Positions 1 to 45,652 of a DNA stretch of 45,652 nt are shown one piece after another. The notes beneath the pieces are model-generated. The model had not been told where the DNA came from. It saw nothing but the letters and a program-made list of their open reading frames with translations, and searched no databases. The position numbers and the translations under genes are program-made. The first letter of the stretch is position 1. Each line of letters opens with the position of its first letter. This DNA comes from an uncultured Synechococcus sp. (GTDB lineage Bacteria > Cyanobacteriota > Cyanobacteriia > PCC-6307 > Cyanobiaceae), in NCBI GenBank assembly GCA_913048995.1, contig CAJWXK010000003.1, positions 1 through 45,652 of the forward strand, in the 5' to 3' direction.

Positions 1-551
1 CCTACGCCTTCTCAACGGAGAATTGGTCGCGGCCGGGTGAGGAGGTCAGCTTCTTGATGACCTTGTTCGAGCAGGTGTTGGCGCGCGAGCTTGAGGCGCT
101 GCAGCAGGAGCAGGTTCGTATTCGTTTTCTGGGGGATCTCTCGGCTTTGCCTGATGGCCTGCAGTCGCTGATCGCCCAGGCCACCGAGCGCTCCGCCTCC
201 AATGTCGGGATCCATTTCAATGTCTGCACCAACTACGGCAGCCGCAGCGAGCTTGTGCAAGCAACCCGTGCCCTGGCAAGGCGGGTACAGGCCGGTGAGT
301 TAGATCCTGAGGCCATTGATGAGAACCTGCTGGCTGCTGAATTGCATACCGCCGGTGAGGTGGATCCTGACCTCCTCATCCGCACCAGCGGTGAGCACCG
401 CCTCAGCAACTTTTTGCTTTGGCAGCTGGCCTACGCGGAGCTGCATGTGACCGATGTGCTTTGGCCTGATTTTGATGCTGACGCCCTCACCCTGGCGCTG
501 CAGGATTATCAAGGTCGTCAGCGCCGCTTTGGCGGGGTGGAGGAGAGCTGA
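1..551 (+). CDS. uppS: Undecaprenyl diphosphate synthase (isoprenyl transferase), 3' part
   Basis: This cis-prenyltransferase condenses isopentenyl diphosphate onto farnesyl diphosphate to make the C55 lipid carrier for peptidoglycan and surface polysaccharide. The gene is cut by the window edge. The reading frame is open from base 3 and reads [11 protein letters not shown], the conserved block just after the active site, so the ORF-track ATG at 54 is an internal Met and not the start. Downstream, [19 protein letters not shown] is the conserved C-terminal signature ([14 protein letters not shown]), and the chain ends soon after, as in full-length homologues. Its TGA overlaps the bioB ATG (TGATG), which suggests translational coupling. 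Only the 5' third is missing. Confidence 0.95.
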
Positions 552-1546
552 TGAGCTCAGAGATGAATTCGGTGCTTGAGCGCTACGACTGGAGTCTGGA
601 GGAGATCGAGGCTCTGCTTGAACTGCCGCTGGTCGACCTGCTCTGGAGGGCGCAGCAAGTGCACCGGGAGGCTCATCCCGGCGGCTATCACGTTCAGCTG
701 GCGTCGCTGTTAAGCGTCAAAACTGGCGGTTGCGAGGAGGACTGCGCCTATTGCCCTCAGTCGTTGCATCACAGCAGTGATGTGACTGGCCAGCCTGAAC
801 TGCAGCTGCAGGTCGATGGGGTGCTCGAGCGAGCTCGAGCTGCGCGCCAGGCCGGTGCCCACCGTTTCTGCATGGGGTGGGCTTGGCGTGAGATCCGTGA
901 GGGGGCTCCCTTTGAGGCGATGCTGCAGATGGTTCGTGGCGTGCGCGAGCTGGGCATGGAAGCCTGCGTCACCGCCGGCATGCTCACCGAATCCCAGGCA
1001 GAACGGCTCTCTGAAGCAGGCTTGACCTCCTACAACCACAACCTCGATACCAGCCCGGAGCATTACGACCGGATCATCACCACTCGCACCTATCAAGAAA
1101 GATTGGAGACGCTGCAGCGAGCTCGTGATGCGGGTATCAGCCTCTGCTGCGGCGGCATCATCGGTATGGGGGAATCACGGCGCGACCGTGCCTCTCTCTT
1201 GCAGGTTCTGGCAGGACTGAACCCACATCCGGAGAGCGTACCGATCAATGGCTTGGTGGCTGTGGAGGGTACGCCGCTCGAAGGCCAGGAGCCTTGGCAA
1301 CCCCTGGAACTGGTACGCATGGTGGCTGTGGCCAGAATCCTGATGCCCAAGGCTCGGGTTCGCCTCAGTGCTGGCCGTGAGCGACTGACCCAAGAAGCTC
1401 AGATTCTTTGCCTGCTGGCCGGTGCCGATTCGATCTTCTATGGCGATAGTTTGCTGACCACCAGTAACCCAGCGGTGCAGGCCGATCAGGCCTTGCTGGC
1501 CGCTGCTGGGGTGGCCAGCAGCCTTGAGGCATCAGCAGCAGCCTGA
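551..1546 (+). CDS. bioB: Biotin synthase
   Basis: This radical-SAM enzyme inserts sulfur into dethiobiotin, the last step of biotin synthesis. The 331-residue length is normal for BioB. The radical-SAM motif CEEDCAYC (Cys61, Cys65, Cys68) binds the [4Fe-4S] cluster. [12 protein letters not shown] and the RLSAGRE block near the C-terminus are BioB hallmarks that contribute the [2Fe-2S] and substrate ligands. The ATG overlaps the uppS stop by one base, and the bioB stop overlaps the trhO start the same way, so the three genes are very likely one transcript. No other bio gene lies in the window. The family call is secure. Confidence 0.97.
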
Positions 1547-2457
1547 TGGACAGCGGTTCGCCGCAGCTGGTGGCGGCCTTCTACCGCTTTGCGCCCCTGG
1601 AGGCTTTAGGGCCTCTGCGCGCTGAGCTGCAGCAGCTCGGCACGCAGCACCAGGTGTTGGGCACGGTGTTGTTGGCTGAGGAAGGGGTGAACGGCACGGT
1701 CTGTGGTCCTGAGGCGGGAGTGGAGGCCTTGCTGGCGCGGTTGCGTTCTGAGCCTGGTCTGGAACCTCTGCAGGAGAAGCGCAGCTGGTGCGAGGAACCC
1801 TGTTTTCTGCGTTTCAAGGTGCGGCTGAAGCAGGAAATCGTGACCATGGGTCTCGCTGAGGTGGATCCCACGGCGCAGGTGGGGACCTATGTGCCACCGG
1901 AGCAGTGGAATGCATTGATCGCTGACCCGACCACATTGGTCATCGATACCCGCAACCGCTACGAGGTGGGTGTGGGCAGCTTTGACGGTGCGATTGACCC
2001 TGGCACCGAGAGCTTTCGGGAGTTCCCCCATTGGGCTGCTGAGCAGTTGCGACCGTTAATGCAGGAGCGTGGAGCGACGAAGTTGGCACTGTTCTGTACC
2101 GGTGGCATTCGCTGTGAGAAGGCCACGGCTCATTTGCTGCAGCAGGGTTTTGATCAGGTTCATCATTTAGAAGGTGGCATCCTGCGCTATCTCGAGCAGG
2201 TGCCACAGGTCCAGAGTCGCTGGCAGGGGGAGTGCTTTGTTTTTGATCGCCGGGTGGCCCTTAATCATCAGCTTGAACCTGGTGAGCATCGGCTTTGCCA
2301 CGCCTGCGGGCTGCCGCTGACACCTCAAGAGTGCCAGCTGCCCAGCTATGTGAAGGGTGTGAGTTGCCTGCACTGCATTGATCGCTTCAGCGATGAAGAT
2401 CGACAACGCTTCACCCAACGCCAGCAACAGCTCGAGCGTGGAGATATCTGGACTTAG
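1546..2457 (+). CDS. trhO: tRNA uridine(34) 5-hydroxylase TrhO (rhodanese-related, UPF0176)
   Basis: TrhO makes 5-hydroxyuridine at the wobble position of tRNA in an O2-dependent reaction. The 303-residue protein has the family order: an N-terminal ferredoxin-like domain (about 1-110), a central rhodanese domain (about 115-220) with the active-site loop CTGGIRCEKA (Cys184), and a C-terminal Cys-rich tail with CHACG and CLHC that looks like a zinc knuckle. It starts at an ATG overlapping the bioB stop (TGATG). The final gene of the uppS-bioB-trhO run, it is followed by a long gap. Older annotations call it a rhodanese-like sulfurtransferase; the hydroxylase role is family knowledge. Confidence 0.93.
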   Translation: MDSGSPQLVAAFYRFAPLEALGPLRAELQQLGTQHQVLGTVLLAEEGVNGTVCGPEAGVEALLARLRSEPGLEPLQEKRSWCEEPCFLRFKVRLKQEIVTMGLAEVDPTAQVGTYVPPEQWNALIADPTTLVIDTRNRYEVGVGSFDGAIDPGTESFREFPHWAAEQLRPLMQERGATKLALFCTGGIRCEKATAHLLQQGFDQVHHLEGGILRYLEQVPQVQSRWQGECFVFDRRVALNHQLEPGEHRLCHACGLPLTPQECQLPSYVKGVSCLHCIDRFSDEDRQRFTQRQQQLERGDIWT

Positions 2458-2887
2458 TACTCAAAAGTAGTGCGGCGAATCGGCTGTGGAGAGATCAGTG
2501 CTCCATTGCCTATCTTTTTCCTTGACCACACGGGCTGCAGCAAAGCTCAGGTCTGCTTGTTTTTGCCTAGAGCAGCACCCAGTATCTGAAATTGTCGCGG
2601 TTGTTCCTGTTGGGAGAGATTGAAATGCGTGGCTGCCTTCTGCTGCCTTTTTGGATTTATTCAGACGAAGCCTGCCGAAGATCGAGCGGATGCCCTTTGC
2701 CTGGCAAGCTCTTAAGCGCTTTACCAATCCTTTAAGTCTCCTTTGCCTGATTTTGACTGGTTCATAATCCCGGCATTAAAATATTTTTACCTAATGCTAT
2801 CCAGGTCACAACTTGTTCTGATTAGTTTTTAGGCTCGATTTCGTCAAGTCCAAAAGCCTCAGCCCACACTGTTTGATTGCACCTCAG
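2458..2887. other. 430-base intergenic stretch; no convincing gene
   Basis: It separates trhO from the Crp/Fnr-like gene and is more AT-rich towards its right end. It holds a good promoter (listed separately). The minus-strand ORF 2461-2727 has no recognisable family features. A 25-codon plus ORF at 2690-2767 has a hydrophobic end but nothing else to support it, and it overlaps the promoter -35 region. Confidence 0.5.
2753..2782 (+). promoter_or_regulatory. Predicted sigma70-type promoter of the Crp/Fnr-like gene
   Basis: TTGACT (2753-2758) and TAAAAT (2777-2782) are separated by 18 bases, each one or two mismatches from consensus. They sit in an AT-rich patch about 105 bases upstream of the ATG at 2888, implying an untranslated leader of roughly 100 bases. 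Seen by eye only. Confidence 0.5.
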
Positions 2888-3481
2888 ATGTCTCTCAGCT
2901 ACACAGTCGGTGAAGCCTGCGCTCCAGTGGCGCTCAAGGCCGGGCAGTCTTTGATGCTCCCAAGCTCGCCTAAAGAGTCTGCAAGCTGCCTTGAAGTGAT
3001 TGAAGGGTTTGCCAGGCTGTATTGGACTGGGGAGGGCCCCGGCGACATAACACTTGCTTTTTTGCAGGCAGGTGATCATGTTCCTGCTCGCCATTTATGT
3101 GGTGGAGGGATCTGTATTGAAGCGCTAACGCCACTTTCCCTGAGCCTGGAGGGATTTATAGATCGTGATCTAGAGATGGATGTCGTGTCTGATTGGACCT
3201 TCCAGCTCTTGCGTATTCATCACCTTGGATCTGCGGAAAATCGCTTAAATGGCTTGTTCATACTGCTGGTGAATCGTCTTGGCAGGCGCTGTGGCGATTG
3301 GTGTTCACTACCGTTCTCACTGAGTCATGATCGAATTGGTGAATTAATAGGCACAACACGTGTGACGTCAACACGTTTAATTTCAAAGCTTCGACATGGT
3401 CAAATGCTTAATGCATCGTTTAGGGGCGGTCAATCGCAATTTTCTGCATCACTCATTGAATGTGAGTCGATGGCGAGTTGA
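2888..3481 (+). CDS. Crp/Fnr-family transcriptional regulator
   Basis: About 197 residues. The N-terminal two thirds look like a divergent cyclic-nucleotide-binding-type beta barrel, with a run resembling EVIEGFARLYW and a GDHVPAR turn. The C-terminal part contains LSHDRIGELIGTTRVTSTR, a clear winged-helix recognition motif of the Crp/Fnr class (compare L.QQ.IA..LG.TR..VSR). The ORF track begins at TTG 2873; I prefer ATG 2888, but both are possible. The usual cNMP-binding arginine signature is not obvious, so the effector is unknown. It is monocistronic behind its own promoter. It could belong to the picocyanobacterial NtcA/PtrA-like group, but I cannot assign a symbol. Confidence 0.8.
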   Translation: MSLSYTVGEACAPVALKAGQSLMLPSSPKESASCLEVIEGFARLYWTGEGPGDITLAFLQAGDHVPARHLCGGGICIEALTPLSLSLEGFIDRDLEMDVVSDWTFQLLRIHHLGSAENRLNGLFILLVNRLGRRCGDWCSLPFSLSHDRIGELIGTTRVTSTRLISKLRHGQMLNASFRGGQSQFSASLIECESMAS

Positions 3482-3805
3482 TGAGCCATGACCAGCTTTG
3501 CTAGCGCCAAGATCTTTGTATTGGGAAGTGGTCTGCCACAGGGTCGCAGAGGTTGATTTGTGTTGCTTCATTGGCTCCAAAGCTGGCTGAGCCAGCTCCA
3601 TATGCTTTGACTGCTGGGAGAAAGCCCTGGTTACTGCAGCGCCTACCTGAGTTTTGGGCTGTGCTGTCTCCCTGTCTCCCCTAGTGGTCAGACTGGTTTG
3701 AGCCATTTCTGTGCTCTCTCCACCATTGAACCGTTGTTCTGACCCGGTGCTTGCTCTGCTTCATTGGTCGCATCTCAGCCATGGTTTGGCTTTAGGGCGC
3801 TGGGC
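3482..3805. other. 324-base intergenic stretch with one short hairpin
   Basis: No convincing gene. A perfect inverted repeat AGCTGGC-TGA-GCCAGCT (3581-3597) lies about 100 bases after the regulator stop. It is not followed by a T-run, so terminator function is uncertain. The antisense ORF 3449-3706 has low-complexity composition and no family look. Confidence 0.45.
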
Positions 3806-4747
3806 ATGATCCACTACAGCTTCCGCCGTTGTCCCTATGCGATTCGGGCTCGTTTGGCCCTGCTCCAAGCGGGGTTGCATCCGCAACTGCGCGAGGTGGA
3901 TCTCAAGTGCAAACCGCCAGAATTGCTATCAGCCTCATCCAAGGGCACGGTACCGGTAATGGTCAGTCGTGATGGCTTCGTCATCGACGAGAGTCTGGAG
4001 CTGATGCGGTGGGCGTTGGGTCAGCGTGATCCTGACGGCTGGCTTGAGAGTGATGGTTCTCCTGAGGTTGAAGCTCTACTTGCTCAGAACGATGGTCCCT
4101 TCAAGCACCATCTCGATCGCTTCCGCTATCCCGACCGCTATGACAACACCAATGGCGCGGACCACCGTGAGAAGGCCCTCGAGATCCTGAGGCAGTGGAA
4201 TCAGCGATTGGAGCATTACCCATGGTTGTTGGGTTCGCGCCCGTCCCTTGTGGACATGGCCCTGCTGCCGTTTGTACGGCAATTCCGCCACAGCGATCCT
4301 GAGGGATTTGATGCCGAGTTGGATTTGCAGCCGCTGCAGCGCTGGGTGCAACGCTTCCTCTCCTCACAGGCCCTTTCTGTGGTGATGGAATGGCCTTGGG
4401 CGTCGCGCCAGCGCTGGAACTCTCCCAGTTGGCTGTACCACCTGGCGCTGACGGATGAGTGGCAGCAGGCCAAGCGTCAGGGAAGCTATGAACGCTCAAC
4501 GCGGGGTCGTTCTCTGCAAGAGGAGGGCTTCATTCACCTCAGCAGCGCCCATCAACTGGATGCCACGTATAAGCGCTTCTACAGCGACCTCGGCCAGGTG
4601 GTGTTGCTCACCATCGACCCCAATCAACTGCCTGTTAATCAGCTCAAGCATGAGCCTATCCCCAGTGGTGAAACTTTTCCCCACCTCTACGCTCCGCTTC
4701 CGCTGACGGCTGTGCTGGCTGCTGATCGCTACCGGAGCGCGCCATGA
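3806..4747 (+). CDS. Glutathione S-transferase fused to a DUF952 domain
   Basis: About 313 residues in two parts. Residues 1-200 form a GST: a thioredoxin-like N-domain starting IHYSFRRCPYAIRARLAL with Cys9, the cis-Pro region GTVPVMV, and an ES(L) glutathione-contact turn (IDESLELMRW). An all-helical C-domain with PSLVDMALLPFVRQF follows. The last about 105 residues (LYHLALTDEWQQA, EEGFIHLSSAHQL, GETFPHLYAPLPL) match DUF952, usually a separate small protein of unknown activity. The track starts at TTG 3764; ATG 3806 puts the first beta strand at the N-terminus as in other GSTs. Its stop overlaps the next start (ATGA). Domain calls are solid; the substrate is unknown. Confidence 0.85.
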   Translation: MIHYSFRRCPYAIRARLALLQAGLHPQLREVDLKCKPPELLSASSKGTVPVMVSRDGFVIDESLELMRWALGQRDPDGWLESDGSPEVEALLAQNDGPFKHHLDRFRYPDRYDNTNGADHREKALEILRQWNQRLEHYPWLLGSRPSLVDMALLPFVRQFRHSDPEGFDAELDLQPLQRWVQRFLSSQALSVVMEWPWASRQRWNSPSWLYHLALTDEWQQAKRQGSYERSTRGRSLQEEGFIHLSSAHQLDATYKRFYSDLGQVVLLTIDPNQLPVNQLKHEPIPSGETFPHLYAPLPLTAVLAADRYRSAP

Positions 4748-5244
4748 GGCTCACCCTTGACCAGATTGAAGAGCAGGCGTCGGCCAGGCAGCTTCTGTTG
4801 CGTCTTCAGCTTGGTGGTGCTGGTCCCTTGAAAACTCTGCGTGTGGTTGTGGCCCGCCGCAGCGGCGAGCAGAGCCTGGATCTGCTCGGTGAACTCAAGG
4901 GTTGGTGCACACCCCAGCGCGAGGGCCTGCGGCTTGACACGATGCGGGTTCAAGGTATAGACACCCATGATGTGGGTCTGTTGATCTGGGCGGCCACCTT
5001 TGCTTGGGCTCTAGAGACCACCCCTTGCCGTGTGGCCTGGCTCCTGGCCATTCGTGATGACCCCCAGCAGCACCGCCGACTGGTGCGTTATTTCAAGCAA
5101 TTGGGATTTAGATCAAAGCGGGAGCTTGGTGCGGCGGTCTGGGATTTGCCGCGGCGCCTGATCTGGGGTGGCTCGGGCCTGCTGATGGAGGGTGATTGCG
5201 CCGAGGGGCTGATGCGCTGCGGGCGCAGGCTTCAGCTGCGGTGA
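4744..5244 (+). CDS. Conserved hypothetical protein, possibly GNAT-like
   Basis: A 166-residue soluble protein translationally coupled to the GST-DUF952 gene (ATGA overlap). I do not recognise it by name. The segment RVAWLLAIRDDPQQHRRLVRYFKQLGF resembles the central part of GNAT acetyltransferases (strand, short helix, Y/F..LGF near the end), and the C-terminus is compact. That is a fold guess, not a functional call. The last 13 bases overlap the convergent end of rlmH. Cysteines are scattered and show no metal motif. Codon use resembles its neighbours. Confidence 0.7.
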   Translation: MRLTLDQIEEQASARQLLLRLQLGGAGPLKTLRVVVARRSGEQSLDLLGELKGWCTPQREGLRLDTMRVQGIDTHDVGLLIWAATFAWALETTPCRVAWLLAIRDDPQQHRRLVRYFKQLGFRSKRELGAAVWDLPRRLIWGGSGLLMEGDCAEGLMRCGRRLQLR

Positions 5245-5675
5245 TAAGGACTCCCTTGCAGGATTGTGCTTGCTCGGTAGAGCTGCTCCATCAGCACTAG
5301 GCGCGCGAGCTCATGGGGCAAGGTCAGAGCTGAGAGCGACAGCAGGAGATCGGCTTGCTGCCGCAGGGTTGTGGCGTGGCCATCGGCCCCTCCGATCACC
5401 AGCGCGACCCGATCGGAAGTCCAGCTGCTGAGCAGTTCTGCGAACTTCAATGAATCCAGTGTTTGGCCCTCCTCGCTGAGCAGCACCAGCCGTTCGCCGG
5501 GTTTTCTGGCCTGGCGTACCGCCTCGGCTTCCTTGGCCTGGGTGCTGTCTTTGAGCTCTACGACCTCAAGTCCGGGAAGCCGCTTGGCGTAAAACGCCAC
5601 TCCTTCCGCCAACCAGGACCGTTTGAGCTTGCCAATCGTCAGCACCCGGATGCGATTGGGTTGCAGCAGGGCCAT
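5232..5675 (-). CDS. rlmH: 23S rRNA (pseudouridine1915-N3)-methyltransferase RlmH
   Basis: RlmH methylates pseudouridine 1915 in helix 69 of 23S rRNA on assembled 70S ribosomes, using SAM. The protein is a small SPOUT enzyme of about 147 residues. IRVLTIGKLK begins the first strand, ALVIGGADGH is the SAM-binding trefoil-knot loop, and the C-terminus LMEQLYRASTILQGSPYHRS is the diagnostic YRA...G.PYHR tail. The ORF track starts at ATG 5693; ATG 5675 gives the usual length, and both are plausible. The 3' end overlaps the convergent upstream gene by 13 bases. Confidence 0.95.
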   Translation of the reverse strand: MALLQPNRIRVLTIGKLKRSWLAEGVAFYAKRLPGLEVVELKDSTQAKEAEAVRQARKPGERLVLLSEEGQTLDSLKFAELLSSWTSDRVALVIGGADGHATTLRQQADLLLSLSALTLPHELARLVLMEQLYRASTILQGSPYHRS

Positions 5676-5854
5676 GACCAATCTCAGCATCACGGATCAC
5701 CGCTAGCACCACGCCAAAAAGAAGGTCAGTGGATCCTCGGGGGCAATCAGACCGCCTGACCAAAATCAGCATGAATGCCTAATGCGGCAGAACGGTGGCC
5801 ATGGCTACCTTTTGATCTCTGTGGTCGTCACACGCTCCACCCCGTTCAAGCCAT

Positions 5855-6040
5855 TTGGTGTCTGGCCCGCGTTGTTTGGGAGGGCCAGCACTCCACTATC
5901 CCTTCGCGCTGCTATCTGTGCTGTTCTGGTTCACCTCACTGCTGCGTCGCTGGTCTGAAGCCGTCAATGCTGAGGTGGGTCCCAATGCCGCCATGCACGA
6001 TGTGATTCGTGATGGGATTTACCCACGCAATGCCCGCTGA
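5855..6040 (+). CDS. Possible small single-helix membrane protein
   Basis: A 61-codon ORF with a TTG start and no ATG available upstream before an in-frame stop. The central stretch YPFALLSVLFWFTSLL looks like one transmembrane helix, followed by a charged soluble tail (RRWSEAVNAEVG, then DVIRDGIYPRNAR). GC-rich third positions resemble real genes here, which is why I keep it over the overlapping frame at 5775-6005. It lies between the divergent rlmH start and the convergent lipA end, ending 9 bases before lipA. Function unknown; the start could also be GTG 5858. Confidence 0.45.
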   Translation: MVSGPRCLGGPALHYPFALLSVLFWFTSLLRRWSEAVNAEVGPNAAMHDVIRDGIYPRNAR

Positions 6041-6049
6041 GGTCTTTCT

Positions 6050-6958
6050 TCAGCCGGCAGCGTGATAGCTGCTGCGCACGAGCGGACCGCTGCGCACATC
6101 AGCAAATCCAAGCTCACCTGCGATCCTGCCGAGCTGCTCAAATTCATCAGGGTGCCAGTAGCGAGCAACAGGAATGTGGGCCAGTGATGGCCTCAGGTAC
6201 TGCCCCAGGGTCAGCCGCTGGCAGTCCACGCTCCGCAGCGCCTGCATGGTCGCCACCACCTCATCGAAGCTTTCCCCCAGACCAAGCATCAGTCCTGATT
6301 TGGTTGGGATCGATGGTGCAAGCTCTCTAGAGGCAGCCAGTAGTCCTAAAGAGTGCTTCCAACTGGCACCGCGTCGAACTTCTCCTTGCAGACGCTCGAC
6401 GGTTTCCAGGTTGTGGTTAAAGCACACGGGTTGCGCATCGAGCACCGTCTGTAGGCGCCGGCGTTGAGCGTTGAGCCCAGCGCTTTCATCACGGTGTCCG
6501 CCCCAGAAGTCAGGGGTGAGCACCTCGATTCCGATCAGGGGGTTGCGGCCTCGGATGGCCGCCATGGCGTTGGTGAAGAGGCTGGCGCCATGGTCGCTCT
6601 GGTCGTCGCGGGCCACAGCGGTAAGTACCACGTAGCGCAGCTTCAGTGTCTCAACCGCCTCGGCGACCCGCTCAGCCTCGAGGGGGTCGAGGGCGACGGG
6701 GGCCTGGCCTTTCTCCACCTGGCAGAAGGCGCAGCTGCGGGTGCAAATCGGTCCCCCCAAAAGGAAGGTGGCGGTGCCGGCGGCATAGCACTCACCTCGG
6801 TTGGGACAGCGCCCCTCCTCGCAGATGGTGTGCAGCCGTTGCTGTTTGACAACGCCCTGCACTGCTTCCAGCTCGCTGGCGTTGCCGATTGGTCGGCGCA
6901 GCCATTCCGGCAGCCGCTCCGTAGGAGCGATGGAGCTGTAGCGGGTGGAGCGGATCAC
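6050..6958 (-). CDS. lipA: Lipoyl synthase
   Basis: LipA inserts two sulfurs into octanoyl groups on lipoyl domains. From GTG 6958 the protein is 302 residues. The auxiliary-cluster cysteines lie in [12 protein letters not shown] (Cys46, 51, 57), and the radical-SAM motif CTRSCAFC (Cys72, 76, 79) follows at the standard spacing. [14 protein letters not shown] and the C-terminal VRSSYHA (conserved R-S-S-Y end) complete the family pattern. The longer track version from 7129 runs antisense-free into recR coding sequence and lacks homology-like character, so I reject it. The start is 10 bases after the recR stop, suggesting a recR-lipA transcript. Confidence 0.95.
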
Positions 6959-6968
6959 GAGACCTGTT

Positions 6969-7580
6969 TCACTCCACAGTCCTACGACCTTCCAGGGCTC
7001 GGGCGAGGGTGACATCGTCGGCGTATTCCAGTTCACTGCCCATCGGCAGGCCGTAGGCGATGCGACTGACCTGGCAGAAGGATTTGAGCAAACGGGCCAG
7101 ATAGAGGCTGGTGGTGTCACCCTCGACACTGGGGGTCAGCGCCAGGATCACCTCTTGCACATTCTCTGGATCAAGCCGCTGCAGCAATTGCTGGATCGAT
7201 AAGGCCTCTGGGCCGATTCCATCCATCGGCGAGATCAGGCCGCCGAGCACGTGATAGCTGCCTTTGAATTCACGGGTGCGTTCTAGAGCCAGCAGGTCCC
7301 GTGAGTCGGCTACCACGCAGATCACTCCGATGTTGCGCTCGGGGTTGCGGCAGATGTCGCAGAGCGGGTCTGCGGAAAGGTGACCGCAGCGCTGGCACTG
7401 TCCCACCTGTTGCCGCGCCGCGAGCAGGGCATCAGCGAACGCGCGGCTCTGCTCCTCAGGCTGGCGCAGCAGATGCAAAGCCAGGCGCTGGGCTGTGCGC
7501 GGACCGATGCCAGGCAGCCGTTCAAACTGCTCGATCAGCCTGGCTAGGGGGCGGGTGAAGACAGTCAGCGCCGTGCTCAA
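6969..7580 (-). CDS. recR: Recombination protein RecR
   Basis: RecR works with RecF/RecO to load RecA at gaps. The 203-residue protein has the helix-hairpin-helix [17 protein letters not shown] near residue 22, a C4 zinc finger CQRC...CDIC (Cys62, 65, 74, 77), and a Toprim domain beginning around residue 85 ([14 protein letters not shown], then [14 protein letters not shown]). TPSVEGDTT is the conserved Toprim loop. The next gene, lipA, begins 10 bases downstream. Together with recBCD elsewhere in the window, both presynaptic recombination routes are represented. Confidence 0.96.
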
Positions 7581-7642
7581 GCTGGCCGGAATCTAGGCAG
7601 GCCATCACGCCACAATGGTGCGCACTTGGGCCGAGTTCTTCC

Positions 7643-8200
7643 GTGGCACTTTCTCGCCTCTCTCGCTGGCTGCGAGCACTCCTGCCCCTGTTGCTGGCGG
7701 TGTTGTTGGTGAGCTGCTCAGCTTCTGCCGCAGGCTTGCAGCGTTTCAGCAGCCCTGATGGGCGTTACGCCTTTCTCTACCCCATGGGCTGGAATCGCGT
7801 GTCTGTCTCTAATGGTCCTGAGGTCGTGTTTCACGATCTGATCAACAGTGACGAGACGCTCAGCTTGGTGATTGCTCCGGTTGATCCGCAGAAAAAGTTG
7901 GAGGATTTAGGCAGTGTTGTCGCTGTAGGTGAGAAGCTGCGCAGCACTGTGATTGCCCCTCCGGGCAGCGGTCGCGAGGCCGAACTGGTGGAAGCCAGTG
8001 AACGCGAGGATCTGGGCCGCACCTTCTACGACCTGGAGTATGAGGTGCACCTGGCCGATCGCGACCGTCATGAGCTCGCCACGGTGGTGGCTGATAAGGG
8101 CCAGCTCTACACCCTGGCGGCCAGCACCAATGAAGCCCGCTGGGACAAAGTGGAAGCCATGTTCCATCAGGTGATCAGTTCGTTCACCTTGAATTACTGA
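7643..8200 (+). CDS. psbP: PsbP-like thylakoid lipoprotein (CyanoP)
   Basis: CyanoP is a lumenal lipoprotein that associates with photosystem II, mainly during assembly. The 185-residue protein has a positively charged N-terminus, a hydrophobic stretch and a lipobox LVSC (Cys25). The mature part begins LQRFSSPDGRYAFLYPMGWNRV, the classic PsbP opening (F..P...Y.F.YP..W), and ends with a conserved SF segment. The GTG start fits the signal peptide. It is transcribed divergently from recR, so the 62-base gap must hold both promoters. It is the cyanobacterial CyanoP form, not plant-type PsbP. Confidence 0.92.
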   Translation: MALSRLSRWLRALLPLLLAVLLVSCSASAAGLQRFSSPDGRYAFLYPMGWNRVSVSNGPEVVFHDLINSDETLSLVIAPVDPQKKLEDLGSVVAVGEKLRSTVIAPPGSGREAELVEASEREDLGRTFYDLEYEVHLADRDRHELATVVADKGQLYTLAASTNEARWDKVEAMFHQVISSFTLNY

Positions 8201-8450
8201 AATCTGGTCAGAACTTTGTCTTGGAAAATCAGTGCTGAGGTTCATCAATTCTGAATCTGCCTTGATGTGTTGATTTGGTCATGGCATTTGCGAAGTGATG
8301 TGTAATTTTGTTTGCTCTGCTCGGTTCAGGCCCAATTCAACTGCTTGTCACTTTTGATCCTTTGCCCTGTTCCAGAATCTTGCCTGAGTATTGCCAGATG
8401 AGCTGACCACGCTAGTGTCGGTCGACAAAAAGGCTGGACATTGTCCCCCA

Positions 8451-8543
8451 ATGGCTTATTACCTGTTCTTTATCGCCGTTCTTCTGATTGCTCTGATTTG
8501 TGGTCTCGCTTCTCGTGTTGTGGCTGAGAAATACTGGATGTGA
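8451..8543 (+). CDS. 30-residue single-helix membrane peptide
   Basis: Too short for the ORF track. ATG 8451 opens a 30-codon frame reading MAYYLFFIAVLLIALICGLA, then a basic/acidic C-terminal tail ending VAEKYWM. The size and shape (one helix of about 20 residues, short charged tail) match the low-mass subunits of photosystem or NDH/cytochrome b6f complexes. I do not recognise it as PsbM, PsbT, PetG, PetL, PetN, PsaM or Ycf12. A weak promoter-like pair, TTGCCA (8391-8396) and TAGTGT (8413-8418), lies upstream. After the stop, AAGAC-GTT-GTCTT followed by a T-rich run (8585-8604) could be a weak terminator. The gene is isolated between psbP and an oxidoreductase. Confidence 0.55.
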   Translation: MAYYLFFIAVLLIALICGLASRVVAEKYWM

Positions 8544-8734
8544 TTGTTTAAAAGCTTTTGACATGGTCCAGCTGATTGTTGGTTAAGACGTTGTCTTTTC
8601 TTTTGGTTGGTTCAATGCTCTCTTGGTAGTCAGCCTGGATTGGTTTGTACCGTATCTAGGCCTTCCTGTTGGTGAGGTCGTGCCCAACCAAGCTTGCAAG
8701 TGTTGTTAGATATTTATTCATGTTGGCTGGATGA

Positions 8735-9868
8735 ATGGCAGTGGGCGTTCCCAGTTCGTTGAACTTTCTGGTGGTTGGTGGTGGCCTTGGTGGTGCGCTG
8801 CTGGCGCTGCATTTGGCAGAAGCCGGCGCCCAGGTGGAGCTGGCCGGCGGACCAATGTCGGCTGGCGCAACTGGTTGGAGCTACGGCGGAGTGCCCTGGT
8901 GGGGTGTGGGCAGTGATGAGCTCGGACAGCTGTTGGCCACTGCCCCTTCCCATTGGCACGCTTTGCAAGATCGCTGTGGTGATTTAGGTGTCAACAGCTG
9001 CAATCTCTGGCTGCATTGGTCTGAGCTCGATTCCTCCGCTGCTGTGGCAGCTGCTCGAGCTGCTTTAGACGCGTTACCGCAGCAACCGCGGCTTGAACAT
9101 CTCAGCGCTGAAGACCTATGGAGCGCTGAACCACTCTGTCAAGGAGCTGCGCTGGGCGGAGCCATACAGATGCCCTACTTGAGAGTGGATCCTGATGGCT
9201 TTCAGCGCGGGATCGATCAAGCCTTGCAGCGCTTGGGCGTGACTCGGTTGCCACCGCTTGATGCGGCATCACTGAGCCAACGGCTCGAGTATGTCGATGC
9301 AGCTGTGCTCTGCGCAGGTGCCTTGTCGGCGCCTCTGCTGCAGCAACTTGATCTGCCCCGGCCATCAGTGTTGCGCTTTAGCTGGGCTGGCGTCCTTCAA
9401 ATCGAGCGCCTGCAGCTGACGAGCAAGACAATCATCATGCCGCTCCTGGGGCAGCGGCGTCAGCGGCAGCTTGCCGATGCCGGCCAGGCACTGGTGCTGG
9501 ATCCCGGCATCTGCCCAGGACCTGGTGGCGGGATCTTGATCGGACAGACCTCATGGTTTGACCAGTCCTTGGAGCATTCACCTGAGCCACAGGCGGAGCA
9601 GCAGCGCTTGATGGCCGCTGGTCAAGGCTTGTTGCCTCAACTCCCCTCTGCAGCTTGTTCAGCGGCAAGGCTTCATCAGCGGCCCGTGGCCTACACCACT
9701 GATCTCTTGCCACTGATGGGTCCGCTTCCGGAGTGCAGCAAGCTTCACCTGTTTACTGGCTTCAGTGTTGCTTTTGTTCAAGCGCCGGTGCTGGCTCCCT
9801 TGATGGCGCAAGCGCTCTTGACGGGTGACTGGAAGCCGCTCAGCTGCTTTGGTTTGCTGAATAGGTGA
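8735..9868 (+). CDS. FAD-dependent oxidoreductase (DAO/glycine oxidase-like)
   Basis: A 377-residue soluble flavoprotein. The N-terminal dinucleotide-binding motif is FLVVGGGLGGALLALHLAEAG (Gly15 onward). Residues around 165-175 (LRVDPDGFQRGIDQAL) match the DAO-family segment that precedes the second FAD contact. The C-terminal part carries RPVAYTTDLLPLMGP and TGFS, the usual FAD/substrate-closing region. The substrate is unknown; an amino-acid or glycine oxidase-like role is only a family-level guess. The last 29 bases overlap the convergent TolC gene. A nearby plus-strand reading at 8731 is a shadow. Confidence 0.85.
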   Translation: MAVGVPSSLNFLVVGGGLGGALLALHLAEAGAQVELAGGPMSAGATGWSYGGVPWWGVGSDELGQLLATAPSHWHALQDRCGDLGVNSCNLWLHWSELDSSAAVAAARAALDALPQQPRLEHLSAEDLWSAEPLCQGAALGGAIQMPYLRVDPDGFQRGIDQALQRLGVTRLPPLDAASLSQRLEYVDAAVLCAGALSAPLLQQLDLPRPSVLRFSWAGVLQIERLQLTSKTIIMPLLGQRRQRQLADAGQALVLDPGICPGPGGGILIGQTSWFDQSLEHSPEPQAEQQRLMAAGQGLLPQLPSAACSAARLHQRPVAYTTDLLPLMGPLPECSKLHLFTGFSVAFVQAPVLAPLMAQALLTGDWKPLSCFGLLNR

Positions 9869-11603
9869 GCGCAGGGGTGAATGGTGCTGCCGGATTACGC
9901 GGGACTGGAAGCAGTTCACGCAGCAGCTGGGCGTAGGTGATGTTGACGTCAACCGTTGCGTCAAGCCGCCGTACCAGGCTGCTGATTAGGCGCTCTTGGG
10001 TGATTGAGAGATCCAATTCACTCGACAACCCTGTCTGATAGCGCAGGCGAACATCGCGGAAGGCCTCCATTGCCGCAGCCACACCGCGCCGCGCTGAGGC
10101 CAGCTTGGCCAGGCTCGCTTCGTGGTTAAAAAACGCACTTTCGAGACGAAGTCGAATCGCATTGCGTCGCGTCGCGTAATCCTGAGCGCTGGCTTGTGAG
10201 CGCTGATCAAGGGCGCGGGCTCGTCCGGCTGTAGTGCCCGCATCAAACAGCAGCCAGGTGATACTGAGTCCCAGGGACCAGTCGTAGCCACTGTTATTGA
10301 ACACCGTGTTGATGGGGCTGCCGCAGCAGCCGCCGTTTTTACCGATGACGTTGTACATCTGCTCGTTGACGCCGTAGGTCCCGGCATTGGCGAATAGTGA
10401 GAGCTTTGGCAGCAGATCGGCGGCTACCGCATCACTGCGTCGCGCCAAAGCATTGCGGGCGGCCAGAATCGCCTCCAGTTCCGGATTGCCTCGGTAGGCC
10501 GCCAGCAGACTGGCTTCCAAATCCAGGGGCCAGGCAGGCATCGGCTCAATTGGATCGGCTGTCGTCACGCTGATTTGTGGATCGACGTTGAGGACCACGC
10601 TGAGGGCACGCCTGGCGATGGCCCGGTCCGCCATGGCCTGGATCAGTGCTTCTTGATCGCTCGCTTCAATGGCGCGGCGGCGCATCACATCAAGGCGTGG
10701 CACTAGACCTGCTCGCTGAAGATCGAGCGTGTCCTGCAGAATCATTAGATCGTTCTGCACCGCGGCATCTTGAATGCGGACGTTCTGATCAGCCTGCTGA
10801 AGTCGGTAATACGCCTCACTGACGTCGAGCTGCAGTCGCCTCAGCTGGTTGGCGTAGAGGCTTCGTTGCTCCTGAAGCTTGGATCGGGACGCTTCCACCC
10901 GTGGAGTTCGCGCAAAATCAAGTAGTGCGTAGTCCAGTTGCAACCCGGCATCGCCAGCATTTTCGACTTGATTGAAGTAGGCGCCGCCACCTGCCGGGGT
11001 ATAGAAGGGGCCATCGGTGGCTTTGCCAGAAGCAGCTCTGAGCCCGTTTTTGGATAGTGCTGGCACCTTGTTCAGGCTGTTGTTGCCTGTGGGGACGTTG
11101 ATGTTGTTGCTGGCCTTGCCGGTGCTGCCCTCGGCGTAAGCGCTGATCTGTGGCCAGTAGGTGCCGAGCGCGGCCTGCAGTTCAGACAGGGCTGCGGCGA
11201 CGCGCAGGCGTTGGCTTTGCAGCCCAGGATTGTTGGCCACAGCAATCTGCAGGGCACGCTTGAGGCTCACCGACTCAATCACTCCGGGTTTGAGCTCAGT
11301 CGCATCGGGCAACTCCAGAGGAGTTGGGGAGCCAGGTTCTGGGCTCAGAGCCGAGCTGGCAGCGGCATTGGGCTTCAGCAGTGACTTGGGGAGAGGTTGC
11401 GCTGGAGCGAAGCGTTCAGTGGTTGGCTCCGGTTCAGCCGGGATTAGCGCGTCAAGGGCGCGGAGCTGGAGGTCCAGTTGGCGCCAGCTCTGCTCCAGTC
11501 GCTGCACGCCCCCATCGATTTCGTCATTCTCAAGCAGCTGCTGAGCCTTGGAGGCTGGCTGATCAACGAAGCTGAGCGCCAGCGCGACGGCTGCCCACCG
11601 CAT
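9840..11603 (-). CDS. TolC-family outer-membrane efflux channel
   Basis: About 587 residues, longer than typical TolC because of a Pro/Ala-rich N-terminal region. A signal peptide (MRWAAVALALSFVD...ASKA) is best read from ATG 11603. A GTG at 11630 would add nine residues, and the track start at 11762 runs into the hlyD 5' end. Two repeated helical hairpin units are visible: LKRALQIAVANNPGLQSQR, and LEASLLAAYRGNPELEAILAAR about 250 residues later. SLGLSITWLLFDAGTTAGRARAL is the OEP signature. It is divergent from the HlyD gene across about 100 bases, and probably supplies the outer-membrane part of the neighbouring exporter. Confidence 0.93.
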   Translation of the reverse strand: MRWAAVALALSFVDQPASKAQQLLENDEIDGGVQRLEQSWRQLDLQLRALDALIPAEPEPTTERFAPAQPLPKSLLKPNAAASSALSPEPGSPTPLELPDATELKPGVIESVSLKRALQIAVANNPGLQSQRLRVAAALSELQAALGTYWPQISAYAEGSTGKASNNINVPTGNNSLNKVPALSKNGLRAASGKATDGPFYTPAGGGAYFNQVENAGDAGLQLDYALLDFARTPRVEASRSKLQEQRSLYANQLRRLQLDVSEAYYRLQQADQNVRIQDAAVQNDLMILQDTLDLQRAGLVPRLDVMRRRAIEASDQEALIQAMADRAIARRALSVVLNVDPQISVTTADPIEPMPAWPLDLEASLLAAYRGNPELEAILAARNALARRSDAVAADLLPKLSLFANAGTYGVNEQMYNVIGKNGGCCGSPINTVFNNSGYDWSLGLSITWLLFDAGTTAGRARALDQRSQASAQDYATRRNAIRLRLESAFFNHEASLAKLASARRGVAAAMEAFRDVRLRYQTGLSSELDLSITQERLISSLVRRLDATVDVNITYAQLLRELLPVPRNPAAPFTPALTYSANQSS

Positions 11604-11703
11604 CAGGCAAAGCCAGCGCTGCTGCAACACTCTGCCTTTGAGAAATCTGGCGCAGTTTGGCCCCACTTGGCTTTTTCTGCCCGGAGTGAGTCGCCGGATC
11701 CCA

Positions 11704-13044
11704 ATGCTGGAGCAGGCCAAATCAAAATTTGTGCAGCGATTCGCCCACCAGCGTGATCGCATCGTTTCGGCCTGGGCCGGATTGAGTGATCACAGCCAGG
11801 TGGGGGTGACGCTGGTGGGAGTGAGTGGTGTGCTCGCTCTTTGGGCCCTGTTCTGGCCAGTGCCAACAGAGGTCAGGGGTCATGGGGTGCTCATCTACCC
11901 CGATAACGCTGGCGTTCTCAATGCCCGCGTTGATGGCCAGGTGCTGAAGGTCAAGACGCAGGTGGGTGATTCAGTCCGTCAGGGTCAGGTATTGATGACC
12001 CTCTATTTGCCTGTTCTTGAGCGTCAGTTGCAGCAGCAACGCGGCAACTTGGCCCAGCTGGAGGTGATCAACGACGATCTCAACCAGCGCGATGCGATGC
12101 GCTTAGGGACCGAAAAGACTGCTCTTGATGTCACCCTCGCCAAGTTGGATGACGACGTACGCCGCTATAGCGCTCTGCAGAACACCTTCTCCGCGAAGCT
12201 CAGCAACCTGGAGTGGCTAAGCCAGCGTCAAGTGGTGGCTCCGCTTTCCCGTGCTGTGGTCTCAGTGCAGCAGGGATTCACTGACACGAGCGTCAACCTT
12301 GATGACGTCAAGATCAATCGCAAGCAGGTCCTCACTGACTATCAGCAGGTGAAGCTGACGATTGAAACCGAGGCCCTCAAGCGTCAGTTCCGCATTGATG
12401 ATCTCCGGCGTCAGATCGCAGTGACAGAAGCACAGATTGAATTTGACGGCACTGTGGTGGCCGGCCGTGATGGCCATGTTCTCGACCTGCAGGTCATCCC
12501 TGGTCAGACGGTGAAACTGCGGGATCGTCTTGGAACCATTGGCAATGTTGCGAACACCACAACTAAGGCGCCGGATCTCAAAGCAGTCGCCTATTACTCA
12601 CCGGCTGATGCTCGCCGTTTGCCTCTTGGCTTGCCGGTGGAAGTCGTGCCGCAGTGGAAGCAGCGGGGCCGTTTTGGCGGCATCGTTGGCAAGGTGAGCA
12701 GCGTGCTCACCTTGCCCTCCACCGAGGAGGATGTGGCGACCACCACTGGGAACCCCGAGCTGGCCAAGGCTCTCACCAAAGACGGCCCGGTGATGCGCGC
12801 AGAGATCGAACTGGAGCGAGATGTCAACAGCCTTGATGGCTACCGCTGGACACTCTCTTGGGGGAGTGGAGTCTTCCCAATCCGTGAAGGCCTGACAGCA
12901 ACCTCCCACGCATATGTTGAATGGCGATCACCGTTGAGTTACGTCATTCCTGGTCTGCGCTCACTGACTGGTGGCTACCGCACGTTGCGGCTGGATCGTC
13001 TCTGGAATCGATCGTTCCTGCAGCAGCCCGACACGATTGAATGA
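11704..13044 (+). CDS. HlyD-family periplasmic adaptor (membrane fusion protein)
   Basis: About 446 residues from ATG 11704; the track start 11638 adds 22 unlikely residues. One N-terminal membrane helix (VGVTLVGVSGVLALWALF) is followed by a split biotinyl-lipoyl domain. Its first half is VDGQVLKVKTQVGDSVRQGQVL and its second half FDGTVVAGRDGHVLDL. A long coiled coil (about 105-245) connects them. A beta-barrel part and a C-terminal segment SPLSYVIPGLRSLTGGYR resemble HlyD proteins of the NHLM/bacteriocin type. No ABC transporter or peptidase is nearby. Instead a small membrane protein follows after four bases, and FUSC transporters and TolC flank it, which points to a proton-driven tripartite exporter. 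Confidence 0.92.
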   Translation: MLEQAKSKFVQRFAHQRDRIVSAWAGLSDHSQVGVTLVGVSGVLALWALFWPVPTEVRGHGVLIYPDNAGVLNARVDGQVLKVKTQVGDSVRQGQVLMTLYLPVLERQLQQQRGNLAQLEVINDDLNQRDAMRLGTEKTALDVTLAKLDDDVRRYSALQNTFSAKLSNLEWLSQRQVVAPLSRAVVSVQQGFTDTSVNLDDVKINRKQVLTDYQQVKLTIETEALKRQFRIDDLRRQIAVTEAQIEFDGTVVAGRDGHVLDLQVIPGQTVKLRDRLGTIGNVANTTTKAPDLKAVAYYSPADARRLPLGLPVEVVPQWKQRGRFGGIVGKVSSVLTLPSTEEDVATTTGNPELAKALTKDGPVMRAEIELERDVNSLDGYRWTLSWGSGVFPIREGLTATSHAYVEWRSPLSYVIPGLRSLTGGYRTLRLDRLWNRSFLQQPDTIE

Positions 13045-13048
13045 ACCC

Positions 13049-13237
13049 ATGGCCCGTCCGCGCCTGATCCGTAATGCACTGCTACGCCGTGAGCTGCCCT
13101 GGCTGGTGGCTGATGTAGTGCTGCTTTTGATTTTGTTCAATGCCAATGCCCCCGAGCTTTGGTTTTGGCTGGTGGTGCTGCTGGTGATCTTGGGCTATCG
13201 CTTTGAACGCTGGTGGTCGTCGCGGCCCCAGGCCTGA
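13049..13237 (+). CDS. 62-residue two-helix membrane protein, AaeX-like position
   Basis: Starts at ATG 13049, four bases after the hlyD stop; the track version from 12971 overlaps hlyD and is rejected. The sequence has a basic N-terminus (MARPRLIRNALLRRE), a helix around WLVADVVLLLILF, a short turn, and a second helix ELWFWLVVLLVILGYRF with a basic end. Tight coupling to hlyD suggests a joint function. In enterobacteria the AaeA (HlyD) and AaeB (FUSC) pair is preceded by the similarly sized membrane protein AaeX (DUF1656). I do not claim homology, only similar size, topology and context. Confidence 0.75.
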   Translation: MARPRLIRNALLRRELPWLVADVVLLLILFNANAPELWFWLVVLLVILGYRFERWWSSRPQA

Positions 13238-13239
13238 AT

Positions 13240-14298
13240 TCAGCTGCCCGCTAGTTGAGTCCATAGACGTTCGGTCTCGATCACTGCTCGGCAGGCCTGT
13301 CGGCAGCGCTGCATTCGGCTTGCCATGCGTTCGAGCTGGATCAACTCCAAGGATTGCAGATCACTGTTGTCGAGTTTCTGGTAAATCAGTTGCCAGCTCT
13401 GCGGCGGTGTGAAGAGCTCATTTGGAGGGGATGCCACAAGCTGCCCCTGCCGGCGCGGTTGCAGCAGATTGAACTTCCACGCCTCTAGTCGTTCGCTGAG
13501 GGCGACAAGCACATCGCGTTCGGCCTTGTGGATTGGTTGCAGGCTTTCCAGATCGGGTCTCACCGGCGGCTGGCGCAGCAGTCCGCAGATGGCAACGGTC
13601 AGCCTTGAAGCCGCATTGATCAGATCTGTGATCAGGACATAGCGTGGATGGCGATTTGAGTTCTCCCCCAGTTCCCGCGCCACATTGGGGAGCTCGGTGC
13701 GCAGCTCGATGATCTGGTTACGGGCAGCGGTCTGGAGTGCTCGGGCCTCCAGTCCGCTAAGCGTTGAACCCTCAAGCGGGGCAAGGGCCTGTTCCAGACC
13801 GTTCTGCAGCTGATCGAGGACTGAGGCGTAATGACTGAATACCTGTTCGCTGCTGCGCATCGGCCAGAACAGCTGTAGGCCCAGCATCGTGATCAGCACA
13901 CCAACAGCCGTCCAGAACAGCCGTAGAGAGATCCACATCGACATGTCGCCGCTATGGATTAGCCAGCCCATCACCACAATCAGGCCGCCGACCTTGTAGC
14001 CCACCTTCAGGCGGAACAGTCCTCCCAGCAGGCGCAGAGATCCCAGGGTGATGGCGATTGCCAGGGTGAAGTGAATCCCGTTCAGCCCCCTGAAGGAGAT
14101 GGAGAGCAGCGCGCCTCCAAGGAGAGTGCCCAGCAGTCGCTGGCGGCCTAGCTCCCAGGCGGCGCCATAGGTCCCGCCACTGCAGGCGAAGACCGCCAAG
14201 GGGACGTAGTACCCAAAGGCCACACCACTGATGACTCCAAAGGCATTGCCCAGACCGGCCATGAAGGCGATCCTGAGCTCGCGGCGCGTGACTAACAC
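13240..14298 (-). CDS. FUSC-family membrane transporter, second half
   Basis: About 352 residues from GTG 14298, which overlaps the upstream stop by 7 bases (GTGTTAG). Five to six N-terminal helices (AFMAGLGNAFGVISGVAFGYY, LLGTLLGGALLSI, WISLRLFWTAVGVLITMLGLQLF) are followed by a long soluble helical domain of about 190 residues. The RLLGTLLGG block is the FUSC/ArAE signature. The track start 14388 lies inside the preceding gene and is rejected. It ends 2 bases from the convergent small membrane gene. Together with its upstream partner it amounts to the length of one full AaeB-type protein. Substrates of FUSC pumps include aromatic acids, but none is shown here. Confidence 0.85.
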   Translation of the reverse strand: MLVTRRELRIAFMAGLGNAFGVISGVAFGYYVPLAVFACSGGTYGAAWELGRQRLLGTLLGGALLSISFRGLNGIHFTLAIAITLGSLRLLGGLFRLKVGYKVGGLIVVMGWLIHSGDMSMWISLRLFWTAVGVLITMLGLQLFWPMRSSEQVFSHYASVLDQLQNGLEQALAPLEGSTLSGLEARALQTAARNQIIELRTELPNVARELGENSNRHPRYVLITDLINAASRLTVAICGLLRQPPVRPDLESLQPIHKAERDVLVALSERLEAWKFNLLQPRRQGQLVASPPNELFTPPQSWQLIYQKLDNSDLQSLELIQLERMASRMQRCRQACRAVIETERLWTQLAGS

Positions 14299-15266
14299 GG
14301 CACACTCCGCGCCAGTGCCCGCACACTGCCATGGAGTGGTTGCTGTTCCTGAGCAACCGCCAGTGTCGTCAGGACCGGCAGGTTGCACTCAGCGGCCATG
14401 GTTCGCCACTGCTCCATCGGAGCTGGAGCTTCTGATGCTTGGCCTTGGCCCAGTTCCTGGTGCATCGCTTTGACACTGCTGCGGATCAGTGGTGATCGCT
14501 GAACCACTGCATCAGGCAGTTCCGAGAGCATCTGCTCCCAGGCGATCCAGTGGAAATGCGTGTGCTGCCAAAGCAACACACGCCTTGACCAGCCGGTACG
14601 TCTCAGTTTTTCGCGCCTGGCTCCGCGGCGCTCTTTGGCGATGATCTGCTCAATGCGTTGCAGCGCGGCTGAGAGGGGGGCCACTGCTAATGGCAACGGT
14701 CGTTCCTGTTGCCCGCTCAACCAGAGGTTGTAACGCTCAAGTTGTTCGGTGAGTCTTCTGCGCAGGTTCTGATCTTCCTGGTGCAGTTCCCCGTAGGCAC
14801 CCCAAGGCCAGAACAGCAGACCGACCAAAATGGCGATGATGCAACCCACCACCGTGTCAAGGCCGCGATTAAACACATAGTTCCAGTCGAGCCGCGTGTA
14901 GTCGGGGATCATCAGGAACATCACGCTGAGTAAGCCTCCGGTGGCCAGTCCACTGGACCAGCCGCAATAACGCAGCACCGGAATCATCACCAGTAGGGAC
15001 AGCAGCACTCCGGGCCAGCCCTGCACGATCGTGTGAACGATGAAGGTGATCACACCTCCCATGGCTGTACCTAAGACGCGGCTGGTGGCTGCCTTCAAGG
15101 TCTGGTCGTCACTGTCATCAGTAACGACCACCACGGCTATCAGTGGATACCAGACAAACTCGACGCGCTCAGTCCACAACGCGATCGCAGCGGTGATGAA
15201 GGCCGCTGTTGCCAGCTTGAGACTGTTGCGGAGCAGCGGAGCCAACAACGGGTCTGCACCAAGCAA
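14292..15266 (-). CDS. FUSC-family membrane transporter, first half
   Basis: A 324-residue protein with a TTG start, the only in-frame start before an upstream stop. About six N-terminal helices (LKLATAAFITAAIAL, YPLIAVVVV, VLGTAMGGVITFIV, GVLLSLLVMIPVL, VVGCIIAILVGLLFWP) are followed by a soluble helical domain with many Arg and Gln. SRVLGTAMGGV matches the FUSC core motif. It overlaps the next FUSC gene by 7 bases, so the two chains are probably made in equal amounts and pair into one transporter. The promoter would lie in 15267-15316. Confidence 0.85.
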   Translation of the reverse strand: MLGADPLLAPLLRNSLKLATAAFITAAIALWTERVEFVWYPLIAVVVVTDDSDDQTLKAATSRVLGTAMGGVITFIVHTIVQGWPGVLLSLLVMIPVLRYCGWSSGLATGGLLSVMFLMIPDYTRLDWNYVFNRGLDTVVGCIIAILVGLLFWPWGAYGELHQEDQNLRRRLTEQLERYNLWLSGQQERPLPLAVAPLSAALQRIEQIIAKERRGARREKLRRTGWSRRVLLWQHTHFHWIAWEQMLSELPDAVVQRSPLIRSSVKAMHQELGQGQASEAPAPMEQWRTMAAECNLPVLTTLAVAQEQQPLHGSVRALARSVPC

Positions 15267-15316
15267 AAGATGTGCGCAGTGTGCAGAGGCAGAAGGGCTG
15301 CTTCAACTGAGTCTGA

Positions 15317-15520
15317 TCAGCTCAATAGACCGGCATCGGTCAGGACTGGCAGTAGCCAGCCGGGGATGCCATCGCGGTTCCAGTCCCAAATGCCGTGACG
15401 TTTGCTGATGAAGATGTTTTCCCTGCGGCTGTAGGCCGCCAAGACAGCAGGTCGGTCAAGGGCTTCTAAGGCATCCTCCCGGCGGATCCGCCGCAGCCGC
15501 TCGAGAGGGTTGTGCTCCAC
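15317..15520 (-). CDS. Small conserved hypothetical protein
   Basis: 67 residues from GTG 15520. Charged N-terminal half (LERLRRIRREDALEALDRP), then SKRHGIWDWNRDGIPGWLLPVL, a composition typical of a folded protein rather than a chance ORF. Third positions are GC-rich like its neighbours. It lies just upstream of the FUSC pair on the same strand, about 50 bases from its start, so co-transcription is possible. Function unknown. Confidence 0.6.
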   Translation of the reverse strand: MEHNPLERLRRIRREDALEALDRPAVLAAYSRRENIFISKRHGIWDWNRDGIPGWLLPVLTDAGLLS

Positions 15521-15570
15521 GTAATAACTGTAACCAAGGGCACATTCTGCTGCCGATCGCGAAAGCTGGC

Positions 15571-15756
15571 TCAGATTTCGTTGCGGAGTTGTTGGGCCCG
15601 TAATTCCAGATCGCTGTCTTCTGAAGCTGGGACTGTGCCGGAGCGGCTTTCTTGGATGCTCTTGCGTTGGGCCTGTTGCTGGAAGCGGCGTTTGAGTTCT
15701 GCATTCACTGCCCCCTGCGGGGTATTGGGCCTGGGAACCGCTGAGGAATCGCTCAT
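15571..15756 (-). CDS. Small hydrophilic hypothetical protein
   Basis: 61 residues from ATG 15756. The sequence is polar and predicted helical: NTPQGAVNAELKRRFQQQA in the middle and LELRAQQLRNEI at the end, with a short Ser/Glu linker. No membrane segment, no cysteines. It heads a possible minus-strand run with the 67-residue gene 50 bases downstream. I do not recognise the family, though the helical Gln/Arg composition and clean ATG favour a real gene. Confidence 0.55.
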   Translation of the reverse strand: MSDSSAVPRPNTPQGAVNAELKRRFQQQAQRKSIQESRSGTVPASEDSDLELRAQQLRNEI

Positions 15757-15858
15757 GCGGACAGCATGATTCCCATTTGGGGTTGGATTGGTTAAGAGCA
15801 GCTGACGGTCAGAAGCTGATGCTGTTCCTAGTGTCAGGACTCACGCTCTATCGCTGTC

Positions 15859-16386
15859 ATGGCCGTTCCTTCGAGCCGGAACCTGCGCATCACCACCGGG
15901 GTGCTGTTGCTGCTCGCCGGCATGGCCTCGATCGTGTTCCCCTTTCTCTCTGCGATTGCGCTGACGATCGGATTCGGTTCTGTTGCTGTGGTGGCTGGTG
16001 TGTCTCAGCTAACGCGCCTCGGGGCTGGCGACGATGGGCGTTCCAAGCTCTTTCGCCTGCTTTCCGCCCTTCTCTATCTAGGCGGAGGACTATTTGTCCT
16101 GGTTTATCCGCTCGATAGCAGCTTCAGTCTCACGTTGTTCCTGGGGGCATTGCTGCTCGTTGAGGCGGTGATGGAGCTGGCAGCTGCAGCAGCTGCCTCG
16201 GGCCCCGCTCGCGCGGCTGTTCTGGTTGATGGAGTGATCACCGGTCTGTTAGGCGTGCTCGTCTTGGCTGAGTGGCCCACCGATACGCTCTGGGCCATCG
16301 GTACTTTTTTTGGAGTGGCTCTGTTCATCAGCGCATTTCGTATGTTCAGTGCTGGTGATCTACAACCTGGCGCCGATGCCAGCTGA
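15859..16386 (+). CDS. HdeD-like membrane protein (DUF308)
   Basis: 175 residues with six predicted helices in pairs: TTGVLLLLAGMASIVFPFLSA, LTIGFGSVAVVAGVSQL, LLSALLYLGGGLFVLVYP, LTLFLGALLLVEAVMEL, VDGVITGLLGVLVL and FFGVALFISAFRM. Each pair repeats the G.....P pattern of the DUF308/HdeD family, which is linked to acid resistance in E. coli but is of unknown role in cyanobacteria. It is a single gene on the plus strand, ending one base before the convergent LCP gene. Confidence 0.85.
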   Translation: MAVPSSRNLRITTGVLLLLAGMASIVFPFLSAIALTIGFGSVAVVAGVSQLTRLGAGDDGRSKLFRLLSALLYLGGGLFVLVYPLDSSFSLTLFLGALLLVEAVMELAAAAAASGPARAAVLVDGVITGLLGVLVLAEWPTDTLWAIGTFFGVALFISAFRMFSAGDLQPGADAS

Positions 16387-16387
16387 T

Positions 16388-17317
16388 TTAGAGACGACGA
16401 TCAGGATTGCCGATGAACCAGTAGCTGATGCCGTTGCGGTAGCCGAGGTGGCCTGGCATCCGTGAACCGCTCAGTGGCTGGCTAACAAGCATGTGCGCCA
16501 GTCCAGTGAGCTGGATGAGGTTGAGGTTGGTTTCGATGCTGCTGCTAGCGGCATGCAGTAGTTGTGGGAGGCGGGCAATCCCTGCCGGGCTTGTCAGCTT
16601 GCGTTTGAGTGCTTGCAGGGCCTGTCTTTGGCGGCGCATCCGGCCCAAGTCTCCTTCGGCGTCATGTCGAAATCGCAGGAACCCCTCCAGCTGGTTGCCA
16701 TTGAGGCGTTGCCGCCCAGCAGGAATGTCGATGTGCAGTCCCTGGGTGTAGTCGTTGTAGCGCAGTGGTTTGGCTACATCGATCTCCAACCCGCCAAGGG
16801 CATCTCCAATACGCCGTAGGGCTCCGAGGTTCACGATCACGTGATGACTCACAGGCCGGCCGAGCATGGCGCTCACCTTTGACTCAACGGCATTGATACC
16901 GCCAAAGAGGTAAATCGCATTGGCCTTGTGTTCGCCGTGGCTGGCTGATCGAACAAAGGTGTCCCGGGGAATCTGGGTCAGATGAACCCCTGAATCGCTC
17001 AGGTTGAGGCTGGCCATCACATCCGTGCGTTGGCCGGAACCATCGGTGCCTAGCAGTAGAACTTCGCTTGGAACTGAGCTCAGCAGCGATAGGCCTGACG
17101 GCGGAGCATCTTCCGTGCGTTGGCCGGAAGCATCCTTGCCTTCCAGTAGGACTTTGCCAGGGGTGGGGCTCAGCAGAGATGGGATTGGCGGAGCATCTGT
17201 CGCCAATTTGAGCAGCGGTTTGAGGGCAAAGGCTCCAAAACTGACGCCCCCAACCAGGGCGATCAGAACTGCCGTTAGCGGCAGCTTGGATTTAGAGAGA
17301 TGACCGGATTGTGCCAT
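16388..17317 (-). CDS. LytR-CpsA-Psr (LCP) family protein with a duplicated N-terminal segment
   Basis: LCP enzymes move glycopolymers from a polyprenyl carrier to the cell wall outside the membrane. The 309-residue protein has one N-terminal helix (LTAVLIALVGGVSFGAFAL). The catalytic domain begins EVLLLGTDGSGQRTD (about residues 85-99), followed by IPRDTFV, KANAIYLFGG, the Arg-rich RFRHDAEGDLGRMRRQRQ and a C-terminal tail. That set covers the Asp and Arg residues expected to bind pyrophosphate and Mg. Residues 47-72 are a degenerate second copy of 77-102 (see repeat entry). The gene faces HdeD, and two micro-ORFs lie upstream. Confidence 0.9.
   Translation of the reverse strand: MAQSGHLSKSKLPLTAVLIALVGGVSFGAFALKPLLKLATDAPPIPSLLSPTPGKVLLEGKDASGQRTEDAPPSGLSLLSSVPSEVLLLGTDGSGQRTDVMASLNLSDSGVHLTQIPRDTFVRSASHGEHKANAIYLFGGINAVESKVSAMLGRPVSHHVIVNLGALRRIGDALGGLEIDVAKPLRYNDYTQGLHIDIPAGRQRLNGNQLEGFLRFRHDAEGDLGRMRRQRQALQALKRKLTSPAGIARLPQLLHAASSSIETNLNLIQLTGLAHMLVSQPLSGSRMPGHLGYRNGISYWFIGNPDRRL
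17022..17201. repeat. Tandem 90-base duplication inside the LCP gene
   Basis: Copy A (17022-17111) and copy B (17112-17201) both begin TCCGTGCGTTGGCCGGAA and share GCCT..CAGTAG..CTT, GCTCAGCAG.GAT and GGCGGAGCATCT in the same order, with a 3-base difference near the end. In protein, PSEVLLLGTDGSGQRTD is doubled by PGKVLLEGKDASGQRTE just upstream. Copy A is the functional LCP strand; copy B has Lys and Glu at otherwise hydrophobic or Asp sites. Confidence 0.85.
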
Positions 17318-17409
17318 GGGCTGAACCCTCCCCCACTACCGCTCTCGGTAACCCTTCACTGTGGGGATAAATAATCAGCGCTGATCAGAAAGTTCCAGAT
17401 TCCTTCTGA

Positions 17410-17481
17410 TCAGGTCTTATCCGTCAGGGTGGTCAGCATCAGCACGGTCAGTCCAAGACATGCGCCGATGACGAGGATCAT
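17410..17481 (-). CDS. Micro-ORF, 23-residue hydrophobic peptide (second of a coupled pair)
   Basis: Below the ORF-track cutoff. ATG 17481 sits inside the previous micro-ORF's ACATGA, giving an ATGA overlap. The peptide reads MILVIGACLGLTVLMLTT, then a short LTDKT end: a single membrane helix. It lies about 90 bases upstream of the LCP gene on the same strand. No family recognised. Confidence 0.4.
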   Translation of the reverse strand: MILVIGACLGLTVLMLTTLTDKT

Positions 17482-17555
17482 GTTTCGGTCTCGGTCATCA
17501 GCTTGGACATGGCGGCGGCCAGAGCAAGGCAACCGGCAACTGCAAGAAAACCCAT
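17478..17555 (-). CDS. Micro-ORF, 25-residue hydrophobic peptide (first of a coupled pair)
   Basis: Below the ORF-track cutoff. ATG 17555 opens a 25-codon frame: MGFLAVAGCLALAAAM followed by a polar end SKLMTETET. It predicts one short membrane helix. Its TGA overlaps the next ATG (ATGA), a spacing common for real operon genes in this window. There is no Shine-Dalgarno-like sequence; the leader reads TTCCTCACACC. GC-rich third positions (GCC, CTG, GGC) resemble real coding. Chance remains possible at this size. Confidence 0.4.
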   Translation of the reverse strand: MGFLAVAGCLALAAAMSKLMTETET

Positions 17556-17652
17556 GGTGGTGGTGTGAGGAACAAACCAAGGTTCAACCTCCACAAGGCG
17601 CTTACCTGCAAGAACGGCTACCAATCAGGGCTTTTGAGCAGAACTACTTAGC

Positions 17653-18306
17653 TCAGCCTTTCCAGCCTGCAAGCCTGGAGGCGGCTGCCGAGCGGGCATA
17701 GGAGCGGGCTGCCGGCAGGGCAGGATCGAGTCGATCGGAGCTGAACGGTGGCAGCGCCTTGCGGCGCAGCCAGGCCCCCCAACGGAACTCATGGAAGGGA
17801 ATCAGCGGGGCGGCTTCGATGACACCTTCTCGCTTGAGTTTCCACACCAAGCTCCGGAAGGGATCGTCTTGGCATCCCAGCAGGGAGGCAGGTAGGGCGG
17901 AGGGGGGGAGAGGCCCCAGCCCACGGCCGTCATAGAGATAGAGCCAGCCCCGCTGCTGTAGGGCCCGCAGCACAATCTCAGCCGATGCGGCGTTGACGTC
18001 CAGCGCCACATAGGCCCATGCGGTCGCTTTTGGATTTACCTCCAGCAGGCCTCTCAGTCGGTGATGGCGGTCAACCATCCACAATTGACCATCGCTGCTG
18101 CGAGCGACAGGAACGGGTCTGGTGAGGAGGTAGTCGCGGCGATCCTTTTCACTTTCGGCCTTGAAATCTTCGATGCGGTGTTTGATCTCCGCCCAGCCGA
18201 CGCACATCTGGGTCGGGTGCAGAGAGTCCACCGCGACCTCGATCAGCGCAGCCTTGTCCACCGGCGGCGCTGGCAACGGCTCATAGCGGGAGAGCTGCAG
18301 ATCCAT
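17653..18306 (-). CDS. ParB-like nuclease-domain protein (PF08857 type)
   Basis: About 217 residues from ATG 18306 (GTG 18309 directly precedes it). The N-terminal part has the ParB/sulfiredoxin-like core: VAVDSLHPTQMCVGWAEIK, then RPVPVARSSDGQLWMVDRHHRLRGLLE, where the D-R-H-H-R-L cluster is the conserved catalytic/nucleotide-binding loop. The middle is GWLYLYDGRGLGP, and the rest is a basic, Pro-rich tail with RFRW-like HEFRWGAWLRRK. This stand-alone ParBc_2 form has no ParA neighbour, so a role in chromosome partition is not supported by context. Activity is unknown. Confidence 0.75.
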   Translation of the reverse strand: MDLQLSRYEPLPAPPVDKAALIEVAVDSLHPTQMCVGWAEIKHRIEDFKAESEKDRRDYLLTRPVPVARSSDGQLWMVDRHHRLRGLLEVNPKATAWAYVALDVNAASAEIVLRALQQRGWLYLYDGRGLGPLPPSALPASLLGCQDDPFRSLVWKLKREGVIEAAPLIPFHEFRWGAWLRRKALPPFSSDRLDPALPAARSYARSAAASRLAGWKG

Positions 18307-18336
18307 CACCGCAGGGTATCGCTGCTTGACAAGCGG

Positions 18337-18363
18337 AAGGGCCCCCGCTGGGCGGGAGCCCTT
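18337..18363. terminator. Strong GC-rich hairpin upstream of the ParB-like gene
   Basis: AAGGGCCCCCGC, a three-base loop TGG, and GCGGGAGCCCTT form a 12-bp stem with one mismatch. There is no T-run on either side, so a classical Rho-independent terminator is not certain. It lies 31 bases upstream of the ParB-like start and could also be a leader structure. Confidence 0.4.
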
Positions 18364-19162
18364 CAGTGGGCTGGACCATCAAGGGCCCAGATCTGCAATT
18401 GATTAAAAGGGCGCATGCAAGCGCCGTGCTGTTGATTGCCTAAACGATTGGGAAAAGAGTGCTTAATGAAGTCAATGGCTGATAGATCAGGGCTGTCTGG
18501 ACTGTCATCACACCGTTGAAAGATAGTCTCGCCCTTGCATAGGACGGAGGCGTGAAGTCAGGTATGCCCTCTGTTGCACTGATTACGAAAGAACAGCCTT
18601 AGCCCGGGCCGCATTCCATGGCAATCAAACCTGTTTTTCAGTCACTGTCAGTGAATGTGTGCCTTGAAATTCAGCTGGACTGATTAATATGATTGAGTGT
18701 GGATGTGCCGAGCTCCTCAGCGGCTGGACAGGACGTATAAGGCTGTTGCGGCTGGGGATCTCAGGCCCTGGGATCAGTTCCAGTGTAGTCGGATGCCAGG
18801 TCAGCTCAAACCGTTGAATCAGTGCCTGAAGCTGTTGGGCTCGGGTGGAGTGTCTTCCGTCATGCGGAACCTCCCTGTGTTGTTAATACCACTGTTGCGC
18901 TGCATTGAGCGTCTGCCAATAGGCCTAAATGCCGTTAACGAAGATGTGCTGGTGTGAACGTATTTTTCTCTGCGTCCGTCTGTGATGACGTGATAGCAGA
19001 TAAAGAACAATGCCCGCGCCCACGTATCGGAGGCCGGCATGGCTGAGCGGGCTGCACTCCCCTGTGTCTTGACTGGGGATGCCAATGACGAACTTGAGCG
19101 GCATGACTGCTATGAGCTTGCTACTGAGCTCGGCGGCATTGGAGAAAACCTGCTCTCGGGGC
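18364..19162. other. About 800 bases with no convincing gene
   Basis: The longest empty stretch in the window. Plus ORF 18697-18957 and minus ORFs 18819-19085 and 18925-19215 have mixed composition, no clear domain, and codon use that looks non-coding. The first 300 bases contain AT-rich patches (around 18400-18480 and 18665-18690). It may hold a decayed gene or an unlisted small RNA, but nothing can be assigned. Confidence 0.5.
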
Positions 19163-19462
19163 CTAGCCCTTGGGTAGGGGGAAGCGACGGTTTGCCTCCA
19201 TCGTGCAGGTCTCACGGGCCGTGCTCAGATCCTCGCCCGACAGCATCCGCTGGCCCAGGCAGTCACAGGTAAACGCCCCCATGCCCTGCGGCGGTGTCTT
19301 GCCGGCTCGTGCAAACTCGCTCTTGAAGGCCGCCATGCAGAAGCTCTGAATCACAGCGTTGCTCTTGTCCTTTGCTATCGGATCAGCTTGCAAGGGGAGT
19401 ATCCCTGCGGCGCTGAACCCGATCCCTAGGGCGATCGGGGCGATAGCCCGTTCAATTCGCAT
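19163..19462 (-). CDS. Small secreted protein with four cysteines
   Basis: 99 residues from ATG 19462. Signal peptide MRIERAIAPIALGIGFSAAG...LQA with a likely cut before DPIAKDK. The mature part has FCMAAFKSEFARAG, FTCDCLGQRM and a final CTMEANRRF: four cysteines in a C..C.C...C order that could form two disulfides or bind a metal or heme (no CXXCH). No family name recognised. About 80 bases downstream of the DEAD-box helicase stop on the same strand, with a CACCT/AGGTG inverted repeat between them. Confidence 0.75.
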   Translation of the reverse strand: MRIERAIAPIALGIGFSAAGILPLQADPIAKDKSNAVIQSFCMAAFKSEFARAGKTPPQGMGAFTCDCLGQRMLSGEDLSTARETCTMEANRRFPLPKG

Positions 19463-19543
19463 CCGGTGGGGGCCTCATTGACGTTCCTATCTAACGTCTG
19501 CAGTCTTCACCTGTCTGCTCTGTAGGTGCAGGTGGGGGGCTGG

Positions 19544-21301
19544 TCAGGCTGGCGCCACCCTGCTGATTTGCAGTTCCTTCTGCATGACTCGTACCCGTTG
19601 AAGGCTCTGCATCAGCTGGGGTGGCATGCCCTGGGGTAAATCGACTGTGCTGTGGTCATCGAAGATTGTGATCTTGCCGATCTGGCGACCGTCGAGGCCG
19701 GTCTCATTCGCGATGGCCCCGACCAAATGGCCAGGTTTGATGCGATCGCGCCAGCCCACCTCGACGCGGAAGCGTTCCATCGAACTGGGGGTACGGCCCT
19801 GACGGCGCTCGCCCCGTTCTCCCTGGCGTCCCTGGCGAGGAGCCTGCTGGGGTTGCGGCACGACTAGAAGAGGCTGGTCTCCCTGAGCCAGCCGCAGGGC
19901 GGCAAGGGCAAGCTGTTCAGGTGTGGCGCTGGATTCCCTGCTGAGGCGCTGGATGATCTCCTCCATCAGGGCCACTTCCTGCTGCCGATCTTCTGGTACA
20001 GGTTGCTCCAGGAGGTCGTTTAACTGCTGCTGCAGATTGTCGAGACGTTGTTGGTTGATCTCTGCGTCGGAGGGCACCTCCATCGCTTCAATCTGGCTGC
20101 CAACGGCACGCTCCAGGCTGTGCAGCAGACGACGCTCCCGGTGTGACAGGAACAAGATGGCGTCCCCTTCGCGTCCGGCGCGTCCGGTCCGGCCGATCCG
20201 GTGCACATAGGCCTCACTGTCAAAGGGGGCGTCGTAGTTGATCACCAGGCCGATGCGTTCCACATCAAGGCCACGGGCGGCGACATCGGTGGCGACAAGC
20301 ACATCCACCTTGCCTTGCTTGAGGCGTTCGATCGTGCGCTCCCGCAGTGATTGGGGCACATCACCGTTGAGCACGGCACAGGCCATTCCTTCGGCGTCAA
20401 GAGCTTCGGCGACCGTCACCGTGACCGCTTTTGTGCGGGCAAAGATGATTACCCCACCGGGTCCGTGGGCTTCGAGTACCCGCAGCAGGGCCCCGAGCTT
20501 TTGATGATGCGGCAGCAGGATGTGCCGCTGCCGGATTCGAGTGGCATCCGACTTCTGTGTACGGATGATCACCTCAGCGGGATCTTGCAGGTGCTGTTGG
20601 CAGATGCGCTTGATCTCGGGTGGCATCGTCGCTGAGAACAGCACCACCTGACGTTGCGTGGGCAGTTGCTCGAGCACCCACTGCACGTCATCGATGAAGC
20701 CCATCCGCAGCATTTCATCGGCTTCATCGAGCACCAAGGCTTGCAGCCCGGAGACATCAAGGGTTCCCTGGCGCATGTGATCCATCACCCGCCCGGGGGT
20801 CCCCACGACCACCTGCACCCCGCGGCGCAGCTTTTGGATCTGGTCGCGGAAATCCGAGCCTCCATAGAGCGCCAGCACATGCAATCCCTTGGTGCAGGAG
20901 GCGTATCGCTGGAAGGCTTCACTCACTTGAATGGCCAGCTCCCGGGTGGGTGCAAGCACGAGGACTTGGGGGAGGCGCGCCTCAAGGTCGATGCGTGCAA
21001 GCAGTGGCAGGGCAAAGGCTGCGGTCTTGCCGGTGCCGGTTTGAGCCTGGCCGAGCAGATCGCGACCGAGCATCAGCTCGGGGATGGATGCAGCCTGGAT
21101 CGGAGAAGGTTGCTCGTAGCCGCAGCGCTCCAGAGCTTCAAGCAGAGAGTCAGGCAGGCCAAAGCCGGCAAAACCAGATACGGCCTTGCTGGATTCGTCG
21201 GTGGATTCCACTTCGCTCGACGAATTGACCAATTCATTGCTGTCAGGAACGGCCGTCAGGGCGCCGTCTTCAGACAAAGGGGATTGTTGCGCTTGGATCA
21301 C
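19544..21301 (-). CDS. deaD: DEAD-box ATP-dependent RNA helicase
   Basis: 585 residues from GTG 21301. A Ser/Glu-rich N-tail of about 45 residues precedes the Q motif (FGLPDSLLEAL...PSPIQAASIP). Then come AQTGTGKT (86-93), PTRELAIQ, TPGRVMD, LDEADEML, SATMP, IIFARTKA, ATDVAARGLD and HRIGRTGRAGR. A C-terminal domain (about 505-560, VEVGWRDRIKPGHLVGAIANETG) is the DbpA/CsdA-type RNA-binding fold that directs such helicases to structured rRNA or mRNA. This matches cyanobacterial CrhR/DeaD-like enzymes, often cold- or redox-induced. The 115-base leader is structured (separate entry). Confidence 0.95.
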   Translation of the reverse strand: MIQAQQSPLSEDGALTAVPDSNELVNSSSEVESTDESSKAVSGFAGFGLPDSLLEALERCGYEQPSPIQAASIPELMLGRDLLGQAQTGTGKTAAFALPLLARIDLEARLPQVLVLAPTRELAIQVSEAFQRYASCTKGLHVLALYGGSDFRDQIQKLRRGVQVVVGTPGRVMDHMRQGTLDVSGLQALVLDEADEMLRMGFIDDVQWVLEQLPTQRQVVLFSATMPPEIKRICQQHLQDPAEVIIRTQKSDATRIRQRHILLPHHQKLGALLRVLEAHGPGGVIIFARTKAVTVTVAEALDAEGMACAVLNGDVPQSLRERTIERLKQGKVDVLVATDVAARGLDVERIGLVINYDAPFDSEAYVHRIGRTGRAGREGDAILFLSHRERRLLHSLERAVGSQIEAMEVPSDAEINQQRLDNLQQQLNDLLEQPVPEDRQQEVALMEEIIQRLSRESSATPEQLALAALRLAQGDQPLLVVPQPQQAPRQGRQGERGERRQGRTPSSMERFRVEVGWRDRIKPGHLVGAIANETGLDGRQIGKITIFDDHSTVDLPQGMPPQLMQSLQRVRVMQKELQISRVAPA

Positions 21302-21308
21302 AGGGAAA

Positions 21309-21354
21309 GGCGTCAGACGCCGCGGGTTGGCCTGAAAGTCCTTTGATTCAGGCC
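21309..21354 (-). promoter_or_regulatory. Two hairpins in the leader of the DEAD-box helicase gene
   Basis: GGCCTGAA (21329-21336) and TTCAGGCC (21347-21354) form a perfect 8-bp stem with a 10-base loop. GGCGTC-A-GACGCC (21309-21321) forms a second, 6-bp stem adjacent to the GTG. They lie between the cupin stop and the helicase start, so they would be in the leader or between cistrons. No T-run follows. A role in autoregulation is inference. Confidence 0.45.
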
Positions 21355-21416
21355 GGCAGAACCCACGTTCTGAACTGCCTTGCCCTCACACGGGGAATTT
21401 CAACTTGTGAAACTTA

Positions 21417-21770
21417 TCACCTGACGGCTGCAGCGACTCGGCCATAGTCATCAGCAAAGCGCTCAATATCGTCCTCGCGGAGGATGGATCCTCGCTGAAT
21501 TTCGATGATCAGCAATCCTTCTGTGCCTGCTGTGGCTCGGTGCACGCAGCCGCAGGCCACATCAAAACTGCTGCCCGGATGCGCTTGAAGCTTTTGCCCG
21601 TCGAGGCTCACATCACCGCTGCCTGAGGCCACATACCAATGCTCAAGTCGGTGCTGGTGCCGTTGCAGGGAGAGGCGTTGACCAGGGTCAATCCAAAGCC
21701 GCTTGATGAGGTACCCGTCGCCATTGGTGAGGGTTTCGTACCAGCCCCAGGGACGATGAACGCGCTCCAT
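21417..21770 (-). CDS. Phosphomannose isomerase-like cupin (type II PMI C-domain)
   Basis: 117 residues. RPWGWYETL, YLIKRLWIDPGQRLSLQRHQHRLEHWYV and DGQKLQAHPGSSFDVACGCVHRA match the cupin domain of mannose-6-phosphate isomerase/GDP-mannose pyrophosphorylase. The metal ligands H-x-H...E and a late His are visible. It lacks the nucleotidyltransferase domain, so it is a stand-alone isomerase-like cupin, probably acting in sugar-nucleotide supply for surface glycans. It is preceded on the same strand by a 78-residue gene, 9 bases apart. Confidence 0.88.
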   Translation of the reverse strand: MERVHRPWGWYETLTNGDGYLIKRLWIDPGQRLSLQRHQHRLEHWYVASGSGDVSLDGQKLQAHPGSSFDVACGCVHRATAGTEGLLIIEIQRGSILREDDIERFADDYGRVAAAVR

Positions 21771-21779
21771 AGGCAGCTT

Positions 21780-22016
21780 TTAGCAGGCCTGGGAGCGCGG
21801 AGCTAGCACGGATTCAATGAAATTCTGCACATGCTCACTGTCGCTGAGCAGCGGCCGGAGGCGCGCACCGATCGCCGCCAGCTGGGAAGGGCTGATTCGC
21901 TGCATCAGGCCCTGTAGTTCTTCGCGGGCACTCACGGAAAGGGGCACATCGCTGAGCCAAAGGAAGGCCGCCTCTTGCAGCTTGCTCCAGGCGAGCAGAT
22001 AGAGGTCGGAATCCAT
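21780..22016 (-). CDS. Small helical hypothetical protein
   Basis: 78 residues from ATG 22016: YLLAWSKLQEAAFLWLSDVPL, then two further helices (SQLAAIGARLRPLL, EHVQNFIESVL). Soluble, no motif. Nine bases upstream of the cupin gene, probably co-transcribed. Function unknown; the composition and codon use look real. Confidence 0.65.
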   Translation of the reverse strand: MDSDLYLLAWSKLQEAAFLWLSDVPLSVSAREELQGLMQRISPSQLAAIGARLRPLLSDSEHVQNFIESVLAPRSQAC

Positions 22017-22100
22017 GGCGGCAGCCAGCGCAGGGGAAGACCCGATGGGGTCAATGTCAGCGTGGCAGGCAGTTTTTTTTGTTAGGGCAATCGCAATGAT

Positions 22101-22292
22101 TCATTCCAAAGTGCTGCAGTAACGCTGTGCGATCGCTAGCTCCTGGTTGCTCACCCTGCCGGTGGTGGTGTCAAGTGCCGGGAGATTGGTGTCGCTGTTG
22201 AACTCCACATCCAGTCCAAGTTGGCTGCGCAGACATTGCCGTATTTCCGCCGGTGGTGTTTGAACCATTGGCACCCCAAAAAAAGGATCCAT
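22101..22292 (-). CDS. Small hypothetical protein downstream of recD
   Basis: 63 residues from ATG 22292 (the track start 22304 overlaps the recD stop). The sequence FGVPMVQTPPAEIRQCLRSQLGLDVEF looks like a helix-turn segment, followed by NLPALDTTTGRVSNQELAIAQRYC. One Cys near each end. It begins 9 bases after the recD stop, so it could be the last gene of the recCBD run. Unknown function. The T8 run at about 22074-22081 just past its stop lies on the other strand. Confidence 0.55.
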   Translation of the reverse strand: MDPFFGVPMVQTPPAEIRQCLRSQLGLDVEFNSDTNLPALDTTTGRVSNQELAIAQRYCSTLE

Positions 22293-22300
22293 GGCGGCAA

Positions 22301-23737
22301 TCAATCATTGAGCTCGAGCGTATCGAGTCTGGGACTGAACAGATCCACGCGCTCACGTGCCCTGGTCAGTGCCGTGTAGAGAAGGCGCCGATCGATGCTC
22401 GCTGCTGGCGGGATCACAGCGATCACCTCGACGGCTTGACTGCCCTGGCTCTTATGCACAGTCATCGCCAGCGCAGGCTCCGGGGCTGGTATCAGCCCGA
22501 TGGGGAAGCGCACGGGCCCCTCGGCGCTAGCAATCACGGCCTCAGGACCCCTCTCGCCTGGGCGGACCAGACCGCGATCGCCATTGGCCAGACCTAAGCC
22601 AGCGTCATTGCGCCCGACCAGGAGTGGTGTTCCAGCAGGCCAGCGGCGTGGCTCTGCCGGATCGAGTTGCAGCCAGCGGCTGTTGAGCTGCTCGATGCCA
22701 TAGCGGCCGCGTCGTCTGGGTGAGAGCACCATCAGTTCATCGAGGCGAGCGAGTGCGCTGGTGTCATCAAATTCCTGATCCAGGCACGTTTGCCGCAGCT
22801 CCTGGCGGTGCTGCTCGATCCGCTGCAGCAGCTGCCTTGGCCATGTCTCCTGCAGGGGCCACCAATGCAGGTTCGCTCCCTTCAGTTCATCCAGTTGCTG
22901 TTGTAGATCTGCGCAGCTGGCTTCACGCCGCAGCTGCTGCACAAAGCGGCCAAGGGCAGTGGCTTCATTGAAGCGGTGGGAGCGCTCGAGGTGATGAAGG
23001 CGGTCAGGCTGTTGTTCCTGAAGCTTGAGCTCAAGGGCATCAAGTACCCCACTGCCACCGATGGGTGGCAGCTGGGCCGGATCCCCGACCAAGATCAAAC
23101 GCGCCGCAGGTGGCAGAGCGTCGAGCAGCGCTTGCATCAAAGCGGCATCCAGCATCGAGACCTCGTCGACCACCACCACCTCCGCCTCCAGAGGGCGATG
23201 ACTCCCCCGTCGGAAGCCGCCTTCTGAGTCGGCTTCCAGGGCGCGATGCACCGTTGCGCATCGCATGCTCTGCGGCAGTGGACTGAGGGCTTCGCGCAGC
23301 CTTGCTGCAGCTTTTCCAGTTGGAGCCAGCAGCCATGTAGGGCGTCCCTCCTCCTCCTGCAGCAGCTTTCGGACCAATGTGGTCTTACCGGTTCCGGCCC
23401 CGCCGGTGAGCAGCATTCCGTTGTGTAGATCCAGCCTCAGCACCAATTGCTGCAATAGCCGTTGCTGCTGTTGCTGACGCCTTCGGCTCCAGAGCTGGGC
23501 GCCCCCCTGAGGATTGATCACGAGCTCCAGTGGCAGTCGGGTCAGGGCGCTGCAGCACTCCTGTCCGAGCTTCTCCAGGTCAGAAGCCCTGATGGGTAAT
23601 GGTTCGGCTCCTTCCTGTTGGCGCAGCAGCAGCTGCTCCAACAGCGGAAGTAGGGCTTCGCGGTGTTGTTGAACCCCCAGAGGGGCCAATTGCAGCAGTC
23701 GCTCGGCGGCCCTCTGGCAGCGAGAGGTTTCGCTCAT
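22301..23737 (-). CDS. recD: Exodeoxyribonuclease V alpha subunit RecD
   Basis: The 5'-3' helicase motor of RecBCD. 478 residues, shorter than E. coli RecD (about 608) with a reduced N-terminal domain. Motifs: LTGGAGTGKTTLVRKL (Walker A, 110-124), VVVDEVSMLDAAL (Walker B), LVGDPAQLPPIGG (motif III), RSHRF, AMTVHKSQGSQ (motif V) and LLYTALTRARERV (motif VI), all in SF1B order. The ATG overlaps the recB stop (ATGA), so expression is coupled. It closes the recC-recB-recD order. Confidence 0.96.
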   Translation of the reverse strand: MSETSRCQRAAERLLQLAPLGVQQHREALLPLLEQLLLRQQEGAEPLPIRASDLEKLGQECCSALTRLPLELVINPQGGAQLWSRRRQQQQQRLLQQLVLRLDLHNGMLLTGGAGTGKTTLVRKLLQEEEGRPTWLLAPTGKAAARLREALSPLPQSMRCATVHRALEADSEGGFRRGSHRPLEAEVVVVDEVSMLDAALMQALLDALPPAARLILVGDPAQLPPIGGSGVLDALELKLQEQQPDRLHHLERSHRFNEATALGRFVQQLRREASCADLQQQLDELKGANLHWWPLQETWPRQLLQRIEQHRQELRQTCLDQEFDDTSALARLDELMVLSPRRRGRYGIEQLNSRWLQLDPAEPRRWPAGTPLLVGRNDAGLGLANGDRGLVRPGERGPEAVIASAEGPVRFPIGLIPAPEPALAMTVHKSQGSQAVEVIAVIPPAASIDRRLLYTALTRARERVDLFSPRLDTLELND

Positions 23738-26700
23738 GCCTCCCCTGGTGGTTGCAGCAGCCAGGCTCCTTCTCCACTGCGGGTGAAGAGCATCACCGCA
23801 TCAATGCGCAAGGGGTGGTTGCTTCCCACTCGGAGCTCCAGCCAGCGTCGTACCGCCTGGCGGTAGAGCTGGGCCTGCAGCCAGTAGTCCTTGGCTGCCA
23901 TCAGCTCATTGATCGGTCGACCCAGGCGATTGGTCTTCCAATCCAGCACCAGCCAGTGATCGCTGGTGCCGCTCGGCTGAAGGTGCACGATCAGATCGAT
24001 GACACCATTCAGGAACCCACTGCTTAGCTGTGGCTGACGCTGTAGGAGGCGCTCAGTGGCGTAGCCCTTCACGATTGGATCGGGATGTTTGGCCAGCTTT
24101 TGAAGCGCATCGGCCAGCACATCCACGGCAGGACCACTGGCAAAGCCGCTCAGAGGCAGGTCAAAGGGCAGTTCGCGCAGGGTGTCCGTTGTTGCGATCT
24201 GATTGAGTCGCAGGTCGCCTGCGGGACCCCCGAGGGGCTGGCGCAGCAGCATCTCTAGGGCTGGCGGCAGAGTCTCGGAGAGTTCAGCGGCAAGACCGGA
24301 GCGGGCTACCTCATCGCGGACCAGCTTCTTGACCTGGTCGCCGAGCGGATCGGACTGGAAATCGAGCTTTTCGAGGATGGCGTGCACCAGCGTTCCAAAG
24401 CCCGCTCCTCCCGGCAGGGCACTCCAGCAGGGGGCTTCCTTCTCTCCAGGGTCGAGGTTGTTGTTGTCGCGGTCGGGATCAAAGCCTTCCTCTTCACGCT
24501 GTGATGGCAAAGAGTTTGTGCTCTGATCGAGCAGCCGGCTGTAACTCCAGCGGCCCCAGTGGTTTTTCTTTCGCCTTTGCGGCAGCGCCTGCTTAGGTGC
24601 TGCCGCAAACACCGTTGCTGCTGGCGTGTAGGCCGGTGGGCTTGGGGGTTCAGCGCTCTCCAGGCTGATTCCGAGGTCCTGGCACCGGCGCTGCACCAGA
24701 TTCAGGAGGTCCGGTTCCTCCTTGATCAAGCTGCTGATCCCATCCCAGGGGGTCTCTGTCCGCAGCTGACGCTGCTCCGGATGCAACAGCCAGGCCGGCA
24801 GGCTGGCACCGCTGTCCTTGATCCTTCCCCAGTCGATGCAGAGTTGATGCTTGGCGCGGGTCATGGCCACATAGCCCAGGCGTAGCTGCTCCTGCCACTC
24901 CTCGATGCGGGTCTCTTGCAGCCGCTGGCGCCTTGGTTCACTGCCTGGTCGCCGGCTGAGTTCTAGGACCCGTCTCTGGCGCTCATCGTCCCAGGCCCGA
25001 AAAGGCGTCTCTAGTGATCGGGTGCTGCTGCAATCCCAAAGGCAGGGGCACCAGACGAGGGGGAACTCCAGCCCTTTGCTGGAGTGCAAGGTGGTGAGGG
25101 TGACCATGCTCTCGCTGGCGACGATGCGCTGCTGGCTGTCTTCACCGGTGCCGCCATGAAGCTGCTGCTGAACCAGCCAATGCTGCAGCCGTGCGGCTGA
25201 GGGGCGACCCTGGTCCTGCCACTGCAGCTGCAGCAGCTCCCCCATCTGCCGCAAATCGCTCAGGCGCTGTTCACCGCCTTGCCGCCCCCGTAGGCGCTCC
25301 AGGGCAGGGCCGCCGGCAAGCATCACCTCAAGAGCGGCCAGGGGTCCCACCTGCTGCCAGCGATGGCGGGCCTGCTGCAGTTGCAGCAGCCACTGGGCCC
25401 ATCGCTCTTGAGGCCAGGTCTGTAGTTCCTCCGCATGCCAACCTCCCAAGCTGGAGAAGGCCACAGCTGCTGCAGCGGCACGATCCCCCTCTAACTCCAG
25501 GCAATCCAGCGCCAGGGTCAGGCTGGCGGCTTCGGGGCTCTGCCAGAGATCACCACCGCGTCCGATCCGTGCCGGAATGCCCCGCCGCTGCAGTTCCCGC
25601 TGCAGGGCAATCGCATCGCTGTTTCGTCTCACCAGCACCGCTAGATCGCCTGGATGCAAAGGCCGCCACAGGTCACCCTCTAGAAGTTCCATGCCAGCGG
25701 CGAGGCTGCGCTGAAGGTCGTCAGAGACCCTCCGTGGCAGCTCCTGACGGAGGGCGCCGAGCTTGAGCGCTGAGCCGTTCTCTTCTTCTCCAAGCCAGCG
25801 CAGCCTCACGGGTGGGGCCGGGTTGCCATCGGCCAGCCGCAGGCGGCTGGACTCAGCTCCTTGCGGTGATTGCACCGGTCTGTAGCCAATGGCCTCAGTC
25901 CCAAAGGCCTCACCAGGGCAGAAGAGTCCATTGAGCACATTCAGCAGTGCAGGATCACTGCGCCTGTTGGTGTCCAGTGAGTGCCGTTGTCTGTCATCCC
26001 CCGTGGTGGCTGTGCGGTAGGTGCGGATATCGCCGCCACGAAATCGATAGATGGCCTGCTTGGGATCGCCGATCAGGGTTAGTGGTGCTTCCCCATCAAA
26101 AAGAGCCTGAAATAAGCGCCACTGAATCGGGTCGGTGTCCTGAAATTCATCGATCAAGCAGCAGCTCAGCTCGCGCTTTCGCCAGCGCTGCAGGCCTTCC
26201 AAAACCTCGGCACTGAGGTGATCGGGATCCACCTGTTCCAGTAGGTCCCCGAAACTGAGTTCATTGCGGCGCTGCCGCTGGCGGCTGGCCTGCCGCCTTA
26301 GTTGATGCACCAGATCAGAGGTAAGGGCCTCAATCGGTTCAAAGCAGAAGCGCTCGGCGCTGCCATGGAGTCCGCTAGTGGGAGCCTGATCCGAGTTGCT
26401 CAGAACTCGTCGCAATTGACTGGTGCTATAGGCCTGAGCCAGCAGCCGATAACGCTTGGCCGTGCTGCTGGCTGGTTTGTTCTCTAACGCTGAATGGGCG
26501 GCCGCGATCAGTTCTGGTAACTGTTCGAGCTTGGTTTTTCCCAGCAGCTTGCCGGCAGGACTGTCGTTGCCGCGGCCCTTGCAGATCTGCTTGAGGGCTT
26601 CAGCTGATGCATGGCCTTCGTCCTCGAGCTGGGAGAGAAAACGTTGTTCAAGCTGCTGCCACAACCTGGCAGGGTCCAGTTCCCCAGCTACGGGTGGCGG

Positions 26701-27321
26701 CAGGAGCATGTCGCGATCTTCATCCACCAGCTGGGCCAGCTGCATCAGGCCATCAGCGTCAATGTCCTGGTACGAGGCCACCCAGGCTTGCCATGGCGCC
26801 GGTGCTGGTGACAATCGGCTGCGGCGCCAGTCATTGACCAGCTCCTGCAGCAAAGGCCTATTGCTCTCCTGCAATCGGACCTGAGGATCCAAGCCCAGCA
26901 GTACCCCGTTGTCGCGGATCAGTCGCTGGATGAAGCCATGAATGGTGCTGATCGGTGCCAGGTCGATCCGATCGAGGCCCTGAAGCAGATTCAGCAGAAT
27001 CGTCAGGGCCTCTGGTGCCTGACTCCAGCGCTCGATCAACGTTGCCAGGGTGGGATCAGCCAGACCACTGGGCTCACCGGCGATGCGGTAAGCCAGGGCA
27101 GTGGCGGCTTGCTCGAGCCGCATTCGGATGCGCCGGCGGATTTCCGCGGCGGCGGCACGGGTGAAGGTCACCACCAGAATCGTGTCGATGGCGCGGCCCT
27201 GCTCTCCCACCTCGCGCAGCACGCGATGGCTGAGCGCATAGGTCTTTCCGGTGCCGGCACTGGCCTCAAGCACGAGGGTGCCGCTCTGCAGCGGGCCGTT
27301 GAGATCCAGCGGGCTGATCAC
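23734..27321 (-). CDS. recB: Exodeoxyribonuclease V beta subunit RecB
   Basis: The 3'-5' helicase and nuclease of RecBCD; 1195 residues, normal length. N-terminal helicase: LEASAGTGKTYALSHR (Walker A), VTFTRAAAAEIRRRI, SCCLIDEFQDTDPIQW (Walker B), LIGDPKQAIYRFRGGD, TLHSSKGLEFPLVW and LGYVAMTRAKHQL. C-terminal nuclease: GFGTLVHAILEKLDF, SGFLNGVIDLIVHL and LVLDWKTNRLG, with the D...DWK catalytic pattern intact, so nuclease activity is expected. The GTG start overlaps the recC stop (GTGA). Confidence 0.97.
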   Translation of the reverse strand: MISPLDLNGPLQSGTLVLEASAGTGKTYALSHRVLREVGEQGRAIDTILVVTFTRAAAAEIRRRIRMRLEQAATALAYRIAGEPSGLADPTLATLIERWSQAPEALTILLNLLQGLDRIDLAPISTIHGFIQRLIRDNGVLLGLDPQVRLQESNRPLLQELVNDWRRSRLSPAPAPWQAWVASYQDIDADGLMQLAQLVDEDRDMLLPPPVAGELDPARLWQQLEQRFLSQLEDEGHASAEALKQICKGRGNDSPAGKLLGKTKLEQLPELIAAAHSALENKPASSTAKRYRLLAQAYSTSQLRRVLSNSDQAPTSGLHGSAERFCFEPIEALTSDLVHQLRRQASRQRQRRNELSFGDLLEQVDPDHLSAEVLEGLQRWRKRELSCCLIDEFQDTDPIQWRLFQALFDGEAPLTLIGDPKQAIYRFRGGDIRTYRTATTGDDRQRHSLDTNRRSDPALLNVLNGLFCPGEAFGTEAIGYRPVQSPQGAESSRLRLADGNPAPPVRLRWLGEEENGSALKLGALRQELPRRVSDDLQRSLAAGMELLEGDLWRPLHPGDLAVLVRRNSDAIALQRELQRRGIPARIGRGGDLWQSPEAASLTLALDCLELEGDRAAAAAVAFSSLGGWHAEELQTWPQERWAQWLLQLQQARHRWQQVGPLAALEVMLAGGPALERLRGRQGGEQRLSDLRQMGELLQLQWQDQGRPSAARLQHWLVQQQLHGGTGEDSQQRIVASESMVTLTTLHSSKGLEFPLVWCPCLWDCSSTRSLETPFRAWDDERQRRVLELSRRPGSEPRRQRLQETRIEEWQEQLRLGYVAMTRAKHQLCIDWGRIKDSGASLPAWLLHPEQRQLRTETPWDGISSLIKEEPDLLNLVQRRCQDLGISLESAEPPSPPAYTPAATVFAAAPKQALPQRRKKNHWGRWSYSRLLDQSTNSLPSQREEEGFDPDRDNNNLDPGEKEAPCWSALPGGAGFGTLVHAILEKLDFQSDPLGDQVKKLVRDEVARSGLAAELSETLPPALEMLLRQPLGGPAGDLRLNQIATTDTLRELPFDLPLSGFASGPAVDVLADALQKLAKHPDPIVKGYATERLLQRQPQLSSGFLNGVIDLIVHLQPSGTSDHWLVLDWKTNRLGRPINELMAAKDYWLQAQLYRQAVRRWLELRVGSNHPLRIDAVMLFTRSGEGAWLLQPPGEA

Positions 27322-30300
27322 GGCGTGAAGCCCCCAGCGGCGAGGGCCTCACTGAGGGGGAGCAGCACCCGCTCGCTTAGCTCCCACACCTCAGGCTGCT
27401 GCAGCCAGCGATCAAGGTCTGGTGATTCGCCCGCTTCCAGCTGCAGCAGAGCCTCAGGCCAGCGGTAACCCTCACGGCTCTCGGGATTGAGTTCACTGAG
27501 TTGGCGGGCGGTGAGTCCCGGCAGAGGGGAATCGCCGCACTCAGCCTGCTGCCGGCTGAGCTTGAGCCAGTTCAGCTCCGGTACAAAGGAGATTGGTTGC
27601 TGCAGGCCTTTGCACCGGAGCTGCTGTAGATCCGCCAGACGTTCTTGAGCGATCTCCTGGGCGATGGGAAGCAGCTGCCAGCTGCCTGCTGCATCGCCAT
27701 CGCGGCAATTGACCAGACCCACCAGGTGTGTGGTGCGTGGCGCCTCGGCATTGGCCCAGAGGTGATCCAGCCAGCCATCCAGCAGTCGTTTCGGGTTAAA
27801 GCGTCCGCTGCAGATCAGCACCACGGAGCTTTCTTCATCGCCCAAATCCAAGCTGCGCTGAAGCAGCAAACGGCTGCGCTGCAGTGAGTCTGCGCTGGCG
27901 AGCTGGGCGGCTGGTCCTGGCGGCAGCAGTGCGCGCATGGCTAAAGCCTCTTGCTGCGCCGGCCAGCTGCTCTCCTGCAGTCGCTCGCTGCCAAGGCTCA
28001 GTAGGCGTTGGGTGAGGTTCCAGCGGCTGAGGCCATCAGCGTCGGTTTCCTCTGGATCCTCCTCCCTCTGTGCTCGCCTTAGTGGACGGATGTCATGGGC
28101 TCGTAGAAGGGCCCGGTGTGGATCCCGTAGCCAGCGCTGCAGTTCCTCGAGGCCTGCTTGAGCGATTTCAGGCAGGGGCCATTGCAATGAGGGAGGCCAT
28201 GGAGCAGTGACCTGTTGCACTGCCCGTGGCAGTGGTGGTAGGGGTTGCCGCTGCTGCACTACAAGCGTCGTGATCGGCTCACCTGCTGGGGTGCGGTAGC
28301 TGCTCTCGAGGCAGCGCAGTAGGTCACTAAGAGGTGCCGCTGGGTTGCGCTCCTCGCCGCTGCGTGGATCAATCGCGGTGAAAGTGGCGATCCAGTGCTG
28401 GGTGCAGGCCTGCAGTGCCTCCATCAAGATGGCTCGATCTTCTTGGCGCCGATCGCGATCACCCCGCCAGCGCTGGCGCAGCATTAGGTCAAAGCCCGCG
28501 CGTGTATCCCGTCGGGGCAGCCGCTCTTCATCCATACCTAAAAGCACCACGACCCGGTGAGGAATCGAGCGCATTGGTTCCAGGGCACTGAGCGTGACGG
28601 CACCGCTGACGTGGCCATACCGCCCCTGCTCCTGGGCTTCCGCCTCCTCCAGCAGGGTGACCACCGCAGCGCTGTCTAGCTCCAGTTTCTGATCTCCCGC
28701 TAATCGCAGGGGCTCCAGCAAGGCGTAAAGCTCTGGGGACTGCCATCCGTCGTCGTTGCCGCTGCCCCCCAGTTGCTGCACCGCTTGCGCCAGGTTGCGG
28801 TTCCATGCGTCAGGGGTTTGGGGGGCCTCCAGCTGTTGCAGCTGTTCGAAGAGTCGGCCACAGGCGTCGTTCAACGCCAGGACCACCTCGGCGGTGGCCA
28901 GCGGCCCATGACAAGCGGCGATGCTTTGCCATTGACCCGCGTCAGCGTCGTTCTCTGGAAAAGCATCTTCCAGTTGCAGGCCCAGCAGCAGGCGGTCCAG
29001 CCCCCAGCGCCAACTGTGTTGGGCATCATCCGGATAGCCCCACCTGACGCGGTGCTGAGCGTCGCGGCCCCAGCGAATGCCGGCGGCCTGCAGTAAGGAG
29101 CGCCACTGAGGCTGGCTGAGGCCATCGAGCTCGAGGTGTGCGGCCACCTCGGGAAGCATCAATAGATCAAGCACCTCTTCGCAGTCGAGACGGCCACCGA
29201 CCAGATCCAGCAGGCGGAAGACCAGATCCACGCGCGGATTGCGTTGACGCAGCGTTCGATCGGTGACCCGTACGGGCAGGTGGCGGGGATCAGCGCTGCC
29301 GCCAGGTCGTTCAAACACCGCCTGAACAAGAGGTGTGAACCGCGCCACATCGGAGGTCATCAACAGCACATGGCGCGGCTCAAGTGCAGGGTCTGCTGCC
29401 ATCAGTGCGAGCACGGTGTTGTGGGCTTCCTCCACCTGCCTGCGGTCGCCATGACAGGCGAGCACCAGCAGGTTGACCTGCTCGGCTTCGATGCTCAGGG
29501 GAGGTTCAAGACCGGGCATTCCCTCGGCCCGCCTCAGGCCGAGATGCATGTCGCGTTTGAGCTGCTGCAGCAGTCCGTCTCCTGCTGCCGGCGGTTCAGG
29601 CGGCAGTGGCTCACGACAGAAGCGCTCCTGCAGCTCGGCGGCAATCAGCTCAAGCTGCCAGTGAAAATCACGTTGGGTGCGCCCAAGGCTGGCCAGCAGC
29701 GGATGGCCGCGATACAGCAGTCGCTGTTCCAGGGACTCCAGTGCGCTTTCGGCCTCGGCGTTGACGGGCTCCTCACCCCAGGGATCGAGGCTGGGACTGA
29801 GCTGATAAATGATCACCGATCGAGCCCCGCTACCAGCTTGCTGCGCTAGCAGCTGCCACATTGCTGGCGGCAGGCTTGAGAGGCCAAAAACATGCAGGGG
29901 TTGGGCTTGCGGCGTGAGTTGAGACGCAGCCTCCAGCGCCCCTAGTAAGCGTTCAGCCGGGTGAGCTACACCTTGAGAGGCCAGACGATCCTGTAATGCG
30001 CGCAGGAGGGCTGGTTGCCAGCGATCCTGTTCTGGTAAAGGCGCTCCGCTGGCGTCGCAGTCTTCGCCAGCAAGCCAGCGGCGAACCATCCTTGGCCTGT
30101 AAAGGGCGTACTGATCAAGGGTGTCGCAGATCTGGATCAACAGCCTCAGGCGATAGCGGTCCAACCCGCTGGTTTCTGCGTCGGGGCGATTCCAGAGCTG
30201 CAGCAGCGGCTGCCAGGTTGCTGAGCTCGGCATGGCCTCGAGCAGAGCAGCCACGCTCCAGCGAAGCCGAGATGGATCCCAGGGGTCATCGGCTGGATGG

Positions 30301-30542
30301 CTAAGGCTCCCGTCGAGCTCGAGCACCAAATGACGCAGGGCTCGGCCGCCGAAATCAAAGTCCACACCCGCGCAGATGCCCAGGTGTTCGCTGAGGGCCA
30401 GTGCAAGCCAGCGACTCATGGCGTTGGTGCTGATCAGCACCTGCTGGGCCTGCAGTGGATTGTCCGGGAAGCTTTGTCGCAGCTCAGTCGCCAAGGCAGT
30501 TGCCAGCTGCTCGATGCTGTTGCTGCTGATCAGGCGAAGCAT
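27318..30542 (-). CDS. recC: Exodeoxyribonuclease V gamma subunit RecC
   Basis: RecC holds the complex together and scans for Chi. 1074 residues. The N-terminus MLRLISSNSIEQLATAL and STNAMSRWLALALSEHLGI match the family opening. FGLSSLPPAMWQLL and VLLGMDEERLPRRDTRAGFDL are conserved mid-protein blocks, and the C-terminus holds the inactivated nuclease-like domain. No Walker A is expected or seen. It is first in the recCBD operon; the promoter should lie in the 100-base gap shared with a divergent 61-codon gene. The Chi sequence recognised here cannot be read from the protein. Confidence 0.96.
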   Translation of the reverse strand: MLRLISSNSIEQLATALATELRQSFPDNPLQAQQVLISTNAMSRWLALALSEHLGICAGVDFDFGGRALRHLVLELDGSLSHPADDPWDPSRLRWSVAALLEAMPSSATWQPLLQLWNRPDAETSGLDRYRLRLLIQICDTLDQYALYRPRMVRRWLAGEDCDASGAPLPEQDRWQPALLRALQDRLASQGVAHPAERLLGALEAASQLTPQAQPLHVFGLSSLPPAMWQLLAQQAGSGARSVIIYQLSPSLDPWGEEPVNAEAESALESLEQRLLYRGHPLLASLGRTQRDFHWQLELIAAELQERFCREPLPPEPPAAGDGLLQQLKRDMHLGLRRAEGMPGLEPPLSIEAEQVNLLVLACHGDRRQVEEAHNTVLALMAADPALEPRHVLLMTSDVARFTPLVQAVFERPGGSADPRHLPVRVTDRTLRQRNPRVDLVFRLLDLVGGRLDCEEVLDLLMLPEVAAHLELDGLSQPQWRSLLQAAGIRWGRDAQHRVRWGYPDDAQHSWRWGLDRLLLGLQLEDAFPENDADAGQWQSIAACHGPLATAEVVLALNDACGRLFEQLQQLEAPQTPDAWNRNLAQAVQQLGGSGNDDGWQSPELYALLEPLRLAGDQKLELDSAAVVTLLEEAEAQEQGRYGHVSGAVTLSALEPMRSIPHRVVVLLGMDEERLPRRDTRAGFDLMLRQRWRGDRDRRQEDRAILMEALQACTQHWIATFTAIDPRSGEERNPAAPLSDLLRCLESSYRTPAGEPITTLVVQQRQPLPPLPRAVQQVTAPWPPSLQWPLPEIAQAGLEELQRWLRDPHRALLRAHDIRPLRRAQREEDPEETDADGLSRWNLTQRLLSLGSERLQESSWPAQQEALAMRALLPPGPAAQLASADSLQRSRLLLQRSLDLGDEESSVVLICSGRFNPKRLLDGWLDHLWANAEAPRTTHLVGLVNCRDGDAAGSWQLLPIAQEIAQERLADLQQLRCKGLQQPISFVPELNWLKLSRQQAECGDSPLPGLTARQLSELNPESREGYRWPEALLQLEAGESPDLDRWLQQPEVWELSERVLLPLSEALAAGGFTP

Positions 30543-30646
30543 CGGCTCATTCGTCCATCTCTTTAGCTTTTTTCAAGGAGATTGCCCCTGTTGACGGCCC
30601 TGCAAAACGGAAATCGCTGACACAATTGGAGTCTTAATTTGTTCGT

Positions 30647-30832
30647 TTGAAAGTAAAAGTGCCAACGCACCTGCAGTGGTCAGAAGATGGTGAGTTACAC
30701 CCTGAGGAGTTGGCTCGGCTGCAGTCGTTGCTGGCTTCAAGCGCCCATGGCTGCGATCTGGAATTTCAGGCCCTAGAGCAGTCGCTTAATTCCTCAGCTC
30801 AGAAGCAAGCGGATCCGGCACTGACGAACTAG
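30647..30832 (+). CDS. Small acidic hypothetical protein divergent from recC
   Basis: 61 residues from TTG 30647 (GTG 30659 is an alternative). KVKVPTHLQWSEDGELHPEELARLQSLLAS begins with a strand-like basic part and continues as an amphipathic helix, with EFQALEQSLNSSAQ near the end. Soluble, one Cys. The last 47 bases overlap the convergent ycf54. It shares a promoter region with recC but has no evident link to recombination. Function unknown. Confidence 0.55.
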   Translation: MKVKVPTHLQWSEDGELHPEELARLQSLLASSAHGCDLEFQALEQSLNSSAQKQADPALTN

Positions 30833-31112
30833 GCGCGTTAAAGCTGCCTTTGAGCACATATTCCAGGCGTAGTTTCATAAAATCAATAAACGAGCTGTCT
30901 GTGGAGATCACCGCAGCCGCCGGTCTTGGCATGTCCGTGGTCTGATCTTTGAGTTCTGCTGCATTCAGAAAACAAGGCTGACGCACCAACCAGAAATCAA
31001 TCGTTTTCCCTTTCTCGCTGTAATCACGAGCTCTTTCGCGCAGCACTTCTTCGAGAGGCTCCTCCTCGGTCAGGAACCGTTCGCTGGCGGCCACGAAGTA
31101 ATAGGTGTCCAT
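30786..31112 (-). CDS. ycf54: Ycf54 (Mg-protoporphyrin IX monomethyl ester cyclase accessory protein, DUF2488)
   Basis: Ycf54 is needed for assembly or stability of the aerobic cyclase (AcsF) that forms ring E of chlorophyll. 108 residues: TYYFVAASERFLTEEEPLEEVL, KTIDFWLVRQPCFL, PAAAVISTDSSFI and LKLRLEYVLKGSF are all blocks known from Synechocystis Ycf54. The protein ends with a non-conserved Ser/Pro tail. It follows pdxJ... in transcription order it precedes pdxJ on the minus strand, with a 2-base gap, so the two are coupled. Confidence 0.92.
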   Translation of the reverse strand: MDTYYFVAASERFLTEEEPLEEVLRERARDYSEKGKTIDFWLVRQPCFLNAAELKDQTTDMPRPAAAVISTDSSFIDFMKLRLEYVLKGSFNAPSSSVPDPLASELRN

Positions 31113-31114
31113 TG

Positions 31115-31903
31115 TTAGGGCTGACCCTCAACATCCACTGAATCCGGATTCTGCAGCAAGGCCCCTTCGCCGAACAGGGGCTCCCGCCGCGGACTGCTCA
31201 CCAACTGCTTCATTTGGCGCACCGCTTCGCTTAGGCCGACTGCGAGGGCACGAGCCATGATCGTGTGACCGATATTGAGTTCTTCCATCCCGTCGATGGC
31301 GGCCACCGGTTCAACGTTCTGATACGTGAGTCCATGGCCGGCATTAACCCGTAGCCCCAGCTCCTGGGCTCGCTGGCAGCCTTCCACCAGCCTGGCTAGT
31401 TCCAAAGGTTGCTGGCTCCAGTTGGCATCTGCATACCCTCCGGTGTGTAGCTCGACCCATCGCGCGCCACTGCGCGCACTTGCCTTCAGCTGCTCGGCAT
31501 CAGCATCAACAAACAGGCTGACCGGGATCCCTGCCCCCTGCAGCTGCTGGATGTGGCGGCAGAGGCCATCTCCTGCCGTGATGACATCCAGGCCACCTTC
31601 GGTGGTCACCTCTTCCCGCTTTTCCGGCACGAGGGTGACCATGTCTGGGACTAGATCGATAGCAATGGCCACCATCTCCGCGGTCGCTGCCATTTCCAGA
31701 TTGAGGCGGCTGCGCACTGTGCGGCGCAAAAGCTCCACATCACGGTCTTGGATATGCCGCCTGTCTTCCCGCAGATGGACGGTGATGCCATCAGCACCCC
31801 CCAGTTCGGCCAGCACTGCCAGGGTGACCGGGTCTGGTTCAACGGTTCTGCGGGCTTGGCGCACCGTGGCGATGTGGTCGAGATTGACGCCGAGACTGGC
31901 CAT
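31115..31903 (-). CDS. pdxJ: Pyridoxine 5'-phosphate synthase PdxJ
   Basis: PdxJ condenses 1-deoxyxylulose 5-phosphate with aminoacetone phosphate to form pyridoxine 5'-phosphate. From ATG 31903 the protein is 262 residues and starts [16 protein letters not shown], the family N-terminus; the longer track start 31972 overlaps plsC and is rejected. [49 protein letters not shown] and [10 protein letters not shown] hold the active-site and phosphate-binding residues. It precedes nothing else in its operon except ycf54, which reads towards it. The promoter region is shared with divergent plsC, whose start overlaps this gene's upstream region by 58 bases of spacing. Confidence 0.95.
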
Positions 31904-31960
31904 CGGATCTGCTGTCCAACGAACAACTTTAGAAAGGCCATCGCTGGATAGGGTTCGCCC

Positions 31961-32668
31961 ATGGCTGCCCAATCCGCTACCCCTGATCAGGCCCGCCTGC
32001 AGCGTGCGCGCTCTGTCCAGTGCGACGTGGTTCCGTGGCTGGCGCCACTGGCGATCCTTGCCACCGAGGATTTAGCGCTGCCTCTGTTTTTCAGCAGCGT
32101 CACCATCACAGGTCTCGAGCATCTGCCTCAAAGCGGACCGGTGCTTCTGGCGCCGACCCACCGCGCTCGATGGGACGCCTTGCTTCTGCCCCGTGCTGCT
32201 GGCCGTCGCGTCAGCGGTCGCGACTGCCGCTTCATGGTGACCACCAGCGAGATGGTTGGTCTGCAGGGATGGTTCCTGCATCGCCTGGGTTGCTTTGCCA
32301 TCGATCAGACCAAGCCTGGAACCGCGAGCCTTCGCTTTGCACTCGATTTGCTGGAGGCCCAGCAGCAGGTCGTCGTTTTCCCTGAAGGCCGAATCAACCG
32401 TGATGGGGCGCTGATTAAGGTCGCCCGCGGCCTGCCTCGCCTGGCCTCTCTCGCCATGACAAAAGGCATGAGTTCAGTTCCTGTGGTGCCGGTCGGCATC
32501 GCTTACAGCCGGCCGTTTCCCCGCTGGCGTGATCATGCCGCGCTGTGTTTTGGCCAACCTCTGCAGCTTGAGGGCCAGGGCAAGGCTGCGGCCGCTGATC
32601 TCGCCCAACGTTTGGCCAGTGCAATGCAATCAGCTGAGGAAGCGGCCCGTCACAGCCTGAAGGCTTGA
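31961..32668 (+). CDS. plsC: 1-acyl-sn-glycerol-3-phosphate acyltransferase (PlsC family)
   Basis: Makes phosphatidic acid for membrane glycerolipids. 235 residues. The acyltransferase block I is APTHRARWD (His67 to Asp72, HX4D). [10 protein letters not shown] is block III (glycerol-3-phosphate binding), and [10 protein letters not shown] is block IV. Only weak hydrophobic segments are present, so it is probably peripheral to the membrane. It is divergent from pdxJ. Paralogues exist in most cyanobacteria, so the exact acyl-acceptor specificity is not certain. Confidence 0.88.
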
Positions 32669-32712
32669 GTTCGCTGCACCTAAAGTCTCGCGATCGACCC
32701 AGATCAGGGCCC

Positions 32713-33234
32713 ATGCGCCGCACTTTGCTCACCGCCAGCCTGGCCCTGGCACTTGCTCCTCTGCCTGCCCTCGCTCAGGCGGACACGACGCCTGCGGCTG
32801 CTGTCGCCGCAAGCAGTGGAGACACCTTCAATATTTCATCGGTGGAGGCTCTGCTGGCCGAGGGTGACGCCCAGGCTGCAAGTGGCGATCTCAGCGGTGC
32901 CGTTGCCTCCTACGACAAGGCTCGCAACGCGGCGCGTTCCTTGTTGTCCTTCTACCGCGATCTCGGTGGAGCCTTCCGAGGCTTGGACGCCCGCATTCCA
33001 CGTGCAATGGATGCCAACGGGCGTGAGGCGATTGAGGCGTTGGCATCGGCCAACCTGCGTCTGGCAGCGGCCTATCGGCGTCAAAGTCAATCTGAAGTGG
33101 CCGTGCCTCTCCTGGTGGAAGTCGTCAAGTTGATGACGCCTGCCAGTGCCGATGGCCGCAAGGCTTATCAGCAGCTTCTCGAGGTTGGATTCGTTTCGAT
33201 CCCCTACAACGCACCTGCTCCCTCCGCAAACTGA
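32713..33234 (+). CDS. Secreted hypothetical protein with TPR-like helices
   Basis: 173 residues from ATG 32713; the track start 32665 lies inside plsC. Signal peptide [21 protein letters not shown], cut before QADTTP. The mature part is helical, with [25 protein letters not shown] and [25 protein letters not shown] resembling single TPR units. Probably periplasmic or lumenal. It is 5 bases upstream of the BolA gene, so it may be co-transcribed. Family not recognised. Confidence 0.75.
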
Positions 33235-33239
33235 GTTCG

Positions 33240-33473
33240 ATGGTCCAGGCTGATTCAGTGATCGCAGCTGTGCGTCAGGCCCTGCCCGATGCCCAGGTTG
33301 AGGTGGAGGATCTCACCGGGGGTGGCGATCACCTGCAACTGAAGGTTGTCTCTACAGCTTTCGCTGGCCTGAGCCGCATCAAACAGCACCAGCTTGTCTA
33401 TAAAGCTCTCAACCAGGAACTGGCCACTGAAGCCATTCATGCTCTGGCTTTAACCACCTCCTGCCCCCAATAA
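33240..33473 (+). CDS. BolA-family protein
   Basis: BolA-type proteins bind monothiol glutaredoxins through a shared [2Fe-2S] cluster and act in iron handling. 77 residues: [32 protein letters not shown], then [18 protein letters not shown], the conserved class-II (R-x-H-Q-x-V) helix. His30 and the C-terminal His are the expected ligands. The gene for a CGFS glutaredoxin begins 25 bases downstream, the standard BolA-Grx pairing. Confidence 0.93.
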
Positions 33474-33498
33474 GCTCAAGTTCTCAGTCGAGTTCTCC

Positions 33499-33822
33499 AT
33501 GGACGCCCAGCTCAAGAGCCGCATCGAAGGTTTGATCTCCAGCAGCCCTGTCTTTATCTTCATGAAGGGCAGCAAATTGATGCCCCAGTGTGGCTTCTCC
33601 AACAATGTCGTTCAGATCTTCAATTCTCTGGGGGTGCCCTTTGAGACTTTTGATGTGCTAGCTGATCCTGATATTCGTCAGGGCATCAAGGAATTTTCTG
33701 AATGGCCCACAATTCCCCAGGTGTATCTGAAGGGTGAATTCCTTGGGGGTTCAGACATCATGATCGAAATGTATAACTCCGGTGAGTTGCGCGAGACCGT
33801 CACTGTGGCCCTTGCCAGTTGA
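33499..33822 (+). CDS. grxD: Monothiol glutaredoxin Grx4 (CGFS type)
   Basis: 107 residues: [24 protein letters not shown] with the monothiol active site CGFS, then [33 protein letters not shown], carrying the cis-Pro and GG glutathione contacts. It carries or transfers [2Fe-2S] clusters and pairs with the adjacent BolA. The usual KGT before the active site is KGS here, a mild change. A cupin gene begins 7 bases after its stop. Confidence 0.95.
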
Positions 33823-33829
33823 TCAGGGC

Positions 33830-34099
33830 ATGATTCAGCTGACTCGCAACTGTCCAGAGGAGATGACCAAGGTTCTGGACATCTATTCCTGGCCCATTTG
33901 GTCCTGCGAGGTCAGCACCTTTCCATGGCATTACTCAGAGCGTGAGCAGTGCCTGATCCTCGAAGGTGACGTCACCGTCACCCCCGAGGGTGGCGAGTCT
34001 GTGCGTTTTGGGCAAGGTGATTTCGTTGAGTTCCCGGCTGGGATGTCATGCACATGGCAGGTGCATCAAGCGGTTCGTAAGCATTACCGCTTCGGCTGA
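33830..34099 (+). CDS. Small cupin (DUF861 / Cupin_3 type)
   Basis: 89 residues from ATG 33830; the track start 33782 is within grxD. WSCEVSTFPWHYSEREQCLILEGDVTVTPEGG and VRFGQGDFVEFPAGMSCTWQV fit the cupin_3 profile of small one-domain cupins. One metal His (HY) and one Glu (ERE) are present; the usual second-motif His is not obvious (CTWQVH has one). Likely operon: BolA-grxD-cupin, 7 bases from grxD. Function unknown. Confidence 0.85.
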   Translation: MIQLTRNCPEEMTKVLDIYSWPIWSCEVSTFPWHYSEREQCLILEGDVTVTPEGGESVRFGQGDFVEFPAGMSCTWQVHQAVRKHYRFG

Positions 34100-34104
34100 A
34101 GCAA

Positions 34105-34371
34105 TCAGCGGCGCTCCCGTTCAAACAGCGTGCTGGAGTCCCCGCCAGGACCAATGAAGCTGGATGGATCCATCAACCAGCGCTCGGACATCTCCTCAAA
34201 GCGGCGCTGGGTGATCGGATCGAGCTGTTGGCTACGGCGCAGCGCATGGATGAATCCGTCGGCGTACAAGCGCAGCTCTGCAGGGCTGTGGTGGCGGTCA
34301 GTCAGCTCCTGACAGGCATCACAAAGGCTCTGGAAATGGCGGATCGCGTCAGGATCCTGTAACGCAGTCAT
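34105..34371 (-). CDS. Small cyanobacterial protein (DUF6761-like)
   Basis: 88 residues from ATG 34371; the track start 34407 adds 12 unlikely residues. TALQDPDAIRHFQSLCDACQEL, then PAELRLYADGFIHALRRSQQLDPITQRRFEEMSERWLMDPSSF, is a helical protein of the pattern I associate with cyanobacterial DUF6761 (H-Q-L, LR.Y..G...ALR, DPS.F). Its ATG is back-to-back with a possible start of the divergent response regulator. Function unknown. Confidence 0.65.
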   Translation of the reverse strand: MTALQDPDAIRHFQSLCDACQELTDRHHSPAELRLYADGFIHALRRSQQLDPITQRRFEEMSERWLMDPSSFIGPGGDSSTLFERERR

Positions 34372-34405
34372 GGGACAGCTGATCAAGGCATCGCCTGCTA
34401 CCAGC

Positions 34406-35215
34406 ATGGCGGAGGAATCGGCTTACGGTAGAGGGCCTTGTTTTCTTCGTGTGACCTCCTCCGGGGCGATAAGCCCGGCCTGCATCCTGGTGGTGGAGCC
34501 CCACCCCACTCTGCGGATGGTTCTCGCGCAGCGTCTGCGACAGGACGGTCACATGGCTGCTGCTGTTGGTTCTGCCGCTGAGGCACTTGATATTTGCGCT
34601 GAGCAGCAGCCCGACCTTCTTGTGAGCGCTGAATTGCTCGAGGAGACCACAGCTCTGAAGTTGGCCGCAAGGCTGCGCTGCAGGGTGATGGTCCTGACAG
34701 CACGCTCTGGCGCTGAGGCTGTTGTTTCTCTGTTGGATAGCGGCGCTGAAGACGTGTTGCGTAAGCCTTTTGGCCTCGAGGAGCTTGCGGCCCGTTGCCG
34801 CAAATTGCTCAGCCGCACTGGAGGACTGCAGGAGCAGGTGACTGTCGGCCCGCTTTCGGTTCACCTGCTGTTGCGTCAGGTCACCCTCCGCGATCAGCCT
34901 GTTGAGCTCAGCCCGCGTGAATTCGCCTTGCTCTGCGCCCTGCTGATGCCGCCTGGCCATGTTCGTAGCCGTCAAGAGCTGTTGACCATGGCCTGGCCTC
35001 CCTTCAGTGGTGGACCTCGCTCCGTCGATACCCAGGTGCTGACGCTTCGCCGAAAGCTTGAACAGGCTGGTCTTGGTGAAGGTGGCGGCATTGAAACCGT
35101 GCGGCAGCAGGGATACCGCTTCAGCCTCGACAACCTCCCTGAGGTGAGCTTAGAGGCCGCGGCTGAAACGAACTCCCCCCACCAGCAGTTCAGCGGCCAC
35201 CATCAGACCGCTTGA
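34406..35215 (+). CDS. OmpR/PhoB-type response regulator with a degenerate receiver
   Basis: About 269 residues from ATG 34406 (ATG 34370 or GTG 34451 are alternatives). The receiver begins CILVVEPHPTLRMVLAQRL, where the usual acidic pair DD is EP. The phosphoacceptor strand reads PDLLVSAELLEET, so the Asp position is Ala. The later Thr (MVLTARSG) and Lys (LRKPF) remain. The C-terminus is a full winged-helix DNA-binding domain: LSPREFALLCALL, RSRQELLTMAW, RSVDTQVLTLRRKLE and RQQGYRF. Such atypical receivers act without phosphorylation. No histidine kinase is nearby. The C-terminus overlaps the convergent membrane gene by 66 bases. Confidence 0.85.
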   Translation: MAEESAYGRGPCFLRVTSSGAISPACILVVEPHPTLRMVLAQRLRQDGHMAAAVGSAAEALDICAEQQPDLLVSAELLEETTALKLAARLRCRVMVLTARSGAEAVVSLLDSGAEDVLRKPFGLEELAARCRKLLSRTGGLQEQVTVGPLSVHLLLRQVTLRDQPVELSPREFALLCALLMPPGHVRSRQELLTMAWPPFSGGPRSVDTQVLTLRRKLEQAGLGEGGGIETVRQQGYRFSLDNLPEVSLEAAAETNSPHQQFSGHHQTA

Positions 35216-35689
35216 TGCGGCCAGCAGTTTGTAGGTCCAAGGCGGAGTGAGTCGCTGCACTCCACTGATGTCAATTCCACTGTTGCTGCTGAAGCGGCCG
35301 AGAAAATCCTCGAAGTTCTCCACCCGCTGGGGCAGCAGATGGGCCTTCTGGCCTGTGCGCACGTAGTAGACCCGACCGCCTTGACTGGTGCCAACCGGCA
35401 CCAGAGCTTTCACCTCATCCCACTGCAGTTGCCAGCTGCGGCGCAGCAGCCAGGCGCACCACGGGGCTGGCCCGACGCGCAGCCCCTCCCCATCGAGCTC
35501 CACCCGCTCACTGACCATGGCCAGAACCAGAACCAGACCGAGGGGCACCATCACTAGCAGCCATAGCCTTAGTCCATCAGGTGCCAGCGCAGGCAAGGGC
35601 AGCACCAGCGCCAGATAGAGGAGCACCAAGGTGTAGCGGATTAGGGGTGCCATTGGGTAGCAGTGCCGTTCAGCTGCACTTGGGTTCAT
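35150..35689 (-). CDS. Membrane hypothetical protein with a PH-like middle
   Basis: 179 residues from ATG 35689, which overlaps the preceding stop (ATGA); the track start 35776 is rejected. Two N-terminal helices (YTLVLLYLALVLPL, LWLLVMVPLGLVLVLAMV) are followed by a soluble beta-rich stretch, VELDGEGLRVGPAPWCAWLLRRSWQLQW, that resembles the opening of bacterial PH/DUF304-like domains. Then come VKALVPV and a C-terminal helix. Co-transcribed with the 94-residue gene. Function unknown. Confidence 0.7.
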   Translation of the reverse strand: MNPSAAERHCYPMAPLIRYTLVLLYLALVLPLPALAPDGLRLWLLVMVPLGLVLVLAMVSERVELDGEGLRVGPAPWCAWLLRRSWQLQWDEVKALVPVGTSQGGRVYYVRTGQKAHLLPQRVENFEDFLGRFSSNSGIDISGVQRLTPPWTYKLLAASSGLMVAAELLVGGVRFSRGL

Positions 35690-35970
35690 CGGTCCTCCGG
35701 TGAGCCGGGTAGTGGTTCGATTAATGCACTGGGGATGTAGGTCCCGCTCAAGACTTCGGAATCCCGGTCTTTCCACAATTCGCTAAGGCGCATCAGATCC
35801 GCATGGGCCTGCTCAACTCGCAGCAGGTACTCCTCAGGACTGATTTTTGACCGTGCTTCTCGCAACTTGGCCAGTCGCAGCAAATGCAGATTCGCGGGCT
35901 TGACCATCTCGCCGCGGGCTTCCAGGTAGGCGGCCAGTTCCGCTGCGCTCGGTATCGGCTCCAGAGTCAT
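35686..35970 (-). CDS. Small helical conserved hypothetical protein
   Basis: 94 residues from ATG 35970. EPIPSAAELAAYLEARGEMV, then LHLLRLAKLREARSKISPEEYLLRVEQAHADLMRLSELW, is an all-helical charged protein with a Pro-rich tail. No cysteines, no membrane segment. It lies just downstream of crtH on the same strand, 41 bases away, and overlaps the membrane gene by ATGA. No family name known to me. Confidence 0.7.
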   Translation of the reverse strand: MTLEPIPSAAELAAYLEARGEMVKPANLHLLRLAKLREARSKISPEEYLLRVEQAHADLMRLSELWKDRDSEVLSGTYIPSALIEPLPGSPEDR

Positions 35971-36011
35971 GGGCTTCCACCTCAGGACATCCAGCCTATG
36001 GAGATTGCTGC

Positions 36012-37559
36012 TCAGGCGGGGAGCGCCCAGGGATTGAGGCCCAGATCCGCGCCGATGCGGTGGGCGCAGGCAAAGCCGCTGAAAGCCACGGCATTGAGTC
36101 CCTGGCCGGGGAAGCAGGAATCACCGACGCAATACAGCCCCTCCACCCCACTGCGGTTGAACGGCATCGGCAGCAATCCGGGCAGACGCAGCGCAGGGAT
36201 TGGTCCGTAGCTGCCGTTGTGCCGACCGAGGAAGCGGCGATGGCTGCGGGGTGTGCCCACTTCGCGGTGATGGATCGCACCACTCAGCCCCGGTAGAAGC
36301 AGTGATTCAAGGCGTTGGATCAGGCGGTCGGCGTCGGCTTCTTTTTTGACTCGATAAGCGCTGGGAGTCAGGCCCTGCCACGGCTCCATGGCCGAGGGCG
36401 TGAAGCAGTGCAGGATCTGCCGGTTTGCAGGGGCCAGATCGGGGTCCAACAGGCTGGGCATCGAGACAAAGATGACCCCCTGCTCATCCTCCATGGCCTG
36501 CCAGTCCTCCAGCAGCAGGTGATGGCAGTGCATGCCATCAGGAACGATGGCTGCGTCAATGCCCAGGTGCAGCGAGAGGAACGATGGTGAGGCTTTATAT
36601 CGCCGCCGCCAGCGCCCCTCACGGGCTGGGGTATGGGCAGCATCCACAAGAGGAGTAGGAGCGGAACCCTCTCCGCTGAAGGTGTCCCAGCGAGTGGCAT
36701 TGCTCACCACCCGTCGCGCAGTTAGGCATTCACCATTGGCCAGCTCGACGCCGGTGGCCCGTTGGCCCTCAAACAGCACCCTGGTGACCCGCGATTTGTA
36801 GCGGATTTGACCGCCATGGCGCATGAGCCCACTGACGAGCTTGCGGGCGATGGTCCCTACGCCTCCTTTGGGGTAGTTGATACCGCCGGCATGACGATCA
36901 GAGAACACCATGCCGGCATTGATCATCGGGGTCAGGTCTGCTGGCATCACTGACCAGCAGAAGCACTCCATGTCGATGAACTGCAGCAGCTGAGGATCAC
37001 GGATGTGCTTCCGTGCCACATCACCGACGTTGAACGGCAGCCAGCGGGCCAGGCCCAGACAGGCCAGGGGCGCGCGGAAGAAGACTTTGCTCAGGTAAGC
37101 CGGGTCCTCGAGTGAGAGAAGCGGCATTGCATCAAGGCAACGGAACACCTGCCAACAGGTGTCATAGAAAGCTCGGATCCCCTTGGCTTCATGGGGAAAC
37201 AGGGCGCTGAGACGCTCCACAAAGCTGTCGTAATCGCGATCCACCGCCACGTTGAGATGGCCAGGCAGGTGGTACTCCAGCTGCACCGCGTCAGGCACTG
37301 TTTCGCAGTGCTCGCCGACATCGGCCAGGGCGCGCGTGAGCAGGTTGGTATGACCCTTCTGACCGAAGCCGAAGATCATCGAGGCTCCGACATCAAAGGT
37401 GTAGCCAGCGCGCTGGAAGCTGCCGCCACTACCGCCGGGGATCAGATAACGCTCCAGCACCAGAACCGAGGCGCCTTTGGCTGCTAGCTGGCTGGCGGTG
37501 ACCAGCCCGCCGATGCCTGAGCCGATGACGATGACATCCCAGGCCGGTGCGGTGCTCAC
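36012..37559 (-). CDS. crtH: Carotenoid (prolycopene) isomerase CrtH
   Basis: CrtH (CRTISO) converts poly-cis lycopene to all-trans lycopene after desaturation. 515 residues from GTG 37559. [22 protein letters not shown] is the FAD-binding motif (13-18), followed by [26 protein letters not shown], the CRTISO form of the GGR region. Later come [21 protein letters not shown] and [25 protein letters not shown], which is close to known CrtH. The GTG overlaps the trmFO stop (GTGA), placing it in one transcript after trmFO. Confidence 0.95.
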
Positions 37560-38935
37560 AGAACAGCAGTTGCAGGCCCGGCGACCTTAGGGGCTGAGGC
37601 GCTTTGGCAGAACGGGGCCAGATCGCTTAGGGCCCGATCCCGGTAGGCCCCGTAGCGGGATCGCTTGTCACGGATTCGCTCCGGCAGCTCTGGCAGTAGG
37701 CCAAAGTTCGGGGGCATCGGCTGAAACTTGCCGCTGGGGGCCTCACTGATGAAGTGGGTCAGGGCGCCAGCCATCGTTGTCGCTGGCAGATTGATCGGCT
37801 CCTTCCCCTGGACCAGCCGAGCAGCATTGGTGCCAGCCAACCAGCCGCCGGCCACTGCGGCTGCATAGCCTTCGGTGCCGGTGATCTGGCCAGCAGCAAG
37901 CAGGTTATGGCGACATCTGAACTGAAGGGTGGGCTCTAGCAGCTGAGGAGCTTCCAAGAAGGTGTTGCGGTGCATAACCCCGAAACGCACGAATTCAGCG
38001 TTCTCAAGCCCGGGGATCAGGCGCAGCACCCGCTTCTGCTCACCCCATTTGAGGTTGGTCTGAAAGCCCACCAGGTTCCAGAGGCGCCCATCACGATCTT
38101 CCTGGCGCAGCTGCACCACCGCATAGGCGCGCTTGGCACGGCGCACATCACGGTCATTGACATCTCCCCAGCGTTGATCCCACAGACCAATGGGCTTCAA
38201 GGGGCCATAGCGCATGGTGTCTTCCCCGCGCCGGGCCAGCTCCTCAATCGGCAGACAACCCTCGAAGAACGTGGCGCTCTCCTGTTCAAAATCCTTCAGT
38301 TCTGCCTGCTCGGCCTCCAGCAGGGCCTCGCGGAAGGCGAGGTACTGCTCTTTGTCCATCGGGCAGTTGATGTAATCCGCATCTCCCTTGTCGTAGCGAC
38401 TGGCACGGAAGGCCACGTCGAGATTGACCGACTCACCTTCGACGATGGGACTGGCGGCATCAAAGAAATGACAGTCCGCACGACCGGTGAAGCGCCGCAG
38501 GTCATCGGCTAGGGCATCACTGGTGAGTGGACCTGTGGCCAGCACAGTTACTTGGCCTGTAGGTGGTAGCTCCAGTTGTTCGCGCCGCTCAATCGTCACC
38601 AGAGGATGAGCATCAAGTTCGGCCGTCAGAGCAGCGCTGTAACGGCCCCGGTCAACAGCTAAGGCCCCGCCAGCGGGAACGGCGTGAGCATCAGCCTTGC
38701 CGATCACCAGGGAGCCGAGACGGCGGAGCTCTTCCTGTAAGAGGCCCGCAGCGCGATCGCTGCTGAGGGCACCAAAACTGTTGCTGCAGACCAGCTCAGC
38801 ACATTCACTGCTGTGATGAGCCGGTGAACGCTTCACAGGTCGCATTTCAACCAGGGTGACCGGGATACCCGAACGGGCAACCTGCCAGGCGGCTTCTGTG
38901 CCCGCCAGGCCGGCGCCGATCACCAGAACGCTCAA
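37556..38935 (-). CDS. trmFO: Folate/FAD-dependent tRNA (uracil-54-C5)-methyltransferase TrmFO
   Basis: TrmFO forms ribothymidine at T54 using methylenetetrahydrofolate and FAD. 459 residues from TTG 38935. [21 protein letters not shown] (FAD), [26 protein letters not shown] with the catalytic Cys, and [28 protein letters not shown] are diagnostic. [22 protein letters not shown] is the second FAD contact. It lies between psbY and crtH on the minus strand, ending with a GTGA overlap. The psbY stop is 5 bases upstream of its start. Confidence 0.96.
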
Positions 38936-38939
38936 AGGA

Positions 38940-39158
38940 TCAACCGCGTGCTCTCTTCAGCATGAGCTGCAGCTGACCCACGGCGGCACGGCCGATGTTG
39001 AAACCAGCCCAGCTGACCGCAGCAAGAACGGGAGCAACAACCACAAACAGGCGTGCGTCAATACCGAGAAACTGCCCTGTCGTGACCACGCTGTAGGCGG
39101 AATAGCCAACGACGGCAAGGACCAGTACGCCGCCGAGCAGAATCCGCAGAAAGCCCAT
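38940..39158 (-). CDS. psbY: Photosystem II protein PsbY with an extra N-terminal helix
   Basis: 72 residues from ATG 39158; the track start 39245 is rejected. The C-terminal 40 residues ([34 protein letters not shown]) are the PsbY form, a one-helix peripheral PSII subunit usually of about 40 residues. An additional hydrophobic helix, [21 protein letters not shown], precedes it. No ATG, GTG or TTG lies where a 40-residue protein would begin, so the longer form is the natural reading. It is followed after 5 bases by trmFO. Confidence 0.85.
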
Positions 39159-39260
39159 GGTGGATTGGTTGAGTGCCTGGAGATTATTACGGAACGTACG
39201 CAGGTCCTTGTGGGGTCTGACTGATCCTGACCCAAATTGCAGCAATTAAAATTTTTGAGA

Positions 39261-39770
39261 TCAGCCACTGCGCTCGCGTTGGTGGTGCTGTCTCGCCAAC
39301 TCGGCGTAATGGCGAGCATGCTCTATTTGCTTGAGCTGAGCCTCGCTGCTCAGCTGCCGCTTCACGCTGGCCGGCGCTCCCATCACCAGGGCTCCCGCAG
39401 GCACATCCTTGGTGACCACAGCACCTGCGGCAACGAGTGCTCCGGTCCCCACGGTGACTCCGTTGAGCACGATGGCGCCGATGCCCACCAGACAGCCATC
39501 CTCCAGCGTGGCGCCATGAATCACAGCGCGGTGGCCGATGGTCACATCGGCGCCGATGACCACTGGCTCACCGGGGTCGCCATGCAGCACTGTCCCGTCC
39601 TGGACATTGCTTCGAGCTCCAATGCGAATGCTGCTCATATCGCCTCTAGCAACGGCAGTTGGCCAGATGCTGGCGCCGTTCTCTAAAACCACATCACCAA
39701 TCACCACTGCACTGGGAGCGACCCATGCGGCGGCATTGGTGGACGGTTCAGGCCAGGGTGATTCAGACAT
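39261..39770 (-). CDS. Gamma-carbonic-anhydrase-like hexapeptide protein
   Basis: 169 residues from ATG 39770. The left-handed beta-helix has successive I/V-x-x-x-x hexads ([86 protein letters not shown]). The three metal-ligand histidines are in place: VLH, then GHRAVIH. This matches the CaiE/PaaY/YrdA group. Whether it hydrates CO2 or only resembles the carboxysomal CcmM gamma-CA domain cannot be told. The gene is single, reading away from tRNA-Lys. Confidence 0.88.
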
Positions 39771-39790
39771 GGTCGCGGGCGGCACTGCGT

Positions 39791-39796
39791 GATAAT
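39791..39796 (+). promoter_or_regulatory. Possible -10 box of tRNA-Lys
   Basis: GATAAT (one mismatch to TATAAT), 22 bases before the mature 5' end. No good -35 at 16-18 bases was found, so this is tentative. Confidence 0.35.
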
Positions 39797-39818
39797 TTCA
39801 TTTCGCTCGCAAGGGCAC

Positions 39819-39890
39819 GGGTCGCTAGCTCAGCGGTAGAGCACTCGGCTTTTAACCGATTGGTCCTGAGTTCGAATCTCAGGCGACCCA
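39819..39890 (+). tRNA. trnK: tRNA-Lys (UUU)
   Basis: 72 bases. Acceptor GGGTCGC pairs with GCGACCC plus discriminator A. D-arm is GCTC-AGCGGTA-GAGC. The anticodon loop CTTTTAA gives anticodon TTT. The T-arm is CTGAG-TTCGAAT-CTCAG. The anticodon stem has four good pairs and one C/T mismatch at its top. The 3' CCA is not encoded. Confidence 0.95.
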
Positions 39891-39900
39891 TTTTCTGGAT

Positions 39901-39928
39901 AGTTCCCTTCGTGAAGGTACTTTTTATT
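39901..39928 (+). terminator. Terminator of tRNA-Lys
   Basis: CCTTC-GT-GAAGG with flanking AGT/ACT pairs, followed by TTTTTATTT, begins 11 bases after the tRNA. A second hairpin AGTGTC-TTAC-GACACT follows at 39936-39951. Confidence 0.6.
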
Positions 39929-39951
39929 TATGACAAGTGTCTTACGACACT

Positions 39952-40267
39952 CAACATTACGCTTTAAGGCTGTCTCTATCTCGAAAAGAGGCAGGTTGAT
40001 TCGGCCTCATTAAGCGAAATGTTTGGACTGACTGTCCGCCAAGTCTCCCGATGCCTGTAGTCAAAGGGCCTGACTATGGCTATTGAGCCCCTCAAGACGT
40101 CGATCCAAGTTGTCCGACGGCTCCCTAAGAAGGCTTGCTGAGCTTCTATGGCTTCTGTCGACGTTCCCCCATGCAGGGGGGAGCAGGCTTTTTTGAACCA
40201 CTCTTCTGTGGGAGGTGCTCATAGGCCGCTTTGAAGACGATTGAAATACAGCTCGACAAGGGAAACC
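39952..40267. other. Intergenic stretch of about 320 bases
   Basis: No convincing protein gene. It holds a GC-rich hairpin (TCCCCC-ATGCA-GGGGGGA, 40165-40182) with a T6 run after a six-base gap (to 40194), possibly a terminator for an unlisted short RNA. The minus ORFs 40146-40349 and 40219-40446 are shadows. Confidence 0.4.
40165..40194 (+). terminator. Possible terminator hairpin with T6
   Basis: A CCCCC/GGGGG stem with a five-base loop ATGCA, then GAGCAGGC and six T. The spacer between stem and T-run is longer than ideal. Confidence 0.4.
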
Positions 40268-40464
40268 ATGACAGACAGCTTTGATTCCAACCAGCAGTCC
40301 AGCCGTCGTGGCAAGGCGCGATCACCTTCTTTGTGAAGCCCGAGGCCAAGGCAGCAATCCGCGCAGCACTGGCTGATGTTGGTTACGGCACCAGTTACCA
40401 GGAACGGATCGTCAACCTGCTGAATGAACTGCTGCAAAAACAGCAAAGAAGCAGGCTCATCTAG
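40268..40464 (+). pseudogene. Small ribbon-helix-helix-like gene with a -1 frameshift
   Basis: ATG 40268 reads MTDSFDSNQQSSRRGKA, then hits a stop (TGA) at about 40334. In the next frame, entered at GGCAAGGC|GCG, the sequence continues ITFFVKPEAKAAIRAALADVGYGTSYQ, then ERIVNLLNELLQKQ, and ends at TAG 40464. The joined protein of about 65 residues looks like a basic strand plus two helices, as in RHH DNA-binding proteins. The second half alone could start at GTG 40333. The break may be a real frameshift mutation, a sequencing error or a programmed shift. The perfect hairpin 24 bases downstream looks like its terminator. Confidence 0.6.
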
Positions 40465-40487
40465 CCAGGATCCGCAAGGGCAACAGT

Positions 40488-40524
40488 CCTGCCAAGTGAG
40501 CGCTGATTGCGCTCACTTGGCAGG
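40488..40524. terminator. Perfect 16-bp hairpin between two convergent small genes
   Basis: CCTGCCAAGTGAGCGC, loop TGATT, GCGCTCACTTGGCAGG: 16 bp without mismatch. It sits 24 bases after the stop of the frameshifted gene on the plus strand and 6 bases after the stop of a minus-strand micro-ORF. That suits a bidirectional terminator, although no T-run follows on either strand. Confidence 0.7.
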
Positions 40525-40529
40525 GTTCG

Positions 40530-40616
40530 TCAGACCAGCTTGAGTCGCTCGCTGTGCAGCTCAACGGGGTACTTGTCGCTGCACAACACAGCAATCAGGT
40601 CATTGACAGCTCGCAT
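40530..40616 (-). CDS. 28-residue micro-ORF facing the frameshifted gene
   Basis: ATG 40616 to TGA 40530: MRAVNDLIAVLCSDKYPVEL, then HSERLKLV. The codons are rich in GC third positions and look translated. It is divergent from the FAD oxidoreductase at 40638 and ends 6 bases from the perfect hairpin. Soluble, one Cys. No homologue known to me. The track entry 40530-40823 is the same frame extended into the neighbouring gene. Confidence 0.4.
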   Translation of the reverse strand: MRAVNDLIAVLCSDKYPVELHSERLKLV

Positions 40617-40637
40617 TAATTCATTGCACTCGACATC

Positions 40638-41786
40638 ATGACGGGCATGGCGCCTGTTGATCTGGCTGTTGTTGGTGCTGGATTGTCCGGCTGCGCTCTG
40701 CTTTCGCGGCTGGCTCAGCGGGGTTTTGACGGCTCGGTGGCTTTGATTGAAGCCGGACGGGGACCTGGCGGACGAACAGCCACCCGGCGCAGCCGCCGTG
40801 ATGAGGGTTTGCGGCTCGATCACGGGGCACCCTTGCTCAACCTCAGTGCCGGGATTGAGAAGGAACTGGCACCACTGTTGCAGCCTTTAATCGAGGCAGG
40901 CCAGTTGCAGCGGGAAACTCGCCCCCTGCTTGGGCTTGATCATCAAGGTGGTTGGGCTGAGTCGGCGGCCCATCCGCTGCTGAGCGGTCAGTTATGGCGA
41001 GGTGTCCCGGAGATGGCTGCAATTGCCGGATCTCTAATGGCACACGGGCCTGCTGAATTGCAGTGCCATTTCGGGCTCAGGCTGCGCTGGATCGAACGTC
41101 ACGGTGGCATCTGGCTGTTGGCCGATGCCGAGCACAATCAAGTGATCGAAGCGCGTCGCCTGGTGCTGAGCGGCAACCTGTTGGCCCATCCCCGCTCGCT
41201 AGCGATGCTGGCCTGGCCAGATGTTCCTCTGCGCAGCGCTGTTGCCTGCGGGGAGGATCTGCAGCTTGATCAGGCTCTGGCTTCCATCGCTGGGATCGAG
41301 GCGACGGTGCGCTGGAACCTGATGTTGAGTCTTCCTTCCCCGCCCGTTGCAGATTTGCCACGTCAGTTGTGGTGTCTGCCTGAGGCTCAGCAGCGCTGGG
41401 GGCTAGAGCGTCTGGTGCTGCAGACCCAGGCCGATGGTCGCCTCGGCGTGGTGCTCCACGGTTTCGATGGTGGAGAGGCGATTACGCCTGAAAGCCAGCC
41501 GTTGCTGTTGCAGCAGCAGGAACGACGTCAGCTGGAGGCTTGGCGTGAGCTGACCGCCTCCTGGCCCGGTGGTGAATGGTGGGCCGAACAGGCGGAATCC
41601 CTTGGTGTGATGCGTTGGGGTGCATCGCTGCCGATTCTGGGGGCGTTGCCCCAACATTTGCAGTGGTGTGGTGCTAGTGGCGTTGGCTTCTGCGGTGACT
41701 GGATCGCCGGTCCTGGATACGGTCGCTGTGAAGGTGCGCTGCACAGCGTTTTGAAGCTTGCTGATCAGTTGATGGAAGCAAACTAA
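40638..41786 (+). CDS. FAD/NAD(P)-dependent oxidoreductase, renalase-like amine-oxidase fold
   Basis: 382 residues from ATG 40638 (ATG 40647 is also possible). VDLAVVGAGLSGCALLSRLAQRG binds FAD (11-16). EAGRGPGGRTATRRS is the GG-R-T region of the renalase/COG3380 group, followed by LDHGAPLL (compare D.GA). The C-terminus GFCGDWIAGPGYGRCEGALHSVLKLADQL is the second FAD contact. Substrate unknown. It starts 22 bases from the divergent 28-residue ORF. It is unrelated in detail to the DAO-type enzyme at 8735. Confidence 0.88.
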   Translation: MTGMAPVDLAVVGAGLSGCALLSRLAQRGFDGSVALIEAGRGPGGRTATRRSRRDEGLRLDHGAPLLNLSAGIEKELAPLLQPLIEAGQLQRETRPLLGLDHQGGWAESAAHPLLSGQLWRGVPEMAAIAGSLMAHGPAELQCHFGLRLRWIERHGGIWLLADAEHNQVIEARRLVLSGNLLAHPRSLAMLAWPDVPLRSAVACGEDLQLDQALASIAGIEATVRWNLMLSLPSPPVADLPRQLWCLPEAQQRWGLERLVLQTQADGRLGVVLHGFDGGEAITPESQPLLLQQQERRQLEAWRELTASWPGGEWWAEQAESLGVMRWGASLPILGALPQHLQWCGASGVGFCGDWIAGPGYGRCEGALHSVLKLADQLMEAN

Positions 41787-41833
41787 GTATTTTTACCATT
41801 ATTTATTGGCCAATAATTAATTGAATTGGAACC

Positions 41834-42004
41834 ATGCTCGACTACATTCAGCCTTTTGCTTTGTTGAAAGCAATTCATTCTCAATCAAATGGTTTGGATG
41901 CATTTGATTTGGGTTCCACTGTTCTTTACTTGTCTCGCCTCGCCCGTTCGCATCCCTGGTGGGGCCCATGGCCATCGGGTCGTTGTGCAGCGCTCCACCC
42001 GTGA
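41834..42004 (+). CDS. Weak candidate small ORF
   Basis: ATG 41834, 56 codons: LDYIQPFALLKAIHSQSNG, then DLGSTVLYLSRLARS and a Trp-rich end. The first half is AT-rich, unlike real genes here. Listed only because the 286-base gap holds nothing else; may well be chance. Confidence 0.2.
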   Translation: MLDYIQPFALLKAIHSQSNGLDAFDLGSTVLYLSRLARSHPWWGPWPSGRCAALHP

Positions 42005-42058
42005 GCAGGGTCAGTGGGTCCAGCCATGGGGTCTGGCCTGAGGCGTCCCCCTAGGGTC

Positions 42059-42064
42059 TACAAT
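42059..42064 (+). promoter_or_regulatory. Possible -10 box of tRNA-Pro
   Basis: TACAAT lies 9 bases before the mature tRNA, implying an almost leaderless transcript. The -35 region is poor. Confidence 0.3.
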
Positions 42065-42072
42065 CCAATCAA

Positions 42073-42146
42073 CGGGGTGTAGCTCAGCTTGGTAGAGCGC
42101 CGTCTTTGGGAGGCGGATGCCGTAGGTTCGAATCCTATCGCCCCGA
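42073..42146 (+). tRNA. trnP: tRNA-Pro (UGG)
   Basis: 74 bases. Acceptor CGGGGTG pairs with CGCCCCG (one G-T) plus discriminator A. D-arm is GCTC...GAGC. Anticodon arm CCGTC-TTTGGGA-GGCGG gives anticodon TGG. The T-arm is GTAGG-TTCGAAT-CCTAT. The 3' CCA is not encoded. Confidence 0.95.
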
Positions 42147-42333
42147 TTGTATTCAGTGGAGATGAATAACTACTTCAGTTGTTTGTTTGTGCTGTCAGTT
42201 TTGCGGGCTGTCGTCATGGCCTGACTGTTCCAGCCCTATCCAGTCTCTGGAGGGATTGCCCTAGCGATAAACCAGATCTTGTCAGTTAATCATTCATTGG
42301 ACATGCCAATCTGAGTCATGGCTGAGTATTGCC

Positions 42334-42741
42334 TTGGTTTTGCTGTGCTTCAGCACACTCTCAGCGGATGCTGGCTTTGAACTCAATTCTTTGGGGCGCA
42401 GCACTGAAATGCTTGTTGCAGACGAGAACAGATTTGTGAGTATTCCTGAGGCAGCCTCTTATGAGCAATTGAAGGCACTGCAGCGCCAACGCCACAGTGC
42501 TGGGTTAATAGAATCAGCCAAACAATCCTGCCGCAGTTCATTGCAGCGAAAGGGAACGATCGGTTTTGCTGAAGCTCAGAAAGAGCTACTGCAAAGCTGC
42601 GTCTTGATGAATACCTTGTTGGACCAAATGCAGCGGCAGCCAACAGTTAAACGCGCGATGCTCGAGCGCACCACGATTACATGCCATCAATTGCGCTGCC
42701 TCATTCAGGATCTGCTGCAGTACAACGGATCCTCGACATAG
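42334..42741 (+). CDS. Secreted hypothetical protein
   Basis: 135 residues from TTG 42334; no ATG exists in this frame upstream. The hydrophobic start VLLCFSTLSADAGF looks like a short signal peptide, and SIALVLLCF would be better if translation began earlier at a non-standard codon. The mature part is helical and polar, with several cysteines (QSCRSSL, LQSCVLMNTLL, CHQLRCLIQDLL). No family recognised. It converges on the LuxR-like gene, 5 bases away. Confidence 0.6.
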   Translation: MVLLCFSTLSADAGFELNSLGRSTEMLVADENRFVSIPEAASYEQLKALQRQRHSAGLIESAKQSCRSSLQRKGTIGFAEAQKELLQSCVLMNTLLDQMQRQPTVKRAMLERTTITCHQLRCLIQDLLQYNGSST

Positions 42742-42746
42742 AGCCT

Positions 42747-42971
42747 TCAGGGCACGATTTGGCGGCGCACTCCTTCTGCTGCAGCTGCCGTGCGATCTCG
42801 AACATCGAGCTTGCGGATGATGGATTGCACGTGACCACGGGCTGTGGTTTCAGCAATCACAAGAATGTCTCCGATTTCTCTGTTGGTCAGGCCGGCGCAG
42901 ACAAGCTCAAGAACCACGCGCTCCCTTTCGGTCAGTTGAGGGCGCCGGGTCGCAGCTGGGGTCAGCGTCAT
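42747..42971 (-). CDS. Stand-alone LuxR-type DNA-binding domain
   Basis: 74 residues from ATG 42971. LTERERVVLELVCAGLTNREIGDILVIAETTARGHVQSIIRKLDVRDRTAAAAEGVRR is a complete GerE/LuxR helix-turn-helix (compare LT.RE.EVL.L...G.SN.EIA..L.IS..TV..H...I..KL...R). There is no receiver, PAS or autoinducer domain before it. It may be a NarL-like fragment acting alone or together with other regulators. No cognate kinase is nearby. Confidence 0.9.
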   Translation of the reverse strand: MTLTPAATRRPQLTERERVVLELVCAGLTNREIGDILVIAETTARGHVQSIIRKLDVRDRTAAAAEGVRRQIVP

Positions 42972-43058
42972 TCAACATCTCTTGAACTGACCAACACTCA
43001 AATGCCTAGATGTGACTGGATGCTGACCCTCCGCTGAGGATTCACTGAGGAACGTGAC

Positions 43059-43304
43059 TCAGCGGTGCAGGCGTCGTCCCAAGGGTTCAATCCATTGCTC
43101 CATCACGACCTTGTGCTGAAGCTGTTGCTGAGGCAGGCGACACCCCAAATTGATCTGCCCCTCATCGACCAAACGTCCCAACCGGACCGCTGCCGCTTCC
43201 TCTGCGCGGGTGAAGGTGTGTTGGGATGAAGCCACCCAGGCCATCTCCTGACCTGTGATGACGCCGCTGGAAACGGATTCGAGGAAAACTTCGCCAAGGG
43301 TCAT
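43059..43304 (-). CDS. Small conserved hypothetical protein behind a palindrome
   Basis: 81 residues from ATG 43304. TLGEVFLESVSSGVITGQEMAWVASSQHTFTRAEEAAAVRLGRLVDEGQINLGCRLP is a soluble mixed fold that looks coding, with a basic end (EPLGRRLHR). It begins 5 bases after an 18-bp perfect palindrome, which may control it. Family not recognised by name. Confidence 0.65.
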   Translation of the reverse strand: MTLGEVFLESVSSGVITGQEMAWVASSQHTFTRAEEAAAVRLGRLVDEGQINLGCRLPQQQLQHKVVMEQWIEPLGRRLHR

Positions 43305-43309
43305 GGCTT

Positions 43310-43327
43310 TGTAACGAATTCGTTACA
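43310..43327. promoter_or_regulatory. 18-bp perfect palindrome (candidate operator)
   Basis: TGTAACGAATTCGTTACA, centred on an EcoRI-like GAATTC, lies 5 bases upstream of the ATG at 43304 and 33 bases after the preceding minus-strand stop. Its TGTAA...TTACA ends recall sites of Crp/NtcA or TetR regulators, but the spacing does not match NtcA (GTA-N8-TAC). Confidence 0.55.
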
Positions 43328-43360
43328 TGCTGGCGCGTCGGGCCTGCTGCTGTGGATGGC

Positions 43361-43489
43361 TCAGCACTTTTTGGGCGCTTTCCAGTTCCTATTGCGGCTG
43401 TAGCCGTCCAACAGCACCAGCAGGAGCCACAAGAGCGGAAAGAGGAGCATCGCAGCCATGGCGCTGCACGAGATCTCCATCATTTCCAT
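43361..43489 (-). CDS. 42-residue single-helix membrane protein
   Basis: Below the ORF-track cutoff on this strand. ATG 43489 (or 43480) reads MEMMEISCSAMAAMLLFPLL, then WLLLVLLDGYSRNRNWKAPKKC: a membrane helix with a basic, Trp-containing tail, like many cyanobacterial low-mass membrane proteins. It precedes the palindrome and the 81-residue gene on the same strand. The overlapping plus ORFs 43327-43539 and 43352-43546 look like shadows. Confidence 0.55.
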   Translation of the reverse strand: MEMMEISCSAMAAMLLFPLLWLLLVLLDGYSRNRNWKAPKKC

Positions 43490-43606
43490 GCCTGCGCTGC
43501 GCCGATGGTTCACACCATCCCACTCGGCCTGAACGCTGATCTGTAGAGAGATCTACCGCCAACATTGATCTTGATTTACTGCGATGTCAGATATCCAGAG
43601 CTGCCA

Positions 43607-44266
43607 TCACTCGGCTTGGAGAGCACTCAGGCCAAGTTCCTCGCGCCACTCCTGCAAGGGACGATCCCAGCCATCCTCAAGCCGGTAACTCACCACACAT
43701 TTGGCCCTCAACCCCAGCTCAAACCCGCGGCTGAGGGCGTGGAGCAGGGTCTCGAGGGGCTCGTCCTCTTGCAGGGACTTCAGCAATCCCCCAAAGATCA
43801 GCAGCACAGCCAGGGGTGAGCGGTTCTGCGCCAGGTTGAAGGCCTGCAGTCCTAGTTCGCCGGGACCATCGATGCCAAAGCCCGTCAGCACATGAACGAT
43901 GTCGTGGGTTTCCTTGAGCCGGTGAATGATCAAATCCCGCTCACTGCTGATGGGGCTGGGATCGATCAGGGTTTCTGGTGTGATGCCCTGGGAGCGCAGC
44001 TGTTCGGCATAACAGCGTCCAAGAGATCCCTTTGGCAGATCGGCCAGGACATCGAGGTCAATGGGCTGAGGTCGCCAGCCGTCCTTGGTCATGGCATCAA
44101 TGCCAGGTTTTTCAAGCATGTGACGCATCATCTGCGCCGCCATCGGACTGTCCTGGATGCTGCCGGCAATGGCGTAAACACTTTGCAGACTTCCTGGATC
44201 TTGCAGAAATTTCCCCAGGCTGCTCAGCATGCGCAGGGACTGCAGTCGCTGTTTGAGGTTGAACAT
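43607..44266 (-). CDS. Coq4-family protein with an intact metal motif
   Basis: 219 residues from ATG 44266 (a GTG at 44269 directly precedes it). Coq4 is known from ubiquinone synthesis, where it binds a metal and helps decarboxylate or hydroxylate the ring. HDIVHVLTGFGIDGPGE fits the Coq4 signature HDxxHx11E exactly. It is flanked by LIIHRLKETHD and followed by LQAFNLAQNRSP. The N-terminus (LKQRLQSLRMLSSLGKFLQDP) and the helical order match the family. Cyanobacteria make plastoquinone rather than ubiquinone, so its role here is unclear. The ATG overlaps the stop of the secreted protein upstream (TGATG). Confidence 0.88.
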   Translation of the reverse strand: MFNLKQRLQSLRMLSSLGKFLQDPGSLQSVYAIAGSIQDSPMAAQMMRHMLEKPGIDAMTKDGWRPQPIDLDVLADLPKGSLGRCYAEQLRSQGITPETLIDPSPISSERDLIIHRLKETHDIVHVLTGFGIDGPGELGLQAFNLAQNRSPLAVLLIFGGLLKSLQEDEPLETLLHALSRGFELGLRAKCVVSYRLEDGWDRPLQEWREELGLSALQAE

Positions 44267-44925
44267 CACGGCGCGTAAACCCAGATCCTCTGGTCATGGT
44301 TGATGCTCCCGCCTGCAGTGTCGAGCGCTTGGGGGGGAGGATCATGCTTCTCCAGCCAAAGGCAGTCATCCCAGCTCGCGTCATGGCGCCCACCCCGGTA
44401 GTGGTATCTCACCTGGCTAACGCTGCAGCGTTGCAAGCCATCAGCGGAGAGCACGTTGACCGTGCCGCGGTCGCAGCCGTAATTGAGCGCTACCTCCTCA
44501 ATGGAGACGTTTTGCTGCTTCTCCCAGTTGAGTTTGGCCTGAAGTTCCTGCACCACTTCACCGCTGGAGCGAGAGACTTCCTGCCAGCTCTCCAGCAGGT
44601 GGCTGTATCGGCTGGCTCCGGCGGCGTAAAGAAGGTGGTTGGCTTCTTTGTGATGTTGTTGCATCGCAGCGAGTTCTTGCTCCAGCTGCTTCACTCGGCC
44701 TGGACTATTCGGCACCGGGGCCGGTCCGGAAGTCTCGCGGCAACCGGCCAGCTCGCTGAAACGCAGCACCTGCCCATCCGGCCAGCTCACACCATTGAGG
44801 TAATCAGCAAAGCTCACAGGTGTGGTCTGCGCCTGGAGTGGTTGCAGATGGATCAGCGTGCTGCCCAATGCCGCCATGAGGTGCAGCGAGGACATGACCA
44901 TCCTTTGCACCAGTGGCAGGGCCAT
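44266..44925 (-). CDS. Secreted coiled-coil hypothetical protein coupled to Coq4
   Basis: 219 residues from ATG 44925; the track start 44985 adds a basic leader. Signal peptide MSSLHLMAALGSTLIHLQPLQA precedes a domain with FADYLNGVSWPDGQVLRFSELAGC. A coiled coil (KQLEQELAAMQQHHKEANHLLY) follows, then LNYGCDRGTVNVLSADGLQRCSVSQVRY and a Trp/His-rich end. Two Cys pairs are possible. It ends with a TGATG overlap with coq4. No family recognised; it probably acts in the periplasm or lumen. Confidence 0.65.
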   Translation of the reverse strand: MALPLVQRMVMSSLHLMAALGSTLIHLQPLQAQTTPVSFADYLNGVSWPDGQVLRFSELAGCRETSGPAPVPNSPGRVKQLEQELAAMQQHHKEANHLLYAAGASRYSHLLESWQEVSRSSGEVVQELQAKLNWEKQQNVSIEEVALNYGCDRGTVNVLSADGLQRCSVSQVRYHYRGGRHDASWDDCLWLEKHDPPPQALDTAGGSINHDQRIWVYAP

Positions 44926-44992
44926 CTTTGAGCGGGTTGCCGGCCTTGCCAACCTTTTGAGCCGTGCAAGGCTAAAGCCAGACATCAGTCAG

Positions 44993-45274
44993 ATGATGCG
45001 CTACCTCCCTCCGGCACAGAGTTCCTCTCGTTGGTTCACCTTGGTGTCCCAACTGCTGGGGTTGGTGCTGTTTGCTTTTGTCCTGATCACCGCGCTTCCG
45101 TTTTTGTTGGTGCTCGCTGGAATCGGTGCATTGGTGCTCTTTTTTGCACTGCGCCAGGTGCGGCGAGAGTTGGATAACAGTCCCTTGACCCAGAGTTTCC
45201 CTGTTGAGGAGCCGATCGATATAACCCCGTGGCATCAGCGATTGATCAAGGATCTGACGCAGCGCCGACGTTGA
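44993..45274 (+). CDS. Two-helix membrane hypothetical protein
   Basis: 93 residues from ATG 44993 (ATG 44996 next). RWFTLVSQLLGLVLFAFVLITALPFLLVLAGIGALVLFFALRQV spans two helices, followed by a soluble tail (DITPWHQRLIKDLTQRRR). The track start 44822 reads antisense to the secreted protein and is rejected. Divergent from that gene. Function unknown. Confidence 0.7.
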   Translation: MMRYLPPAQSSSRWFTLVSQLLGLVLFAFVLITALPFLLVLAGIGALVLFFALRQVRRELDNSPLTQSFPVEEPIDITPWHQRLIKDLTQRRR

Positions 45275-45482
45275 TCAGCGCGTGTTTCATCCTCTGCCAG
45301 AGCGGCCACTCACACCAGGGCCTTAGTTCAGCTTGAAAGAGCCGCGATCTGAGTCGATCAAAAGCTGATTGAAGCCAAGCTGTCTCCGTCGGCTCACTCA
45401 AGTGGTGCAGATGTCAGAGCTGTCTGCTGCAATGCCATGGCGGTGGCTGCTGCAAGCCTGGTAGATGCTGATCCTGTGTTGT

Positions 45483-45652
45483 TCAATTGCTGATTACCAA
45501 GGAACCGGATACCGGATCGGTGAGGCCGAGATCTGAGCTGAGCTCTTCAAGCATCGGGCGCTGACTGTTGAGCAACGCAATCATCTGAGGCCTTGCAGCA
45601 GCGATGGCCGCCTCGCTCTCCCAGAGACCCACAAAACAGATGTCCCGATCAC
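45483..45652 (-). CDS. Partial gene, antibiotic-biosynthesis-monooxygenase-like C-terminus
   Basis: The last 55 codons of a gene that runs off the right edge; the frame begins two bases inside the window. CFVGLWESEAAIAAARPQMIALL, then LEELSSDLGLTDPVSGSLVISN, has the C-terminal shape of small ABM-like dimeric alpha/beta barrels (W.S.EA...AR). Not in the ORF track because it has no start. The call is tentative. Confidence 0.5.
   Translation of the reverse strand, partial: DRDICFVGLWESEAAIAAARPQMIALLNSQRPMLEELSSDLGLTDPVSGSLVISN

What the first reader, a model, noticed from the sequence alone, without database searches (positions are those of the whole stretch)
9840..15266. AaeXAB-TolC-like export locus assembled from TolC, HlyD, a two-helix protein and a split FUSC pump
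Five adjacent genes give an outer-membrane channel, a periplasmic adaptor, a 62-residue two-helix protein four bases behind it, and two overlapping FUSC half-transporters (324 + 352 residues). In E. coli the same parts list is AaeX (about 67 residues), AaeA (HlyD) and AaeB (about 655-residue FUSC), using TolC from elsewhere. Here the pump is split in two and TolC is included. The HlyD C-terminus also resembles bacteriocin-type adaptors, so the substrate may differ. I know of no described counterpart in marine picocyanobacteria.
Basis: partly seen in the sequence, partly recalled or inferred. Interest (0 to 1): 0.75.

Follow-up and report, generated by a model that had tools for sequence, protein, structure and literature searches.

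The report
Cyanobacterial FUSC–HlyD–TolC export pump
Five neighbouring genes in a marine Synechococcus encode one envelope-spanning export pump, related in design to bacterial pumps that expel aromatic acids but with its motor protein in two halves and a previously unclassified small membrane protein; the same pump, in several gene layouts, is found across many cyanobacteria.

Summary
The five genes are real and at the stated coordinates, but not in one operon: TolC (−), HlyD and a 62-aa two-helix protein (+), two overlapping half-size FUSC genes (−). Evidence that they form one exporter: FUSC and this HlyD co-occur in 102 of 300 Cyanobiaceae (6 FUSC-only, 4 HlyD-only, 188 neither); the block sits at one fixed genomic address and is missing as a unit there in 16 of 16 non-carriers, two of which keep decayed remnants; in other cyanobacterial families the order is HlyD–small protein–full-length FUSC on one strand. 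The working comparison with AaeXAB-TolC is therefore good. As membership it fails in parts: the small protein is not AaeX/DUF1656 but an unclassified family (P-[EQR]-[LVM]-WFW) attached to HlyD rather than to FUSC, and the pump is two chains. HlyD passes NCBI's 'NHLP bacteriocin' cut-off, yet its partner here is FUSC; the genome's peptide-type ABC exporter has its own HlyD. TolC-with-FUSC pumps and split FUSC pumps have precedents in Proteobacteria. The substrate is unknown; small organic acids are inferred from homologues only. New variant of a known kind; I found no description for cyanobacteria in the held literature.

The parts
9840..11603 (-). TolC-family outer-membrane channel (OEP), 587 aa from ATG 11603; divergent from HlyD
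   Evidence: Pfam OEP 1.1e-46; TIGR01844 E=2.7e-27, below its cut-off; PDB sequence hits OprN and TolC; orthologue in nearly every locus mapped
11704..13044 (+). HlyD-family periplasmic adaptor, 446 aa, one N-terminal TM segment
   Evidence: HlyD_3 6.8e-7; TIGR03794 193.7 bits, over cut-off; TM 30-55
13049..13237 (+). Two-TM small protein, 62 aa, unclassified family with motif P-[EQR]-[LVM]-WFW, 4 nt behind HlyD
   Evidence: Alignments A1 and A5; 147 of 149 family places lie directly 3' of a HlyD on the same strand; no DUF1656 match
13240..14298 (-). FUSC half-transporter B, 352 aa, overlaps FUSC-A by 7 nt
   Evidence: FUSC_2 2.1e-7; profile slightly closer to C-half than N-half of full-length cyanobacterial FUSC
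14292..15248 (-). FUSC half-transporter A, 318 aa (open frame to 15266, 324 aa)
   Evidence: FUSC_2 7.5e-12, ArAE_1 7.5e-9; profile closer to N-half of full-length cyanobacterial FUSC; start placed by relatives

Best explanation
The locus encodes one tripartite-plus-one exporter. FUSC-A and FUSC-B, made from overlapping reading frames, assemble into a two-chain inner-membrane pump that does the job of a full-length FUSC protein (AaeB/FuaA type), probably driven by the proton gradient. HlyD links the pump to the TolC channel in the outer membrane. The two-helix protein, translated right behind HlyD, sits in the inner membrane and most likely holds the HlyD membrane anchor against the pump. The cargo is most likely a small organic, possibly aromatic, acid or similar toxic metabolite, moved from the cytoplasm or inner membrane straight out of the cell. 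Shown by sequence: the parts, their families, their co-inheritance and their alternative layouts. Inferred: assembly, energy source, role of the small protein, cargo.
For: Families. Co-occurrence of FUSC-A and this HlyD in 300 Cyanobiaceae: 102 both, 6 FUSC only, 4 HlyD only, 188 neither; 92 of 104 HlyD places have FUSC within 12 kb (most exceptions are on other contigs of fragmented genomes). Fixed genomic address over many genera. In 16 of 16 non-carrier genomes the same flanks are there without the cassette, two with HlyD or FUSC remnants only. Elsewhere in cyanobacteria HlyD, small protein and a full-length 716-801 aa FUSC lie together, nearly always on one strand, with TolC divergent beside HlyD in three loci. 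A third layout in Cyanobiaceae is HlyD-small-single half FUSC of 369-378 aa beside TolC (L166, L167). In several genera FUSC-A, FUSC-B and TolC are in one run on one strand. Energy source by analogy: FuaABC resistance falls with the uncoupler CCCP and each of its parts is needed (PMC3517613).
Against: No experiment. In this window TolC, HlyD-small and FUSC are three transcription units. A second HlyD-small-TolC set without FUSC beside it exists in about 40 genomes, so HlyD and the small protein do not strictly need a FUSC neighbour. No aromatic-acid regulator lies next to the locus and no substrate clue was found. Structure predictions were too poor to test the assembly. Co-occurrence counts are not corrected for shared ancestry.
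Confidence: 0.8

Rival explanations
1. The HlyD and TolC serve a peptide (NHLP/Nif11 bacteriocin) ABC exporter encoded elsewhere, and the FUSC pair next door is unrelated.
For: HlyD passes the NHLM_micro_HlyD cut-off, as it does in 20 of 20 genomes tested. TIGR03794 was defined together with two ABC transporters (PMC2887384).
Against: The only strong C39-ABC in this genome (contig C95) has its own HlyD directly downstream. No NHLM_micro_ABC2 over cut-off in any of 20 carriers and no NHLM_micro_ABC1 over cut-off in this genome. True ABC-HlyD-ABC trios occur in G141, G204, G090 and G245 with their own, distant HlyD. FUSC co-inheritance and HlyD-small-FUSC runs.
Confidence: 0.08
2. HlyD and TolC work with the half-size ABC exporter that lies a few kb away (between DEAD-box and LytR genes) in many relatives.
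For: An about 600-aa ABC_membrane/ABC_tran protein is a steady neighbour in other genera.
Against: It stays at the same address in most genomes that have lost HlyD, small protein, FUSC and TolC, and in RCC307 (same genus) the nearest such ABC is about 23 kb from FUSC.
Confidence: 0.04
3. The system is a type I-like exporter of large proteins in which FUSC has an accessory role.
For: In G018 a gene for a 10,011-aa DUF4347 protein sits between the small gene and FUSC-B, on the strand of HlyD.
Against: One genome only; its relative G137 has no such gene there. FUSC pumps are known for small acids (PMC3517613, PMC7682875). No ATPase in the locus.
Confidence: 0.05

Closest known systems
Bucl8-FusC-FusD-FusE tetrapartite pump (Burkholderia; PMC7682875)
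   Same: Same parts list: outer-membrane channel, FUSC pump, about 65-aa small protein, periplasmic adaptor; channel encoded in the locus.
   Different: Single 733-aa FusC in one operon with a divergent LysR regulator; here two FUSC chains, alternating strands, no adjacent regulator found. FusD (67 aa, DUF) was not compared directly by sequence.
FuaABC of Stenotrophomonas maltophilia (PMC3517613)
   Same: FUSC pump, adaptor and outer-membrane protein form one exporter; all three needed for fusaric acid resistance.
   Different: Single 656-aa pump, no small protein described, AraC-type regulator.
AaeXAB (+TolC) of E. coli
   Same: Small two-helix protein, HlyD adaptor and FUSC pump encoded together. 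FUSC-A profile aligns with the AaeB N-half (90% probability).
   Different: AaeX is DUF1656 and does not align with the small protein (0.4%); AaeB is one chain of 655 aa; TolC is encoded elsewhere.
MdtNOP of E. coli
   Same: Adaptor, FUSC-type pump and outer-membrane channel in one locus.
   Different: Single-chain MdtO (683 aa); next gene ytcA is a putative lipoprotein that does not align with the small protein.
NHLM bacteriocin export (TIGR03794/03796/03797; PMC2887384)
   Same: The adaptor matches TIGR03794 above cut-off.
   Different: No ABC partner next to it; the partner here is FUSC.

Membership tests
AaeXAB-TolC | AaeX-type DUF1656 small protein | tested here: not met
   No PF07869 match in the genome nor in any of 14 family members at E<=10; hhalign with AaeX 0.4%
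AaeXAB-TolC | HlyD-type adaptor adjacent to small protein and pump | tested here: met
   HlyD_3 6.8e-7; gene order
AaeXAB-TolC | Single-chain FUSC pump of about 655 aa | tested here: not met
   Two chains of 318-324 and 352 aa with a 7-nt overlap
AaeXAB-TolC | LysR-type regulator beside the operon | tested here: not met
   Nearest flanking genes are a DAO oxidoreductase, a 61-aa ORF without Pfam match and DUF308; other places in the genome not searched
AaeXAB-TolC | Export of aromatic carboxylic acids | not testable with these tools
   Needs growth or transport assays
FUSC tripartite/tetrapartite exporters (FuaABC, Bucl8-FusCDE) | FUSC pump, HlyD adaptor and OEP channel in one inherited unit | tested here: met
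FUSC tripartite/tetrapartite exporters (FuaABC, Bucl8-FusCDE) | All parts needed for one export phenotype, proton-driven | not testable with these tools
   Shown for FuaABC only (PMC3517613)
NHLM bacteriocin export | TIGR03794 adaptor above cut-off | tested here: met
   193.7 bits, cut-off 156.2
NHLM bacteriocin export | Partner ABC transporters TIGR03796/TIGR03797 | tested here: not met
   None over cut-off in the genome; nearest homologue has its own HlyD. The genome is 82% complete, but complete relatives agree for TIGR03797
NHLM bacteriocin export | NHLP/Nif11 precursor peptides nearby | not tested
   No search for TIGR03793/TIGR03798 was run

The most novel reading that the evidence does not exclude
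The WFW small proteins are a new family of adaptor-bound inner-membrane subunits, a general fourth part of cyanobacterial FUSC-HlyD-TolC exporters that fills the AaeX role by convergence; and since HlyD-small-TolC sets also occur with no FUSC beside them, the adaptor-small pair is a portable unit that can be matched with different or shared pumps.
Probability: 0.45. Interest if true: 0.65.

Novelty: new variant of a known kind. Interest (0 to 1): 0.5.

Why it matters
It would give picocyanobacteria, major primary producers, a defined exit route for small acids or toxic metabolites, and correct an annotation that calls this adaptor a bacteriocin secretion protein. The gene-layout series (full-length FUSC, two halves, one half) offers natural material to test how FUSC pumps assemble and what the small fourth subunit does, a question left open for FusD in Burkholderia (PMC7682875).

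Tried and rejected
AlphaFold models of FUSC-A (mean pLDDT 60, membrane part below 50) and HlyD (39) were too poor to use, so no fold search was run. A first profile comparison with four full-length FUSC proteins put both halves on the N-half; with twelve sequences FUSC-A prefers the N-half and FUSC-B, weakly, the C-half, so the first result was dropped. A tree of the halves groups FUSC-A with FUSC-B (94/78, not starred, long branches) but does not reject N+A against C+B (p=0.21): gene fission versus duplication of a half-gene stays open. AaeX homology was rejected. Bacteriocin export and the neighbouring ABC were considered and judged unlikely. Literature searches found no description of a cyanobacterial FUSC-HlyD-TolC pump; the library holds open-licence papers only.

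Full report
What is there. The window lies in a Synechococcus assembly (1.81 Mb, 82% complete) whose close relatives include RCC307 and the TMED19 MAG. The five genes are present: TolC 9840-11603 (−), HlyD 11704-13044 (+), small protein 13049-13237 (+), FUSC-B 13240-14298 (−), FUSC-A 14292-15266 (−; likely start 15248). TolC and HlyD are divergent with about 100 bp between the chosen starts, the small gene starts 4 nt after the HlyD stop, FUSC-A and FUSC-B overlap by 7 nt, an overlap also seen in RCC307 and L011. Pfam and NCBIfam: OEP; HlyD_3 and TIGR03794 (193.7 bits, cut-off 156.2); FUSC_2 in both FUSC chains and ArAE_1 in FUSC-A; only a sub-threshold DUF5993 match in the small protein.

One unit. 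In 300 Cyanobiaceae genomes FUSC-A is found in 114 and this HlyD or weaker homologues in 131. Taking orthologue-grade places, 102 genomes have both, 6 FUSC only, 4 HlyD only, 188 neither; 92 of 104 HlyD places have a FUSC hit within 12 kb, and most of the rest are on fragmented contigs. Three of the four HlyD-only genomes do carry weak FUSC hits, and the G048 locus holds a diverged FUSC pair beside HlyD. Relatedness of genomes is not corrected for, but the layouts and losses below speak to the same point.

Fixed address and joint loss. In loci from many genera the block lies between genes homologous to the window's LipA-, RecR- and PsbP-like genes (these three names from my reading of the sequence) and its LytR- and DEAD-box-like genes (names likewise from my reading), with a DAO oxidoreductase often beside it. 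In 16 of 16 non-carrier genomes examined the same flanks are found without TolC, small protein and an intact HlyD or FUSC; G264 keeps fragments of HlyD and FUSC-A, G230 fragments of HlyD. The ABC exporter near LytR remains in most of these, so it does not depend on the cassette.

Layouts. (1) As in the window: TolC | HlyD-small | FUSC-B FUSC-A. (2) FUSC-A-FUSC-B-(unnamed membrane protein)-TolC-(second FUSC pair) convergent with HlyD-small. (3) In other cyanobacterial families, HlyD, small protein and full-length FUSC (716-801 aa) near each other, nearly always on one strand, TolC divergent beside HlyD in L126, L161 and L162; in L158 and L161 the small gene was located by the genome search between HlyD and FUSC but not drawn in the map, and in L164 it lies on the other strand. 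(4) In Cyanobiaceae, HlyD-small-single half FUSC (L166, L167). These independent arrangements of the same parts are the strongest evidence for one exporter. FUSC-A profiles match the N-half of the full-length protein best (score 119 against 68), FUSC-B the C-half slightly better than the N-half (94 against 81); a tree could not settle fission versus duplication.

The small protein. Of 149 family places in Cyanobiaceae 147 lie directly behind a HlyD on the same strand, and 147 of 150 HlyD places have one. This includes about 40 HlyD paralogues (about 50% identical) with no FUSC near them; three such loci were opened and each also has a TolC. The family is therefore tied to HlyD. Invariant residues over distant members are P35, W38, F39, W40. 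It is not DUF1656. Its role as clamp between adaptor and pump is inference.

Partner of the HlyD. The NHLP bacteriocin name would follow from TIGR03794, but all 20 carriers tested have this hit at the FUSC locus, none has TIGR03797 over cut-off, and true ABC-HlyD-ABC trios in four genomes have their own distant HlyD (tree, with long branches). The only strong C39-ABC of this genome (contig C95) has its own HlyD.

Mechanism and comparison. By homology the FUSC pair is the pump, HlyD the bridge, TolC the exit. FuaABC of S. maltophilia shows that such a set works as one pump, needs every part and is sensitive to an uncoupler (PMC3517613); Bucl8-FusCDE in Burkholderia adds a 67-aa fourth protein of unknown role (PMC7682875). 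The window's system works like these and like AaeXAB-TolC. It differs in the two-chain pump, the unrelated small protein and the gene layout. The substrate is not known. I file it as a new variant of FUSC-type tripartite exporters.

Noticed in passing
G018 contig C4:4957-34992 (L132, L133): A gene for a 10,011-aa protein with an N-terminal DUF4347 domain is inserted between the small gene and FUSC-B, on the HlyD strand; relative G137 lacks it.
   Followed up: partly
L098, L099, L100 (G176, G134, G023): Second HlyD-small-TolC sets without FUSC, near MutS2, FeoB or hemB genes in L098/L099; their inner-membrane partner is unknown.
   Followed up: partly
L083:11521-12393, L107:6681-7565, also L076, L077, L085, L082: A roughly 240-310-aa multi-span membrane protein without Pfam match lies beside TolC in the four-FUSC layout; its C-terminal part looks to me like an ion-channel pore region with an altered filter.
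   Followed up: no
window 11704-13044: The adaptor passes the NCBIfam equivalog TIGR03794, so automatic annotation would call it an NHLP bacteriocin secretion protein; the context argues against that name.
   Followed up: yes
window 8735-9868: A DAO-type FAD oxidoreductase gene is a frequent neighbour at this address, also in some genomes that lack the exporter.
   Followed up: partly
G000 contig C95 (L001): Rotamase-like protein, a 994-aa cNMP/C39/ABC exporter and its own HlyD in one run, matching group I bacteriocin-type clusters described in PMC3140520.
   Followed up: partly
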